The notes beneath the pieces were generated by a model. It saw only the letters and a list, made by a program, of their open reading frames with translations, was not told the DNA's origin and did no database searches. A stretch of DNA of 64,000 nucleotides. Source: Acidobacteriota bacterium (GTDB taxonomy: Bacteria; Acidobacteriota; Blastocatellia; Pyrinomonadales; Pyrinomonadaceae). Location of the stretch: contig JAIVJV010000008.1 of assembly GCA_020199835.1 (NCBI GenBank), positions 186,001 through 250,000 on the forward strand, written 5' to 3'. Positions 1 through 64,000 of the stretch are shown here, piece by piece; the stretch's first letter is position 1; the number at the start of each line of letters is the position of its first letter. Both the position numbers and the translations under genes were made by a program.

Positions 1-426
1 GCCCATGATGAGACGCCCGCCAAGCGACGAATGACGATGAGCGCCGGCCACGATCAGGTCACTCTGAAGACGAGTCGCCGTCTTGATTACTCCCCAAGCG
101 GGCGAATCACCTTCCGCGCGGAAACTCACCGTCCACCCGGGAAACTCTCGTTTGACGCGATCGGCTCCCTGTTGCGCGATTGCGTGCGCATGTTTCAGCG
201 CTGCTCGCGCTTCTTGTTGCAGCGGCGAGACCATGGCCGCGGCGGCCGGCGAGACCACTTCATCGTCAGGTAATCGATCGTCGGGAGAAAGAAAGACGAG
301 TGCGGCAACACTGATCACCACCGCTTCGAGGTGTTCCGGAAGACCGGCGCGCTTTAGGTCTCGGAGCGCCGCGTCTGAGCACGTGGAACCGTCGTAAGCG
401 ATCAGTACTTTCGAGATCTGTTTCAT
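1..426 (-). CDS. Universal stress protein (UspA family), 3' end cut by window edge
   Basis: Reading the minus strand from an ATG at 424-426 gives 142 open residues that run off the left edge. The N-terminus (MKQISKVLIAYDGSTCSD) is the classic Usp beta1 strand with the Asp that contacts nucleotide. Near the cut end VAGAHRHSSLGGRLIMG matches the Usp nucleotide-binding loop G-2x-G-9x-G(S/T), except that the second Gly appears as Arg, so ATP binding is uncertain. A good Shine-Dalgarno (GAGGTG, 4 nt before the ATG) supports the start. Usp proteins are small cytoplasmic stress-response proteins with a Rossmann-like fold. The gene sits downstream of an apparent Mn2+ riboswitch, which is an unusual partner. 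Whether further genes follow in the same operon cannot be seen. Confidence 0.88.
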   Translation of the reverse strand, partial: MKQISKVLIAYDGSTCSDAALRDLKRAGLPEHLEAVVISVAALVFLSPDDRLPDDEVVSPAAAAMVSPLQQEARAALKHAHAIAQQGADRVKREFPGWTVSFRAEGDSPAWGVIKTATRLQSDLIVAGAHRHSSLGGRLIMG

Positions 427-554
427 GTTTCACCTCGTGTGGCCCATTGGTTTGTGGGTTCATCGAGACGGCAGACGAGGGTGAACCACCGAACAGAGAG
501 GAAGATGGTGGGCGCAGCCGTAACAATACGGCCGGACTTCGGAAAGCGGAACAT
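423..554 (-). CDS. Possible 43-residue leader ORF overlapping the usp start
   Basis: A short minus-strand frame starts at an ATG at 552-554 with AAGGA 7 nt upstream. It ends at a TGA that overlaps the usp start codon (ATGA arrangement). The predicted peptide (begins MFRFPKSGRIVTAA) has no recognisable domain. Position between the riboswitch terminator and usp, a Shine-Dalgarno and the overlapping stop/start suggest translational coupling. A frame this short can occur by chance, and I see no independent coding evidence. Confidence 0.22.
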   Translation of the reverse strand: MFRFPKSGRIVTAAPTIFLSVRWFTLVCRLDEPTNQWATRGET

Positions 555-605
555 CCCCGATCCTTTCGCGCGTCGCGTTGTGGACATCTGAACGCCGCGC
601 AAAAG

Positions 606-641
606 AAAAAACCCTTTGCGCGCTGCGTCAGCCGCAAAAGG
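606..641 (-). terminator. Rho-independent terminator of the riboswitch expression platform
   Basis: On the minus strand CCTTTTGCG (641-633) and CGCAAAGGG (620-612) form a 9-bp stem with one G-U pair, followed directly by six T (611-606). The left arm is also the 3' strand of helix P1 of the upstream aptamer, so terminator and P1 exclude each other. That is the architecture of a transcription-controlling riboswitch. Confidence 0.75.
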
Positions 642-757
642 TCTTGGTCGTGGAGCTGCTTGTTTGCCCTACCTGATGCGCCGGGCGCCCAGCATCGGGC
701 ACCGTGTTGACGGCCACATCAGACCATAAAGGCAGGCGACCTACTCCCCTTTTCGTA
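636..757 (-). promoter_or_regulatory. yybP-ykoY-type manganese riboswitch
   Basis: The minus strand carries the conserved blocks of the yybP-ykoY family in order. First AAAAGGGGAGTAG (753-741). Then a P2 hairpin and CCGTCAACACGG (713-702). Then a P3 hairpin whose core is GATGC (696-692) pairing with GCATC (679-675). Last AAGACCTTTT (645-636). AAAAGG and CCTTTT close helix P1. In this family Mn2+ bridges the loops holding the CGUCA and AAGACC elements and switches expression on. Here that would keep P1 formed and prevent the terminator at 606-641. The usual clients are Mn exporters (MntP, TerC/Alx-like, UPF0016, P-type ATPases). A Usp as first gene is atypical. Identified by motif reading, not by a covariance search. 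Confidence 0.8.
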
Positions 758-762
758 CCGTG

Positions 763-791
763 ATTCTACAACTGATGACGAGCGAGTTCAA
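763..791 (-). promoter_or_regulatory. Sigma70-type promoter of the riboswitch/usp transcript
   Basis: On the minus strand a -35 TTGAAC (791-786) and a -10 TAGAAT (768-763) are separated by exactly 17 nt. The predicted start, about 6-7 nt further at 756-757, falls just before the first base of riboswitch helix P1. This supports both calls. The rest of the 427-880 gap holds nothing else I can name. Confidence 0.7.
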
Positions 792-880
792 TCACACTGT
801 CTCCTCAACTTTTTGACGCTCTCGACAAAACCTTGGAGTATTACTTGTGCGTTGACTGTGGTTGGGTCGGGTGCGGTGAA

Positions 881-1810
881 ATGCAAGTGAAGTCCATTGG
901 TTTCGCAATAATTCTTCTGCTCGCGATAACCGCTAGTGGCCTTATCTTTCGTGCTCCAAAGGCGGCGGCGCCGGCGCCGATGACGTCGTTCTCAGGAGGA
1001 ACATTCGAAGCGTCGGGCGTGGCGCATGTACCGAACACAGACGCGGTGCTCTTTGTTGACGACGGGCGGCCAAACGAGATCTTCCTGATGCAACTGGGCG
1101 AAGATCGCAAACAGGCAGGCGCGATCAAACCGATCGATATCGCCACGAGCATCATCGATCTCGAAGGCATGACGACCGACGGTGAGTATTTCTACATTGT
1201 AGGTTCGCAATCGAAGTCGAAAGGCGCTGATCAAGCCGGTCTTGCACGGTTTAAATTCGACGCGGTAAGCCAACGTGCCGTTGGCATCGAAGCCGCTTCG
1301 GGGCTCAAGAAGTTTCTCGCTGACAATGTCGCCGAGCTCAGTGGTCTGGAAAACACGAAATATAACGACGGCGGAATCAACGTCGAAGGCATCGCGTGGG
1401 ATCCGCGGAACGCGAGATTGCTGCTGGGCTTGCGTTCGCCCGTAGTCGAGGGCCATGCTCTCGTCGTGCCGCTGAAACTGCGCGATCCAAAAGCAGCGTT
1501 GACATTCGACAACCTCGAAGTCGAGGGACGCAAGGCGATCAGGTTGCCGCTTGGTGGGGCGGGAATTCGGAGCATCGAATACGATGAAGCCCGCAAGGCG
1601 TTCGTTTTGATTACCGGTGCGGGACCAAATTCTGAGAAAATGGATTTCAAGACCTGGGAGTGGAGCGGCAACGGCGCAACACTGACGTTGCGTGAACTGG
1701 AAACGTTTGACCGCCGTCTCAAGCCTGAAGGCATCACTCGCTTTTCAAACGGCGCGCGAGATTTTGTCTTCATCGTGTTCGACACCAGCGGCTATGCTGC
1801 AACGGACTGA
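881..1810 (+). CDS. Secreted DUF3616-like protein
   Basis: A 309-residue protein. I prefer the ATG at 881 over the TTG at 833 because it opens directly into a signal peptide (MQVKSIGFAIILLLAI...) ending near the alanine-rich stretch at residues 25-32. The mature part has features I associate with DUF3616: FVDDGRPNEI near residue 60, DLEGMTTDGEYFYIVGS near 95, GINVEGIAWDPRNARLLLGLRSP near 165, and a C-terminal LKPEGITRF segment. The pattern suggests a beta-propeller of the esterase-like or phytase-like type, probably periplasmic. No catalytic residues can be assigned and function is unknown. It stands alone, 48 nt before the phosphatase gene, and could share its transcript. Confidence 0.7.
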   Translation: MQVKSIGFAIILLLAITASGLIFRAPKAAAPAPMTSFSGGTFEASGVAHVPNTDAVLFVDDGRPNEIFLMQLGEDRKQAGAIKPIDIATSIIDLEGMTTDGEYFYIVGSQSKSKGADQAGLARFKFDAVSQRAVGIEAASGLKKFLADNVAELSGLENTKYNDGGINVEGIAWDPRNARLLLGLRSPVVEGHALVVPLKLRDPKAALTFDNLEVEGRKAIRLPLGGAGIRSIEYDEARKAFVLITGAGPNSEKMDFKTWEWSGNGATLTLRELETFDRRLKPEGITRFSNGARDFVFIVFDTSGYAATD

Positions 1811-1858
1811 CATTCGTTAATCCATTCGTTCAAAAACCAGCTAACGGCAGAGGACCCC

Positions 1859-2536
1859 ATGCATAGACTTTATCGGGCGGTTCCCGCAGCTGCCATCCTG
1901 TTAATCCTTCTTTTTTCGAGTGCGTTCGCTCAGAATGCGACGACCTACGCTGAGTTGCCGCGCTTCCAGCAAGTGAGTGAGAAGCTCTACCGCAGCGGTC
2001 AACCACGCGCTGGCGGCCTCCCGCGTCTGCGCGAACTCGGCATCAACACCATCATCAATCTACGAGGCACGAGTAAGACCACGAGAGCCCAGGAGGCCGA
2101 AGCGCGAGCACTCGGATTTAATTATTTCAACGTTGCGCTTCCCAATTGGGGACGGCCGCAAGACACGCGAGTCGAACGCATACTCGCGCTCATTACCGCC
2201 CCGGAGAATGGAAAGGTGCTGGTCCATTGCAAAGAAGGCGTTGATCGTACAGGGGTGATCGTGGCGATCTATCGCATGACGCACCAGGGACGTAGCGGCA
2301 GCGAGGCTCTCGTAGAAGCAGAGCGCTCCGGTATGAAACGAATTCAATTCTGGATGCGCGACTACGTCAAGGATTACGGACATTGGGTAGCGAAGCTCGG
2401 ACCTGAAACAACGCTCAAGTCCCCACGCAGTGCTGACGATCTCGACGATCACATCGGCGACGGCATGCGAATCGTGGAACGAGAAACCTTCCGCGCCCGC
2501 CGTTTTCTACGCAAATTCTCGGGCTCACTGCGATGA
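1859..2536 (+). CDS. Secreted dual-specificity/tyrosine phosphatase
   Basis: A 225-residue protein with a signal peptide (residues 1-24, ending SSAFAQ). The cysteine phosphatase loop is HCKEGVDRTG at residues 123-132, matching HCx5R, with nucleophile Cys124 and Arg130. The segment LYRSGQPRAGGLPRLRELGINTIINLR is the usual N-terminal half of DSP/PTP-like proteins related to the Siw14/DUF442 group. The substrate is unknown; a phosphoprotein or phosphorylated small molecule outside the cytoplasm is possible. It is the first gene of a tight unit, with a 4-nt gap to the ion channel. Confidence 0.85.
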   Translation: MHRLYRAVPAAAILLILLFSSAFAQNATTYAELPRFQQVSEKLYRSGQPRAGGLPRLRELGINTIINLRGTSKTTRAQEAEARALGFNYFNVALPNWGRPQDTRVERILALITAPENGKVLVHCKEGVDRTGVIVAIYRMTHQGRSGSEALVEAERSGMKRIQFWMRDYVKDYGHWVAKLGPETTLKSPRSADDLDDHIGDGMRIVERETFRARRFLRKFSGSLR

Positions 2537-2540
2537 CCGA

Positions 2541-3392
2541 ATGAGCCGAGAGGCCCATCAAATAATAGGCTCAGCGGAGGAACGTCCGTCTACAAAACGA
2601 CGCGCGCGACTGCACGAAGTCATTTTTGAATCGGACACGCGTGCCGGCCGAGCCTTCGATCTCATCCTGATCTGGCTGATCCTTCTTAGTGTTGCAACAG
2701 TTGTTCTGGAAAGCGTCCGTGAAATCAGAGAGCAGTATGGCGTATTGCTTTACGGGCTCGAGTGGTTGTTCACGGTGCTATTCACGATTGAATACTTGCT
2801 TCGACTCCTGAGCGTACGCCGTCCCCTGCGTTACGCAACGAGCTTTTTCGGCGTCGTCGATCTACTCGCCGTCATCCCCACGTACCTGAGTATCATCGTG
2901 CCAGGCAGCCAGTACCTGCTGGTGGTTCGCATACTCCGTTTGCTCCGAGTATTTCGTTTGCTGAAACTTTCCGAATACGTGACGGAAGCCGACACGCTGC
3001 GACGCGCTCTTCGTGCGAGTCAGCGCAAAATCAGTGTCTTTCTTTCAGCGGTGGTACTCCTCGTGGTGATCATCGGCGCCATGATGTACGTCGTTGAAGG
3101 CGAGGCAAACGGCTTCACCAGCATTCCCGTGAGTATTTATTGGGCAATCGTAACTCTGACGACGGTCGGCTACGGTGATCTCTCACCCAAAACCCCACTG
3201 GGTCAAATGCTGGCGTCCATCGTCATGGTGATCGGGTACGGCATCATCGCAGTCCCGACCGGCATTGTGTCGGTGGAACTCGCACACGCCGTACGAGAAC
3301 GGGGAATTTCGGGCCAGGCGTGTCCTTCATGCAGCGCAGAGGGACACGACCCGGACGCGGTGTGGTGCAAGTATTGCGGCGCAAAGTTGTAA
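2541..3392 (+). CDS. Voltage-gated K+ channel-type ion transporter with C-terminal zinc ribbon
   Basis: A 283-residue membrane protein. Six transmembrane segments lie between residues about 38 and 250. The S4 voltage sensor reads VVRILRLLRVFRLLKL (128-143) with regularly spaced arginines, and the selectivity filter TTVGYGD is at 207-213. The C-terminus has a four-cysteine ribbon (CPSC at 261-264, CKYC at 276-279), which probably binds zinc and may serve for assembly. I chose the ATG at 2541, 4 nt after the preceding stop, because the longer frame from 2430 would overlap the phosphatase by more than 100 nt with no homologous sequence. Confidence 0.9.
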   Translation: MSREAHQIIGSAEERPSTKRRARLHEVIFESDTRAGRAFDLILIWLILLSVATVVLESVREIREQYGVLLYGLEWLFTVLFTIEYLLRLLSVRRPLRYATSFFGVVDLLAVIPTYLSIIVPGSQYLLVVRILRLLRVFRLLKLSEYVTEADTLRRALRASQRKISVFLSAVVLLVVIIGAMMYVVEGEANGFTSIPVSIYWAIVTLTTVGYGDLSPKTPLGQMLASIVMVIGYGIIAVPTGIVSVELAHAVRERGISGQACPSCSAEGHDPDAVWCKYCGAKL

Positions 3393-3394
3393 AC

Positions 3395-4159
3395 ATGGAC
3401 GAATTTGTACCGAAGCGCTCGATCGTACGCACAATCTGGGGTGACCCGGATGTGATTCTTTTGATCTTCGCGGGCTCCGCGGCAGAGTTTGCGCTAAACC
3501 GTGCGGTCGATTGGCTTTTCTTCACCGGCAAGATTCCAAACGATCCGATCGGGCGGCTCTTCTCAACCGTGCGTTATGCGCAGGAGATCGTGTTTGTTGA
3601 TGAGGAGACTGCTCAGCGCACGCTGGGTCGAATAAATGCCGCGCATCGGGCAGTCGAGCGCGACCGTGAGCAAACGATCCCGGAATGGGCCTTTCGCGAC
3701 GTTCTGTACATGCTGATCGATTACTCGGAACGCGCGTACACACTTCTTTATCGACCACTCACAGTGTCGCAAAGAAACGAGCTGTACAGTGTGTTTCGAA
3801 GGATCGGGGAGGGGTTAGCGATCTCTGAACTACCGGAGAGTTATGCAGATTGGCAACTGGATCGACGTCGTCATCTCGTGCGGGACCTTTGTTACAGCCG
3901 GCACACAGCGCTCTTGTTTCAGCAGTATCGCCGCCACTTAGGCGTCTGGCGTTACAACCTGCTGCTCCAGGTGCAGGCCGTGCTCGCACCGGACGAGGTG
4001 CGCCGCCTGCTGCGTATGAGTCCCAACAGATTAATGTTGAGACTGGTGCAGACGTACGGCTTGATCAGTCCGCTCAATCTTCAAACCGTGGTCCATACGC
4101 TGTTGGTCCCGCCGCAATACTGGGCTGAGCTGCGCGGCTTCGAGAGAGTTGCGGCGTAG
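3395..4159 (+). CDS. DUF2236 / MpaB-like oxygenase-family protein
   Basis: A 254-residue protein resembling the DUF2236 family, which includes MpaB' and the latex-clearing oxygenases. Supporting elements are the N-terminal DPDVILLIFAGSAAEFAL segment, the central HRAVERDREQTIPEWAFRDVLYMLIDY stretch, typical of the family's helical core, and the WQLDRRRHLVRDL segment. It is shorter than full Lcp proteins, and heme ligands cannot be fixed by eye, so an enzymatic role is not proven. The ATG at 3395 lies 2 nt after the channel stop, so the two are almost certainly co-transcribed. The alternative start at 3320 would overlap the channel gene. Confidence 0.65.
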   Translation: MDEFVPKRSIVRTIWGDPDVILLIFAGSAAEFALNRAVDWLFFTGKIPNDPIGRLFSTVRYAQEIVFVDEETAQRTLGRINAAHRAVERDREQTIPEWAFRDVLYMLIDYSERAYTLLYRPLTVSQRNELYSVFRRIGEGLAISELPESYADWQLDRRRHLVRDLCYSRHTALLFQQYRRHLGVWRYNLLLQVQAVLAPDEVRRLLRMSPNRLMLRLVQTYGLISPLNLQTVVHTLLVPPQYWAELRGFERVAA

Positions 4160-4181
4160 AGCGAAACCGATTTGATCCGGC

Positions 4182-5534
4182 TCAGCAGATGTTTGGCGTC
4201 ACCTTGATCGCGAACGACACCACAAACTCACCGCGATGGTCTCGCACCATCAACGATTGTGCCGTTGCGGGCACAGTTACCACATGCGTGACGCCTCTGG
4301 TGCGCGGCGGGACTAGAGTGGCGACGATGTTTTCGTTCGTGTTGCCGCAGATGCGCAGCGTCTTCGTGGTTTGACGAGCAACAACCGTACGCGCGGAGCT
4401 GGTGAAGTCGCTGCGGAACACCACGAAGGGGACGCTTTGCGGGGCGTTCGCGCCCGGCGTTGCGGAGATTTCGACCAGGTGGCGCCGAGCCGAGCCGCGT
4501 GCGCAGGGCGTGCCCTGAATGTGTGGAGTGATCGCGCCACTGTCTGTTTTGACCCACGTTCCAAGCAGACGACCCGCGGCCACGAACGTCGGGTCGAGAT
4601 CGCGAGAGAGATGCAGGAGCCGGCACCATTCGTGGCGAGTCTGCAGCCGAGCCACATGTCTCGCATCGAACCAATCGCCTCCTCCCTCACCATCGAGGTT
4701 CATTCGACCGACGCCGTCAAAGGAACGCGCATTCGTCCCCGCGTTCCGCTTCTCTCCGTGACGCAGACAGACATTTTCTGGAGTAGCGATATTGCAGTTG
4801 GCCGCCACAGGCGGGCAGCGTTGATCACCCGGTTTGTCCCCTGGGCGCGGCGCAGCGGAAGTCATCAAACCGCGAAACCGCTGTCCACTCACGCTGGCCG
4901 AAGGCTGCGGTTGAGCGAAGATTCGCCGATCTAGAACGATGGGCACGGCAGAGGAGACGCGGCCATTTGCGTCCGCAGGCAGGCGTATGCTGACACCGTC
5001 AGGAGGATCGCCCTCGACGAGGACAACGTCGTCGAAGAATTTTGAGTAGGGCTTTGGTAAAGCCCAAAGACTCAAGCCCGAATCGAAGAGACGACCACGA
5101 ATCCGCAACCCTTCAGGCGCCGTGGAGATCCAGTTCGAATGTGAATAGAAGTCCTGAATGCCGTGCAGAAGGTGACCGAAGAGTCGCGCCGCGCGGTCGG
5201 GGTCATTAGCCTGCGGCTCCCGCAGGGCATCGACAACCTGCTGGTACCTCATGTTGGCATAATCGGCGCTGTCGCTGAAGCGGCAGTTCTGCGCGTGACG
5301 TTCCGCCAGATCCTTTTCGCGGCCCTGATCCTCGTCCTCGTTACCATCGACGATGGTCTTTAAGACGTGATCAGTCATGAACGGAAAAGCGTTGCGCGTG
5401 ATCCGCTCGTGGATGGCCGTAGAAAAGGCCGACGCGGGTTCGGTGTCAGTGGCAATTGTTGCGAGGAGCATCGCGCCGGCAACAACCGCAGCAGACAACA
5501 GCCAGCGTGAGGCGCGTTTCGATCTCGAGTTCAT
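4182..5534 (-). CDS. Secreted Het-C / zinc-phospholipase-C-like protein
   Basis: A 450-residue protein with a signal peptide (residues 1 to about 36, ending EPASA). The mature N-terminus begins FSTAIHERITRNAF. Residues 119-135 read FGHLLHGIQDFYSHSNW, the hallmark shared by Het-C/VWA7 proteins and the S1-P1 nuclease/phospholipase C fold, where such His/Asp residues bind zinc (His121, His124, Asp128, His132 are candidates). The C-terminal ~110 residues look like a beta-sandwich. The ATG at 5534 follows GGAGG by 5 nt, so it is preferred over the GTG at 5546. Likely acts outside the cytoplasm; substrate unknown. It converges on the DUF2236 gene. Confidence 0.65.
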   Translation of the reverse strand: MNSRSKRASRWLLSAAVVAGAMLLATIATDTEPASAFSTAIHERITRNAFPFMTDHVLKTIVDGNEDEDQGREKDLAERHAQNCRFSDSADYANMRYQQVVDALREPQANDPDRAARLFGHLLHGIQDFYSHSNWISTAPEGLRIRGRLFDSGLSLWALPKPYSKFFDDVVLVEGDPPDGVSIRLPADANGRVSSAVPIVLDRRIFAQPQPSASVSGQRFRGLMTSAAPRPGDKPGDQRCPPVAANCNIATPENVCLRHGEKRNAGTNARSFDGVGRMNLDGEGGGDWFDARHVARLQTRHEWCRLLHLSRDLDPTFVAAGRLLGTWVKTDSGAITPHIQGTPCARGSARRHLVEISATPGANAPQSVPFVVFRSDFTSSARTVVARQTTKTLRICGNTNENIVATLVPPRTRGVTHVVTVPATAQSLMVRDHRGEFVVSFAIKVTPNIC

Positions 5535-5637
5535 TTTGTCCTCCACCTACTTACCAATGAGTGAAAAACGCTTCCTGGTGCACTTGAGGCCGCTGGGTTT
5601 ATGACCATCGCTCGGATCCGGCATGCCAAAAGCTCAG

Positions 5638-5910
5638 CTAATACGCTTCGAGGACCTGACTTGTGATATCGACCAATAGGTAGGTTGCACAATCCAAGCT
5701 TAATTCGTCGCAGGCTTGATCTAGCTCAACCTGGGTAAGGTCGCGTTCTTTGAATCGTCGTGTCAGCGCCGAAATGACTTCAATCTCCGCCAACGCACAA
5801 ATTGAAATTCTGTGTTGCGGATCGTCGAGGATTGTTCGGACCCAATTAGTACCGGCTTCGCTGATATAGGCCTTGACAAGGGCGCTGCTATCAAAAAAGT
5901 AATCGGGCAC
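5638..5910 (-). pseudogene. Truncated VapC-like PIN-domain toxin
   Basis: Ninety residues starting at a GTG that overlaps the last base of the antitoxin stop (TAGTG). The N-terminus (MPDYFFDSSALVKAY) carries the first PIN acidic residue in FDSSALVK. A second acidic position is in the CALAEIEVISAL stretch. The frame stops at VLEAY, where PIN toxins normally continue for about 45 residues with the conserved LRGYDAVQLA-type helix. In the +1 frame after the stop a remnant LAELLACRIRAM is readable. This suggests a frameshift followed by decay. Without the later acidic residues the RNase is probably inactive. Confidence 0.7.
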
Positions 5911-6122
5911 TACCGCCGATCCTCAATCACGGTTTCAGAGAGGGGTTTGCCTTTGATTTGTATTGGGGGACGTCGAGGACGTGCACGCTTTATAAACAAA
6001 CCTGGAGATTTGATGTAACGGCGATCTAACGGCCACAACGCAACCAGCTGACGTCTAACTTCGTCCCTTTTGTCGGGTGAGAGTTCCTTAATCGCCTCTA
6101 CTATCTCTTCTACTGTCGACAT
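5910..6122 (-). CDS. Probable antitoxin partner of the PIN toxin
   Basis: A 70-residue protein directly upstream of, and overlapping by one base, the PIN gene, the usual antitoxin-first order. The N-terminal helix MSTVEEIVEAIKELSPDKRDEV resembles short VapB-type antitoxins that start with a helical segment; the C-terminal half is Arg/Lys/Pro-rich and probably wraps the toxin. No DNA-binding fold can be assigned with certainty. GAGG 9 nt before the ATG supports the start. If the toxin is dead, this gene may be an orphan relic. Confidence 0.6.
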   Translation of the reverse strand: MSTVEEIVEAIKELSPDKRDEVRRQLVALWPLDRRYIKSPGLFIKRARPRRPPIQIKGKPLSETVIEDRR

Positions 6123-6334
6123 GGGCTTATTCCTCGTTTTTGATTCTAACTTTTCAAGGTGCCGTTAGGAAGCATTCCGCGCGCTCCAGTAGGACCAGAC
6201 TCCGAGCGGTCAACATTTAAATCGGCAAGCAGCATTTCGCGAATTGCCTCGTTAGACTGTGAAGCTGGCGTAGGCATAACATGGTACTTGGAGAAGCTGG
6301 AGTTACTTTCGGAGAGAAGATTTTGAGGCTGACC

Positions 6335-7810
6335 GTGGAGCACTTTGACGTCATCATCGTAGGCGCGGGGTTGTCGGGGATTGGGGCGGCGTGCCATCTG
6401 AAGATGCAGTGTCCGCAGAAGAGTTTCGTCATTCTCGAAGGGCGCGATGTGAGCGGTGGCACGTGGGACTTGTTTCGGTATCCAGGCGTGCGGTCCGACT
6501 CCGATATGTACACGCTCGGGTATCGCTTTCGTCCGTGGCGCGATCCGAAGGCTATTGCTGGTGGTCCAGCGATCCTCAACTACATCCGCGAGACGGCCGC
6601 TGAATATCAAGTGGATAAGGCCATTCGGTACAAACATCGTGTTGTGAGTGCGTCCTGGTCGTCGGAGGAAACGCAATGGACAGTTCAGGTGGAGACATCA
6701 AAAACCATAATTTATTTTAAATGTAACTTCCTCTACCTGTGCACCGGTTACTACGACTACGAAAACGGTTACACGCCTGACTGGCCCGGCCTCGAACGCT
6801 TCCGGGGCAAAATCATCCACCCGCAGAAGTGGCCCAACGATCTCGACTACGCAAACAAACGCATCATCGTCATCGGCAGCGGCGCAACCGCCGTCACACT
6901 TGCTCCCGCACTCGCCGAACACGCGGCGCACGTCACGATGCTTCAGCGCTCACCGAGCTACATCGTCACGCGTCCAGCCGAAGACATTCTCGCAAACCTC
7001 CTGCGTAAAGTTCTCCCTGACAACACCGCCTATGCAGCAAGTCGCTGGAAAAACGTCCTGCTCGGAACTTTCTTCTACAACATCGCGCGAACGAGACCTA
7101 GAGTCTTCAAGTGGATGGTCGCGCGCGGCGTGCGTCGTCAACTCGGAAAGCAATACGACCCAAAGCATTTCACGCCTCCGTACAACCCGTGGGACCAACG
7201 CCTCTGCATCGCGCCCGACGCAGATCTCTTCCGCGCGATGAAACAAAGACGCGTCTCAGTCGTGACCGATCACATCGAGACATTCAACGAAGACGGTCTC
7301 TTGCTGAAGTCAGGCCAGCAACTCAACGCCGACATCATCATCACCGCCACCGGACTCGTTCTCAAACTCATCAGCGGCATGCAACTCGCTGTCGACGGCG
7401 TGCCCGTAGACTTGCCGGGAATGCTTGTCTACAAAGGAATGATGTTCAGCGACGTACCGAACCTTGCATTCGCGATCGGCTACACAAACGCATCGTGGAC
7501 CTTGAAGTGCGATCTCGCTTCGGAGTACGTGTGCCGCCTCCTGAACTACATGGACCAACACGGCTATGCGGTCTGCACGCCACGCCTAAACGATGAAGAC
7601 ATCGAACACGAGCCCGTCATCGACTTCAACTCGGGTTATGTCCTCCGCTCATTGCACACACTCCCGCGTCAGGGATCGAAGACGCCGTGGCGCCTGCATC
7701 AAAACTACGTGAAAGACCTTTCGATGATGCGCTACGGACGTGTTGACGACGGCACCATGGAATTCAAACAGGCGCCCGTTGCCCGCCATGCTACAGCGAG
7801 CGGACGGTAG
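6335..7810 (+). CDS. ethA: EthA-like flavin Baeyer-Villiger monooxygenase
   Basis: About 491 residues from the GTG at 6335. The N-terminus EHFDVIIVGAG aligns with EthA of Mycobacterium (TEHLDVVIVGAG), and GAGG stands 6 nt upstream of this GTG. An ATG at 6281 would add 18 residues. The FAD motif GAGLSG is near residue 10. The BVMO fingerprint FxGxxxHxxxWP appears exactly as FRGKIIHPQKWP near residue 156. The NADPH Rossmann motif GSGATA is near 181. Other EthA-like blocks are GGTWDLFRYPGVRSDSDMYT, YNPWDQRLC and GYTNASWTLK. It should convert ketones, or oxidise thio-compounds, with NADPH and O2. Native substrate unknown; no neighbour indicates a pathway. Confidence 0.88.
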   Translation: MEHFDVIIVGAGLSGIGAACHLKMQCPQKSFVILEGRDVSGGTWDLFRYPGVRSDSDMYTLGYRFRPWRDPKAIAGGPAILNYIRETAAEYQVDKAIRYKHRVVSASWSSEETQWTVQVETSKTIIYFKCNFLYLCTGYYDYENGYTPDWPGLERFRGKIIHPQKWPNDLDYANKRIIVIGSGATAVTLAPALAEHAAHVTMLQRSPSYIVTRPAEDILANLLRKVLPDNTAYAASRWKNVLLGTFFYNIARTRPRVFKWMVARGVRRQLGKQYDPKHFTPPYNPWDQRLCIAPDADLFRAMKQRRVSVVTDHIETFNEDGLLLKSGQQLNADIIITATGLVLKLISGMQLAVDGVPVDLPGMLVYKGMMFSDVPNLAFAIGYTNASWTLKCDLASEYVCRLLNYMDQHGYAVCTPRLNDEDIEHEPVIDFNSGYVLRSLHTLPRQGSKTPWRLHQNYVKDLSMMRYGRVDDGTMEFKQAPVARHATASGR

Positions 7811-7849
7811 CCGAACTCACGCCCGCTTATATGTTCCGCCCTTCCTCTA

Positions 7850-7861
7850 TATAATCTCTAC
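7850..7861 (+). promoter_or_regulatory. -10 element placed for a leaderless mRNA
   Basis: A perfect TATAAT at 7850-7855 ends 6 nt before the ATG at 7862, with no Shine-Dalgarno between. Transcription would start at or next to the A of the start codon. No clear -35 is visible; 7827-7832 (TTATAT) has the right spacing but a poor match. Confidence 0.5.
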
Positions 7862-8347
7862 ATGCCAACAAAAGACCCTCTAGCCACGTCGGGACTACCG
7901 AGCCTCAAACGTGACGATGTCCCGAAACGCGAGGTCTCCAAAGAGGGTCAGCCGATTGGATCACAGTTTTTGATACTCGTCGTCGACGACGCCCCTGACA
8001 ACCTGGCGATGATCAGCCTCGCCATGCAACAACAGGGCTACCAGGTCGTCACGGCCGCCAACGGCGAGGATGCCGTCAGCGTTGCGAAACAAACTACGCC
8101 CAATCTCATCCTGATGGATATCAATTTGCCCGGCCTTGATGGTCTTGGCGCAACGCGCAGAATTCGGGAAACGGAAGGTTTGCGAGATATACCGATTGTG
8201 GCAGTTACTGCGTTGGGTACTGAAGGTTTTCAACGCGCAGCGTACGATGCAGGCGTAGCGGGCTACTTAACAAAACCCATCGATCTGGATCGCATGAACC
8301 AACTCATCGCTCGGCTCCTCTCACCCGGAGGTTCAGGCAAATTGTAG
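7862..8347 (+). CDS. Stand-alone response-regulator receiver protein
   Basis: A 161-residue protein. Residues 1 to about 36 form a charged, low-complexity leader. A CheY-like receiver domain follows: acidic pair in LVVDDAPDN near residue 42, phospho-acceptor Asp in LILMDINLPGLDG near 85, switch Thr/Ala in VAVTALG, and Lys in LTKPID near 140. There is no output domain, so it probably acts through protein contacts, like DivK or CheY homologues. No histidine kinase is adjacent. Expression may be leaderless. Confidence 0.9.
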   Translation: MPTKDPLATSGLPSLKRDDVPKREVSKEGQPIGSQFLILVVDDAPDNLAMISLAMQQQGYQVVTAANGEDAVSVAKQTTPNLILMDINLPGLDGLGATRRIRETEGLRDIPIVAVTALGTEGFQRAAYDAGVAGYLTKPIDLDRMNQLIARLLSPGGSGKL

Positions 8348-8437
8348 CATCCGCGGCGGGAGCCACTCTCACGCTGATTGCGCGTTAGAGAAAAGATGCA
8401 TTATTTTCATAACGTTCTTATGCGGCAAAGGAGCTAA

Positions 8438-9265
8438 ATGACACAAGGCACTGGAATGTCCTCCGACATGGAGGCATTAAAAACAAAACTGCGCGCGACG
8501 TGGATCGCTGGCGATTTTGGTGAGATTGCGAAAACCTACGCCACGGACGCTGAAGAGTTCGTCCGCGGACTGAATCTTCAGCCGGGCATGCGCGTTTTGG
8601 ACGTTGCGTGTGGTACCGGAAATGTCGCGCTTCCCGCGGCTCGGCTCGGCGCTGTTGTCACGGGCGTCGATATCGCGCCGAACCTGATCGAGCAGGGACG
8701 AGAAAAAGCAAAGCGCGAAGGCTTAACAGTTCAATTCGACGAAGGCGACGCGGAAAATTTGCCTTACGAAGATGCGAGTTTCGACGCAGTCATAACGATG
8801 TTTGGCGCAATGTTTGCGCCGCGTCCGGAATTAGTCGCCGCCGAACTCAAACGCGTGGTTCGTCCGGGCGGCTTCATCGCCATGGCTAACTGGACGCCGA
8901 CCGGATTTATCGGTCAGATGTTTAAGATTGTCGGCTCACACGTGTCGCCTCCGCCTAACATGCCGTCGCCACTCATGTGGGGTTCAGAAGACGTCGTGCG
9001 TGAACGGCTCCGCGAAGGGATTTCCGATTTGCAAACCAGCCGGCAGTCAGTAAATTTCATTCTTCCGTTTAGTCCCGCGCAAACGGTTGAGCAATTCCTC
9101 ATTTACTATGGTCCAACCAACAAGGCTTACAACACGCTCGATGAAAACGGCAAGGCTGCGTTTCGCCGCGATCTCGAGCAGCATTGGACCACGCACAACC
9201 GGGCTACTGACGGGACAACCGTCGTGACTTCCGAGTATTTGAAGGTCGTAGCCGTGCGCGCTTAA
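8438..9265 (+). CDS. Class I SAM-dependent methyltransferase
   Basis: A 275-residue soluble protein. The SAM-binding motif I VLDVACGTG is at residues 53-61, the acidic end of strand beta2 is in VTGVDIAPNLIEQ, motif II is GDAENLPYEDASFDAVIT, and motif III is RVVRPGGFIAMANWTP. This is the UbiE/Methyltransf_11 type. The methyl acceptor is unknown. AAAGGAG 5 nt before the ATG supports the start. The gene converges on the tricorn-type protease with a 32-nt gap. Confidence 0.88.
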   Translation: MTQGTGMSSDMEALKTKLRATWIAGDFGEIAKTYATDAEEFVRGLNLQPGMRVLDVACGTGNVALPAARLGAVVTGVDIAPNLIEQGREKAKREGLTVQFDEGDAENLPYEDASFDAVITMFGAMFAPRPELVAAELKRVVRPGGFIAMANWTPTGFIGQMFKIVGSHVSPPPNMPSPLMWGSEDVVRERLREGISDLQTSRQSVNFILPFSPAQTVEQFLIYYGPTNKAYNTLDENGKAAFRRDLEQHWTTHNRATDGTTVVTSEYLKVVAVRA

Positions 9266-9297
9266 GTACAAGCGCATCGCGCGTCGTGGAAATTTAC

Positions 9298-12200
9298 TCA
9301 GACCTTTCGCGCTTTGATTGTCCGCCCGTCCGGTAGAGTAACGGTAATTCCTGTTACTTTACCGGCGGCATCTCTTTCGAAAGTTACACCGCCACCAACC
9401 GATGTCGCCGTAAACTTATCCGGCGTAGCCTCCGGCACCAGCTCAACTCGTCCACCACCGGGATCGATAGCGAGCAATTTTTCGCCTTCCTGCGTGATGA
9501 CGAGCACGCCCATCGTTCCCCCATCGTAGCGCCCGACAAACGCAGCAAACTTTGCATCAGTCACAGGTGTCGCCGGTGGTGTTTGAGCGGACTTTGTTGC
9601 CGGCGCCGGAAATGCGGACCCTGGCTGCGGCAGCGACGACATCGACACCTCCAATTGCGTCTTGTTCTGCTCGCCCGGATGAACAGGAAACGGCGGACGC
9701 TTCGGCACAATCACGGGAGTCTTCGAAATCTGCGCGAGGGCAACTTCCACTGCTTTCTCGAGCTGCGGATCGCGTCCCGCGATCACATCCGCGGGAGTGA
9801 TCTCGACGTCGAAATCAGGAGCTACGCCGACGTTCTCCACGCCCCAACTCGTACCGCTCGGATCGTACGCGGCACGATTCGGAAGCTGAATCTGCCCGCC
9901 ATCGATCAGCCGCGGAGTAAAGTAATATGGACCAATTCCCCCGCCGAAAGTGCGTTTGCCGACAATTGGACCAACCTTCCCAAGCTTGAACATAAACGCG
10001 CCGGTCTCGGCCGCGGAACCGTTTAGTTCGTTGACAATCATGACCTTCACCGGCGGGGCGGGATTTACGGGCGTCGCGATGTCGTCGCCGCCGCGAAACA
10101 TGTAGTAGTAAAGTGGCCTGCGCTGCATCCACTCGATCAGATAATCGGGCGTGATACCGCCGCCGTTGAAACGTTGATCGATGATGACGCCTTGCTTGTC
10201 TCCGTAGCCCGTCAGCCCACGAACGGCGTTCATGATGCCTTCGCCGCCGTAGCCTTCGATAAAGATGTAGCCGAGCTTGCCGCCGGAGAGTTGTTCGACC
10301 CGCTTGCGGTTTTCTTCGGCCCAGTTCGCACGACGCAAGCGGTTTTCACCGCCTGCCGGAAATACCGTATAGGTTCGCGCGTTCGCGCCGTCAGCGTTTG
10401 CAGAGACAGTGACCTTCGTCGGCCGGCCTATCGTGTTCTCGAAATAGCTGAGCACGTTCTTTTCTGCTTCAACGGGTTTGTCATTCACCTGAAGCAGATA
10501 ATCTCCTTCGCGAACATCGACTCCTGGCTGGTCGAGCGGCGCACCGAACGATCCAGCAGGAGACGAGTACGTCATCGAGCGATAGATCTTCTTGAAACGG
10601 TATTTCGCATTGATAACTTCGTAATCGGCTCCGAGTAGGCCAATACGATTACCGCCGCTTCCCGGAGGTGGAGCATCTCCGCCGCCGATGCCGAGATGGC
10701 TGACTGATACTGAGCCAAGCATCTGTTGCATGAGCCGGTTGAGATCGCTGCGGCGAACCGTTGTTGGTAAGTAAGCAGCAAACTCGCTTTCCAGTGCGGC
10801 GAGATTTTGCCCGTGATGGTTCGGGTCGTAGAACCAGTCGCGCATGATGCGCATCGACTCGTGAAACATCTGACGCCATTCTTCAGCGGGTACTACACGC
10901 ACTTCCACCTTGCTGAAATCCTGCCGGCCTTCGTCGGATTTGGCGGCAGCTTCCGTGGAGACGAGAAAGAAATCGCGGCCCTTGCGATAGAGAATCTTTT
11001 TGCCATCGGCGGTTATATCGACACCGTTGATCTGGTCAACGATCTTCTGCATCTGGCCGCCCTTGGCAACGTCAAACGAATGAACGCTCTGGCCTGTAGG
11101 CCCGCCAGGATCGCCCGTCCAATCTCTAACCGCCAGAACCAACTTGCCCGGTTGTCCAACTGCCAGTTGCGCATAGTCGCGTGGAGGCAGCGGCAGATTT
11201 ACAACGCGCGAGCGAAGACCTTCGAAATCGATCTTTACTTGCGGCACAATCTCGCTGACCTTCGCGTCAGGATTGGGTTGGCCGTTTGGCAAAAGCGGCG
11301 ACGGCTGATCCTTCGACAAAACCATGGCGTGTACGCGGCGAACAACGAGCGGGTTCGCGAATACTCCGTTGAGGACGCCCCAGCTAAACTCGGTCGTGCC
11401 TACGTTAGGGCTCGAAACGAAATACAGATATTTGCCGTTGCGATCAAAGACCGGACGCTCGGTGTGCGAAACGCCGTCTGTTATCTGAAAACTCTTCTTC
11501 TGCGCGATGTCATAAATGAAAACTGCGCCCGCGCGGTTCTTCATACGTCTCGAATACGCGAGAAAACGCGAATCGGGCGAGAAGCCTGGCCTCCATGATT
11601 CCTCGGCCGAATAAGTTGACGTGTCAACCCGAAGCGCGGTTCCAGAGGTGACGTCGGCTAGCCAGAAGCCCAATCGCCGGTCGGGAAAAGTAAGGATGCG
11701 GGAATCAGGCGACCACGCGAGATCCCAGTAGTACGACGGCTTCTCCTCGATGCGGATCTTTTTCACCGCGTCGTTTTCCAGTGAACGAACGTGCAGCGCG
11801 TACTCGCCCGACTCGTCTGAAACGTAAGCAACTGATTTGTTATCAGGTGAGATAACGGGATAGCGTTCCGCAACTCCCGGCGTGTTCGTCAGGTTCTTGT
11901 AAGAACCGTTTGCGGGATCGAAGACGATCACTTCACCGCGTACGCCGAACGCCATACGGTCGCCGGTCGCTGATGGCAGGATCTGTTCCAGGAACCGCGC
12001 GGCGCCGACGTTGCGCGTTGCGAGCTCTGACGTATCAGGCGCGACCGAAACACTGAGCACCTGATCTTTGTTCGTGTTCAGATCGAGCAGGTGTAGGCGA
12101 CCGCCTTGTACGTAAACCGCGGCGCCATTCGTCGCAGAAGCCGTGCGAACACCCTGGCCCATGTACTGCGTCAGTTGCTGTGTCTTTTTCGATTTGGTGT

Positions 12201-12912
12201 CGTAAGCATAGAGGTTGAAGATTCCCGTACGATCGGAAACGAAAAAGATCCGGTCCTCGATCCACTGCGGATTTCGATCGTTGTGCGTTCCGTTTGAAAG
12301 CTTTTCGAGAGCCCCGGTTTTTAGATTCGCGATCCAGAGTGGCGCCGCGTATCCCCCGCGGTAGTAACGCCAATCGCCTGCGCCCGAGCGCGGGTTGTAG
12401 ACAATTCGAGTCGCGTCCGGCGAAATGGAACCGGAATAGCTTTGGTGCAACGGCAGCGGAGTAGCAAGAGCGAGACGGTCCGCCGAAGTTTTATAGAGAC
12501 GCGTGACACTCTCCTCATCCCTTGTCGTCTCAAAGATGACTTCCTTTCCATCAGGTGACCAACCAGTGACGAAATCGTCTTCGGGCATCATCGTGACGCG
12601 CGTTGGCTGACCCGATCCGTCTGCCGGAGCGATGAACACATCCCAGTCATTTCCATTCGACTGCGAGAACGCGATCCGACGTCCGTCGGGTGAGAAGACT
12701 GGACTGGTTTCTTCGTTCGGCGTGCTGGTAAGCCGCCTGGCCGTACCGCCCGTTCGCTCGACGAGCCAGATCTTTCCGGCGTATGTGAAAGCGACATGTG
12801 TTGGATTGATCGCGACGCGTCCGATCAAGAGAGGTCGATCGCTGCCCTGTTGCGCGAGGACGGCCACTGAAATCCAAAAACAGGCGGCGAGAAGGGTTGT
12901 GGTGCGAAACAT
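9298..12912 (-). CDS. Tricorn-type protease, S41 family, secreted
   Basis: A 1204-residue protein from the ATG at 12912, which starts a clear signal peptide (MFRTTTLLAACFWISVAVLAQ). GAGG lies 8 nt upstream; the longer frame from 12987 only adds a non-homologous leader. Domains in order: a six- or seven-bladed beta-propeller of WD40/TolB-like repeats (for example FSPDGRRIAFSQS), a second propeller region, the tricorn core, a PDZ segment around GVDVREGDYLLQVN, and the S41 domain with nucleophile Ser about 966 in NELNGSAAETG. A C-terminal extension of about 85 residues resembles DUF3471. The family cleaves short peptides; the signal peptide places this member outside the cytoplasm. Confidence 0.88.
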   Translation of the reverse strand: MFRTTTLLAACFWISVAVLAQQGSDRPLLIGRVAINPTHVAFTYAGKIWLVERTGGTARRLTSTPNEETSPVFSPDGRRIAFSQSNGNDWDVFIAPADGSGQPTRVTMMPEDDFVTGWSPDGKEVIFETTRDEESVTRLYKTSADRLALATPLPLHQSYSGSISPDATRIVYNPRSGAGDWRYYRGGYAAPLWIANLKTGALEKLSNGTHNDRNPQWIEDRIFFVSDRTGIFNLYAYDTKSKKTQQLTQYMGQGVRTASATNGAAVYVQGGRLHLLDLNTNKDQVLSVSVAPDTSELATRNVGAARFLEQILPSATGDRMAFGVRGEVIVFDPANGSYKNLTNTPGVAERYPVISPDNKSVAYVSDESGEYALHVRSLENDAVKKIRIEEKPSYYWDLAWSPDSRILTFPDRRLGFWLADVTSGTALRVDTSTYSAEESWRPGFSPDSRFLAYSRRMKNRAGAVFIYDIAQKKSFQITDGVSHTERPVFDRNGKYLYFVSSPNVGTTEFSWGVLNGVFANPLVVRRVHAMVLSKDQPSPLLPNGQPNPDAKVSEIVPQVKIDFEGLRSRVVNLPLPPRDYAQLAVGQPGKLVLAVRDWTGDPGGPTGQSVHSFDVAKGGQMQKIVDQINGVDITADGKKILYRKGRDFFLVSTEAAAKSDEGRQDFSKVEVRVVPAEEWRQMFHESMRIMRDWFYDPNHHGQNLAALESEFAAYLPTTVRRSDLNRLMQQMLGSVSVSHLGIGGGDAPPPGSGGNRIGLLGADYEVINAKYRFKKIYRSMTYSSPAGSFGAPLDQPGVDVREGDYLLQVNDKPVEAEKNVLSYFENTIGRPTKVTVSANADGANARTYTVFPAGGENRLRRANWAEENRKRVEQLSGGKLGYIFIEGYGGEGIMNAVRGLTGYGDKQGVIIDQRFNGGGITPDYLIEWMQRRPLYYYMFRGGDDIATPVNPAPPVKVMIVNELNGSAAETGAFMFKLGKVGPIVGKRTFGGGIGPYYFTPRLIDGGQIQLPNRAAYDPSGTSWGVENVGVAPDFDVEITPADVIAGRDPQLEKAVEVALAQISKTPVIVPKRPPFPVHPGEQNKTQLEVSMSSLPQPGSAFPAPATKSAQTPPATPVTDAKFAAFVGRYDGGTMGVLVITQEGEKLLAIDPGGGRVELVPEATPDKFTATSVGGGVTFERDAAGKVTGITVTLPDGRTIKARKV

Positions 12913-13072
12913 AAGCTGTACCTCGGAGGAAGAATGGAGCACTGAACGAATGCTCGTACGAGACCGCCGAACAATCGGTTCATTCATTAGTTAACGACGA
13001 ATCGGTGCCTGGGCGTGGCACGTGATACTCTAGCGCGGCTTTTCAACGACTACAAACCGCAGCTTCAGCTCT

Positions 13073-13984
13073 ATGAAAACACTTCTGCCCCTCCTCCTTT
13101 GTCTCTTCAGCACCGCGGCGGCAGCGCAAAGTCATTGTGTCGAAACCGCGCGCGAGGTTTCGCCACAGCTTTCCGCTGAAACGCAGCGCGACTTTGAAAC
13201 GAAACTCAACGATGCGCGAAAACTACTCGAAAAAGATCCTAAGTCCGCCGATAACATTATCTGGGTCGGCCGACGTACCGCGTACCTCGGACGTTACAAA
13301 GATGCGATTAAAATCTACTCCGACGGCATCGCGCAGTTTCCTTCAGACGCCCGGCTCTATCGACACCGCGGTCATCGTTTCATCACGCTGCGCTGTTTCG
13401 ATTCGGCAATCGCAGATTTCGAAAAAGCGGCAAAACTGATTCGAGGTCGCCCCGACGAGACCGAACCGGATGGCCTGCCAAATGCGCGTAACAGTCCAAC
13501 CAGCACGCTCCAATCAAACATCTGGTATCACCTGGGATTGGCGTACTACTTGAAAGGTGATTTCGAGCCCGCGCTCCGCGCTTACCGAGAAGCTGAGAAA
13601 GTTTCGACCAACGCCGACATGCAGGTGGCGACGACGCATTGGCTCTACATGACGTTGCGCCGCATGGGACGAGAAAGCGAAGCGAACAAAACGTTGGCTG
13701 CGATCAGAGACGATCTCGACATCATCGAGAACGCTGATTACTACAAGATGATCAGTGTGTACAAAGGCAAACGTAAAGCAGAAGATGTCTGGAAGGAGAT
13801 TCGCGACAACGAGAATCTCAGTAGTGCGACGATCGGTTATGGCCTGGGAAATTGGTTTCTTTACAACGGGAACCCTGCACTGCCAGAAGTAATCTTTGGT
13901 TGGGTCAGGGCAGGAAATCAGTGGGCCAGCTTCGGCTACATCGCGGCTGAGTCAGAGTTGAAACGTACCGGCGGCGCAAAGTAG
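13073..13984 (+). CDS. Secreted TPR-repeat protein
   Basis: A 303-residue protein with a signal peptide (MKTLLPLLLCLFSTAAAAQ). Tetratricopeptide-like helices are readable at about 62-125 (YLGRYKDAIKIYSDGIAQFP, then CFDSAIADFEKAAKL) and at about 158-190 (HLGLAYYLKGDFEPALRAYREAEK). Such repeats mediate protein contacts; no enzymatic motif is visible. It is divergent from the tricorn-type gene across 160 bp in which I find no convincing operator. A strong hairpin follows its stop codon. Confidence 0.75.
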   Translation: MKTLLPLLLCLFSTAAAAQSHCVETAREVSPQLSAETQRDFETKLNDARKLLEKDPKSADNIIWVGRRTAYLGRYKDAIKIYSDGIAQFPSDARLYRHRGHRFITLRCFDSAIADFEKAAKLIRGRPDETEPDGLPNARNSPTSTLQSNIWYHLGLAYYLKGDFEPALRAYREAEKVSTNADMQVATTHWLYMTLRRMGRESEANKTLAAIRDDLDIIENADYYKMISVYKGKRKAEDVWKEIRDNENLSSATIGYGLGNWFLYNGNPALPEVIFGWVRAGNQWASFGYIAAESELKRTGGAK

Positions 13985-13994
13985 CCGATGGAGG

Positions 13995-14026
13995 TGTCAG
14001 CCAACCGCCCAGTCAGTTGGCTGACA
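13995..14026. terminator. Strong stem-loop between convergent genes
   Basis: TGTCAGCCAAC (13995-14005) and GTTGGCTGACA (14016-14026) form a perfect 11-bp stem with a 10-nt loop. It starts 11 nt after the TPR gene stop and lies 45 nt beyond the cytochrome gene stop on the other strand. It is therefore placed as a bidirectional terminator. It has no T-run on either side, so it is not a classic intrinsic terminator. Confidence 0.5.
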
Positions 14027-14070
14027 GAACAACTCCATGTGAGGCCCGCACTCGACGAACTGAACACGCC

Positions 14071-15468
14071 TTACAACGACTTTAGGTACTCGATCAAATC
14101 CAGCTTCTGCTGCTCGCTCAAGTTCGTCGCCAAAAATGTGTTGTAGTGTTCAATCACGTCGCGCAACGTTGCGAAACGTCCGTCGTGATAGAACCCACCC
14201 TTCTGATGCGTCCATAGTCCCTTCAACGGCGCCGTGCGGTAACGTTCGTCAGGTGAACGCTTGGCCTGGAAGTCATCGATACCGATCTCTTCCGCCGTAT
14301 GCATGTTCCAACCCGGCTCCGTAAAAATCGGTGGTACGTGACACGTCGAACACTTCGCCTGACCATTGAAAACCATTGCGCCGCGTGCGGCCGCAGCCGC
14401 GTCGAAACTTCCCGCGGGCGCCGGGGGCGCGGGTATCGCCAGTTGGTAGAAGTGCAGCGCCGGAAGTTTCGGCGTGATCAGATCCGGAACGTTACGAACG
14501 TTGCCGAAGCCTTCACGCGCCGCGATCGGAAACTTCACCGGATCGTTCAGACGCGGATCGAAGAACGTTCCCGATCCGCGCATCTCAAGATTCGCAACGA
14601 ACGCGTTCCAGTGCGTCACTGAACCCCAGCCCGTCCACGTATGCAGATTCACTCCCGCCAGACCAAACGCCGGCGGAAGCAGCGTCGCAGCCGATTTACC
14701 GTCGGGCCGGAAAGCCTTTCCATCGAGGATCAACTCCGCGTCAAACTTTCCCGGTCCCCAACTCAGCAACACTTGTCGCACCGTCGCTTCGGGCACGCCG
14801 AGCAGGTCCACAAACGGTTGCAGATTCGGACTCAACGCGACGATAGCGCCGACGTTGAGATCGCGGTTGGCCCAACCGTCGAGACGATGTCCGATCCCCG
14901 GCGCGAACGAGTTGTCCACGGTCGAGTGACAAAGCGCACAGGTGATCCCGACGGCTTGTAGACTGCCATCGCTTTTGAAAGTGCCTTTCACACCGAGTAC
15001 GGCGTTGAGCCGGAGTAACGCGAGCGTCGTAGCCGGATCGTCGAGGTTCACTCGTCCCTGTTTCAACCGTGCAATCAGTTGTTGCGGCAGCGCGTCTGAA
15101 TCAACTTTCAATCCCACCGCGAGCGCGGTGTTCGGCGAAACGCCTGGTCCAACACCGCCGAACCGCTCGCCTTCAATCGCGCGATGAAGTTGCAGCATGT
15201 CACCCCAGAACGCTTCATCGCCGAAAGTGTCGAAGCGAAAAGTCTGCTTCCCTTCTGCGAGCATCCGCTGCGCATTTGCATCAGTTTGCTGTTCCGCTTC
15301 CGTCAACTTCCCGGAGTTGCCGCGATGCTGTCCTTGATCGTCAACGCGCATCGCGTCGCTGCGCACGCTGACGAAGACCACCATGACAGCGGCGATGAAA
15401 AGCACCAACGCGATTTTCGCGAGCCGCCTCTCCACCAAAACACGTCTCCCTGGATTGTCACCTGACAT
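14071..15468 (-). CDS. Membrane-anchored di-heme cytochrome c (CCP/MauG-like)
   Basis: A 465-residue protein with an N-terminal membrane anchor or signal (residues 18-36). Two c-type heme motifs are visible: CALCH at 177-181 and CSTCH at 373-377. The later part (RYRTAPLKGLWTHQKGGFYHDGRF, then DVIEHYN) matches the C-terminal domain of di-heme cytochrome c peroxidase/MauG-type proteins. It probably acts in periplasmic electron transfer or peroxide metabolism. GGAGG 8 nt before the ATG supports the start. It diverges from a SufR-like regulator, whose putative operator overlaps this gene's -35. Confidence 0.8.
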   Translation of the reverse strand: MSGDNPGRRVLVERRLAKIALVLFIAAVMVVFVSVRSDAMRVDDQGQHRGNSGKLTEAEQQTDANAQRMLAEGKQTFRFDTFGDEAFWGDMLQLHRAIEGERFGGVGPGVSPNTALAVGLKVDSDALPQQLIARLKQGRVNLDDPATTLALLRLNAVLGVKGTFKSDGSLQAVGITCALCHSTVDNSFAPGIGHRLDGWANRDLNVGAIVALSPNLQPFVDLLGVPEATVRQVLLSWGPGKFDAELILDGKAFRPDGKSAATLLPPAFGLAGVNLHTWTGWGSVTHWNAFVANLEMRGSGTFFDPRLNDPVKFPIAAREGFGNVRNVPDLITPKLPALHFYQLAIPAPPAPAGSFDAAAAARGAMVFNGQAKCSTCHVPPIFTEPGWNMHTAEEIGIDDFQAKRSPDERYRTAPLKGLWTHQKGGFYHDGRFATLRDVIEHYNTFLATNLSEQQKLDLIEYLKSL

Positions 15469-15498
15469 CTTTCAATTCCTCCTTAGTATATGCGCCCC

Positions 15499-15543
15499 AC
15501 CATACTCTACTTGCTTAATAAGTCAAGGGCTTAATTGACTGAT
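15499..15543. promoter_or_regulatory. Divergent promoter region with inverted repeat (putative SufR-like operator)
   Basis: AGTCAA (15521-15526) and TTGACT (15535-15540) form an inverted repeat with an 8-nt spacer; extended to 9 bp per arm it has one mismatch. On the minus strand the first arm reads TTGACT and serves as -35 for the cytochrome gene, with TATGGT (15504-15499) as -10 at a 16-nt spacing. A dimeric regulator bound here would cover that -35. I see no convincing -10 for the plus-strand regulator gene. Confidence 0.5.
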
Positions 15544-15609
15544 TGTTATTTTCGTGAGAAACGGCTAGACTTTCGAGGTCTCGAACGCTGGAAACAGCGG
15601 AGGTACGGA

Positions 15610-16233
15610 TTGGACAAGCGGTTCTTCGAAAGCACCCGCGGCCAGATTGTGACGATCTTGCGTGGATCTCCGTGCACGGTTGAGGATCTCGCCGGGAGAC
15701 TGAATCTCACGGACAACGCCGTACGAGCACACCTGGCAACGCTCGAACGGGACGGACTCGTCCGTCAGAGCGGAGTGCGTCGCGGCACGCGCAAGCCACA
15801 CTTCACCTACGCGTTGAGCCCCGAGGCTGATCGGCTTTTCCCAAAAGCTTATGACGCGTTGCTCAATCAACTGATTTCTGTACTGAAGAATCGATTAAAG
15901 CCGGGCGAGATCGAAGAGATCCTGCGCGAGGTCGGGCATGCGGTCGCGGCCAACGCCTCAAACGGACGCAGCAACGATTTCGAGAGTCGCGTGCAAAACG
16001 CGTTGCGCGCACTGGAAGCGATCGGCGGCGCTGCGGAAGTCGAAAAGCACGACGACAAGATCGTGATCCGAAGCAGTAGCTGTCCTTTAGCGGCTGCGGT
16101 CAGCGTTCATCCGGAAGTCTGTCGCCTGGCCGAAGCCCTCCTCGCCGAAATCGTCCAAGCACCCGTCGAGGAGCATTGTCAACGCGAACCCCGCCCGCAG
16201 TGTCGCTTCGAAATCCCCGCCACCCCAACCTGA
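15610..16233 (+). CDS. SufR-like winged-helix regulator with Cys-rich C-terminus
   Basis: About 207 residues from a TTG at 15610, preceded by GGAGGT at an 8-nt distance. An upstream TTG at 15535 lies inside the putative operator and lacks such a site. The N-terminal ArsR/MarR-type winged helix reads TVEDLAGRLNLTDNAVRAHLATLERDGLVR. The C-terminal half has Cys at about 158, 171, 190 and 198 (SSCPLAAAVSVHPEVC, then EEHCQ and QCRF), the pattern of SufR-like regulators in which cysteines hold an Fe-S cluster. It likely senses redox or Fe-S status. Divergence from a heme protein fits a redox role. The exact family assignment is inferred. Confidence 0.72.
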   Translation: MDKRFFESTRGQIVTILRGSPCTVEDLAGRLNLTDNAVRAHLATLERDGLVRQSGVRRGTRKPHFTYALSPEADRLFPKAYDALLNQLISVLKNRLKPGEIEEILREVGHAVAANASNGRSNDFESRVQNALRALEAIGGAAEVEKHDDKIVIRSSSCPLAAAVSVHPEVCRLAEALLAEIVQAPVEEHCQREPRPQCRFEIPATPT

Positions 16234-16238
16234 CAATT

Positions 16239-16805
16239 ATGGTTCGAGTTGGTGGTCATAGTCGTCTCGAGGGTTTTCGCTATCAGCCCGATCTGTTGGA
16301 CCAGGCCGCGGAAGAAACGCTGTTAACGCATCTGCGCACGTTACCATTTCGTGAGTTTGAGTTCCACGGCTACACGGGCAAACGCCGCGTGGTCTCGTTT
16401 GGCTGGAAGTATGAATTCTCCGGCGAGCGACTGCGTAAGGCTGAAGAAATTCCGGAGTTTTTGTTGCCACTGAGGAGTAGCGCCTCGGCGTTCGCGGGAA
16501 TAGACGCCGCGGCGTTTGAGCACGTGCTCGTCACGGAGTATGGACCAGGTGCGGGAATCGGTTGGCATCGCGACAAAGCCGTGTTCGGAGAAGTCGTCGG
16601 GATCTCCCTGCTCTCACCGTGCGTGCTGCGCTTTCGTTACAAAGCCGGCGAGAAGTGGGAAGGAGTAAACGTCGCAACCGAACCACGCTCCGCCTATCAC
16701 CTGACTGGACCAGCGCGCTCGCAGTGGCAACACAGCATTCTGCGCGTTGACTCGCTACGTTACTCGATCACTTTCCGCACTATGCGCGATTACAAAACCG
16801 ATTAG
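16239..16805 (+). CDS. AlkB-like 2-oxoglutarate/Fe(II) dioxygenase
   Basis: A 188-residue protein. The iron triad is visible as HxD at His110/Asp112 (GIGWHRDKAVFG) and His165 (WQHSIL), and the 2-oxoglutarate arginines are in RYSITFR at 174-180. This is the AlkB/ALKBH fold that oxidatively demethylates alkylated bases or other methylated substrates. The motif layout (YGPGAGIGWHRD, then LTGPARSQWQHSI) is that of the ALKBH-like bacterial group. I chose the ATG at 16239, 5 nt after the regulator's stop; a frame from 16176 would overlap that gene. Close spacing suggests co-transcription with the SufR-like regulator. It overlaps the convergent propeller gene by 4 nt. Confidence 0.85.
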   Translation: MVRVGGHSRLEGFRYQPDLLDQAAEETLLTHLRTLPFREFEFHGYTGKRRVVSFGWKYEFSGERLRKAEEIPEFLLPLRSSASAFAGIDAAAFEHVLVTEYGPGAGIGWHRDKAVFGEVVGISLLSPCVLRFRYKAGEKWEGVNVATEPRSAYHLTGPARSQWQHSILRVDSLRYSITFRTMRDYKTD

Positions 16806-18073
16806 CTGCCTGCTTTAATGTCGTAAACCCACAACGTTCCGAGGTCGCGAATGTACAACCTGCCGTTCGCAATGACGGGATACGCAAACGCGCCTTCAGG
16901 ATACTGGCCCACTTGTTTCTTCTTGGGCTGGTTCGGCGGCGCGAAACGTCCCTTGTCGCGAAAGCTTGCCGGTGTTGCTTCAACTAACGCGATCTCTCCG
17001 CTGATCAGGTGAACAAACAGCAGTCCATCGGCAGATGCGACTGAGCCCCAACCGAAGTTTTCCTTCTCCCACATCACCTTTCCGGTGGTGAACTCAACCG
17101 CGAGCAGTTTCTGTGTGACTTCAGTTCCGTACAGATAATCGCCAATAACCACCGCGCCACCGATACCGTTCGGTAACCCGCGTTTGAAGTAAACCTGCTC
17201 CGCCGAAACGCCGGTCGCGTTCGCTTTCAGATGGACCATGCCGCCGCCAATCCCAAGCGCTCCGCCGTACACCTGTTCGCCACGCGCCACGGGCGTGAAA
17301 TACTGCGCCGGACCTTTCGCAACGTCTGCATAGCGCCACAGAAACTGGCCGGTTTTCGCGTCAACTCCGACCATGCCTTTGCTCAGAAGTTGCACGTATT
17401 GCTTGCGGCCCGCAGCCTGCACGACAATCGCCGATGCATAACCCGCAGGCTCACCGTTTGGTATCGCCGACTTCCACGCGAGCGCGCCGGTTTTCTTGTT
17501 CAGCGCTACCATCGTCGCTTCCGGTCCCCCCGGAGTGACGACCACGAGATCACCATCAACCAGCGGCGACTCCGCATACGCCCATTCACCCGGTTGACCG
17601 GCAAACTCTTTCCGCACGTTCTTCGTCCAGCGAATCTTGCCCGTCTTCAATTCCAGACACGCAAGGTCACCATCTGAACCAAACGCGTAAAGATGGTTGC
17701 CATCGATCGTCGGAGTCGATCGTGCTTTCGGATAAGGCGGGTTTTGATTCGGATTGCCGACGTTACCGACGCGCATGGTCCAGATCACCTTGCCGTCCAC
17801 AGTTGAGCGTGCCTGCACGAACTCATTATCCATGCCGGTATTGCTCAGGAAATAAATTCGCGTTCCTACCACTACGGGCGTTGAATATCCATCGCCGAGA
17901 TCGTCAACTTGCCACAAAAGCTTCGGCCCGCCTGACGGCCACTGCTTGAGCAGACCGCTTTCCTTCGAAACGCCGCTGCGCTCAGGACCACGCCACTGAG
18001 GCCAATCCGCAGCCGAAACATTGATTACACAAACGCAGAGGATTAGACCAAGGGCAAGAGTTCGCGATTTCAC
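16802..18073 (-). CDS. Secreted PQQ-like beta-propeller protein
   Basis: A 423-residue protein from a GTG at 18073 with AAGGAG 6 nt upstream. The signal peptide is MKSRTLALGLILCVCVINVSA. The mature start DWPQWRGPERSGVSKESGLLKQWP is typical of the PQQ_2/BamB-like propellers common in Acidobacteriota and Planctomycetota. Repeats such as LELKTGKIRWTKNV, LNKKTGALAWKSAI and VDAKTGQFLWRY mark successive blades. No quinone ligands can be assigned, so it may be a non-enzymatic scaffold or substrate binder. Its stop overlaps the AlkB-like gene end. Confidence 0.82.
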   Translation of the reverse strand: MKSRTLALGLILCVCVINVSAADWPQWRGPERSGVSKESGLLKQWPSGGPKLLWQVDDLGDGYSTPVVVGTRIYFLSNTGMDNEFVQARSTVDGKVIWTMRVGNVGNPNQNPPYPKARSTPTIDGNHLYAFGSDGDLACLELKTGKIRWTKNVRKEFAGQPGEWAYAESPLVDGDLVVVTPGGPEATMVALNKKTGALAWKSAIPNGEPAGYASAIVVQAAGRKQYVQLLSKGMVGVDAKTGQFLWRYADVAKGPAQYFTPVARGEQVYGGALGIGGGMVHLKANATGVSAEQVYFKRGLPNGIGGAVVIGDYLYGTEVTQKLLAVEFTTGKVMWEKENFGWGSVASADGLLFVHLISGEIALVEATPASFRDKGRFAPPNQPKKKQVGQYPEGAFAYPVIANGRLYIRDLGTLWVYDIKAGS

Positions 18074-18162
18074 TTTATTCTCCTTGTGGACCGGGGAACT
18101 ACTGCGAGAACTGCTCTCGGTCGTACGACCTTTCAGAGGAAATGTTTCAATGCGGTTGTAGA

Positions 18163-18183
18163 GCGGGCGAGTTTAGCGCCCGC
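18163..18183. repeat. Short palindrome (REP-like or terminator)
   Basis: GCGGGCG (18163-18169) and CGCCCGC (18177-18183) form a perfect 7-bp stem around a 7-nt loop, ending 3 nt beyond the stop of the next minus-strand gene. It could be that gene's terminator or an interspersed palindrome. There is no T-run. Confidence 0.45.
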
Positions 18184-18186
18184 GAT

Positions 18187-18813
18187 TCACCAATTGATCA
18201 CAAACTCGCGGATTAGATTGATCCCAAAGCTCGTGAGCATCGTCGACGTACCACTTCGCAATCCATCCTTGTAACTGTACCTCTCCGGATACCACGTCTC
18301 AGACGCAATCACCGCCCCAGTGTACACACCCACAAAACGCGGCGCGGAGATCACGCGCTTCCCACTCCTCGTTCGCGACGTCACATTCTGTAATAGCGCA
18401 TCTTTGAAACGCGGAAAAAACCCCTTGCGCGTACTGCGCTGAAAACCCGTATCAAGATTTAGCGCCGAATCAAGCCCGTACGTTATCGTCTGCTGGAGCG
18501 CATTCCGTCCCAACCCTGACGCATAACGCTTGCCGTACCCTTTCATCCCCTGTCCCCACTCCTCCGGAGTATCATTCCACTGATCGAGTCCTGCGGAGAC
18601 AGCGGTGCGAGCCAACCTGAACGGTCCAACAGTACTATTCACATAACGCTTGAACCGTTCGCCTTTGGTCGGAAAGACGTACGTTGAGTTTGAAGTTGAA
18701 GGCGGCGATGGCGTGGGCGTTGGCTGCGCAGTCTGCGTAGTTGAGTCCTGGCCGTAAACACAAAACGCCGCAACCAGAATCAAGGAGAAAGCCCAAAGTG
18801 TTCGTTTTGACAT
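18187..18813 (-). CDS. Secreted protein of unknown function
   Basis: A 208-residue protein. The ATG at 18813 opens a signal peptide (MSKRTLWAFSLILVAAFCVYGQ); a TTG at 18843 is a weaker alternative. A Ser/Thr/Pro linker (residues about 23-45) precedes a compact domain beginning YVFPTKGERFKRYV. The middle contains repeated Gly/Tyr and basic residues (GYGKRYASGLGRNALQQTITYGLD) and the end is amphipathic (LTSFGINLIREFVINW). I do not recognise the family. It could be a small outer-membrane-associated protein. It lies downstream of the broken hydrolase gene by 36 nt, so the two may share a transcript. Confidence 0.6.
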   Translation of the reverse strand: MSKRTLWAFSLILVAAFCVYGQDSTTQTAQPTPTPSPPSTSNSTYVFPTKGERFKRYVNSTVGPFRLARTAVSAGLDQWNDTPEEWGQGMKGYGKRYASGLGRNALQQTITYGLDSALNLDTGFQRSTRKGFFPRFKDALLQNVTSRTRSGKRVISAPRFVGVYTGAVIASETWYPERYSYKDGLRSGTSTMLTSFGINLIREFVINW

Positions 18814-18848
18814 GGGGCTTTTCTTAAGGGCGAATTGACACAATTACG

Positions 18849-19947
18849 TCACGGATTATCGGTGATTTTCAATTCTTTCACTGCGACGCCATCACTCCAC
18901 ACACCCATAAACCGTTGCTGCGGCGTGTTACCGAGCGCGTACTCGCGGTTCTTCCCATAAAACGCCGCATCGCATAGACCATCGAACAATTTCCACAGGC
19001 CGTAGAAATCCAGCGCGTTCACCATCATCGTCTCGAGTCGATCGCGCCGTCGGGCTTGCGGTCCATCAACCCGGCGCGTCGACAAACCACCCGCGCGATC
19101 CGAACTCTCCGCCGGTCCACCGCCGACTCCTTCCTCACTGTCGTAGGCCTTGTCATGCGCGGTCGGCGCACGATGACTCGCCTGCAACCCGGGCGTGCCA
19201 TGCGCGTCAGACACCAGGGTCACATAATCTTTGTTACTCGCCGGCACGCGCGTCGACTCGTAATAAACACGTTTCGCATCCGTATCGCGCACGAGCGTAT
19301 CCTGCATCGCCCGCCACCGCGAGCAACAGCGTCTCCGCCGGAATCTTTTTCAAATCGGCGAGCGGAATATTGATGGGCGACTCCGTAATTCCAGGCTCGA
19401 CCGACATCACCGCCCGCACCGGCGGCAACTCCGATTCACTCGCGAGTGCCGCGACACTCGCGGCCAGGATCCCACCAACTGAGTGACCCACCGTCGCAAA
19501 TTTATTCAGATCCGGTTTAACGTGTCCGGGTTCCGTTTGCAGACGCTTAAGAGCATCTTTGATCGCGAACAGCGTGTTTGGCGTGAACTCTTTTACGCCG
19601 GTCAACAAACTCGCCTGGTAACGCGGGTAGATCACGATATTGCCGCGCCTTACGAGATGGTCAATCCAGGCGCCGTAATACAAAGGATTCATGCCGCCCC
19701 AGCCATGCAGAAACACGATCAGAGGCGCGGCGGCAGCCGGCTTCGGTGCGTTGGGCTCGAAAATCCAGTACTCCTGCCCGCCTTTGCCGTAACAATTTTT
19801 ATTCACCGCACGGTGCAAATACTGCTTGCCTCCGGGCCCCGACGGCGGCTGTGACGGCGGCGCAGGGCTTTGCGCCGACAGAATTGCGGGAGCAAAAAGT
19901 AGAAGAATCAGAACCAAAGCTAAACATCTGATAGCTTCGCGTCGCAT
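18849..19947 (-). pseudogene. Secreted alpha/beta hydrolase, frameshifted
   Basis: Translation starts at the ATG at 19947 (AAGGAA upstream) with signal peptide MRREAIRCLALVLILLLFAPAILSAQ. The lipase/esterase fold follows, with oxyanion segment VFLHGWGGMNP near residue 80 and nucleophile elbow VGHSVGG (Ser156). After LLLAVAGDA (residue 215, about 19303) the frame turns into unrelated sequence. The neighbouring frame continues naturally as QDTLVRDTDAKRVYYES and later SDAHGTPGLQASH, which should carry the catalytic His. One extra base (or two missing) near 19303-19309 explains this. It may be a true pseudogene or a sequencing/assembly error; the rest of both halves is well preserved. Confidence 0.75.
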
Positions 19948-19968
19948 ATAATTTTCCTTCCCCGAGTT

Positions 19969-19999
19969 TGTGGCACACGCAATGCGAACAGGTGCCACA
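19969..19999 (+). promoter_or_regulatory. Inverted repeat with a sigma54-like -24/-12 match
   Basis: TGTGGCAC (19969-19976) and GTGCCACA (19992-19999) form a perfect 8-bp inverted repeat with a 15-nt spacer between divergent genes. The left arm begins TGGCACACGCAATGC (19971-19985), where GG and GC have the exact 10-nt separation of sigma54 promoters. The -24 part is consensus and the -12 part (ATGC instead of TTGC) has one mismatch. It lies about 45 nt before the ATG at 20031. Confidence 0.35.
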
Positions 20000-20030
20000 G
20001 TCCCCTTTCGCCGTAACAAAAGAGTTCACA

Positions 20031-21236
20031 ATGTTAACCCGCGTACGCCATCTTCCGGTACTCCTCCTGGCTTGCGCCGTGCTGTCCGCAGCGACGAGCG
20101 CAGCCCAGGCTCAAACTTCCCTGCCCGAACTGCAAAAAATCTTGCGCGAGAAGGTCGCGTTTGACGAGACGGACTTCGCCGCGCTTCAACGCGGCGAGAC
20201 GATCGTCACGCTCGCGCCCGTGCAGGACAAACGAGAGATCGCAGTCTCAGGCCTGGTAAACCTGCGCGCGAACGCGGACGAGTTTCTGCGTTCCTACCGC
20301 GACAGTTTGACGCGAAAAAGCAACGCCGCGGTGCTTGAGGTTGGAATGTTCAGTTCGTCGCCTTCGGTTGCCGACCTGGAAAAGTTGACGCTCGAAGCGA
20401 AAGACGTCGAAGACCTGAAAAACTGCGTCGTCGGTAACTGCGAGCTCAAACTGTCGGCGGCGATGATCGAACGCTTCGGTCGGGACGTAAACTGGCAAGC
20501 GGCCGATTACGCACGGCAAGCCACGCAGCTCTACAAAACGATGCTGCTCGAGTATGTCAACGACTATCGCTCGCGTGGCGACGCGGCGCTGATCGCGTAC
20601 AACGACAAGCAGAACGAAATCCGTGTCGCCGAAGAGCACGAGGCAATCAGGCGCGTTTCGGGTTATCTGAGCGATCTGGCGAGCACTGCGGGTTCGAGTA
20701 CGGAGTTGCAACCACTGGAACAACTACTCGTCTGGTCGAAGATCAAGTTTGGACTCAAGCCCGTCGTCGCGATCAACCACGTCACGATCTACAAACGGGA
20801 TCGCGAACTCGGGCCGCAGGTGCTCTTCGTCTCCAAACAGATTTACGCGAACCATTATTTCAACTCGTCGCTGGCGTTGACGGGATTCGTGACGGTGGCT
20901 GGTCCCACGTCTTACATCGTTTACGAGAACCGTTCGCGAGCCGACGGCCTGAGCGGACCGTTCAGCAAGTTCAAGCGTGGCGTCGTTGAGAAGAAAGCGC
21001 TCGAAGGTTTGCGAGGCATTCTCCACAACTCGAAGTTGACCTTCGAAGGTCCCGCACTCGCGCGCGACCTGACTGCTTCGACGAATCCGCCGGGCGGTTG
21101 GAAACATCGTTTGTTTGGCGGCATTCGTCCGCTGCTGTGGTTTCTAATTATTTCCGGACTCATCGCATTACTCGCACTACGCAACTACGAAGGAAAAGCC
21201 GGCCGTGCGGCTGGAGTGAAGGAGATAAATCCATAG
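20031..21236 (+). CDS. Exported, C-terminally anchored protein of unknown function
   Basis: A 401-residue protein from the ATG at 20031, which begins the signal peptide ([28 protein letters not shown]). A start at 19968 would put 21 extra residues before it and cross the inverted repeat. The C-terminus has one transmembrane helix ([21 protein letters not shown]), so the bulk is probably periplasmic. Recognisable stretches are [23 protein letters not shown], two Cys in [16 protein letters not shown], and [23 protein letters not shown] know no function for it. It is followed 13 nt later by sodC and probably shares its transcript. Confidence 0.65.
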
Positions 21237-21249
21237 GGAGATAGGCTTA

Positions 21250-21804
21250 ATGAGAAAACACTTTGGTATCTGGTTAGCGGCCACCGGTGTGGCCGCTTGT
21301 TTGTTGTCATACGCGACCGCGCAGGAGACGGCGCAGAAGACCGCGCAGCAGAACAACGTCACGGTAGAACTGAAGAACGGACAAGGCGAAAGCGTTGGTA
21401 CAGCGACGCTCGCGCCGATCGCGAATAATAAAGGTGTGCGTATCAAACTCGCGCTAAAGAACCTCACGCCAGGAACACACGCGATTCATTTTCACGAGGT
21501 GGCGAAGTGCGAAGGTCCCACTTTCGAAACCGCGGGAGCACACTTTAATCCCGCATCGAAAAAACACGGCCTGAAGAATCCGGAAGGAGCGCATGCCGGC
21601 GACATGAACAACTTCATGGTGAAACGCAACGGCACAGCTAACGCGACCGTCACCAGCAACCGCGTCACTCTCGGTGACGGCAATACATCGCTCTACACAG
21701 GAACCGGAACGTCACTAGTGGTCCACGCCAAAGCCGACGATCAGAAAACGGATCCGTCCGGCAACTCAGGCGACCGCATCGCCTGCGGCGTGATCTCGAA
21801 GTAG
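21250..21804 (+). CDS. sodC: Periplasmic Cu/Zn superoxide dismutase
   Basis: A 184-residue protein with a signal peptide (ends SYATAQ). It has all expected ligands: copper His80, His82 and His159 with bridging His98 (AGAHFNP), and zinc His106, His115 and Asp118 ([18 protein letters not shown]). The disulfide cysteines are Cys87 and Cys179 (DRIACGVI). It should convert superoxide to O2 and H2O2 in the periplasm. GGGAG upstream supports the start. The stretch [20 protein letters not shown] is the standard first beta hairpin. Confidence 0.95.
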
Positions 21805-21866
21805 TCGATCCTGGCTATACCGCTACGACGCAGTCTTCGAGCTTTCCTCTCGGAGTCTTATATGTT

Positions 21867-21922
21867 AAGAAGGTGCCCACAGATCCAAAACAATGCACCT
21901 TCTTGGGATAGATGTGGGCACC
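21867..21922 (+). promoter_or_regulatory. Two mutually exclusive hairpins over the xylB translation start
   Basis: Hairpin 1 pairs AAGAAGGTGC (21867-21876) with GCACCTTCTT (21895-21904). Hairpin 2 pairs GGTGCCCACA (21872-21881) with TGTGGGCACC (21913-21922). Both are perfect over 10 bp. They share 21872-21876 and so cannot form together. The only Shine-Dalgarno-like sequence (AAGGTG, 21870-21875) is wholly paired in hairpin 1 and partly in hairpin 2; hairpin 1 also pairs the G of the ATG. This suggests translational control. DNA-level operator use is an alternative. Confidence 0.55.
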
Positions 21923-23422
21923 GGCGGCTCGCGTGCCGTGCTGATTAGCACTGCCGGTAAGATCGTCGCTTCCGCCACTGTCGAACACAAACCCTTCGTT
22001 TCAATACACACCGGCTGGGCCGAACAAGACCCGCGCGACTGGTGGCGTGCTTCCGCCGAAGCGATTCGCTCTGCGATTACTAAAGCCGGTATTCCGCCGG
22101 AAGACATCAAAGCCGTCGGTCTGTCAGGACAGATGCACGGCGCGGTGCTGCTAGACGCCGATGATGAAGTGTTGCGGCCCGCCATCATCTGGTGCGATCA
22201 ACGCAGCGCAGATCAATGCCGCAACCTGACGACGAACGTCGGCGCCAGTCGACTGATCGAGCTAACCTGCAACCCCGCGCTGACCGGCTTCACGTTGCCA
22301 AAACTGCTTTGGGTGCGCGATGACGAACCCGAAACGTGGCGGCGCGTGCGCTCAGTTCTCCTGCCAAAAGATTTCGTCCGTTTCAGATTAACCGGCGACA
22401 AAGCGACCGACGTAGCCGACGCTTCGGGCACGTTGCTGCTCAACGTTGCCGCGCGCCGCTGGTCCAACGAGATGCTTGCGGCCGCGGAGCTAAACCAAAA
22501 CATCCTTCCACGGGTCTACGAGTCGCCTGAAATCACTGGCTCTGTTTCACAGAAGGCGGCGGACGAAACCGGATTGAAAGCCGGAACGCCCGTGATCGCC
22601 GGCGCGGGCGATCAAGCGGCAGGCGCAGTCGGTCTCGGGATTGTCCAGCCGGGAATGGTGAGCGCCACGATCGGAACTTCCGGCGTCGTGTTCGCCGCCA
22701 CCAACACTCCCGCACTCGATCCAAAAGGCCGTGTACACACGTTCTGCCACGCGATTCCCGAACGCTGGCACGTCATGGGCGTGACCCAGGGCGCGGGCCT
22801 CTCGCTGCGTTGGTTCCGGGATCAATTCGGCGTACTATCTTCGGTACCTGACGGCGATCCATACGACAGTTTGACAGCAGAAGCGGCAGGCGTGCCGCCC
22901 GGAGCAGATGGTTTACTCTGGGCGCCATACTTAATGGGCGAACGAACGCCGCACCTTGATCCGGACGCGCGCGCTATGCTCGCAGGCCTGACGGCAAGTC
23001 ACACGCGAGCGCACGTCGTGCGTGCAATGCTCGAAGGCGTCGCTTTCAGTCTGAAAGATTCGTTTGAAATTTTGAAAGAGTTGAACGTGCCTTGCGACAC
23101 GATTCGTCTCGGTGGCGGTGGCGCACGTTCAGAATTGTGGCGGCAGATCCAGGCCGACGTTTACGACCACGAAGTCGAGACCGTGGAAGCCGAAGAAGGT
23201 GCGGCCTACGGCGTCGCGATACTCGCCGGAGTCGCCGCCGGAGCATGGCCTACGGTTGATGCCGCTTGCGACCAGGTCGTCACAACCCGCAGCCGTGTCA
23301 AACCCGACCCCGACGCTGCAAAACTTTTTCATCGACAATATCGAAAGTATGTAGCACTCTACCCGGCGTTACGCTCAATACTTAATAGCGAGGAACCACA
23401 TGCGACCAGAAAACTCCTTTAG
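21893..23422 (+). CDS. xylB: Xylulokinase
   Basis: A 509-residue FGGY-family kinase that phosphorylates D-xylulose to xylulose 5-phosphate. The N-terminal phosphate loop is LLGIDVGTGGSRAVL. The substrate-recognition segment VGLSGQMHGAVLLD is near residue 80, and catalytic Asp is in PVIAGAGDQAAGAVG near 240. The C-terminal ATP site is IRLGGGGARSELWRQIQADV near 405. Length is normal for the family. It is first in an operon with a sugar ABC transporter and overlaps the next gene by 23 nt. The start codon is embedded in alternative hairpins. Confidence 0.92.
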   Translation: MHLLGIDVGTGGSRAVLISTAGKIVASATVEHKPFVSIHTGWAEQDPRDWWRASAEAIRSAITKAGIPPEDIKAVGLSGQMHGAVLLDADDEVLRPAIIWCDQRSADQCRNLTTNVGASRLIELTCNPALTGFTLPKLLWVRDDEPETWRRVRSVLLPKDFVRFRLTGDKATDVADASGTLLLNVAARRWSNEMLAAAELNQNILPRVYESPEITGSVSQKAADETGLKAGTPVIAGAGDQAAGAVGLGIVQPGMVSATIGTSGVVFAATNTPALDPKGRVHTFCHAIPERWHVMGVTQGAGLSLRWFRDQFGVLSSVPDGDPYDSLTAEAAGVPPGADGLLWAPYLMGERTPHLDPDARAMLAGLTASHTRAHVVRAMLEGVAFSLKDSFEILKELNVPCDTIRLGGGGARSELWRQIQADVYDHEVETVEAEEGAAYGVAILAGVAAGAWPTVDAACDQVVTTRSRVKPDPDAAKLFHRQYRKYVALYPALRSILNSEEPHATRKLL

Positions 23423-24401
23423 GCCGATGATCTTGTTATGCGTAATCACGTTGCTGCTAGCCGGTTGTCAGCAAGGTATTCACAGCGGTGGCGGTGGTGT
23501 GGGAGCCGGCGGCGCGGGCGGCAAACACAAACTCGCCTTCGTTACCAACAACGCGTCCGACTTCTGGACCATCGCGCGCAAAGGAACCGAGAAGGCCGCG
23601 GCGGAGATTCCCGGCATTGAAGTCGAGTTCAGGATTCCCTCGGACGGCACCGCCGCCGAACAGCAACGCGTGATTGACGATCTGCTCGCGAAAGGCATTC
23701 ACGGTATCGCGATCAGCCCGGTCGATCCGGTCAATCAAACACAGATGCTCAATCGCGCCTCGAGCGGTGCACTGGTCGTAACTCAGGACAGCGACGCGCC
23801 CCAAAGCAATCGCGTTTGTTACATCGGTACGGACAACGTTGCCGCAGGACGCCAGGCGGGCGAACTCCTGAAAGAAGCGCTTCCGCAAGGCGGCAAGATC
23901 ATGGTCTTCGTCGGCGTGCTCGATGCTGCCAATGCGCAGCAACGCTACCAGGGTCTTAAAGAAGCGCTCAATGGCTCAAACGTGCAGATCATCGACGTCC
24001 GCACCGACAACACCGACCGCGTACGCGCGAAATCCAACGCCGCCGACACGCTCGTCAATAATCCTGACATCGCAGGCATGGTTGGTCTCTGGTCCTACAA
24101 CGGCCCTGCCATTCTCAGCGCGGTCAAGGAAGCAAACAAAGTCGACAAGGTGAAGATCGTCGCGTTCGACGAAGAAGATCCGACGCTGGCAGGCATCAAA
24201 GAAGGGGCGATCTACGCGACCGTCGTGCAACAGCCGTTCGAGTTTGGTTATCGCTCGATGGAATTGATGGCGAAGTATCTCAACGGCGACAAGTCAGTCG
24301 TACCGGCGACCAAGCAAATCTTCGTCCCGACGATCGCGGTGAAGAGAGCAGACGTTGACGCGTTCCAACAGAAGATCAATCAGCTCCGCGGTCGCAGCTA
24401 A
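23400..24401 (+). CDS. Sugar ABC transporter substrate-binding lipoprotein
   Basis: A 333-residue protein with a lipoprotein signal (lipobox LLAGC, lipidated Cys23) and a Gly-rich linker. The rest is a periplasmic-binding protein of the ribose/xylose family (Peripla_BP_4): KLAFVTNNASDFWTIARKGTEKAA, then GIAISPVDPVNQTQML near 105 and TDNVAAGRQAGELL near 145. It delivers a monosaccharide, probably a pentose from context, to the permease. GAGGAA stands before the ATG, which lies inside the xylB end, so translation is coupled. Confidence 0.9.
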   Translation: MRPENSFRPMILLCVITLLLAGCQQGIHSGGGGVGAGGAGGKHKLAFVTNNASDFWTIARKGTEKAAAEIPGIEVEFRIPSDGTAAEQQRVIDDLLAKGIHGIAISPVDPVNQTQMLNRASSGALVVTQDSDAPQSNRVCYIGTDNVAAGRQAGELLKEALPQGGKIMVFVGVLDAANAQQRYQGLKEALNGSNVQIIDVRTDNTDRVRAKSNAADTLVNNPDIAGMVGLWSYNGPAILSAVKEANKVDKVKIVAFDEEDPTLAGIKEGAIYATVVQQPFEFGYRSMELMAKYLNGDKSVVPATKQIFVPTIAVKRADVDAFQQKINQLRGRS

Positions 24402-24406
24402 TCCGT

Positions 24407-25939
<1,533 letters not shown>

Positions 25940-25945
25940 ACTCTT

Positions 25946-26929
25946 ATGAAAAAAGAGCTCGGCATCTTCATTCTCCTGATCGTTCTCTGCATCATCGTTT
26001 CCATCATCAACCCAAACTTCCTGCTGAGCATAAATCTTCAAAACCTGGCGCGGCAGATCGGCGCGTTTGGGATCTTCAGCATCGGCCTGGGCCTCGTGAT
26101 CATCACTGGCGGCATCGAGCTCTCGGTCGGCTCGATGATGGCGCTGCTCGGAGTGTTGCTGTCGATGACTTTGACTGAGTACGGCTACGGTGCGGCGGTT
26201 GCGGTGCTCGCGTCCATCGGGCTCGCGATGGGATTAGGACTAGGCCATGGATTGCTGATCACGCGCCTGAACATGCAGCCATTCATCGTGACCCTGTGCG
26301 GCTTGCTGTTCTATCGCGGCCTTGCACGTTTCGTCACGGACGATGAAACCAAAGGCTTCGGCGCAGCCGATTACGAGTCTCTCAGGTTCATTGCCAACGG
26401 AAATCTGTTCGGCGTTCCAATGCCCTTTGTACTGCTGCTCGTCATCGCCGCGATCACGTGGCTCGTGCTGCACCGTTCCGTCTATGGCCGTTATCTCTTC
26501 GCGACGGGACGCAACTCGGAAGCTGCGCGCTATGCCGGCATCGACACCAAGCGCATCATCACGTTGACGTACGTCATCTCAGGTGCGCTCACCGCGATCT
26601 CCGGAATCATCTTCGCGTTTTATACAAACTCGGTTTCGCCCGCGAATCACGGTAATGCGTACGAGCTTTACGGCATCGCGGCCGCGGTGCTCGGTGGTTG
26701 CTCGTTGCGTGGCGGCGAGGGTTCCGTCGTCGGCATTCTGATCGGTACGGCGTTGTTACAAGTGCTGCGAAACCTCGTTAACCTGCTCGGTATTCCGAGT
26801 TCCCTCGACTTCGCAGTGATGGGCGCCGTGATTCTGATCGGCGTCATGGCGGATCAGATCTTTACCGAACGCAGAAACCGGCGACAGGTGGCGTTGATGC
26901 GCGAACTCAGTGCGCGTGAGGCAAAATGA
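25946..26929 (+). CDS. Sugar ABC transporter permease (RbsC/XylH type)
   Basis: A 327-residue integral membrane protein with about eight to ten hydrophobic segments. Family marks are NPNFLLSINLQNLARQIGAFG near the N-terminus, GGIELSVGSMMALLGV near 55, GRYLFATGRNSEAARYAGI near 180 and AAAVLGGCSLRGGEGSVVG near 240. It forms the channel of the importer. Its TGA overlaps the ATG of the mutarotase gene, so the transporter and the next enzyme are translationally coupled. Confidence 0.93.
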   Translation: MKKELGIFILLIVLCIIVSIINPNFLLSINLQNLARQIGAFGIFSIGLGLVIITGGIELSVGSMMALLGVLLSMTLTEYGYGAAVAVLASIGLAMGLGLGHGLLITRLNMQPFIVTLCGLLFYRGLARFVTDDETKGFGAADYESLRFIANGNLFGVPMPFVLLLVIAAITWLVLHRSVYGRYLFATGRNSEAARYAGIDTKRIITLTYVISGALTAISGIIFAFYTNSVSPANHGNAYELYGIAAAVLGGCSLRGGEGSVVGILIGTALLQVLRNLVNLLGIPSSLDFAVMGAVILIGVMADQIFTERRNRRQVALMRELSAREAK

Positions 26930-28089
26930 TGAGATTGAATTTGAAAGTACGTTTGAGTTTGAAACTCGCCTTATTCCTGTTTTTAATTTTTTCCCCTCTG
27001 GCGGTCGCGGTTGCGCAACCTGAGATTATCAAGACCAGTTTCGGCAAGACTGCTGACGGTCAAAGCGTCGATATTTACACACTCACCAACCGGCGCGGCA
27101 TGACGGTCAAAATCACGAACTACGGCGGCATCGTCGTGTCACTCACTGCACCCGATCGCAATCGCAAGTTTGCCGATGTGGCGCTAGGTTACAACGATCT
27201 CGAAAGCTACATGAACCCGCCGTTTCCCTACTTCGGCGCGATCATCGGCCGCTATGGAAACCGCATCGCCAAAGGACGTTTCACTCTCAACGGCGTCGAA
27301 TACAAACTCGCTCAGAACAACGGCGAGAACCACCTGCACGGCGGGATCAAAGGTTTCGACAAAATGGTTTGGACCGTGAGGCAGGTTCGCACCACGCCCG
27401 CGGGGCCGGCGATCTTCCTGACCTACGTGAGCAAAGACGGCGAGGAGAGCTATCCGGGTAATCTCACCGTGAACGTTGTCTACACCCTCACCGAAAAGAA
27501 TGAACTGAAGATCGACTACACAGCGACTACGGACAAAGACACGATCACGAACCTGACTCATCACTCTTACTTCAATCTCGCCGGCGAAGGTAGCGGTGAC
27601 ATTCTCGGTCACCGTCTCGTGCTCAAAGCCAATCGCTTCGTGGCGACCGACGAAAACGCGATCCCGACCGGCGAACTGCGCAACGTTGCCGGCACGCCTT
27701 TCGACTTTCGCACTGCAAACGCGATCGGCGCGCGCATCAACCAGGAGACAGACGAGCAGATCAAATACGGCAAAGGTTACGATCACACGTGGGTCATTAA
27801 CGGTCCCGCCGGTAAGCTGCGCCAGGCGGCGGTTGTTCATGAACCGACGACGGGACGCGTGATGGAAGTCTGGACCACCGAACCGGGCGTGCAGTTCTAC
27901 ACCGGCAACTATCTCGACGGCACGATCACGGGCAAATCCGCCAAACCGTATCCGCGCCGTTCCGGCTTCTGTCTCGAGACGCAGCACTATCCCGACTCGC
28001 CAAATCGGCCAGAGTTTCCAACCACCACGTTGCGAAAAGGTGCTACGTATCGCTCCACAACGATCTATCGATTCTCCGCCCGAAGGTGA
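26926..28089 (+). CDS. galM: Secreted aldose 1-epimerase (mutarotase)
   Basis: A 387-residue protein that interconverts alpha and beta anomers of free sugars. The signal peptide runs to about residue 30 (LAVAVAQ). The GalM catalytic residues are present: acid His in LTHHSYFNL (His212/213), substrate-binding NGENHLHGG near 135 and base Glu351 in FCLETQHYPDSPN. Its export suggests it acts on sugars released outside by the GH3 enzyme, easing uptake of the preferred anomer. The ATG overlaps the permease stop; a second ATG follows directly at 26929. Confidence 0.9.
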   Translation: MMRLNLKVRLSLKLALFLFLIFSPLAVAVAQPEIIKTSFGKTADGQSVDIYTLTNRRGMTVKITNYGGIVVSLTAPDRNRKFADVALGYNDLESYMNPPFPYFGAIIGRYGNRIAKGRFTLNGVEYKLAQNNGENHLHGGIKGFDKMVWTVRQVRTTPAGPAIFLTYVSKDGEESYPGNLTVNVVYTLTEKNELKIDYTATTDKDTITNLTHHSYFNLAGEGSGDILGHRLVLKANRFVATDENAIPTGELRNVAGTPFDFRTANAIGARINQETDEQIKYGKGYDHTWVINGPAGKLRQAAVVHEPTTGRVMEVWTTEPGVQFYTGNYLDGTITGKSAKPYPRRSGFCLETQHYPDSPNRPEFPTTTLRKGATYRSTTIYRFSARR

Positions 28090-28092
28090 TCC

Positions 28093-30348
28093 GTGTTCAT
28101 CCGCGTTTCATTGCTGCTGCTACTTATGGCGCTTTTTACGTTTCAATCCGCGGTGCCGGCTTACCGCAACCCTAATCTCAGTGTTGACGAGCGCGTTCCG
28201 GACCTCCTGAAACGCATGACGCTCGAAGAAAAGGTCGCGCAACTAATCTGCATCTGGCCGCGAGGCCGCGATCTCAAACCCGAAGAAATGAAGCACGGCC
28301 TCGGCCAGGTCGCGCGCCAACAGGAACGCAAAGGCCCGCGCGAAGGCGCTGCTTACGCGAACGCCACTCAGAAGTATCTCGTCGAAAACACGCGACTCGG
28401 TATTCCCGCAATCTTTCACGACGAGATCCTGCACGGCCACATGGGCCAGGGCAGCACCAGCTTTCCGCAACCGATCGCGCTCGCTTCAAGTTGGGACGTC
28501 GATCTGATCAGGCAAGTGTTCACGGCCGCTACGCTTGAAACGCGAGTGCGCGGAAGTCATCAGGTACTCGGTCCGAATCTCGACCTCGGCCGCGATCCGC
28601 GTTGGGGTCGAACTGAAGAAACCTACGGCGAAGATCCGTATCTCGTCTCGCGCATGGGCGTCGCGCTCATCAAAGCCATTCAGGAAAATGGCGTGCTCGC
28701 AACAGCGAAACACTTCGCCGCACATGGACAACCCGAAGCCGGCACGAATGTCGGCCCGGCTAACTTCTCTGAACGAGTGTTGCGCGAGACGTTTCTGCCG
28801 AGTTTCGAAGCGGCGGTGAAGGAAGCGGGCGTCGCGAGTGTGATGGCGTCGTACAACGAGATCGATGGCGTGCCCTCGCATATGAACTCGTGGCTGTTGG
28901 ATAAAGTGCTGCGACAGGAGTGGGGCTTCAAAGGTCACATCGTCGCCGATTATTATGCGATCGCGCAGTTGATGGATCTGCATCATGTCGTTGGCAGTAA
29001 ACCGGAAGCCGCGAAACTCGCGCTCGAAGCGGGTGTGGATATCGAGTTGCCGGACCCGGATATTTATCCGCACCTGGTTCAACTCGTGAAGGAAGGCAAG
29101 GTTTCCGAAGCAACGATCGACCGCGCGGTGGCGCGAAATCTCCGCGCGAAGTTTCAGGTTGGGTTGTTTGAAAATCCGTATGTCGATCCAGAGCGTGCAG
29201 TCCGTGTTACGAACTCCGCCGAGCATCAGAAGCTCGCGGCCGAAGCCGCGCGCCGTTCCATCGTCCTCTTAAAAAATGAAAACAACCTGCTGCCCCTCGA
29301 TCGCAGTAAGTTGAAGACACTCGCGGTGATTGGTCCAAACGCAGCGCGTGTTCACCTTGGCGGCTACAGCGACAATCCGGGTCGCGGCGTGAGCGTGCTG
29401 CAAGGCGTGACCGAAAAAGCCGGGCCACGGATCAAGGTCGTGTATGCGGAAGGCTGCAAGATCACGAAGGAAGGCGGGAATTGGTTCGCGGACACGGCAA
29501 CACCGAGCGACGAAGCGGAGGATCGGAAACTGATTGCCGAAGCGGTTGAGACGGCCCGATCCGTGGATGCAGTGTTACTCGTGATCGGCGGCAACGAAGA
29601 CACGAACAAAGAAGCCTGGGCTCCGAATCACCTCGGTGACCGCGACAGCATCGAGTTGTTTGGCCGTCAGAACGATCTCGTGCGCTCGGTGCTCGCGACC
29701 GGCAAGCCCGTGGTGGTGATGCTCATCAACAGTGGTCCGCTCGCAATCAACTACGTCGCGGAGAACGTGCCGGCGATTCTCGAGGGGTTCTATCTTGGAC
29801 AGGAGACCGGCGTTGCCGTTGCCGACGTATTGTTTGGCGACTACAACCCCGCCGGCAAACTGCCGATCAGTTTTCCGCGTTCGGTCGGACAGGTGCCAAT
29901 CTACTACAACCAGAAACCGAGCGGCCGTCGCGGATATCTGTTCGCTGATAAGTCGCCGCTCTTTCCATTCGGTTTCGGCTTGAGTTACACCACATTTTCA
30001 TACGCCCAGCCAACAGTGGCGCCGGCTCGGATCGCGCCCGACGGCCACGCGAAAGTCACCGTTGCGGTAACAAATACGGGCAAGCGCGTGGGCGACGAGA
30101 TCGTTCAACTCTACATTCGTGACCTCGTCAGTTCGGTGACCCGGCCAATCATCGAGCTGAAAGACTTCAAACGCATCTCGCTGCAACCCGGCGAAACGAA
30201 AACGGTAGAGTTTACAATCACACCGGACAAACTGTGGTTCTACGATTTAAATATGAAGCGCGTCGTGGAGCCGGGGACATTCGACATTATGGTCGGACCA
30301 AGCTCCGTGAAACATCAGACCGTCAAGCTGGAAGTAGGCCACAGATAA
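28093..30348 (+). CDS. Secreted GH3 beta-glycosidase (beta-glucosidase/xylosidase)
   Basis: A 751-residue protein from a GTG with AAGGTG just upstream, overlapping the galM stop region. Signal peptide about residues 1-22. The GH3 N-terminal barrel spans about 35-340 with LGPNLDLGRDPRWGRTEETYGEDPY and nucleophile Asp286 in GHIVADYYAI. The C-terminal alpha/beta domain spans about 380-610, and a fibronectin III-like domain ends the protein (VTNTGKRVGDEIVQLYIRD, then PGETKTVEFTI). The family includes BglX and beta-xylosidases. Linkage to xylB and a pentose-type importer favours xylosidase activity, but sequence alone cannot settle glucose versus xylose. Confidence 0.9.
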   Translation: MFIRVSLLLLLMALFTFQSAVPAYRNPNLSVDERVPDLLKRMTLEEKVAQLICIWPRGRDLKPEEMKHGLGQVARQQERKGPREGAAYANATQKYLVENTRLGIPAIFHDEILHGHMGQGSTSFPQPIALASSWDVDLIRQVFTAATLETRVRGSHQVLGPNLDLGRDPRWGRTEETYGEDPYLVSRMGVALIKAIQENGVLATAKHFAAHGQPEAGTNVGPANFSERVLRETFLPSFEAAVKEAGVASVMASYNEIDGVPSHMNSWLLDKVLRQEWGFKGHIVADYYAIAQLMDLHHVVGSKPEAAKLALEAGVDIELPDPDIYPHLVQLVKEGKVSEATIDRAVARNLRAKFQVGLFENPYVDPERAVRVTNSAEHQKLAAEAARRSIVLLKNENNLLPLDRSKLKTLAVIGPNAARVHLGGYSDNPGRGVSVLQGVTEKAGPRIKVVYAEGCKITKEGGNWFADTATPSDEAEDRKLIAEAVETARSVDAVLLVIGGNEDTNKEAWAPNHLGDRDSIELFGRQNDLVRSVLATGKPVVVMLINSGPLAINYVAENVPAILEGFYLGQETGVAVADVLFGDYNPAGKLPISFPRSVGQVPIYYNQKPSGRRGYLFADKSPLFPFGFGLSYTTFSYAQPTVAPARIAPDGHAKVTVAVTNTGKRVGDEIVQLYIRDLVSSVTRPIIELKDFKRISLQPGETKTVEFTITPDKLWFYDLNMKRVVEPGTFDIMVGPSSVKHQTVKLEVGHR

Positions 30349-30386
30349 ACACAAATGGCACAGATGCAATTACAACCAAAGCCTGA

Positions 30387-30733
30387 GACAAGACCCTGTT
30401 CTTTCTGGTGAAGTTGTTGGAAGAGTCCGGTTATGAAGGGCCACGGCATTTCGATGCGCACTCGTATCGGAGTGAGAATGAAGAGGGCGTGTGGGAGTTT
30501 GCCGCCGGGTGTATGCGGAACTACTTAATCCTCAAGAAAAAGCGAGGCAGTTTAACGACGACGCTGAAATCCGTGATCTATTAGCCGAGATCCGTGGAAC
30601 ACAAATGAACACAGATCTTACTGCTGAACGGATCAAGAACCTCCAATTCGACCGCACCGAACTAGCAAACAAACGTCTCCCCTACGAACGCCTGGACCAG
30701 CTAACGATGGATATACTGTTGGGCGTGAGGTAA
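30387..30733 (+). pseudogene. xylA: Xylose isomerase C-terminal remnant, frameshifted
   Basis: Directly after a TGA at 30384-30386 the plus strand reads [20 protein letters not shown], then [20 protein letters not shown] and [10 protein letters not shown]. The reading then jumps one frame at 30534-30541 to [20 protein letters not shown] and ends YERLDQLTMDILLGVR plus stop. This is the last quarter of an actinobacterial-type XylA (Streptomyces XylA ends with the near-identical FERLDQLAMDHLLGARG). The first ~270 residues, with the metal and catalytic sites, are gone. A missing base explains the frameshift. It lies just behind the xylose operon, where an intact xylA would be expected. Confidence 0.85.
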
Positions 30734-30742
30734 GCGGCGACA

Positions 30743-32119
30743 TTACAGGGGCAACCGCAGCCGCGCCTCGCAACCCCGAAGCTGCGGCCGATTTTCCAGC
30801 GTCAACGTACCGCCATGCGCCTCCGCAATCTGGCGCGAAAGCACCAACCCAATCCCCGATCCCTGGGCCTTCGTCGTAAAGAATGGCACAAACAGGTTCG
30901 CCGTGCTCGCCAGCCCCGGCCCTTCATCACGAATCCACACTTCAACCTGCCCGTTGTTCTGTTGCCAGCCAACCTCGACTGCGCCACGCGTCTCCATCGA
31001 AGCATCAACTGCATTTCGCACAAGGTTGATCAGCAACTGCTCGAGCTGCACGTCGTCACCGCGCACGATCACATCCGGACCGGACACAACGTTCACCGGC
31101 AAGCGTGTCTCGAGACTCGCCACGCGCGACACCAACGTTCCAATCTTCAACGGCTCCAATCGCGGCGGCGGCAGTCGCGCCAGCTTTGAGTACGACTCGA
31201 CAAAACGCGCGAGCGAATCCGCACGCGAAGAGATCACCGCCAGCCCGTGATGCATGTCTTCGCGCCAGTCCGACGGTTCCGGATCGCGACGCATCAGATC
31301 CGCGAGACTCCCTGCAACTGATTTGATCGGTGCGAGCGAGTTGTTCAGCTCGTGGCCCAGGACGCGCAACAATCGTTGCCACGCGGTGCGTTCTTCTTCG
31401 CGCAGGGTCTTACTCAAGTCAGTGAGCACGAGCAACTGGTGTTGCTGGCCCCCCTCCCGAAACGTGCTACGACGAACGTCCCAACGTCCGAAAGCACCGG
31501 GAAACACCATCTGCATCGTGTGCGGGCCCGCGCCTGGCCCAGTCAAACATTCGGAAAGCCCCAGTTCATCGCTCGTGCGGCCCAACAATCGCGTCGCTGG
31601 TTGGGCCAACAATCTCTCGCCCGCGCGATTAACCAGTTGCAGCCGTTGCTCGCCGTCAAACGCAAAGACTGCGACGTCAATCTCCGCCATCACGGTACGC
31701 AGCAACGCAGTCGCCTCCATCGCGCCGAGACGCTGGTTGCGCAACGTCTGGCCCAGGTCGTTAACCTCGAGCATCACTTCGCCAAGCGCATCGCCCGACG
31801 AAGCGCGACGCCCGCGAATCGAATAATCGCCTTCGCGAATCGCGGCCAGAATGTTGGAAAGCGTTTGTAATGGACGGACAATTCGCTGCTTGAGGTTGAA
31901 CGAGATGCCGAGCCATAAAAGGACCAGCAGCAGATCGATGGTCCACTGCACCTGCGCCGAGTAGCCGTTGTACCAGAGCAGAAAAGCACACAGCGCGACG
32001 CCGGGAAAACCGGCTGCCAGCGCAAGGAGCGTGACGCGTCTTTCGAATTTCAGCCGCGTGCCGTGTCCGAGTGACGCTTCAAGCGAGGAGAACGATGTCC
32101 CTTTTTGAGGCTTCGCCAC
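30743..32119 (-). CDS. NtrY-like membrane sensor histidine kinase
   Basis: A 458-residue protein from a GTG start. Two transmembrane helices (about 28-49 and 58-75) have almost no periplasmic loop, so it probably senses a membrane or cytoplasmic signal. A HAMP-like linker follows (RPLQTLSNILAAIREGDYSIR), then a PAS domain at about 135-235 (FAFDGEQRLQLVNRAGERLL). The phospho-acceptor is His256 in VLGHELNNSLAPIKS, and the HATPase has N-box LINLVRNAVDA, DEGPGL and GSGIGLVLSRQI. It is 24 nt downstream of the NtrC-type regulator, its evident partner. It converges on the xylA remnant. Confidence 0.9.
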   Translation of the reverse strand: MAKPQKGTSFSSLEASLGHGTRLKFERRVTLLALAAGFPGVALCAFLLWYNGYSAQVQWTIDLLLVLLWLGISFNLKQRIVRPLQTLSNILAAIREGDYSIRGRRASSGDALGEVMLEVNDLGQTLRNQRLGAMEATALLRTVMAEIDVAVFAFDGEQRLQLVNRAGERLLAQPATRLLGRTSDELGLSECLTGPGAGPHTMQMVFPGAFGRWDVRRSTFREGGQQHQLLVLTDLSKTLREEERTAWQRLLRVLGHELNNSLAPIKSVAGSLADLMRRDPEPSDWREDMHHGLAVISSRADSLARFVESYSKLARLPPPRLEPLKIGTLVSRVASLETRLPVNVVSGPDVIVRGDDVQLEQLLINLVRNAVDASMETRGAVEVGWQQNNGQVEVWIRDEGPGLASTANLFVPFFTTKAQGSGIGLVLSRQIAEAHGGTLTLENRPQLRGCEARLRLPL

Positions 32120-32143
32120 GAATTAATGATATTGCTTTGTGAC

Positions 32144-33517
32144 TTAAGATCCCAACCCGTACTTTTGCAGGCGGCGATAGAGCGCGCTGCGGCTCAGGCC
32201 CAACGCTTCAGCAGCGCGGTTCGCGTTGCCTTCGAAACGCGCGAGCGCTTTCTTAATCAACAGGCGCTCCGCGTCCTCAAGACTCATCTCTTCGAGCCGC
32301 GCCGAAAGACGCGCATCCGGAGTCCCTTCGAGCGCGAGGTCAAATGCCGTAACCATCGTTCCCGTGCTCATTAACACTGCCCGCTCGATCACGTGGTCCA
32401 ACTCGCGCACGTTTCCCGGCCACAGGTGATGCCGCAAAGCATCGAACGCCTCGGGCGTAAAACCGATAATCGGCCGGCGATAACGTTCGCGATGAATCTT
32501 TAAGAAATGCTCCGCCAGCACCGGAATATCTTCGAGTCGATCGCGCAACGGCGGCAGACGAATCTCGACCGTGTTGAGTCGAAACAGCAGGTCCTGGCGA
32601 AAACGTCCCTGCGCGACTTCCCCGTGCAGATCGGCGTTCGTGGCCGACAACAAACGCACGTTTACCTTCTGCGTTTTCGACGAACCGACACGCTCAAACT
32701 CACCCGTCTCGATTACGCGCAACAACTTCGCTTGCAGATTCAACGGCACGTTCGCGATCTCGTCGAGAAAGAGTGTGCCGCCGTCCGCGAGTTCGAAACG
32801 TCCGACGCGATCGCTCTTCGCATCGGTAAAAGCTCCGCGGACGTGACCAAACAGTTCGCTTTCAAACAGGCTTTCAGCGAGCGCGCCCGCGTTTACCGAA
32901 ATGAGCGGCTTCGTCCGGCGCGAAGAGAGCGAATGCAGCAGGCGCGTGATGACTTCTTTGCCCGTGCCGTTCTCGCCCATGATCAGCACGTTCGCATCCG
33001 CCGGGCCGATCCGTTCGACGAGCTTCAAAGCCGCTTTCATTGCCGGCGACTCGGCGACGATCTGCGGAATGTCGCTGTCAGACACGGTGTCGCGCAGCGC
33101 GATGTTCTCGGCTTCGAGACGCCGGCCGCGTCGCAACGCTTCCGCGAGTTCAACCTGTGTTCGCAACACGGCGAGCAGTCGCGCGTTGTCCCATGGTTTT
33201 TGAATGAAGTCGCGCGCGCCGCGGCGCATCGCCTCGACGGCGAGATCAACGCTGCCCCACGCGGTCATCACCACCACCGGTAACGACGGATCGACCGCGC
33301 GGATCTTGCTCAGCAAGTCGAGACCTTCACTGCCCGAGGTTGTATCGCGCGCATAATTGAGATCAATTAGGACCACGTCAAACTCGTCCCCATCGATGGC
33401 TCTGAGCACACCGGCAGGCGACGACGCGCTTTGGATCTGAAAGCCCTCGCCTTTCAGCAGCAAGCTCAACGCTGCGAGCACATCAGCCTGGTCGTCAGCG
33501 ATCAGAATGCGAGGCAT
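32144..33517 (-). CDS. NtrC-family sigma54-dependent response regulator
   Basis: A 457-residue protein with three domains. The receiver has acidic pair ADD, acceptor Asp52 in VVLIDLNYARD and Lys in FIQKPW. The AAA+ domain has Walker A GENGTGKE (181-188) and Walker B GTLFLDEI (247-254). The Fis-type helix-turn-helix ends the protein (NRAAEALGLSRSALYRRLQKYGL). The sigma54-contacting loop reads GAFTDA (228-233) instead of the canonical GAFTGA; the essential Phe and Thr are kept, so activity is plausible. It starts 15 nt after the last permease of the array on the same strand and may be co-transcribed with it. Confidence 0.92.
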   Translation of the reverse strand: MPRILIADDQADVLAALSLLLKGEGFQIQSASSPAGVLRAIDGDEFDVVLIDLNYARDTTSGSEGLDLLSKIRAVDPSLPVVVMTAWGSVDLAVEAMRRGARDFIQKPWDNARLLAVLRTQVELAEALRRGRRLEAENIALRDTVSDSDIPQIVAESPAMKAALKLVERIGPADANVLIMGENGTGKEVITRLLHSLSSRRTKPLISVNAGALAESLFESELFGHVRGAFTDAKSDRVGRFELADGGTLFLDEIANVPLNLQAKLLRVIETGEFERVGSSKTQKVNVRLLSATNADLHGEVAQGRFRQDLLFRLNTVEIRLPPLRDRLEDIPVLAEHFLKIHRERYRRPIIGFTPEAFDALRHHLWPGNVRELDHVIERAVLMSTGTMVTAFDLALEGTPDARLSARLEEMSLEDAERLLIKKALARFEGNANRAAEALGLSRSALYRRLQKYGLGS

Positions 33518-33532
33518 AGGTAATCTGTGGCG

Positions 33533-35947
33533 TTATTCATATCGGAGTGCCACCAGCGGGTCGACTTTCATCGCCCTGCGTGCGGGCAAGTAACAAGCTA
33601 ACAAAGCCACAAGGATCAGTCCAACCGAGACGATTGCGAACGTCGCGACGTCGGTGGGTTTGACTTCATACAAAAGCGACGCCATCAGGCGAGTCGCTGC
33701 GAATGCGCCGGCAAGTCCGACACCGACGCCGATCAGCGCGAGCGTCATTCCGTTTTTCAGCACCATCTTCAGCACGTCTGTGCCGGAGGCGCCGAGCGCC
33801 ATACGCACGCCGATTTCATTCGTGCGTTGCGCGACCGAGTAACTCACCACGCCGTAAATGCCGATCACCGCCAGCACGAGCGCGAGCGCGGCGAAGATGC
33901 CGACGAGAAACATACCGAAACGTCGCTGCGCCACTGACTGCGCGACGAGTTGCTCCATCGTGTTGACGTTTGAGATGGGCACGTCGCGATCGAGTTCTCT
34001 CACCTTCGCCCGTGCGATTGAGATCAGTCGCTGTGGGTCGCCCGTGGTGCGTAGTACGACGACTGGACCAAACGGTGGCGAGGTGTTCGTGTGGTAATAG
34101 ATCTCCGGTCGCGGCTCAACGTCGAGACCGAGATGACGCACGCTGCCGACAACGCCGACGATCGTTTGCCACTGCGTTTGTTGACCCGACGAGGTCGCGG
34201 TGCTGATTCGCTTGCCGATCGGATCTTCACCGGGCCAGAAACGCTTGGCCATCGCTTCGTTGATCAAGACTGAACCGGTGTTGTTCGTAACGTCTTGTTC
34301 GGTGACGAGTCGACCGGCGAGCAACGGTATGCCCATCGTTTGAAAGTAACCTGTGCTCGCGCGGCGAAAATCGATCTCCGGCCGGCTCGCCACCGGCACT
34401 TCTCTTCCTTCAATCGCCAGAAACGAGGTGATGTTGTTCATCGCGCTATTCAGCGGCAAGCGCGTGACGAAACCTACCGATTGCACTTCCGGCGCAGCAG
34501 CGAGGTTTGCTTCGAGTTGCTGCATGAACGCGATGCGCTTTTGTGGTTGTTGGTACCCCTGGTTTGGCAGTCCGATTTGCATCGTCAAAACGTTTTCAGT
34601 GACGAAGCCGGGCTGCACATCGAGCAGGTGCGCAAAGCTCTTGAGCAAGAGGCCAGCGCCGATTAACAGAACCATTGCCATTGCGGTTTCAGCAATGACG
34701 AGCATACTGCTGAGTCGACGTTGACGTGAATCGGCCATCGTCGTGCGTCCGCCTTCTTTCAGCGCGCTGTTGAGATCGAGTTTGAGCGTCTGCCACGCGG
34801 GCGCAAGGCCAAAGACAATGCCGGTGACAACTGAAGCGCCCAACGTAAACGCCAGGACCGTGAGGTCAACGCGGATCTCGTTGTACTGCGGAAGTCGAAT
34901 CGGATTGAGCGCCATCAGCGCCTGCACGCCCCACGCGCCGAGCACGATTCCCGCACCGCCTCCGATCAGCGACAGCGTTATGCTTTCGGTGAGCAACTGC
35001 CGCAACAGACGCCTTCGTCCCGCGCCGAGCGCCGCGCGCACGGCTATCTCTTTGTGTCGCGACGCACTGCGAACGAGCATCAGGTTGATGATGTTCGCAC
35101 ACGCAATCAACAAGACGAGGCCGACCGCACCGAGCAGCAGCAACAAAGCCGGACGAATTTTTCCGGTTACCTGTTGATGCAGCGGCACGGTACGCATCCC
35201 GACGCCGGCGTTCGAGTCAGGATATTGTCCCGCCCAATGGCTCGCGATCGTGTTCAATTCCGCACTCGCCGCCGCCGCTTGGGTGCGGTCGTTCAGACGG
35301 CCCACGACCGACAGCAGTCGCACGTTGCGCGCACTGGACGCAAACTGATTCTGCGAAAGCGGCACCCACAATTCCGCGGGTGGTTCGAGGAATTGAAAAC
35401 CCGCTGGCATCACGCCAATGACAGTGGCGTTGAGACCACTCACCGTGAGCGGTTTACCAACAATGTTCGGATCGCCACCGAAACGACGTTCCCACAAAGC
35501 ATGACTGATGATCGCGACCGGAGTTCCGCCGACACGATCTTCTTCCGCATTGAAATTGCGGCCACGCGCGGGTGACACTCGCAACAATTCAAACAGGTTT
35601 GCCGAAACATACAATCCCTGCACCGGTTCCGGTTCGCCGGCGCCCGTCAAAGTAAAGTTCCACAACGGCGACGCAGCGCCGATCGCGCTGAACGACTTCG
35701 TCTGATCCTTTAAATCGTTGTAATCCGCAAACGACAGCGGCTGCTCCTGATTCGCGTCCTTAGTGGTCCAGATCATCGTGAGACGATCCGCGCCGGCAAA
35801 TGGTAACGGACGCAAAACGACGGCGTTGACCACGCTGAAGATCGCGGTGTTCGCGCCGATGCCTAACGCAAGCGTTACGATGCAGACGATGGTGAACGTC
35901 GGATGTTTGATCAGGCTGCGCAGTCCGTAACGAATATCTTTGAGCAT
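33533..35947 (-). CDS. ADOP permease A (last of array)
   Basis: An 804-residue permease of the acidobacterial duplicated orphan permease type: two MacB/FtsX halves fused. By hydrophobicity it has one helix at about 17-45, a periplasmic MacB-like domain (46-265), three helices to about 400, a fifth at 415-440, a second periplasmic domain (445-680) and three final helices. Half 1 FtsX core: CANIINLMLVRSASRHKEIAVRA near 283. Half 2: QRTNEIGVRMALGA. It ends [15 protein letters not shown]. ADOPs resemble efflux or lipoprotein-handling permeases, yet known members lack adjacent ATPases; the substrate is unknown. AGAGGAC precedes the ATG. The regulator gene follows 15 nt later. Confidence 0.9.
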   Translation of the reverse strand: MLKDIRYGLRSLIKHPTFTIVCIVTLALGIGANTAIFSVVNAVVLRPLPFAGADRLTMIWTTKDANQEQPLSFADYNDLKDQTKSFSAIGAASPLWNFTLTGAGEPEPVQGLYVSANLFELLRVSPARGRNFNAEEDRVGGTPVAIISHALWERRFGGDPNIVGKPLTVSGLNATVIGVMPAGFQFLEPPAELWVPLSQNQFASSARNVRLLSVVGRLNDRTQAAAASAELNTIASHWAGQYPDSNAGVGMRTVPLHQQVTGKIRPALLLLLGAVGLVLLIACANIINLMLVRSASRHKEIAVRAALGAGRRRLLRQLLTESITLSLIGGGAGIVLGAWGVQALMALNPIRLPQYNEIRVDLTVLAFTLGASVVTGIVFGLAPAWQTLKLDLNSALKEGGRTTMADSRQRRLSSMLVIAETAMAMVLLIGAGLLLKSFAHLLDVQPGFVTENVLTMQIGLPNQGYQQPQKRIAFMQQLEANLAAAPEVQSVGFVTRLPLNSAMNNITSFLAIEGREVPVASRPEIDFRRASTGYFQTMGIPLLAGRLVTEQDVTNNTGSVLINEAMAKRFWPGEDPIGKRISTATSSGQQTQWQTIVGVVGSVRHLGLDVEPRPEIYYHTNTSPPFGPVVVLRTTGDPQRLISIARAKVRELDRDVPISNVNTMEQLVAQSVAQRRFGMFLVGIFAALALVLAVIGIYGVVSYSVAQRTNEIGVRMALGASGTDVLKMVLKNGMTLALIGVGVGLAGAFAATRLMASLLYEVKPTDVATFAIVSVGLILVALLACYLPARRAMKVDPLVALRYE

Positions 35948-35963
35948 TTTGTCCTCTGTCGTG

Positions 35964-36142
35964 TTACTCGTATCTCAAGGCAATCAGCGGATCGACGTCA
36001 GTCGCGCGTCGCGCGGGTACGAGACATGCGAGAAACGCTGCCACTAAACAGCCCGCGCCGGCGAGAACGTAGACGAACTGATCTGAAGGCGAGACGCCAA
36101 ACAGCAAGCAAATCTTTCAGAGCGTAACGCAGATCGATCAAA
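35964..36142 (-). pseudogene. Deletion relic of an ADOP permease gene
   Basis: Between permeases B and A the minus strand first encodes a permease N-terminus (LIDLRYALKDLL, 36141 to about 36100). After an out-of-frame join it encodes an ADOP C-terminus: LLFGVSPSDQFVYVLAGAG, then CLVAAFLACLVPARRATDVD and PLIALRYE plus TAA at 35966-35964. About 740 internal codons are missing. The spacing (2-5 nt after B's stop) is what an intact gene would have. This marks a thirteenth complete gene lost by internal deletion. Confidence 0.85.
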
Positions 36143-36146
36143 TTGA

Positions 36147-38624
36147 TTATTCGTACCTCAGCGAGATTGTTGGTTCGACTTTCGTCGCCCTTCGTCCAGG
36201 AATATAACAAGCCAACGCGGCCACAGAGATCAGCAGCAACGAGATCAGCGAGAACGTCGGCACGTCGGTCGGCTCAACGCCGAAGAGCATCGTCTCCATC
36301 AAACGCGTCAACGCAAACGCCGCGAGCAACCCGATGCCCACGCCGATTAGCGCCAGCTTCATCCCGTGGCCCAGGATCATCGCGAACACGTCGCGCGGAC
36401 GCGCGCCAATCGCCATGCGAATGCCGATCTCGTGCGTGCGTTGCGTCACCGAGTAAGACATCACCCCATAAATACCGACGATCGCCAGCACGAGCGCGAT
36501 GCCTGCAAAGATACTCAGCAGCGTCAGATTCAAACGTTCAGTCTGCACCGACTCAGCGCGGATCTCATACATCGTGCGCGGGTTATAGATCGGTTGATCC
36601 GGATCGATCTGCCTCACGGCCGCACGCACAGACGAAAGCAACTGGTTGGGATCCGAGCTGCCTTTTACGATCACCGTCATGGCGCCCGAACCTATCTGGT
36701 TAAACGGAAAATACCCCTGGACGCGATCGCTGTTCTGATTCAGACTCTCCATCTTCACACGACCCACGACGCCGATGACTTCCAGTACTTGCGCGTCGCT
36801 CTCACGGCCGAGCCTGATTCGTTTACCAACCGCTTCTTCATTGGGCCAATAGCGCCGGGCAAACTCCTCGTCGATGATGATCGTATTCAGACCGGCGATG
36901 GATTTTTCTTCTTCATTCATCTTGCTCAAATCGCGTCCCTCGAGATGCGACCGATCGTCGCTAGCCGTAAATGCACGGCCTCGCAAAATGGGAATGTTCA
37001 TCGCACGGAAGTAGTCCGGTGTTACCAAACACGCTTCCATCAGCGGTTGTTGTTCGGGCGGTGGAACCGGCCGTCCCTCGATGATGAATCCCGTCTGCCA
37101 ACCGTTATTGCCGAGTGGTAACCCGGAGGCAGCTGCGGCGGATTCAACCCCCGGCAACGCGTGAAGGTTCTCCAGCAAGCGGTCGAAGAAAGAGAGAGAG
37201 TTTTCTACCGTCGGGTATTTTTGATCCGGCAAGGAGACGCTGAAACTCGTCACGTGTTCATAAGAGAAACCCGGATTCACTTTTTGCAGCAGGTAAAAAC
37301 TACGAATCATCAAACCCGCGCCGATCAACAACACGAGGGTCGTGGCTACTTCCATGACGACGAGCGAGCTGCGTAACCATTGCCGCCCGGTGACACCGCG
37401 GCCGGTCTCTTTCAACGTCTCGTGAACGTCTAATTCGCCGGCCTGAAGTGCCGGAACGAGTCCGAACAGGATGCCGGTGAGAAACGAAACACCGATCGTA
37501 AACCCGAGCACGGTCCAATCGAGTCCGATCTCACTCGAACGCGGAATCGCATTGGGACTGACATAAAGAATTAGATCGATGCCCCATCTCGCCAGCAACA
37601 GTCCGATCGCGCCGCCAAGCAACGAAAGCAAAACGCTTTCGGTCAGCAACTGCCGGCTGAGGCGCCATCGACTTGCACCGACAGCCGTGCGAATCGCCAT
37701 CTCTTTGCGACGCGCACTCGCGCGAGCGAGCAACAGGTTCGCAATGTTGGCGCAGGCGATCAACAGCACGAATCCCACGGCTGCAAAGATCACCCAAAGC
37801 GCGCGGCGGATGTCGCTGACAAAAATCTCGCTCAACGGTTGCAGCTTTATGCGAGTGCCGGCATTCGTGTCGGGATACTGCTTCTCCAGATTCGCGGCGA
37901 GCGTGTTCATGTCCGCATCCGCCTGCTCGAACGTGACGCCAGGTTTGAGACGTGCAACTCCGTAGAGACCCGGATGATTACCACGGCTCTGCCAACCCGG
38001 CTGATCCGACAGTTGGCCCACCGGAACATACATCTCCATGCGGAACGACCCCGGACTCGGGCCGATGAACGTTGGCGGCATGACACCGATTACTGTGTAG
38101 CTCTTGCCGTTAAGGGTAATCGGCTGGTTCAGGATGCTCGTCTGGCCGCCAAAGCGGCGTTGCCACAAGCCGTAACCCAATACAACGACGGGCGCGGCAC
38201 CCGGCTTGTCTTCATCGTTGGTGAACACTCGGCCATGCAGCGCATTGACGCGTAACACGGTAAACAGGTCAGCCGACATTTGGCCGGCAATGAGGCGTTC
38301 AACTTCTCCACTGCCGGTCAGGTTGTAGCTGCCGCGGTTGTAGACACCTATTTTTTCAAACGACTGGTTGTGCGTGCGCCAGTCGAGGAAGTTTGGATAG
38401 GAGATCGACATCTCGTCGAGCACCTGGCTTTTTTCGTGAAGGAACACCAGACGATCGGATTCGCTGTAAGGCAACGGCCGCAGCAGCACCGTGTTGACAA
38501 CGCTGAAGATCGCGGTGTTGGCGCCGATGCCGAGCGCGAGCGCAAGGATCACGATTGCGGACACAGCGCGATTTTTCCAGAGCATTCGCAAACCGTAACG
38601 GATGTCTTGCCACAGTGTAGCCAT
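36147..38624 (-). CDS. ADOP permease B
   Basis: An 825-residue double MacB/FtsX permease. Half 1 core [27 protein letters not shown]; half 2 [20 protein letters not shown]. The first periplasmic domain has the [15 protein letters not shown] signature of the more common subfamily here. The second carries a long insert ([20 protein letters not shown]) absent from its neighbours. The C-terminal tail [15 protein letters not shown] departs from the array consensus [13 protein letters not shown] lies 9 nt upstream of the ATG; a 56-nt gap separates it from permease C. Confidence 0.9.
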
Positions 38625-38657
38625 CGTGTTTCTCCTAAGAATTGGATCGTCTGTTCT

Positions 38658-38678
38658 GGGCTTTAAATTTTTAAACCC
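38658..38678. repeat. AT-centred near-palindrome between permeases C and B
   Basis: GGGCTTTAAA and TTTAAACCC face each other over 21 bp with one mismatch. The site starts 3 nt beyond the stop of permease C, whose TAA is at 38681-38683. It could slow or partly terminate transcription from C into B, or be an operator. No T-run follows. Confidence 0.3.
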
Positions 38679-38680
38679 TC

Positions 38681-41179
38681 TTACTCGTACCTTAGCGCTA
38701 CCAACGGATCAATCTTCGTCGCCCGCCGCGCGGGAACGTAACACGCAACCAGCGCCACGAACATCAGCAACACCGTGACGCCCGCGAACGTCAACGTGTC
38801 GGTCGTACTGACAAACAACAACTCTGCTTCGAGCAAAGCGCTCTCCGCTACACGCATCAGCACGACCGCGAGCAACAGTCCCGCCCCGAGTCCATAACCC
38901 ACCAGCAGCATGCCCTGGCGCACGATGAGCTTCAGGATCTCGCCGTGCGGCGCGCCGAGCGCGAGACGAATGCCGACTTCGCGCGTGCGTTGGGCCACTG
39001 AATACGAAATCACGCCGTAGATACCCACCGACGCGAGCAGCAGCGCCATCAAGCCACACGCCGCCATCACCGCGCCGATGAGTCGAAACGGAAAGAGCGC
39101 CACTCTGAAGTAGTCCGGGAGCGTTTGCACATCATTGACGGGGATCGTGCGGTCAAGATCGCGGATCGCCTGCCGCACGGACGCAGTCAAACTATTCGCA
39201 TCGCCGTTTGCATGGACCATCAGCGTCATCTGTGCGTCGCCAATCTGGTACAACGGCAGCGCGAAGAACGGCCGCACCTCCTGGTTCAACGATTGCCAGT
39301 GGCTGTCGCGAATCATGCCGACGATTTCACACTGCTCGATCTTCGTCGAGCGTCCACTGTGTTTCGCGAGGTGTTTACCGAGCGGCGATGCGCCGCCAAA
39401 ATATTTTTGTGCGAATGCTTCGTTTACGATCGCGACGCAGGGCGCTCCTTCGCGATCGCGCTCGTCGAAATCGCGTCCCTGCAAAAACGGCATTTTCAGG
39501 TTCGTGAAATAACGCGGCCCAGCGACAGTCGCATCGATCTCTTTGCTCTCGCCCGGCTGCCGCTTGTAGCCTTCGATGTCGGTGCTCCGTCGCGAACGGC
39601 CCAGGATCCCGCCGGGCACAACATCAACCAGACCTACCGCCTGCACTCCCGGCAAAGCCGCGACCCGTTCCGACAGATTGCGGTAAAACTCTCGCGACTT
39701 CGCTTCATCGTAATCATCTTCATCCAGCACGAGCGGCGCCACGAGAATGTTGTCAGTACTGAAACCCAAACGCGTCGGCCGCGCCTTCTCCAAACTTCGC
39801 CACACCAAACCCGCGCCGATCAACAGCAGCAACGAAAACGCCACCTGGGCCACCACCAACGCCCTGCGAATGCGCGACTTGCGGTAGCGTCCGGTTGCAA
39901 GACTCGAGTCGTCTTTCAACACAGTCGCCACTTCGGCTTTTGAACTGTGCAGCGCCGGCGCCAGTCCGAACAACACGCCCGTAATACTCGCAAACGCGAA
40001 CGTGTAAACGAGCACGCGCCAGTCGAGACTGAGATCGATCGCGACGCGTATCCCTTCCGGCAAAGCGGGCATGAACGCCATCACGAGCTGGATCAACCAA
40101 ACGGCCAGCAGCAGCCCGGCGCCGCCGGCGATCAACGACAAGAGCACGCTCTCAGTGAGTAGTTGCCGAACGATGCGTGAACGCCGTGCGCCCAACGCGA
40201 GCCGGATCGCTATCTCGTTGCGTCTCACTACCGCGCGTGCGAGCAACATGCTCGCGAGATTCATACACGCTATCAGCAGCACGAGATTCACGATCACAAA
40301 CAACCCTACCGCGCCCGCGTAAGCGATTTCGCGCATCTGCGGATGCACACGTGTTTCGCTTTCTGAGAGCACCGTAACGAAGAGTTCCTTTTGCGGCCGT
40401 CGCCACTCTTCCGGATACGCCGCGCGCATCTCGTGGGTGAGCAGATCGAAGCGCGCGCGTGCTTGTGTCATCGTGGCGCCGGGTTTCAGCCTGCCGACAA
40501 GCATCAGCCAGCGGTTGCCGCGACTCGTCACGATGCGTTCACCCATAGTTCGTTCCAGGTGAGGCATCATCATTGCCGGCACCCAGATCTCGATCGCGAG
40601 GCCGCGAAACATTCCCGTGTACTGCGGTGGAGCAATACCGATGACAGTCAATGGCTGTTTGTTAACGGTGATTGTTTTGCCGACGAGTTCCGGATCGGAG
40701 TTGAACCTTCGCTGCCAGAGCGCGTGCCCGACAACGGCAACGGGGTATTGACCGGGCGCGACGTCTTCTTCAGCCAGAATCGTGCGGCCTTTGTATGCGG
40801 GCACACCAAGCACGTCGAAGTAGTTTCCCGAAACTGCCTCGCCCCAGATTTGTTCGACCTGGTTTCCGTCGTCGAGTTTGAACTGCCTGATCCCGTAGGC
40901 GGCGAGTCCGCTCAACACTTCGTTGTGATCGCGAAGATCGAGATAGCTCGGATACGAGCAGGTTTGGTAAGGCTGGTTGCGATCGCCGGTGTAGAGTTCG
41001 ACGAGTTGGTCCGGGTTCGCGACCGCGCGTGGGCGCAACAACAGCGAGTTGACGAGGCTGAAGATTACGGAGTTTGCGCCGATGCCGACCGCGAGTGACA
41101 CGATCGCGACGACGGTAACGCCTCTATTTTTCCAGAGTTGCTTGACGCCGTAGCGGAGATCCTGGATTAGTGTATCCAT
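38681..41179 (-). CDS. ADOP permease C
   Basis: An 832-residue double permease of the second subfamily, recognised by [23 protein letters not shown] after the first helix and [22 protein letters not shown] in the first periplasmic domain. Half 1 core reads [27 protein letters not shown] with Met in place of the usual Ala; half 2 is [20 protein letters not shown]. The last loop ([17 protein letters not shown]) is longer than in the other copies. It ends [15 protein letters not shown] and lies 20 nt downstream of permease D. Confidence 0.9.
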
Positions 41180-41199
41180 CCTGTTTTATCCGTGGTTAC

Positions 41200-43656
41200 T
41201 TACTCGTACCTTAGCGCTACCAACGGATCTACTTTCGTCGCCCGCCTCGCTGGTAAATAACACGCCAGCAGCGCTGTAAGCGTCAGCACGACAACAACAC
41301 CGGCAAAGATGCTCGTATCCGTCGGCGTCACACCAAACAACAACCCACTCATCAACCGCGTCAACGCAAACGCCCCGATAAGACCAATCGCCTCGCCGAT
41401 CAGCGCAAGCAACATCCCCTGCTTCAACACGAGCTTCAACACGTCGGTAACGTTCGCACCCAGCGCCATGCGAATACCCAACTCCTGCGTACGTTGCGTG
41501 ACCGCATACGACAGCAAACCATAAATACCGACTGCTGACAGCAACAGCGCGAGTCCGCCAAAGAGCAACATCAACACCATGTTCAAACGCGGTTGCGCGA
41601 TACTCGCGGAAACGATCTCATCCAGGGTGCTGACCTTCGAGATTGGTTGATTGGGATCGATGGACCACACCGCCTGCCGCAACGAAGTTGTGATTGCCAA
41701 CGGCTCGCTGGTCGTGCGCACGAGGATCGTCATGTCATTGAGCGGCGCCTGCGCTGCCGGCACGTAATACGCAGGCTCGGATTCAGCCGCGAGCCCATCA
41801 AACTTCACATCGCGAACCACGCCCACGATCTCGAAGGACGTCAGACGTTTTTGCTGCCAGATTCTTCCCGGCGGCGACGGACGAATGCGCCGGCCGATCG
41901 GCTCCTCGCTCGGAAAGTAATGACGCACGAAAGCTTCGTTCACGATCACCACGCCCGGATGATCCGCGTCGTCCTGTGGTGTGAACGCACGGCCGCGCAT
42001 GATCTCGGCTTTCACTGTTTCGAAATATAGTGGTCCAACCGGAATGAAGTTCGCCGATGGCGGCTGGCTGTTCGACGCAACTCGTCCCTCTATGCGAAAC
42101 GAGTCGAGCCAGTTTGACTGTAACGGATGGTCGTAGGCGATCGTCGCCGTTTCCACGCCCGGCAACGCTGAGACGCGTTCGAGCAGTTGTTTGTAGAAGT
42201 TGTTGATGTCGGCGGGTTCCGCATACTTCGTGGGCGGCAAAGTCAGTTCGGCGGACAACACGCGCTCCGCCCTGAAGCCAGGATCGACGCGTTGCAGCAA
42301 CCAGAAACTCTTCACCAGCAAACCCGCGCCGATCACCAGCATGACCGCCATGCTCACCTGAAACACAACGAGGAACTGCCGAAAGCGCAAACGCGCGGCC
42401 CCTGGACCAGACGTGCGGCCACTCTGTTCGAGCGCCGTCTGCAAATCCGGTTTGGACGCGTGCCATGCCGGAACCAACCCGAACAAAAGGCACGTCACGA
42501 GCGACAGTAACAACGTAAACCCGAGCACACGCCAGTCCAACCCGACCTGCGCCAGCCGCGGAATACGTTGCGCCACCACATTCAGCAACAAGAGCTTCAA
42601 AGCCAACTGAGCGACGAACAGGCCCACCGCCGTGCCGAGCAGCGAAAGCAGCAAGCCCTCCAGGAAAAATTGCCGCACGAGGCGAGCACGGCCCGCTCCC
42701 AACGCGGCGCGAATCGCAACCTCTTTTGTTCGCGCCGCGTGTTGGGCCAGCAACAACCCTGCGATATTCGCACACGCAATCAACAAGACCAGCCCTACTG
42801 CAACCAGCAACGTTACCAGTGCCGGCCGCACATCTCCGACCACCTCGTTCAGAAACTGGTTAACGATGATTCCCTCGTCCTTATTTTCGGGGTGCTCCTG
42901 CGCAAGGCGTGCGCCGATCGTGTTCATCTCGGCGGTCGCCTGCTGAATTGTGACCTCCGGCTTCAACCTGGCCACGACGCCCAGAATGTGAGCACTTCGA
43001 AGCGCAGCAAAGTGCACGAAGTAAGACATCGGGCGCCAGAAGTCCTGTCCTGTTTCGTCGAAGTGGATACGGCCGTCGGTAGTCGGGCGCGCTGGATATG
43101 CTCCTGGAGGCATCACTCCGACAACGACCCAACTGTTGCCATCCAGTGTGATGGTGCGATTGATGACGTTCTTGTCGCCGCCGTAGCGTCGCTGCCATAT
43201 GCCGTGACCCAGAATCACGACCTTATCTTTTCCGAGTTCGTACTCTTCGGCGGCGAACGTGCGGCCGAGTGCCGGGTGAACACCAACCACTTCGAAGTAA
43301 CCGGGAGTCACTCCGGTCCCTGACAGTTGCTCGGGGTCGCCGTCGCCGGTGAGCGTTGCGGTCGCGCCGCCAAACGCAGCGACGTCTTCGAAGACAGTAT
43401 TCTGTTTCTTCCAGTCGAGGAAGTTCGCGGGCGCCGCACGCCAGCGCCCGTGTTGCGGCACGTTTTCCCAAATCGAAACGAGGCGATCCGGATCTTTGTA
43501 AGGCAGCGGATTCAGCAGGACTGCGCTGACCACGCTGAAGATCGCGGTGTTCGCGCCGATGCCGAGCGCGAGCGTGATCACCGCGATCAGCGACACGCCG
43601 GGATTTTTCGTTAACATGCGAACGCCGTAACGAAGATCTTTAAGGAGAGTTTCCAT
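41200..43656 (-). CDS. ADOP permease D
   Basis: An 818-residue double permease. I place the start at the ATG at 43656 (METLLKDLRYGVRML), which matches all other copies; the open frame to 43860 only exists because the upstream palindrome and the end of gene E lack stops in this frame. Half 1 core: CANIAGLLLAQHAARTKEVAIRAALGA, where GLLLAQ replaces NLLLAR. Half 2: QRTQELGIRMALGANVTDVL. The first periplasmic domain has NFLDWKKQNTVFEDVAAFGG and an insert (PARPTTDGRIHFDETG) near residue 190. Its tail is the array consensus [15 protein letters not shown]. Confidence 0.9.
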   Translation of the reverse strand: METLLKDLRYGVRMLTKNPGVSLIAVITLALGIGANTAIFSVVSAVLLNPLPYKDPDRLVSIWENVPQHGRWRAAPANFLDWKKQNTVFEDVAAFGGATATLTGDGDPEQLSGTGVTPGYFEVVGVHPALGRTFAAEEYELGKDKVVILGHGIWQRRYGGDKNVINRTITLDGNSWVVVGVMPPGAYPARPTTDGRIHFDETGQDFWRPMSYFVHFAALRSAHILGVVARLKPEVTIQQATAEMNTIGARLAQEHPENKDEGIIVNQFLNEVVGDVRPALVTLLVAVGLVLLIACANIAGLLLAQHAARTKEVAIRAALGAGRARLVRQFFLEGLLLSLLGTAVGLFVAQLALKLLLLNVVAQRIPRLAQVGLDWRVLGFTLLLSLVTCLLFGLVPAWHASKPDLQTALEQSGRTSGPGAARLRFRQFLVVFQVSMAVMLVIGAGLLVKSFWLLQRVDPGFRAERVLSAELTLPPTKYAEPADINNFYKQLLERVSALPGVETATIAYDHPLQSNWLDSFRIEGRVASNSQPPSANFIPVGPLYFETVKAEIMRGRAFTPQDDADHPGVVIVNEAFVRHYFPSEEPIGRRIRPSPPGRIWQQKRLTSFEIVGVVRDVKFDGLAAESEPAYYVPAAQAPLNDMTILVRTTSEPLAITTSLRQAVWSIDPNQPISKVSTLDEIVSASIAQPRLNMVLMLLFGGLALLLSAVGIYGLLSYAVTQRTQELGIRMALGANVTDVLKLVLKQGMLLALIGEAIGLIGAFALTRLMSGLLFGVTPTDTSIFAGVVVVLTLTALLACYLPARRATKVDPLVALRYE

Positions 43657-43673
43657 AAGATTTACTCCTACCT

Positions 43674-43747
43674 GGGACCGCAGGCGTCTCGCCTGCAAGG
43701 TGTCGAACGAGCCATCCATGAGTTGCAGGCGAGACGCCTGCGGTCCC
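43674..43747. repeat. Nested REP-like palindrome (25-bp arms) between permeases E and D
   Basis: Two perfect 25-bp inverted arms (43674-43698 and 43723-43747) flank a 24-nt loop. Each arm itself contains a palindrome with a three-base loop, CAGGCG-TCT-CGCCTG and its complement. The whole fills the 100-nt gap between the two genes. The design is that of REP/BIME-type interspersed palindromes. Confidence 0.85.
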
Positions 43748-43756
43748 GGCAAGGGA

Positions 43757-46180
43757 TTACTCGTAGCGCAGTGCGACCATTGGATCGACTTTCGTCGCGC
43801 GCCGCGCCGGAATCCAGCACGCCAGTAACGCAACGGTGGTGAGCAGCAACGGCACCGCAACGAACGTCAGCGGATCGAAAGCTTTGACTCCGAACAACAA
43901 CGAACTCATCAAACGCGTCAACGCGAACGCTGCCGCGAGACCGATCGCAACGCCGAGCAGCGTCAGGCCCATGCCTTTCTTCAACACGAGCGCGAGGATG
44001 TTGCTCCGGTTTGCGCCGAGCGCGATCCGCACGCCGATCTCGTTCGTGTGCTGCGTCACGAAGTACGCGAGCACTCCGTAAATTCCGAGCGACGCGAGCA
44101 ACAACGCGAGTCCCGCAAACGCCGCCAGCATGATCATGCCCATGCGCCGTTGCTCCGCTTCAACGCCTAACACCTCTGACATCGTGGCGATGTTCGAGAT
44201 CGGTTGATCGGGATCGACTTCGCGAATGATCTGCCGCACTGCTCCGACGACGTTCGACGTATCGCCGCTCGTGCGTATCGCCAGAGCGCGCGGAACGAAA
44301 CCGGGCCAGTCCGTGACCTGTCGATACGGCAGGTACATCTCCGCCTTCACGGGTTCGTCGAGTCCCATCTGCCGCACGTCAGCAACGATGCCGATAATCT
44401 CCATCCATTCGCCATCGTTTGGATCGCCGATGTTGAAGCGACGGCCGAGCACATTCTGGCCGGGCCAGTACTGTCGCGCCATCGTCTCGTTGATAATCGC
44501 CACGCGCATCGAGTTTTCGTTGTCGCGTTTGTCGAAGTAGCGTCCGTGGCGCAGCGGGATATTCATCGCCTGGAGATAGTTGGCGCTGACTTCCCGATGG
44601 TTCGCGTCGTAGGCCATGCCCGGGATCGGTGTTGTGATTCCTTCGGGAACGAAGCCGCTCGTGCCGCCTTTCCACACCAGGGGGATAGACGTGGTGTAAC
44701 CGGCAGCGACAACGCCGGGCAGATGCTCGACGCGATCCAGGACCTGTTCGTAGAACGCCTGTCGTTGTTGCGGCTCTCTGTACTTCGTCTGCGGCAGCAC
44801 CGTGCGCATTGTCAGGACTTGCTCGGGTTGCAGTACTGAGTATTGATTGAAGAGTTGAAACAAGGTTTGGATGAGCAGTCCCGCGCCGACGAGCAACACG
44901 AGCGACAACGCGACTTCAAACACGATGAGCGTGCTGCGCAAACGGCCGGTCGAAGTCACGCGCGTACTCTGCTTCAACGCTTCGTTCAAATCGACTTTCG
45001 CTGATTGAAGGGCGGGGACGAGACCGAAGATGACTCCGGTGACCATTGAGATCAAAAGCGTGAACAGCAGGATGCGTGTATCGAGTGTCAGGCTCGTCAA
45101 TAACGCCATCTGTTCGGGAATGAGTTTCTGTAAAAACGCGAAACTCCAGTACGCAAGAATCGAACCGATAATTCCCGCGGCTGCCGCGAGCAACAGACTC
45201 TCGGTGAGCAGTTGTCTGACAACGCGCGGCCGGCTAGCGCCGAGCGCGAGACGCAACGCGATCTCGCGACGACGTGCAACGGCACGCGCGAGCAGCAGTC
45301 CCGCAACGTTTGCGCACGCGATCAGCAACACGCATGCGACGGCGACCAGCAACACGACGAGTGAACTGCGAACATCACCGGTTAGCTGTTCGCGCAAGGG
45401 CATCACAAACGCGCCGAGTTTTCCGTCGAATGTTTGTTGCGGATGATCTTTCCCGATGCGTGCCATCACCCCGGCGAGATCTGCCTGCGCCTGGTCCATC
45501 GTGATGCCGGGCTTCATGCGCGCGACGACTTTGAGGTAGTGACCACCGCGATTCCCGAAACCTTCCGCATCGAGCGCAAGCGGTACCCACAAACGTACGT
45601 CGCTTTCGAAAAACTGAAAGCCCGCGGGCATCACGCCGACAACGGTGTACTTCTCGCCGTTGAGTTGTATGTCCCGATTGACGATTTGCGGATCGCTGCC
45701 GTAGCGAGTCTGCCAGAGCGCGTGACTCAGCACTGCGACTTTCTGCGCGCCGGGACGATCGTCGTCGGCCGTGAAGCCGCGTCCGAGCGCGGGTGGAACA
45801 CCGAAGAGGGGAAAGAAGTTTGCAGTTACTTTGTAAGCGGTGACGCGTTCCGGATCGCCATCGCCAGTCAGGTTGAAAGTGGATTCGGCGCTGGCGGCCA
45901 TGTCTTCAAACGATTGCGTCTGCGTTTTCCAATCGACGTAGTTAGCGGGCGCGGGCGTGTTGCGCGGGAAACCCGCAAACGTCGCGTCTTCCCAGATCAT
46001 TACCAGGCGATCGGGATCGCGAAACTGCAACGGTTTGAGCAGCACCGCGTTGACGACGCTGAAGATGGCGGTGTTGGCGCCGATTCCGAGAGCGAGTGTG
46101 AGCACCGCAACCGCGGTAAACCCCGGACGTTTCCACAATCCGCGCACACCGTAGCGGATGTCTTTGATTAAAGTTTCCAT
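43757..46180 (-). CDS. ADOP permease E
   Basis: An 807-residue double permease. First periplasmic domain: NYVDWKTQTQSFEDMAASAES; half 1 core CANVAGLLLARAVARRREIALRLALGA; half 2 QHTNEIGVRIALGANRSNIL, with His instead of the usual Arg after Gln. The second periplasmic domain holds INETMARQYWPGQNVLGRRFNIG, the MacB-like segment also seen in other copies. It ends RRATKVDPMVALRYE. It is flanked on both sides by the largest gaps of the array (120 nt upstream, 100 nt downstream), each carrying palindromes. Confidence 0.9.
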   Translation of the reverse strand: METLIKDIRYGVRGLWKRPGFTAVAVLTLALGIGANTAIFSVVNAVLLKPLQFRDPDRLVMIWEDATFAGFPRNTPAPANYVDWKTQTQSFEDMAASAESTFNLTGDGDPERVTAYKVTANFFPLFGVPPALGRGFTADDDRPGAQKVAVLSHALWQTRYGSDPQIVNRDIQLNGEKYTVVGVMPAGFQFFESDVRLWVPLALDAEGFGNRGGHYLKVVARMKPGITMDQAQADLAGVMARIGKDHPQQTFDGKLGAFVMPLREQLTGDVRSSLVVLLVAVACVLLIACANVAGLLLARAVARRREIALRLALGASRPRVVRQLLTESLLLAAAAGIIGSILAYWSFAFLQKLIPEQMALLTSLTLDTRILLFTLLISMVTGVIFGLVPALQSAKVDLNEALKQSTRVTSTGRLRSTLIVFEVALSLVLLVGAGLLIQTLFQLFNQYSVLQPEQVLTMRTVLPQTKYREPQQRQAFYEQVLDRVEHLPGVVAAGYTTSIPLVWKGGTSGFVPEGITTPIPGMAYDANHREVSANYLQAMNIPLRHGRYFDKRDNENSMRVAIINETMARQYWPGQNVLGRRFNIGDPNDGEWMEIIGIVADVRQMGLDEPVKAEMYLPYRQVTDWPGFVPRALAIRTSGDTSNVVGAVRQIIREVDPDQPISNIATMSEVLGVEAEQRRMGMIMLAAFAGLALLLASLGIYGVLAYFVTQHTNEIGVRIALGANRSNILALVLKKGMGLTLLGVAIGLAAAFALTRLMSSLLFGVKAFDPLTFVAVPLLLTTVALLACWIPARRATKVDPMVALRYE

Positions 46181-46256
46181 TGCTGATTAAAACTTCCCCT
46201 TTGTCCTGTAACACCACAATCACTTCAAATGTGACGCTGAAGCGCGTACTGCTCTG

Positions 46257-46271
46257 AACGCCGAAGGCGTT
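46257..46271. repeat. Short palindrome between permeases F and E
   Basis: AACGCC-GAA-GGCGTT, a 6-bp perfect stem with a three-base loop, in the 120-nt gap. GGCGTTTAG recurs 17 nt later (46284-46292), so part of the unit is duplicated. The compact three-base loop is shared with the palindromes at 43674-43747 and 51169-51181. Confidence 0.5.
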
Positions 46272-46300
46272 TAGGCCCAACTCGGCGTTTAGGTCCTACA

Positions 46301-48703
46301 TCATTCGTACCGCAGCGCGTTCAAAGGATCCACTTTTGTCGCTCTTCGCGCGGGAATCAACGATGCGACCAACGTCACGAGCACCAAACCCACCGCGACC
46401 GCAGCAAACGTGATCACATCGACCGGTTTCACACCGAACAACATCGTCTCGAGATAACGAGTAACAGCAAACGCGCCGGCGAGACCGAGACCAACACCCA
46501 CCACCACCAGCAACATCGCGCGGCGCAATACGAGCTTCAACACATCGGCGATCTGCGCGCCGAGGGCCATGCGCACACCGATTTCGTGCGTGCGTTGAGT
46601 GACGTAGTAAGACGTGATCCCGTATATGCCGAGCATCGCAAGCAACATCGCGACGCCCGCAAACGCAGTCAACAGCAACATCGGCAAACGCCGCGGCGCG
46701 GCGGACGTGGAAACCAGATCGTTCATCGTCCTCAGGTTGTAAGTGGCGACGCCTTTATCGACCGAACGGAGTGCGTCGCGCACCGATGCTGCAAGCGCCG
46801 TAGGTTCGCCATTCGTCCGGACGACCAACGACATGCTGTTCCAGGTTCCATCCTGCGCGTAAGGCACGTACATCTGCGATGTAGCTTGCTCATCGAGCGA
46901 TGATTTGGTGTCGCCCACCACGCCCACAACTTCGCGCGAAAACTTCTCATCGCGCCAGATGCTGAAACGCCGGCCAATCGGACTTTCACCCGACCACAGT
47001 TGCCGCGCCATCGTTTCGTTAACAATCACGACTTTCGTACTCTGCGCGTTGTCGTAGTCGGTAAACGCGCGTCCTTGTTTGAGTGGAATCTGAAGCGTTT
47101 GGAAGTAATCAGGCGTGATCGCAACATACATCGCATTCGAAGCGTTCTCCGGTGCGGGAGGGCGGCCATCGAGCAACACTCCGCGACCGACATTGAACGT
47201 GTCCCCGCCAAGCGGCAGACTCAATATGGCACCTGCGCTTTGCACGCCGGGAACGGTCTTTACCTGTGCGAGGAGCTGCTGAAAAATCTGCGCGCGCGGT
47301 TCACCTTGCTTGTACTTGCCGGGCGGCAAAGTTATCCGAACTGCGAGTACGTTCTCAGTCTGAAAACCCAAATCGATCTCGCGCAGGTGCATGAAGCTCT
47401 TGATCAACAAACCCGCGCCCGCGAGCAGCACAAACGAGAGGGCCACTTCCGAAACGATCAGCAGACTCCCGACGCGATTTCTCGTGCCACCTGGACCACC
47501 ACTGCGCCCACTTTCTTTCAACGTCTCGTTGAGATTCGTGCGCGAGCTTTGCAGCGCCGGCACGATTCCAAACAGCAGGCCCGTAAGTATCGTCACGCCA
47601 AACACAAAGACAAAGACCTGCCAGTTGATCGAGATCTCGTCGAAACGCGGAGTATCCGCCGGACTGATCGCGACGAGCAACTTGATCAGCCAAACACTCA
47701 GCGCGAGTCCAATCGCGCCACTCACCAGCGAAAGCAGAACGCTCTCAGTCAGCAGTTGCCGCACGATTCGCAAACGACTCGCACCCAGGGCAGTTCGCAG
47801 CGCGATCTCTTTTTGCCGGTACGCCGAGCGCGCGAGCAGCAGGTTCGCGACATTCGCACACGCGATCAGCAAAACAAACGCGACCGCGCCAAACAACATG
47901 ACCAGCGACGTGCGCAGTTCACCAACCAGCCGTTCGCGCAGCTCGGTCAGGCGAACAGTCCAACCCGTATTTGTGATTGCATAGGCCTGCTCGAGTCGCT
48001 GATTGATCGTGTTCATCTCTGCTTGGGCCTGGACGATCGACACGCCAGGTCTGAGCCGGCCGACAACGTTGAGGTAGCGGTTGTCACGCGGCTCCTCGCT
48101 GACATTCAGCCCGCGTGCCGTCCACAGTTGTGTATCGCCCGGATAGTCGAAACCAGCGGGCATGATGCCGACGATGGTATTTTTCACGCCGCTCAACGTG
48201 ACGGTGCTATTGACGACGTCAGGAGCGCCGCCGAAGCGCCGTTGCCACAACGCATAACTGATCACCGTTACAGGAGCACTGTCGGGTTGTGCATCGCCGG
48301 AATTGAAGGTGCGGCCGCTGAGCGGTGTTGTGCGCAAGAGCGGAAAGAACTCAGGCACAACGTCCGCAGCGTCCACGCGTTCGGTCTCATCGCCGGTCGT
48401 CAGCAACGCGCCCCACGTAACAAACCCCGCGATCTGTTCGAACGATTGGCTCTGTTGCCGCCAATCGACGAGATCCGGCACGGACATGTTGCTCCGGTTA
48501 ATTCCCTGCCGCGGATTGATGCCTTCGAACAGCACGAGGCGTTCGGGTTCGGGAAACTGGAGCGGCTGTAGCAACACCGAGTTGACGACCGTGAACATCG
48601 CGGTGGTCGCGCCGATGCCGAGCGCGAGCGTGGAGATCGCGATGAACAGAAAGCCCGGCCGCTTGAGTAGAGTGCGCATGGCGAAGTGAACATCTTTAAG
48701 CAT
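46301..48703 (-). CDS. ADOP permease F
   Basis: An 800-residue double permease, the shortest complete copy. First periplasmic domain: PDLVDWRQQSQSFEQIAGFVTWG, preceded by the unusual EGINPRQGINRSN. Half 1 core CANVANLLLARSAYRQKEIALRTALGA; half 2 QRTHEIGVRMALGAQIADVL. It ends RRATKVDPLNALRYE. The ATG follows the stop of gene G by only 2 nt, so the pair must be co-transcribed and probably translationally coupled. Confidence 0.9.
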   Translation of the reverse strand: MLKDVHFAMRTLLKRPGFLFIAISTLALGIGATTAMFTVVNSVLLQPLQFPEPERLVLFEGINPRQGINRSNMSVPDLVDWRQQSQSFEQIAGFVTWGALLTTGDETERVDAADVVPEFFPLLRTTPLSGRTFNSGDAQPDSAPVTVISYALWQRRFGGAPDVVNSTVTLSGVKNTIVGIMPAGFDYPGDTQLWTARGLNVSEEPRDNRYLNVVGRLRPGVSIVQAQAEMNTINQRLEQAYAITNTGWTVRLTELRERLVGELRTSLVMLFGAVAFVLLIACANVANLLLARSAYRQKEIALRTALGASRLRIVRQLLTESVLLSLVSGAIGLALSVWLIKLLVAISPADTPRFDEISINWQVFVFVFGVTILTGLLFGIVPALQSSRTNLNETLKESGRSGGPGGTRNRVGSLLIVSEVALSFVLLAGAGLLIKSFMHLREIDLGFQTENVLAVRITLPPGKYKQGEPRAQIFQQLLAQVKTVPGVQSAGAILSLPLGGDTFNVGRGVLLDGRPPAPENASNAMYVAITPDYFQTLQIPLKQGRAFTDYDNAQSTKVVIVNETMARQLWSGESPIGRRFSIWRDEKFSREVVGVVGDTKSSLDEQATSQMYVPYAQDGTWNSMSLVVRTNGEPTALAASVRDALRSVDKGVATYNLRTMNDLVSTSAAPRRLPMLLLTAFAGVAMLLAMLGIYGITSYYVTQRTHEIGVRMALGAQIADVLKLVLRRAMLLVVVGVGLGLAGAFAVTRYLETMLFGVKPVDVITFAAVAVGLVLVTLVASLIPARRATKVDPLNALRYE

Positions 48704-48705
48704 GA

Positions 48706-51147
48706 TTATTCGTTCCTCAGTGCGATCAATGGATCAACGCGGGTGGCCCGTCGTGACGGCACGTAGCATGCCAGCAGCGCCACGCCGATCAGCAGCACCG
48801 ACACCAGACCAAACGTCAACGGGTCCGTGGCGCTCACGCCGTAAAGCAAGCTCGTAATCGCGCGCGTCGCGAGATACGCGCCAAACAATCCGAGCGCCAC
48901 GCCGATGAGCGTCAGTTTCAAACCATGACTCAGCACCAGCTTCAACACGTCTGACAATTGCGCGCCAAGCGCGAGACGAATACCGATCTCGTGCGTGCGC
49001 TGCGCGACTGTGTACGACGTGATGCCGTAAATGCCGATCGCGGAAAGCAACAGTGCAACGAAGCCGAAAACTCCGAGCACGGTCGCCGCGACTTTCGCCG
49101 GAAAGAACGCGAACCGCATGTGCTCGCTCAATGTTTTCACGTCGAACAACGGCAGGTTTGGATCGAGCGCCTGCACCTCTTTGCGTACGGCTGCGAGCAG
49201 CGACTCGGGATTGCCGTCAGTGCGTACGGTCAAAATTCCGCTCGACGAATAGTCCTGCGTCAACGGCGCCCAGATGAACGGACGCGGATCTTCAGCAATG
49301 TTGAAATACTTGCCGTCGCCGATGACGCCCACGATGCGCCTGAATGGACCACTCGCGCTGTTGAACGAAATTCGCTTCCCGACGGCTTCACTCGGCGAGC
49401 TGAGGCTCGGCATCAGTCGCCGCACGAAGGTCTCGTTCACCACCACCACAGGTTCAGTTTTCGCCTCGTCCTGATCGGTGAACTCGCGTCCCTGGACGAG
49501 CGGCGTTCGCATCGTTTCAAAATAACGCGGTCCTGCGCTGCCGTTCATGGCGACCGGCACGTTCTGGCCACGTTCGGCAGGTTGGCCTTCGACGAAGATG
49601 GTGCGGCTGTTGTAGTTAAGACTCAGCGGAATGTAGCTCGACACTGCCGCCGATGTGACACCCGGCAACGACTGGACGCGTTCCGACAGTTGCTGGTAGA
49701 ACTGCTGGCCGCGATTTCTGTCATAACCTTGCAAGCCGAGATCAAACGACATCGTCACTGCGTTCGTGGAATCGAATCCCGGAGTCATCGTTTGCAACTG
49801 TTGGAGCGTGCGCATCACGAGTCCCGCGGCAATCAACACGACGAGCGAGATCGCGATCTGCGCCACCACGAGCACGCTGCGCAGACGCGTTCGCGCCGCG
49901 CCGCCTTGCGCCGAAGTCTCGCGCAAAGCCTGCGACAAACCGAGCCGCGTCGCTTGCAACGCGGGCGCTAAACCAAAGATCGTGCCCGCGGCGAACGACA
50001 CGAAAAGTGAAAACAGCAACACGCGCCAATCAACCGCCACGTCGAGCGCGAGGGGGAAATCGATCGGCGGTTTGAACGCGAGCAAAACGTCGATAATCCA
50101 GAACGCAAGCAACACGCCTGCGAGTCCGCCGACAAACGACAGCAACACGGTCTCCGTAAGCAGTTGCCGGATCAAACGCACGCGGTTCGCGCCCAGCGCC
50201 AGACGGATCGCGATCTCGCGTCGTCTGTCTGTCGCGCGTGCGAGCATCAGTCCCGCGAGATTTGTGCATGTGACGATCAGGACCAACGCAACGGCACCCA
50301 TCAACACCCACGTAAAACTCACCACGGCGCCACGCAACTCGGGAAGAATAAAACCAGCCGGCACAACCCTTATCGATTGTCCTTCGTTTGTGTCGGGATA
50401 TTCTCTCGCCAGTTGCAGCGCCAGCAGGTTTAGCGAAGCTTCGGCCTGGCGCAGATCGACACCGGGCTTGAGCCGCCCGTTAGCGAAGAAGTTGCTCGTG
50501 TCGCGATCTTCGAGCCATTGGGCGCCGGGCTCGACCCACTCCATCATCGCGGCCGGTAGCCAGATCTCCGGCGTATAGACCAGTTCCGTGCCTTTGAAAC
50601 CTTCAGGCGCGATGCCGATCACACGGAACTGATGATTGTTCAGCAGCACGTCTTTGCCGACGATCTCCGGATCGCCACCGAATCGACGCTGCCACGAGTG
50701 GTAACTCAGCACCGCGACGGGATGCGCGAGCGGCGTCTTGTCTTCTTCGGGAAGAAACGTGCGGCCCTTGATCGCTTTCACGCCGAGCACGTCGAAGTAG
50801 TTACCGGAGACTTCGTAACCCCAGATGCGTTCGTTCGCGCCGCTGCGACTCAGACTCAGCGGCACGAACCGGTAGACCAACAATCCAGAGAGCACTTCGT
50901 TACGATCGCGGAAGTCGCGGTAGTTCGGATACGAAAACGCGGACATCGAGTCGTTCTTGCCGCGAATCGCGACGGAGACGATCTCGTCGGGCTGTTCAAC
51001 CGGCAAGGAACGCAACAGCACCGCGTTCACGAGACTGAAGATGGCCGTGTTCGCACCGATACCGAGCGCGAGCGTAATCACCGCTACGACGACGAATCCC
51101 GGTCTCTTTAGCAAACTACGTATCGCATATCGAACATCCTTGATCAT
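48706..51147 (-). CDS. ADOP permease G
   Basis: An 813-residue double permease of the second subfamily (FSYPNYRDFRDRNEVLSGLLVYR, then IGIAPEGFKGTELVYTPEIWLP). Half 1 core: [27 protein letters not shown], with Thr at the usual Ala position. Half 2: [20 protein letters not shown]. The tail RRATRVDPLIALRNE carries Asn instead of Tyr in the otherwise near-invariant last two residues. It lies 52 nt downstream of gene H, with a small palindrome in the gap. Confidence 0.9.
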   Translation of the reverse strand: MIKDVRYAIRSLLKRPGFVVVAVITLALGIGANTAIFSLVNAVLLRSLPVEQPDEIVSVAIRGKNDSMSAFSYPNYRDFRDRNEVLSGLLVYRFVPLSLSRSGANERIWGYEVSGNYFDVLGVKAIKGRTFLPEEDKTPLAHPVAVLSYHSWQRRFGGDPEIVGKDVLLNNHQFRVIGIAPEGFKGTELVYTPEIWLPAAMMEWVEPGAQWLEDRDTSNFFANGRLKPGVDLRQAEASLNLLALQLAREYPDTNEGQSIRVVPAGFILPELRGAVVSFTWVLMGAVALVLIVTCTNLAGLMLARATDRRREIAIRLALGANRVRLIRQLLTETVLLSFVGGLAGVLLAFWIIDVLLAFKPPIDFPLALDVAVDWRVLLFSLFVSFAAGTIFGLAPALQATRLGLSQALRETSAQGGAARTRLRSVLVVAQIAISLVVLIAAGLVMRTLQQLQTMTPGFDSTNAVTMSFDLGLQGYDRNRGQQFYQQLSERVQSLPGVTSAAVSSYIPLSLNYNSRTIFVEGQPAERGQNVPVAMNGSAGPRYFETMRTPLVQGREFTDQDEAKTEPVVVVNETFVRRLMPSLSSPSEAVGKRISFNSASGPFRRIVGVIGDGKYFNIAEDPRPFIWAPLTQDYSSSGILTVRTDGNPESLLAAVRKEVQALDPNLPLFDVKTLSEHMRFAFFPAKVAATVLGVFGFVALLLSAIGIYGITSYTVAQRTHEIGIRLALGAQLSDVLKLVLSHGLKLTLIGVALGLFGAYLATRAITSLLYGVSATDPLTFGLVSVLLIGVALLACYVPSRRATRVDPLIALRNE

Positions 51148-51168
51148 CGCCTACCTCTGTCACATCCG

Positions 51169-51181
51169 GCGGCAGAGCCGC
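51169..51181. repeat. Short palindrome between permeases H and G
   Basis: GCGGC-AGA-GCCGC: a 5-bp perfect stem with a three-base loop in the 52-nt gap. It is weak alone but matches the three-base-loop design of the other gap palindromes. Confidence 0.35.
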
Positions 51182-51199
51182 AAGTACAAACTCCTGGTC

Positions 51200-53653
51200 C
51201 TACTCGTAACGGAGCGCCACTAACGGATCGACTTTCGTCGCGCGCCGCGCGGGCAAGTAACACGCGATAAATGCCACCGCTGCCAGCAGCAGCGGCACGA
51301 TTACAAAGATTCCCACGTCATAACCACTCACGCCGATCAGCACCGACGACAACACACGCACCAGCGCGAGCGACAGCAACACGCCAATCACGACGCCCAC
51401 ACCCGCCAGCCACATTCCCTGCTTCGTGATCATCTTCAACACGTGCCTGCGATCGGCGCCGAGCGCCATGCGAATGCCGACTTCGCGCGTCCGTTGCGAC
51501 ACCACGTAAGCCATCACGCTGTAAAGCCCAACCGCACTCAACAAAATCGCGAGTACGCCAAACGCTAACGAAAACGATGCAGCCATGTTCGGCGCCCACA
51601 ACGCGTACGTCAGGTGATCGCTCATCGTCTTAACCGCCGAGATCGGCACGCTGCGGTCCAATGTCTGCACTTCGTTGCGAATCGCGCCCACGAGCCCGCG
51701 TGGATCGACGTTGCTCCGCACGACGAGCGACATGTTTCCCGGACGAAATTGCGTCATCGAGTAGTAAAAGTACGACCGCGGTTCTTCCGCCAGCGAGCGG
51801 TATTTGCCCGTCTTTACAACCCCGACAACTTCAAACGCCTCTCGACTCTCGGAACCGACGAAGATCCGTTTGCCAACCGCACTCTCGCCCGGCCAAAGCG
51901 TCTCGGCCATCCTTTGATTGACGATCACCACGGCCTGAGTCTTCGGCGTATCGCGTTCGTCGAAGTCGCGGCCTTCCACGAAAGGTACCTGCATCGCCTT
52001 GAAGTAGCATGGTCCAATAACGTTGGTCATGATCGTACGGCCCGAGCTGCCGCGCGGCAGCGTCTCGCCTTCTTTGAGAATCGGACCATTCGAGTTGGAA
52101 CTGTCGCCAAGCGGCATCAAACGCGTCACACCCGCGGCTTCCACACCGGGCAAACTGCTCGTGCGTTCAACAAGTTGTCGATAAAAGTTGCGCGACCGCT
52201 CATTGTCGTAGCCGACTAACTGCGGGCTGAGCGTCACGATGAGTCCGTTTGGATTATGAAAACCGGGATCCATCGTCTGCGCCTGCCGAAAACTCTTGAT
52301 GAAAAGTCCACCGCAAACGAGGACCACGAGCGACAATGCGACCTGGGCCACGACGAGGCTGTTGCGCAAACCGAACCGGCGGAACCTTCCCTTGCGCTGT
52401 GTCTCCGGCAGTCCTTTCAACACGGGCACGACCTCCGGATTCGATGAGTGCCACGCAGGCGCAAGCCCGAAGATCAATCCCGTCGCGAGCGAGACCACGG
52501 CCGTAAAGATCAGGGCGCGCGAATCCAGCGCGAAGAAGTCTTTGAGGATCGTGTACTCGAGAACCGGAACGAAGCCCTGCATCAGATCCGTCACCCAAAA
52601 CGCGAGCAACAAACCGAGGCCACCACCAAGCATGGAAAGCAGCAGGCTTTCGGTCAAGAGTTGACGAATCAAACGCGCGCGATTCGCGCCGAGGGCGAGT
52701 CGAATCCCGATCTCCTTGCGACGCGCTGCGGCGCGCGCGAGCATCAGGTTCGCAACGTTCGCACAGGCTATCAGCAGAATCAGACCGACGATGGCCATCG
52801 CGATCGCGCCACTGGTACGGAAGACGCCGCCCATGTCTTCAAAGCGTCCTGCGACTTCAGTCAGCACTCGTGCTTGCGTGTCGCTGGATCGATTGTTGGG
52901 ATAAGCCTGGTTTATTCTCGTCGCGATTCCGGATGTTTCGGCTGAGGCTTGCTCGAGCGAGACGCCGGGTTTGATTCGGCCGATCACGTTCATCCAGTGA
53001 CTGCCTCGCTCTTCGAGCAACTTGGGCGCGCGACGGAGATCTTCAGCCATCGAGATCGGGGTCCAGAAGTCGAGCGCAAGCGCAAACTTCGTCCCCGTAA
53101 AACCATCCGGCGCGACACCGATCACTTCGTATTGTCGATTGTTCAAACGAACCTGTGTGCCGACGATGTTGGGATCGCGGCCGAAGCGACGTTGCCACAG
53201 ACTGTGACTCAACACGAGCACCGGACTGCCGCCAATCGTCTTGTCTTCAACCGGTGCGAACGCACGCCCGAGGATCGGCTGGATCTGGACCACGTCGAAA
53301 TAGTTCGCCGACACAACCTGGCCCCAGATGACGTCGTTCTGGTTCTCGGTGTCGATCGCCGCCGGCACCATGTCTTCCGCAGCAAGACCGGCGAACGAAC
53401 TGCTTTGCGCGCGATAGTCGAGGAAGTCGGGATATGAGAGCTCGTCGTTCACCTCGCCATCTCCGGCAACTTCCATGAGCCGAATCACTTCGTCCGGTCG
53501 CGTCACCGGCAGCGGGCGCATCAGAAACGCGTTGACGCCACTGAAGATCGCAGCGTTCGCGCCAATTCCGAGACCGAGTGTGATCACCGCGACGAGCGTC
53601 ACGCCGGGGTTTTTCAACAGCATCCGAACGCCGTACTGAATGTCTTTGAACAT
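51200..53653 (-). CDS. ADOP permease H
   Basis: An 817-residue double permease of the second subfamily: LSYPDFLDYRAQSSSFAGLAAED, then IGVAPDGFTGTKFALALDFWTP. Half 1 core [27 protein letters not shown]; half 2 [22 protein letters not shown]. The second periplasmic domain begins PGFHNPNGLIVTLSPQLVGY, unlike the shorter form in the first subfamily. The tail is consensus. The ATG follows gene I's stop by 3 nt. Confidence 0.9.
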   Translation of the reverse strand: MFKDIQYGVRMLLKNPGVTLVAVITLGLGIGANAAIFSGVNAFLMRPLPVTRPDEVIRLMEVAGDGEVNDELSYPDFLDYRAQSSSFAGLAAEDMVPAAIDTENQNDVIWGQVVSANYFDVVQIQPILGRAFAPVEDKTIGGSPVLVLSHSLWQRRFGRDPNIVGTQVRLNNRQYEVIGVAPDGFTGTKFALALDFWTPISMAEDLRRAPKLLEERGSHWMNVIGRIKPGVSLEQASAETSGIATRINQAYPNNRSSDTQARVLTEVAGRFEDMGGVFRTSGAIAMAIVGLILLIACANVANLMLARAAARRKEIGIRLALGANRARLIRQLLTESLLLSMLGGGLGLLLAFWVTDLMQGFVPVLEYTILKDFFALDSRALIFTAVVSLATGLIFGLAPAWHSSNPEVVPVLKGLPETQRKGRFRRFGLRNSLVVAQVALSLVVLVCGGLFIKSFRQAQTMDPGFHNPNGLIVTLSPQLVGYDNERSRNFYRQLVERTSSLPGVEAAGVTRLMPLGDSSNSNGPILKEGETLPRGSSGRTIMTNVIGPCYFKAMQVPFVEGRDFDERDTPKTQAVVIVNQRMAETLWPGESAVGKRIFVGSESREAFEVVGVVKTGKYRSLAEEPRSYFYYSMTQFRPGNMSLVVRSNVDPRGLVGAIRNEVQTLDRSVPISAVKTMSDHLTYALWAPNMAASFSLAFGVLAILLSAVGLYSVMAYVVSQRTREVGIRMALGADRRHVLKMITKQGMWLAGVGVVIGVLLSLALVRVLSSVLIGVSGYDVGIFVIVPLLLAAVAFIACYLPARRATKVDPLVALRYE

Positions 53654-53656
53654 AAG

Positions 53657-56092
53657 TTATTCGTACCTCAGTGCCTTTAATGGATCGACCTTCGTTGCGC
53701 GCCACGCGGGGACGTAACACGCAAGCAACGTGATCAAAAACAGTCCGAGCGAAACGACCGCGAACGTCGTGCGGTCGGTCGTCGTGACTTCAAACAACAA
53801 CGTTGCGAGCAATCGCGTGAGTCCAAACGAAGCTGCGAGACCTGCGATTACACCGATAACGCCGAGAACGATGCCCTTCGTCACGACCAGTCTCAGCACG
53901 TCGCGCGGTTGTGCGCCGAGGGCCATGCGTACGCCGATCTCATGCGTGCGCTGCAAGACCGTGTACGACATCACACCGTAAATTCCGACTGCCGCCATCA
54001 CGAGTGCGACCACTGAAAACACCGTCAGCAGAAACGCGCTGAAGCGCGCCCGTGCGACTGATACCGACAACAGACTCTCCATCGCGCTCACTTCACCGAT
54101 TGGCTGTAACGGATCGATTGCGCGAATCACGCCACGCGCCGCGGACGCAACCGCACCCGGATCGCCAGTGGTCCGTAACATCAACGTCATTCCATTAAGC
54201 GGCAGTTCGGCGTGTGGCCAGTACGCCACCGGCTCGATGGGCAGGTCGAGGCCGAGGTGTTTATGATCCGCGACGACACCGATGATCTCCGTCGGCGGGT
54301 TTTCATTTTTCATGTAAATGATCACTCGTTTGCCGATCGGGTCTTCGCCGCCAAAATTCTTGTTTACAAACGTTTCATTAACAACGACCACGTTGCGCAT
54401 CTCGGTCGTTTCCTGTGGCGTGTAGAGCCGGCCACGCTTCAGCGGAATCTGCATCGTTTGGAAGTAGTCGGCATCGGTGACGCAGACGCCGGTTTTCAAT
54501 TCCTGTTCGGGCGGCAACTTCGGTGCTCCGGCGATCTCGACAGTCGTTCCACTGTAGAGTCCGGTGAACGGAGCGGTATTGATGGCGCCGACCGACACGA
54601 CGCCCGGCAACGATCGCATCTGCGTGATCGCCTGCTGGAAGAAATCGATTCGCTTTTGTTCCGTATCGTATTTCGCGAAAGGAAGACTGACGCGCATCGT
54701 CAGCAAATTCTCCGAATTGAATCCGGGATCGACTGATTGCAGACGGTTGAAACTCCTGACCAGCAGTCCCGCACCGACGAGCAGCACGAGCGCAAGCGCC
54801 ACTTGCGTAACGACGAAAGCGTTGCGCAGGTGAGACCCACCGGCCGTGCCACCAACGTTCTTTCCGCCTTCTTTCAACGAGCCTTGCAGATCGAAGCGCG
54901 TGGCTTCGAGCGCCGGCGCGAGTCCGAAAATGATTCCGGTGAGCAACGACAACCCAACGGTGAATCCGAGCACGGTCCAACTCACACTCACGCGTTTCAA
55001 ATCGATGAGCGCAGGTGGGCTCAACGCTACTAGTGCCTTCGTTCCCCACCACGCCACGAGCACTCCAAGTCCGCCGCCTATCAACGACAACAGCACGCTC
55101 TCGGTCAGCAACTGTCGTGCGATGCGCCAGCGACTCGCGCCCAGACCCGCGCGCACGGTGATCTCTTTTCTTCGCGAGCTCGCACGCGCGAGCAGTAGAT
55201 TCGCGACGTTCGCACACGCGATCAGCAACACGAATCCAACCGCGCCCAGGAGAATCAATAACGGCCGTCGGATTTCTCCAGTGAACTGCGTCCGCAGCGG
55301 CACGACATTGACGCCCCAGGTCGTATTGAAATCCGGATACTGTTGGGCCAACCGCGCGCCAATCGTGTCCATCTCGCGTTTGGCCTGCTCGATCGTAACG
55401 CCGGGTTTCAGACGCGCGACAGAAGACGAAAAACGGCCGCGCCGCACGCGCATGTCATTTGTAATCTGAAACGGTATCCAGATGTCGGCAGGCTTGCTCG
55501 GTTCATTACCGCGTTGAATGTGCCAACCGAAACCCGCGGGCATGACGCCGATGATCTCAGCGGATCGGTTGTTCAGTGTGATCTTCCGTCCCACGACATT
55601 GCTGTCGCCGCCAAAGCGTCGCTGCCACAATCCATAACTGATGACCACGACCGAACTACGGTTCTTGCGCGCGTCGTCCGCAGCAAACGTTCGCCCCAGC
55701 AGCGGATTCGTCCCGAGCACCGAGAAGAGATTCGTCGTGCCAAACTGTCCCGGCACTTCTTCGGGCTCGCCATCGCTCGTGAGATTCAAGGCACGATCGA
55801 AAAAGACAGCCATGTCGCTGAAGACCTGGTTCTGCTCTTTCCAATCGGAGAAGTTTGCCAGGTTGATGACGTTCTGATCGGTGCGTCCGCCCTGTCGCTT
55901 CTCCCACACCAGCACCAGCTGCTCGGGATCCGCATAAGGAAACGTCCGCAGTAGCACTGCGTTAACGACGCTGAAGATCGCGGTGTTTGCGCCGATACCG
56001 AGCGTGAGCGCAACGATCGCCACGATCGTCACGACCGGACTCTTCACCAGCATCCGCGCGCCGAAACGGATGTCTTTGATCAGTTGGTCCAT
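53657..56092 (-). CDS. ADOP permease I
   Basis: An 811-residue double permease of the first subfamily (NFSDWKEQNQVFSDMAVFFD). Half 1 core [32 protein letters not shown]; half 2 QRTHEIGVRMALGAQPRDVL. The tail reads WRATKVDPLKALRYE, with Trp replacing the first Arg; gene J shares this Trp, which suggests the two adjacent genes are recent duplicates of each other at least in this part. Only 1 nt separates it from J's stop and 3 nt from H's start. Confidence 0.9.
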   Translation of the reverse strand: MDQLIKDIRFGARMLVKSPVVTIVAIVALTLGIGANTAIFSVVNAVLLRTFPYADPEQLVLVWEKRQGGRTDQNVINLANFSDWKEQNQVFSDMAVFFDRALNLTSDGEPEEVPGQFGTTNLFSVLGTNPLLGRTFAADDARKNRSSVVVISYGLWQRRFGGDSNVVGRKITLNNRSAEIIGVMPAGFGWHIQRGNEPSKPADIWIPFQITNDMRVRRGRFSSSVARLKPGVTIEQAKREMDTIGARLAQQYPDFNTTWGVNVVPLRTQFTGEIRRPLLILLGAVGFVLLIACANVANLLLARASSRRKEITVRAGLGASRWRIARQLLTESVLLSLIGGGLGVLVAWWGTKALVALSPPALIDLKRVSVSWTVLGFTVGLSLLTGIIFGLAPALEATRFDLQGSLKEGGKNVGGTAGGSHLRNAFVVTQVALALVLLVGAGLLVRSFNRLQSVDPGFNSENLLTMRVSLPFAKYDTEQKRIDFFQQAITQMRSLPGVVSVGAINTAPFTGLYSGTTVEIAGAPKLPPEQELKTGVCVTDADYFQTMQIPLKRGRLYTPQETTEMRNVVVVNETFVNKNFGGEDPIGKRVIIYMKNENPPTEIIGVVADHKHLGLDLPIEPVAYWPHAELPLNGMTLMLRTTGDPGAVASAARGVIRAIDPLQPIGEVSAMESLLSVSVARARFSAFLLTVFSVVALVMAAVGIYGVMSYTVLQRTHEIGVRMALGAQPRDVLRLVVTKGIVLGVIGVIAGLAASFGLTRLLATLLFEVTTTDRTTFAVVSLGLFLITLLACYVPAWRATKVDPLKALRYE

Positions 56093-56093
56093 C

Positions 56094-58532
56094 TCATTCG
56101 TACCTCAGTGCTCTTAACGGATCGACCTTCGTTGCGCGCCATGCCGGGATGTAACAAGCGAGCAAAGCCACGAGCGCCAGCACCACCGCGGCAACGACAA
56201 ACGTGATGGGATCTTTCGCGGTCACGCCAAACAGCAAGCTCGAGATCAATCGCGTCGCCGCGTATGCACCTAACAACCCGATGCCCAAGCCGAGCACGAT
56301 TAAAAGCGAACCCTGTTTCACGATCATCAACAGCACGTCGCGCGGCTGCGCGCCGAGCGCGAGACGAATGCCAATCTCATTGGTGCGTTGGGCCACCGAA
56401 TAACTCATCACGCCGTAAAGCCCGACGATCGTCAGCACGAGCGCCACGGCTGCAAAGATCGAAAGCAGCGTAGTGTTGAAACGCGGTGAGGCGACCGATG
56501 CCGACAGGTACTCTTCCATCGTCTTCACGCCAAACAACGGCAGATCCGGATCCATCGCCGCAACTTCTTTCGTCACGCCCGAGATCAAGCTGTGTGGGTC
56601 GCCAGTGGTTTTAACCACTACCACCATCTGGCTGAACGGCACCTGCGTCTGCGGCAGGTAATAGGCGGGCATAGGTGGAGTGTTCAGCCCGCGGTTCCGC
56701 ACGTTGCCGACGACGCCGACAATCTCGCGCATCGTCGTTTGATCGCCTTCGATCGTTGAGATTCCCGGATTGATACGCCTGCCGACCGGGTCTTCACCCG
56801 GAAAGTGTTGGCGCGCAAACTCCTCCGTAATGATCGCGACTGGCGGTGAACCATACTGGTCACGGTTGTCGAACTCGCGGCCTTTGATCAGCGGGATGCC
56901 CATCGTGCGGAAGTAGCCCGCGCCCGTCATGAAGAGATCGGCGGACGGTTCATCCTTTTCCGGAACTTCGCGGCCTTCGATCTGAAAAGAGATTGAGAAG
57001 CGATCGCCGCTGAGTGGCAGCGGAGAGATCACGCTGGCGGCCTGCACGCCCGGTGAGGATTCGAGTCGCGTCATCAGGTTGCTAAAGAACTGGCCCTGCT
57101 TTACACCCTCGTACCTGTTTTCCGGGACGGACACACTGAACGTCAACACGTTTTCCGGATTGAGCCCGCTGTTGACGTTTTGCAAACGCCACAGACTCTG
57201 GAGCAGCAGACCCGCGGCCACCAGCAGCACGACCGCGATCGCCAGCTCGCCGACCGCGAGGGCGCTGCGCATGCGATTGCGCCGCGCTCCTTCGCTCGTG
57301 CCGCGTCCGCCGTCTTTCAACGACTCGACCAGTTCGGTTTTTGACGAATGGAATGCGGGAAACAGTCCAAAGATCAGTCCGGTAAGAACCGAGACACCAA
57401 ATGTAAATCCGAGCACGCGCCAGTCGATGCCGACCTTAACCGCACGCGGAATGTCGTCCTTGCCGAGCGCAATTAGGAGATCGGACCACCAGACCGCGAG
57501 CAGCAACCCGACTGCTCCGCCAACGAGCGACAGCAGCACACTCTCTGTCAGCAACTGCCGGATCACGCGCAGCCGGCTCGCTCCTAACGCAGCGCGAATG
57601 GCCATCTCTTTGTGACGGCCAGTCGCGCGGGCCAACAGCAAGTTCGCCACGTTCGCGCAGGCGATTAAAAGCACGCATGCCACGGCGCCCAACAAGATCA
57701 ACAACGCCGGGCGAACGTCGCCCACCAACGCCGACAGCGCGGATTCAAGTCTCAGCCCTTTATGGGTGTTCGTGTCGGGATACTGTTTCTCCAGCCGTGC
57801 GGCGATCGCGTTCAACTCACTCTGCGCCTGCTCCGGAGTACCGTTTGCTTTCAGCCGTCCAATCACTTGCAGGAAATGCGCGCCGCGTTGCGCGGTGACG
57901 GGACTCTTGCCGGACGCGTCGCCGGCAATCGTGGTCCATAGTTCGACCGGTTCGTTCTGAATGGGAAACTCAAACGACGCCGGCATCACGCCGATAATGG
58001 TGTAACTGCCGCCGTTCAGTGTGATCGACTGGTTCAGGATTGACGCATCGGAGTTGAAACGTTTTTCAAAGAGCTGTTGGCTCAGAACGATGACGCGGTT
58101 ACCGGGTCGGTCTTCCTGCGGCAGAAACGTGCGGCCGAGTATCGGCGCGACGCCCAGGAGGGGAAAAAGATCGGCAGTTACGACCGCGCCCTGCAAGCGC
58201 ACCGGCTCGCCGCGGCCGGTCATCACGAAGTCGCTGCTGTGATAAGCAGCCACCCGCTCGAAAGCCGTGTTCTGTGTTTGCAGGTCGAAAAAGTTTGGAT
58301 AGGAATGAGAGCCACGCAAACGGCCACGCTGCAAATTTGTATCAAACAGCGCAACCAGCGTATCGGGATTCGGAAACGGCAGCGGCCGCAACAGCACTGC
58401 ATTAACGACGCTGAAGATAGCGGTGTTTGCGCCGATGCCGAGCGCGAGCGCGATTGTGGCAACGATGCTCATGCTCGGTGACTTGAGCAACATGCGGACA
58501 CCAAACCGTATGTCTTGAATTATGGTTTCCAT
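56094..58532 (-). CDS. ADOP permease J
   Basis: An 812-residue double permease. After the first helix it reads SHSYPNFFDLQTQNTAFERVAAYHS, a hybrid of the two subfamily signatures. Half 1 core: [32 protein letters not shown]; half 2: [20 protein letters not shown]. The tail WRATKVDPLRALRYE shares the Trp with gene I. AGAGGGG lies before the ATG in the 15-nt gap after gene K. Confidence 0.9.
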   Translation of the reverse strand: METIIQDIRFGVRMLLKSPSMSIVATIALALGIGANTAIFSVVNAVLLRPLPFPNPDTLVALFDTNLQRGRLRGSHSYPNFFDLQTQNTAFERVAAYHSSDFVMTGRGEPVRLQGAVVTADLFPLLGVAPILGRTFLPQEDRPGNRVIVLSQQLFEKRFNSDASILNQSITLNGGSYTIIGVMPASFEFPIQNEPVELWTTIAGDASGKSPVTAQRGAHFLQVIGRLKANGTPEQAQSELNAIAARLEKQYPDTNTHKGLRLESALSALVGDVRPALLILLGAVACVLLIACANVANLLLARATGRHKEMAIRAALGASRLRVIRQLLTESVLLSLVGGAVGLLLAVWWSDLLIALGKDDIPRAVKVGIDWRVLGFTFGVSVLTGLIFGLFPAFHSSKTELVESLKDGGRGTSEGARRNRMRSALAVGELAIAVVLLVAAGLLLQSLWRLQNVNSGLNPENVLTFSVSVPENRYEGVKQGQFFSNLMTRLESSPGVQAASVISPLPLSGDRFSISFQIEGREVPEKDEPSADLFMTGAGYFRTMGIPLIKGREFDNRDQYGSPPVAIITEEFARQHFPGEDPVGRRINPGISTIEGDQTTMREIVGVVGNVRNRGLNTPPMPAYYLPQTQVPFSQMVVVVKTTGDPHSLISGVTKEVAAMDPDLPLFGVKTMEEYLSASVASPRFNTTLLSIFAAVALVLTIVGLYGVMSYSVAQRTNEIGIRLALGAQPRDVLLMIVKQGSLLIVLGLGIGLLGAYAATRLISSLLFGVTAKDPITFVVAAVVLALVALLACYIPAWRATKVDPLRALRYE

Positions 58533-58547
58533 GGCCCTTTTCCCCTC

Positions 58548-61022
58548 TTACTCGTACCTAAGCGCCACCAACGGATCCACTCGTGTCGCTCTCCTCGCGG
58601 GAATCCAACACGCAACCAACGCCACCACGATCAACCCGACTGATACAACCACGAGCGTTGTGACGTTGTTAGCCGTAACGCCAAACAACAACGATTCCAG
58701 CACACGCGAGAACGCGATCGACGCGCCCACACCAATCAACACGCCCACACCGATCAGCACCACGCCGCGAATCATGATCAACTTGAACACGTCGCGCCGT
58801 TGTGCGCCCAACGCCACGCGGATTCCAATCTCACGCGTGCGCCTTGCAACCGAGAACGTCAGCACACCATAGATCCCGAGCGCCGTAAGCAACATCGCCA
58901 ACAGACCGAACGCCGACGACAACCACGTCACCATTCGTTCCTGGACCAGCGATTCTTCAATCTCGAGCGAAAGCGTCTTCACGTCGTAGAGCGGCAGATG
59001 CGGATCGAGCGATTTCAACTTCTCCCGTAACGCTTCGGCTACGATTTGCGGTTCGGTTTGGGTTTTCACGTGCAGAGTGAGGCTTGTAAGAACCGTTTCC
59101 TGCGCCGCCGGAAGATAAAAATGTCGCCGGATGTCCTGGCGCAGGTTTACGTACTGCGCGTCCTTCACGATCCCGACTATCGTGATGTCCGGAACCTTGT
59201 CCAGACCGATCCGTTTACCGAGCGCGTCAGTCGAGCCGAAGTAGTGCTTCGCCATCTTCTCGTTGATGATGGCCACCTTCGGACTTCCCTGGCGATCCTC
59301 ATCGGTGAAATCGCGTCCGGCTACGAGCGGGATCTCAAGGGTTTTGAAATACGCGGGCGAAACAACAGTCACGTCCCCAACCATTCTTTCCCCCTCGCGC
59401 GGCGTGTAACCTTCAACCGAAATCACGTTTTGATCCCAGCCGCCGGAGATCGGCGAGTCAGAAGCAAGACTTGCGGATTTCACGCCGGGCAACGCACGCG
59501 TCTGCGTGAGCAGGTCGTTGTGAAAGTTTGCGGTGCGTTCCGGTGTGTAGCCGTTGAGGGCGGGATTGATGCTCGCGAGCAGAACGTTCTCTTTGTTGAA
59601 ACCGGTATCGACTGCGCGCAGATTTTGCAGCGACTTCACCAGCAATGCAGCCGTCACGAGCAGCGGCAGCGAGAGCGCAACCTGGACCAGGATTAATGCG
59701 CTACGCAAACTCACAAGCCGTCCGGCCGAAGTGAAACTGCGCGACTCAAGACGTAATCCCGGCGCAAACACCTGTCGCGCCGCTTGAATCGCCGGCGCGA
59801 GGCTAAACGCGATGCCGAGCAGGATCGCGACGCCAAAGATGAACAGGTACAACCGCCAGTTGAAAGAGCCGTTGAGGTTGGGACGGAAATCCGGCGGGAT
59901 GAAAGCCATCAGCGCGGCTTTCATCCACAGCGCGGCGATCACGCCAAGCGCGCCGCCGAATACCGCGAGTACGATTCCTTCCGTCAACCACTGCCGCAAC
60001 AGACGCAAACGTCCTGCGCCTAAGGCGAGCCGTACGGCGATCTCCTGCGCGCGCACTGTTGCGCGGGCCATCATCAAGTTCGCGAGGTTCGCACAAAGAA
60101 TCAGGAGCACCGCGCACGTTGCGCCAAACAGCAACCACAGCGAAGTCTTGAGTTCCGTTTGCAGGTGACGAAATCCCTGGTCACCGGGTATCACTGCGAT
60201 CTTCTGCGCCAGAAACTGTTCGCGCTCAAATGCGCTAAGGCTCGACGGCAACTGTTGAGCTTCCGCTTCGCGGACCTGTCGATAGAGAACGTTTACCGAC
60301 GCTTGCGCCTGTTCCGCGCTGACGTCGGACTTGCGCCGCGCCATCAGCGTCAGCCATTGATGACGCCAACTCTGCAAACGTGTCGGCGGGAGCGGGTTGA
60401 AAACGGGAGTCATCATCAACGGCACGCGTATGTCCGGATTGTTTGAGAGACTCACACCGTAGAATCCGGGAGGAGTGACGCCGATGACAGTCAGCGGATA
60501 TTCGTTTACGAGGATCGTTTTGCCGATCAGGTTCGGATCTTTGTTGAACCGGCTTTCCCAAAAACGATAACTCAGCACCGCGACCGGATGCGCCTTCGGA
60601 GTCCAATCGTCGTCCTGACTGAAGAGTCGTCCGGCCCACGGACGAACGCCGAGCACTTCGAAGAAGTTGCCGCTTACCAGCTCGCCACGCACGCGTTCAG
60701 TTTGTTCACCGTAGCTGACGTTCATCTGGGCGCTGCCGCGTGCGAGTACTCCCGAGAACACATCGTTTCGGTCCCGCAGGCTCTGATACATCGGATACGA
60801 GAAGGAGTTGTCGATACGTGTTTCCCCCTTCGAGTCGAATGACGACAACACCGCGAGCTGCTCGGGGTTCGCGACGGGCAGAGTCTGTAACAACACGCGA
60901 TCCGTGAGTGAAAAGATCGCGGCGTTAGCGCCGATGCCGAGTGCGAGCGTGAACACCACCACGCAAGCAAAACCCGGGTTCTTCGCGAGCATGCGCAACG
61001 CGTACCGAACATCCGTGAGCAT
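58548..61022 (-). CDS. ADOP permease K
   Basis: An 824-residue double permease of the second subfamily: FSYPMYQSLRDRNDVFSGVLARG, then IGVTPPGFYGVSLSNNPDIRVP. Half 1 core CANLANLMMARATVRAQEIAVRLALGA; half 2 RRTREIGIRVALGAQRRDVF, with Arg in place of the usual Gln. Its Shine-Dalgarno (AAGGAGGAC) is formed by the last three codons of gene L, whose stop is 4 nt before this ATG. Confidence 0.9.
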   Translation of the reverse strand: MLTDVRYALRMLAKNPGFACVVVFTLALGIGANAAIFSLTDRVLLQTLPVANPEQLAVLSSFDSKGETRIDNSFSYPMYQSLRDRNDVFSGVLARGSAQMNVSYGEQTERVRGELVSGNFFEVLGVRPWAGRLFSQDDDWTPKAHPVAVLSYRFWESRFNKDPNLIGKTILVNEYPLTVIGVTPPGFYGVSLSNNPDIRVPLMMTPVFNPLPPTRLQSWRHQWLTLMARRKSDVSAEQAQASVNVLYRQVREAEAQQLPSSLSAFEREQFLAQKIAVIPGDQGFRHLQTELKTSLWLLFGATCAVLLILCANLANLMMARATVRAQEIAVRLALGAGRLRLLRQWLTEGIVLAVFGGALGVIAALWMKAALMAFIPPDFRPNLNGSFNWRLYLFIFGVAILLGIAFSLAPAIQAARQVFAPGLRLESRSFTSAGRLVSLRSALILVQVALSLPLLVTAALLVKSLQNLRAVDTGFNKENVLLASINPALNGYTPERTANFHNDLLTQTRALPGVKSASLASDSPISGGWDQNVISVEGYTPREGERMVGDVTVVSPAYFKTLEIPLVAGRDFTDEDRQGSPKVAIINEKMAKHYFGSTDALGKRIGLDKVPDITIVGIVKDAQYVNLRQDIRRHFYLPAAQETVLTSLTLHVKTQTEPQIVAEALREKLKSLDPHLPLYDVKTLSLEIEESLVQERMVTWLSSAFGLLAMLLTALGIYGVLTFSVARRTREIGIRVALGAQRRDVFKLIMIRGVVLIGVGVLIGVGASIAFSRVLESLLFGVTANNVTTLVVVSVGLIVVALVACWIPARRATRVDPLVALRYE

Positions 61023-61026
61023 CCGT

Positions 61027-63444
61027 CTAGTCCTCCTTCAACGCGACAAGTGGATCGACTTTCGTAGCGCGACGCGCGGGCGTGTAACACGCCACCACCG
61101 AAACGATCACCAGCAGCACTGGAATCGCCGTAAACACAAATGGATCGGTTGCACTGACTTCAAATAAAAGACTTCGGATCGTTCGCGTAAGCGCAAGCGC
61201 GCCCGCGAGACCGACCACGACACCCGCTGCCGTCAGCAATAGTCCCTGTCGCAACACGCTGCGCCGCAACGCGCCGGGTTGCGCGCCAAGCGCGAGCCGG
61301 ATACCGAACTCTTTCGTGCGGCTGCCGACGTAGAGCGACATCGTGCTGTAAATGCCGACTGCCGCGAGCAGCAACGCGAGCACTGCAAAGCCGGTCAACA
61401 GAATGTTCGTCAACCGTTGCGTGCTGAGCGTGTCGCCAATGAGCTCGGTTATCGGTCGCACGCGGTACAAAGGCATGTCCGGGTCAACTTGTTTTATGGC
61501 GGCGCGGAAAGTGGAAAACGCTGCGGCGGGTGGTCCATCAGTGCGCACGATAAACGACGCCCGCGGCGCGGGCGCCTGGGCCAGCGCCATGTAAATGTGT
61601 GGTGTCTTTTCTTCGCTAAGGCTCGCCTGCTTGATGCCGCCGACAACGCCGACGATCGTCATCCAGTCGCGATCGCCCGTCGTCTGGATTCGCCGGCCGA
61701 TCGCATCGTTCGCGGGCCAGTAACGACGCGCCAGCGTTTCGTCGATGATGGCTACGCGCGGCGTGTTGCTGTCATCCGTATGCTGGAAGTCGCGGCCTTG
61801 CCGCAGGGGAATGCCGAGCGCGTCGAACGTGCCGGGAGTGACGCTCACTATGTCTGCTTGTTCACTTTCCGAAACGTTGCTGCCTTCGGGAACTTCCTGT
61901 CCCTCGACGATGAAACCGTCGGAGTTTCCGCCTTCCCCAAAAGGCAGGTTCGTAGTAAGACCAGCCGCTTTGATTCCCGGTGAGTTTTTGAGCTGCTCGA
62001 GGGCGCTGTTGTAAAAACGCAACGCCTGCTCTTCGTTTTCATACTTCGCGCGCGGCAGCGTCGCGACCATCGTCAATGTGTGCTCCGGCTCGAAGCCTAG
62101 ATCAACCGACTCAAGGCGTTGAAAACTCTTCAACAACAGTCCCGCGCCGATCAGCAAGACGAGTGAGAGGGCAAACTGCACGGCAACGAGCGCGGAGTTC
62201 AAACGCCGGTGGCTCACGCTGCCACGCGCGCCGTCGCGTAAACCTGTCGAGACGCCCGCCGCGTGCGCACGCAAAGCAGGCACGACACCGAACAACAATC
62301 CCGTCAACACTGCGAGCCCTGCGGTGAAAGCGAGCACGCTTCCACTCAAATGAACTTCATCGATGCGCGCGATTCCCGCAATCGGCAGCTTGGCGAGCAG
62401 TTGAATGCCGTAAGCGGCGAGCGCCACGCCCGCGAGCGCGCCGAAGGTCGAAAGCAACACGCTTTCGGTCAGCAGTTGACGCAGCAATCTTCCGCGCGTT
62501 GCGCCGAGCGCGACGCGCACGACCATCTCGCGCGTTCGCGCGGTCGCTCGCGCTAACAAGAGATTCGCGACGTTTGCGCACGCGATCAGCAGCACGAGCG
62601 CCACCGCGCAGAGCAACACGAGCAATGGTTTCTGAGTCCTGCCGACCATCGCTTCTTTCAGCGGCGTGACGATCGTTAGTGGTCCATTGCCTTCGCTCAA
62701 GCCAACGGCTTCGCTGAGGTTTGGGTTCGTTCTGCCGAAATTCTGAAGAATCTCAGTCGTGTGAACCTGCGCCCGAGTTGGAGGAACGTCGGGTTTGAGC
62801 CGGCCGACGACTTGAAACAAATAAGGCGCAAGTCGCTTCGCATCGAAAGCGAGCGGCACCCAGAGATCGATCTCCGCGCGCGGAAACTTGAAGTTCGCCG
62901 GCATCACACCGACGATCTGCACCGGCGTCTGGTTCAGCTTGAGCGTTCGGCCCACCACGTTTCGATCGGCGGCGAAGCGTCGCTGCCAGAGCCCGAAACT
63001 GATCACGCAGACATCGTTGCGGCCCGCCGTGTCTTCGCCTTCCTGAAACGTGCGGCCGAGTATTGGATTGACGCCGAGTACTTTGAAGAAATCCGCGGTG
63101 ACGTTCGAGACCGGCAAACGTTCCGGTTCGCCGTCGCCAGTGAGATTGATCCCGCCCGAAGTGTAAATCGCCATCGCTTCAAACGACCGATTCTGTTCGC
63201 GATAGGCCGCGAAATTTGCTTGCGAAACGCCCCAGGTTGCGAGACCGAGTTTCGGACTCGCCTGAATCACGCGCACTAACTGATCGGAGTCGCGATACGG
63301 CAGCGGCTTCAGCAGAATGCTATTGACGAGACTGAAGATCGCGGTGTTCGCACCGATGCCTAACGCAAGCGTGACCAGAGCCACAAATGTGAATCCAGGA
63401 TTTTTCGCGAACAACCGCAGCGCGAAACGTAAATCGTTTTTCAT
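61027..63444 (-). CDS. ADOP permease L
   Basis: An 805-residue double permease of the first subfamily (NFAAYREQNRSFEAMAIYTSGG). Half 1 core [32 protein letters not shown]; half 2 [21 protein letters not shown], the most divergent half 2 in the array (the flanking MSLYVGSRT replaces SYSVAQRT). It alone ends VALKED instead of ALRYE or ALRNE; these final codons double as the ribosome binding site of gene K. A 15-nt gap separates it from gene M. Confidence 0.9.
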   Translation of the reverse strand: MKNDLRFALRLFAKNPGFTFVALVTLALGIGANTAIFSLVNSILLKPLPYRDSDQLVRVIQASPKLGLATWGVSQANFAAYREQNRSFEAMAIYTSGGINLTGDGEPERLPVSNVTADFFKVLGVNPILGRTFQEGEDTAGRNDVCVISFGLWQRRFAADRNVVGRTLKLNQTPVQIVGVMPANFKFPRAEIDLWVPLAFDAKRLAPYLFQVVGRLKPDVPPTRAQVHTTEILQNFGRTNPNLSEAVGLSEGNGPLTIVTPLKEAMVGRTQKPLLVLLCAVALVLLIACANVANLLLARATARTREMVVRVALGATRGRLLRQLLTESVLLSTFGALAGVALAAYGIQLLAKLPIAGIARIDEVHLSGSVLAFTAGLAVLTGLLFGVVPALRAHAAGVSTGLRDGARGSVSHRRLNSALVAVQFALSLVLLIGAGLLLKSFQRLESVDLGFEPEHTLTMVATLPRAKYENEEQALRFYNSALEQLKNSPGIKAAGLTTNLPFGEGGNSDGFIVEGQEVPEGSNVSESEQADIVSVTPGTFDALGIPLRQGRDFQHTDDSNTPRVAIIDETLARRYWPANDAIGRRIQTTGDRDWMTIVGVVGGIKQASLSEEKTPHIYMALAQAPAPRASFIVRTDGPPAAAFSTFRAAIKQVDPDMPLYRVRPITELIGDTLSTQRLTNILLTGFAVLALLLAAVGIYSTMSLYVGSRTKEFGIRLALGAQPGALRRSVLRQGLLLTAAGVVVGLAGALALTRTIRSLLFEVSATDPFVFTAIPVLLVIVSVVACYTPARRATKVDPLVALKED

Positions 63445-63459
63445 GTGTGATCTCTGGTT

Positions 63460-64000
63460 CTACTCGTACCGAAGCGCCACCAACGGATCGACTTTGGTCG
63501 CTCGTCGCGCTGGTACGTAACAAGCCAGCAACGCAACCACGACCAGCAACGCGCCGACACTGATGAACGTCACCGTGTCAGTCGCTGTAACTCCGAAAAG
63601 CATGTCGGTCATCACGCGTGTCGCCGCGAGACCAACTCCCATCCCTACCAGCAAGCCGGCGATCGTGAGCGCCATTCCCTGCCGGATTACGAGTCTCAAC
63701 ACGTCGCGCGGCTGCGCGCCTAAAGCCATGCGCACGCCGATCTCGTGAGTGCCTTGGGCCACTGCGTAAGAGATCACGCCGTACAACCCGACGCACGCGA
63801 GCAAGAGCGCGAGCGTCGCAAATAACGCCAGCAGCAACATCTGAAAGCGCTCGCGCGAGACTGCCGCTGCGAACACCTGGTCCATCGTGCGTACGTTCGA
63901 GACCGGCTGGTCCTTGTCCACCGCCCAAACAGCTTCACGCACCGCGCCAGCGAGCGCGGCTGAGTCTCCATTCACACGCACCACCAGATCGCGCGGCGCA
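63460..64000 (-). CDS. ADOP permease M (5' part beyond window)
   Basis: The C-terminal ~179 residues of another double permease; the frame is open to the right edge. Visible parts are the end of the second periplasmic domain (VVRVNGDSAALAGAVREAVWAVDKDQPVSNVRTMDQVFA) and the last three helices with QGTHEIGVRMALGAQPRDVLRL, where Gly replaces the usual Arg. The tail is consensus [15 protein letters not shown]. The GTG at 63984 is not a real start. The array therefore continues beyond this window and its promoter is not visible. Confidence 0.88.
   Translation of the reverse strand, partial: APRDLVVRVNGDSAALAGAVREAVWAVDKDQPVSNVRTMDQVFAAAVSRERFQMLLLALFATLALLLACVGLYGVISYAVAQGTHEIGVRMALGAQPRDVLRLVIRQGMALTIAGLLVGMGVGLAATRVMTDMLFGVTATDTVTFISVGALLVVVALLACYVPARRATKVDPLVALRYE

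Follow-up and report, generated by a model that had tools for sequence, protein, structure and literature searches.

A yybP-ykoY-class riboswitch, probably for Mn2+, ahead of a universal stress protein gene and a P2A-type ATPase gene in the Pyrinomonadaceae

In the window, a 64,000-nt stretch of contig JAIVJV010000008.1 from a member of the Pyrinomonadaceae, a structured RNA with an overlapping terminator precedes a gene for a universal stress protein (Usp), and the locus poses the question of which class the RNA belongs to, which signal it senses and which gene it serves. With high confidence we read it as a yybP-ykoY-class riboswitch that acts on transcription, is turned ON by Mn2+ and governs usp together with the gene for a P2A-type ATPase, Usp being an accessory gene. 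The riboswitch class and the ATPase client were known before; what is new, as far as we have searched, is that a Usp belongs to the regulon and that Rfam misses so large a set. The addition of a Usp to the clients links such a protein to one definite, testable signal.

Layout and class of the RNA

The locus is read leftwards on the minus strand, where a promoter (791-763), a 121-nt aptamer (754-634), a terminator (645-606) and a leader of about 180 nt precede usp, which starts at 426. The features are:

786-791, minus: -35 element TTGAAC (promoter scan; consensus present in relatives)
763-768, minus: -10 element TAGAAT after a 17-nt spacer (promoter scan), predicted start about 757-755
634-754, minus: aptamer of the Mn2+ (yybP-ykoY) class, R1 match 123.8 bits, E 2.4e-31 (the window copy is among the 10 sequences of R1)
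748-753, minus: 5' strand of the P1 switch helix, AAAAGG, pairing with 641-636; 5 of 6 pairs change on both sides in 73 sequences
741-747, minus: L1, GGAGTAG, with 749-748 forming GGGGAGTAG, which is found in 68 of 73 copies
738-741, minus: 5' strand of the helix adjoining L1, pairing with 649-646; 3 of 4 pairs change on both sides in 73 sequences
724-736, minus: short P2 hairpin, 736-735 with 725-724, only two firm pairs in the window sequence
673-722, minus: P3 arm, P3a 722-715 with 680-673 and P3b 703-698 with 689-684
704-712, minus: L3, CGTCAACAC; CGTCA in 69 of 73 copies
653-669, minus: P4 hairpin, 669-666 with 656-653; gapped in about two thirds of the 73 copies and absent from the RNAalifold prediction
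636-645, minus: AAGACC and the P1 3' strand CCTTTT (641-636), also part of the terminator stem; [AG]AGACC in 71 of 73 copies
606-645, minus: intrinsic terminator, hairpin and six T (611-606), -22.0 kcal/mol, z -4.77
431-436, minus: GAGGTG, likely ribosome-binding site of usp (read from the sequence)
1-426, minus: usp, two-domain universal stress protein of 290 aa (PF00582), running off the window (full gene L001:14555-15427)

The promoter TTGAAC-N17-TAGAAT, which a preliminary description of this DNA had placed here, is found at 791-763 of the minus strand and is the sole promoter-like site within 420-860 (mean in shuffles 0.1). The order of elements given there, GGGGAGTAG (749-741), CCGTCAACACGG (713-702), AAGACC (645-640) and six T (611-606), is likewise present. 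The pattern TTGAA[ACG]-N17-TA[GA]A[AC]T recurs in five of the six loci L001, L016, L018, L019, L020 and L092, the exception being L019, and a promoter-like pair (at least 9 of 12 positions) stands just 5' of the riboswitch in 53 of the 73 copies described below, against 4 of 219 control positions.

A search of 97 genomes gave 10 places with the order GGGGAGTAG-N15-45-CGTCAACA, spread over 9 of the genomes, and one with the reversed pattern. A structure-free alignment of these 10 sequences, the window copy included (A1), was turned into the covariance model R1. A1 supports six helices; in 16 of the 31 pairs both bases vary while pairing is preserved, a value equalled by 0 of 500 shuffles. Pairing in A1 amounts to 93.7% and falls to at most 49% when partners are slid by 1-3 columns, a comparison that favours the proposed structure over the slid versions since it was drawn from the same sequences. 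RNAalifold independently recovered P1, the helix next to L1, the short P2, P3a and P3b from A1, with P3a shifted at its inner end and two extra pairs inside L3, and predicted no P4 from the 10 sequences.

R1 has matches in 56 of the 162 genomes searched within the class (E<=0.01) and in 26 of 396 genomes sampled across the phylum (E<=0.001), 4 of these 26 lying outside the class. The combined 73 riboswitch places are a lower bound, because both searches used strict filters and scored only part of the candidates. The weak matches L152 (31.0 bits), L147 (30.8) and L148 (26.1) are included in every count; L147, which has altered L1 and L3 and no recognised client, may be a false match. Across the 73 sequences, in an alignment that, unlike the 10-sequence one, was fitted to R1 and favours its structure, 29 of 31 pairs change on both sides, with a score of 0.543 as against 0.190 for shuffled and at most 0.120 for slid versions, and all pairs of P3a (8/8) and P3b (6/6) do so. 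Among the 63 copies not selected by pattern, GGGGAGTAG is found in 58, CGTCA in 59 and [AG]AGACC in 61. L1 (GGGGAGUAG) and then L3 (CGUCA) thus stand in the order typical of the class, and covariation of the secondary structure gives the multi-helix P1-P4 fold with arms meeting at L1/L3, the docking of the two loops being predicted.

R1, built without any E. coli sequence, was run with filters off on 8.5 kb of E. coli and ranks alx first (35.3 bits, E 9e-9) and mntP second (26.3 bits, E 3e-6), the next match having E 1.1; the two matches sit 80 nt (alx) and 114 nt (mntP) before their genes. The window RNA and these verified Mn2+ switches are therefore homologous, and L1 GGGGAGUA, L3 CGUCA (alx) or GUCAACA (mntP), P1, P3 and AGACC of E. 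coli align to R1. The two systems differ in their clients, alx and mntP there and Usp with a P2A ATPase here, and in the expression platform, as the mntP switch is described as translational (PMC11647493), whereas the window carries a terminator. By sequence, conserved structure, terminator overlap, gene order and homology to alx and mntP, the RNA is a member of the yybP-ykoY class.

A significant match to Rfam RF00080, whose absence the preliminary description had named as a refutation, was not obtained: the model gives no match in the window at the gathering score (45 bits), none at E<=10 within 400-900 and none in the whole genome. Yet the same model, on E. coli K-12, fails to detect alx at E<=1 and leaves mntP, at 41.6 bits, under the cut-off, so that its failure here is uninformative. 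When 72 of the 73 copies (L111 left out) were searched, 31 at E<=5 and 41 at the gathering score, none reached the cut-off, the only match being a full-length one of 23.5 bits at L011, before TerC. Over 97 genomes, RF00080 has matches in 14 at E<=1 and none above the cut-off; these 14 places, none of which coincides with an R1 place and seven of which align only to roughly model positions 49-83, were set aside. An RF00489 match overlapping the terminator (16.6 bits, E 1.1) was taken as chance. In the release 15 copy of RF00080 the P1 helix is absent and a long stretch at the 3' end is unpaired. It may be necessary to rebuild the family model, and a large set of likely Mn2+ riboswitches goes unreported by the public version.

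Proposed switching and the probable metal site

The terminator hairpin at 645-606 was equalled in stability by 0 of 200 shuffles. A simple terminator scan passed it over, probably because the stem of the hairpin has a bulge, and picked out a weak 5-bp stem at 744-732 in its place. In 70 of the 73 copies the 3' strand of P1 is reused by the terminator, against 77 of 730 controls in which the rest of the sequence was shuffled. Computed without Mn2+ or kinetics, the cost of P1 over the best fold is 0.3-0.6 kcal/mol for 3' ends from 636 to 616 and rises to 7.1 at 611 and 10.1 at 606, because the terminator wins there; the modelled energy profile is that of a switch. The earlier proposal of a yybP-ykoY-type riboswitch with a terminator competing with P1 is thus borne out by homology, covariation and terminator overlap.

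As Rfam returned no match, one might suppose a mere terminator that resembles the L1 and L3 motifs by chance, but covariation, promoter, terminator and gene context across 73 copies, together with the recovery of E. coli alx and mntP by R1, render this coincidence negligible in probability.

For the direction of the yybP-ykoY-class switch, a guide is the riboswitch before yoaB of Lactococcus lactis, an ON switch in which Mn2+ holds P1.1 and blocks the terminator (PMC11087558). The 3' strand of its P1.1 also forms the terminator, and P1.1 starts with A3 A4 A5 G6 G7, like P1 of the window (PMC11087558 and PMC9190785); it belongs to another phylum, and Usp as first gene is a feature of the window. 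By analogy, the window switch would also be an ON switch of the same logic. The RNA would start at about 757. At high cytoplasmic Mn2+, the ion would dock L1 (near G746) against L3 (A708) and hold P1 (753-748/641-636), which would deny CCTTTT to the terminator, and RNA polymerase would read through into usp and the P2A ATPase gene. At low Mn2+, AAGACCTTTTGCGG... would form the terminator and transcription would end near 606.

In the L. lactis RNA, the Mn site consists of G9, U39, C40, A41, U44 and C45, with P1.1 formed by A3-G7/C96-C102 (PMC9190785). Compared by sequence with the site as given there, G746, U710, C709, A708 and C704 of the window would be the counterparts of G9, U39, C40, A41 and C45, while A705 occupies the position of U44, so that five of the six site bases are identical; the U44 contacts run through the backbone/phosphate according to the same source. 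Positions were matched through the AAAGG with which P1 begins, the spacing UCA-xxx-C and the alignment with alx, not by aligning the L. lactis sequence directly. We equate A708 with A41, the adenosine that binds Mn, and on this comparison the RNA has the invariant adenosine and, apart from A705, the contact residues of the MB site.

Mn2+ is thus the probable ligand of the window RNA. It is improbable that in this clade an RNA of yybP shape responds to a different divalent ion or signal: ligand-changed variants seem likely among yybP RNAs (PMC7266159), and at nine related loci the RNA stands before carbonic-anhydrase genes, with bicarbonate-transporter genes in four, instead of Mn exporters, but the Mn-site bases are conserved (CGTCA in 69/73), also in those nine loci, and the window copy precedes a pump of a known Mn client type.

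The probable operon behind the switch

The product of usp matches PF00582 in two stretches (113.8 bits against a cut-off of 24, E 1.2e-32) and belongs to the family. The suspicion that the true client might lie further left proved sound, as extension of the contig in that direction uncovered a metal pump: only 37 nt after usp, on the same strand and to the left of the window (L001), follows the gene of a 908-aa P2A P-type ATPase with N-terminal, E1-E2, P-type and C-terminal cation-ATPase domains. Among NCBIfam models the ATPase fits the PMR1-type TIGR01522 best, with 764.2 bits, under the equivalog cut-off of 798.3, so that the protein is classed as a P2A ATPase only and Ca2+ is a possible main substrate. 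Bacterial Mn exporters include P-type ATPases (PMC9331361). Most likely, the ATPase of the window exports Mn2+, and the short distance to usp is consistent with co-transcription of the two genes. Its best solved relatives are chains of Calcium-transporting ATPase type 2C member 1, which we take to be a Ca2+/Mn2+ pump. The client of the L. lactis switch, yoaB, is a P-type ATPase as well. In Streptococcus pneumoniae, Martin et al. are said to have described in 2019 a Mn-sensing riboswitch before the Mn2+/Ca2+ ATPase gene mgtA, an arrangement like that of the window in that a Mn riboswitch stands ahead of a P-type ATPase client; we know of no Usp in the mgtA operon.

The gene order switch-Usp-ATPase is found in the genomes G000, G003, G005 and G013, with the contig of G005 (L019) ending inside the ATPase gene, while in G017 (L020) the order is switch-Usp-TerC and in G011 (L018) the switch directly precedes the ATPase gene with no Usp; at L149, too, an ATPase stands behind the switch without Usp. 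Usp as a fixed partner of the ATPase is ruled out by G011, which lacks Usp, and by G017, where Usp goes with TerC. When 119 genomes of the family were searched with this Usp, the top five hits (53-100% identity, E<=2.5e-91) proved to be the very five behind the riboswitch, and the sixth-best is 43% identical. As the five closest Usps all lie behind the switch, once with TerC, this type of Usp is, within the family, tied to the switch and not to one exporter.

These loci also bear on whether regulation is aimed mainly or solely at Usp, with the ATPase gene under a separate promoter and control. In those five loci no gene was recognised ahead of Usp, and the second gene at L020 is TerC, so Usp is not bound to the ATPase; yet only 37 nt separate usp from the ATPase gene, L018 and L149 have switch and ATPase without Usp, and behind each of the five Usps stands an ATPase or TerC gene (at L019, an ATPase gene in which the contig ends). 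A Usp-centred regulon is therefore unlikely, if marginally less so than a changed ligand. The proposal that a Usp extends the regulon stands insofar as the five closest Usps make it an added member, and falls, with G011, for a sole or primary client. Most likely the riboswitch controls a Usp-ATPase operon, in which Usp would be an accessory gene that joined a metal-efflux operon in this lineage; our best guess is that it assists the pump, or the cell during Mn stress.

The Usp frame of G013 contains one TGA. The leader (427-603, minus strand) has a GCGCGAAAGGA...ATG stretch, present also in L016, L019 and L020, which may be a leftover start site predating Usp insertion; a similar GCGAAAGGA precedes the TerC start at the TerC locus L011. 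Four less similar ATPase genes of the genus (L158, L159, L161 and L163) have no switch in the upstream sequence examined. The window's own genome gave no further riboswitch, the next R1 match having only 13.5 bits (E 9.35), and its TerC locus L164 has no R1 match within the 3.6 kb examined.

Clients of related riboswitches and inorganic carbon

Within 5 kb downstream of the 73 copies, or less where contigs end, the clients are TerC (51), HtpX (11, of which 9 also with TerC), P-type ATPase (6) and Usp (5). TerC, HtpX or a P-type ATPase lies downstream in 59 of the 73, a raw count with no chance rate alongside. The membrane protease HtpX is the first recognised gene at L012, L013, L014, L101, L102, L104, L106, L112, L121, L122 and L150. 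Co-purification of HtpX and TerC-family proteins from Bacillus subtilis (PMC10246235) suggests that the two work together. The other 14 places comprise two with less than 500 nt of sequence, nine with carbonic-anhydrase genes, L147, where nothing downstream was recognised, and L119 and L152. At L119 (5025-5129) an R1 match stands before a gene for a CNNM/CorC-type protein and at L152 (3981-4086) a weak one (31 bits) before a gene for a Na_Ca_ex-type protein; both genes are possible further metal clients.

Seven of the nine carbonic-anhydrase loci are iota-like. L113, L114, L116, L123, L127, L128 and L129 each encode a 180-207-aa protein that carries HHSSLPY or HHSSLQY close to the C-terminus; that of L113 matches solved iota-carbonic anhydrases with E 8e-79 (7c5x) and 1.4e-43 (7c5v) and, as query, finds the other six at E<=4e-68. 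A gene for an Sbt_1-type bicarbonate transporter comes next in L113, L128 and L129, and a DUF2490-like gene comes first in L113, L114 and L116. At L131 the riboswitch precedes a beta-carbonic anhydrase gene (PF00484, E 3.8e-36), at L136 a beta-carbonic anhydrase resembling that of L131 (E 1.1e-97) is followed by an Sbt-like gene, and at L145 a DUF2490-like and an Sbt-like gene come after TerC. In the literature searched, which mostly excludes subscription papers, neither Usp nor Sbt nor carbonic anhydrase is described as a yybP-ykoY client.

Tentatively, and with more doubt than conviction, we consider that the Mn2+ riboswitch regulon of the Pyrinomonadaceae may exceed Mn export and include a Usp acting with the exporter and, in related genomes, an inorganic-carbon module of iota- or beta-carbonic anhydrase, Sbt_1 bicarbonate transporter and DUF2490 protein. 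If so, carbon supply would come under Mn2+ status and these iota-carbonic anhydrases would use Mn2+. The metal of the iota class is disputed, with Mn, Zn or none proposed (PMC8425729), and the presence of the RNA before iota-like genes bears on which metal, if any, the class uses.

Two loci contain two riboswitch copies each. At L102 (303-1458) one copy lies 5' of HtpX and the second, which separates HtpX from TerC, 5' of TerC, while at L143 (304-2243) one copy stands before each of two TerC genes.
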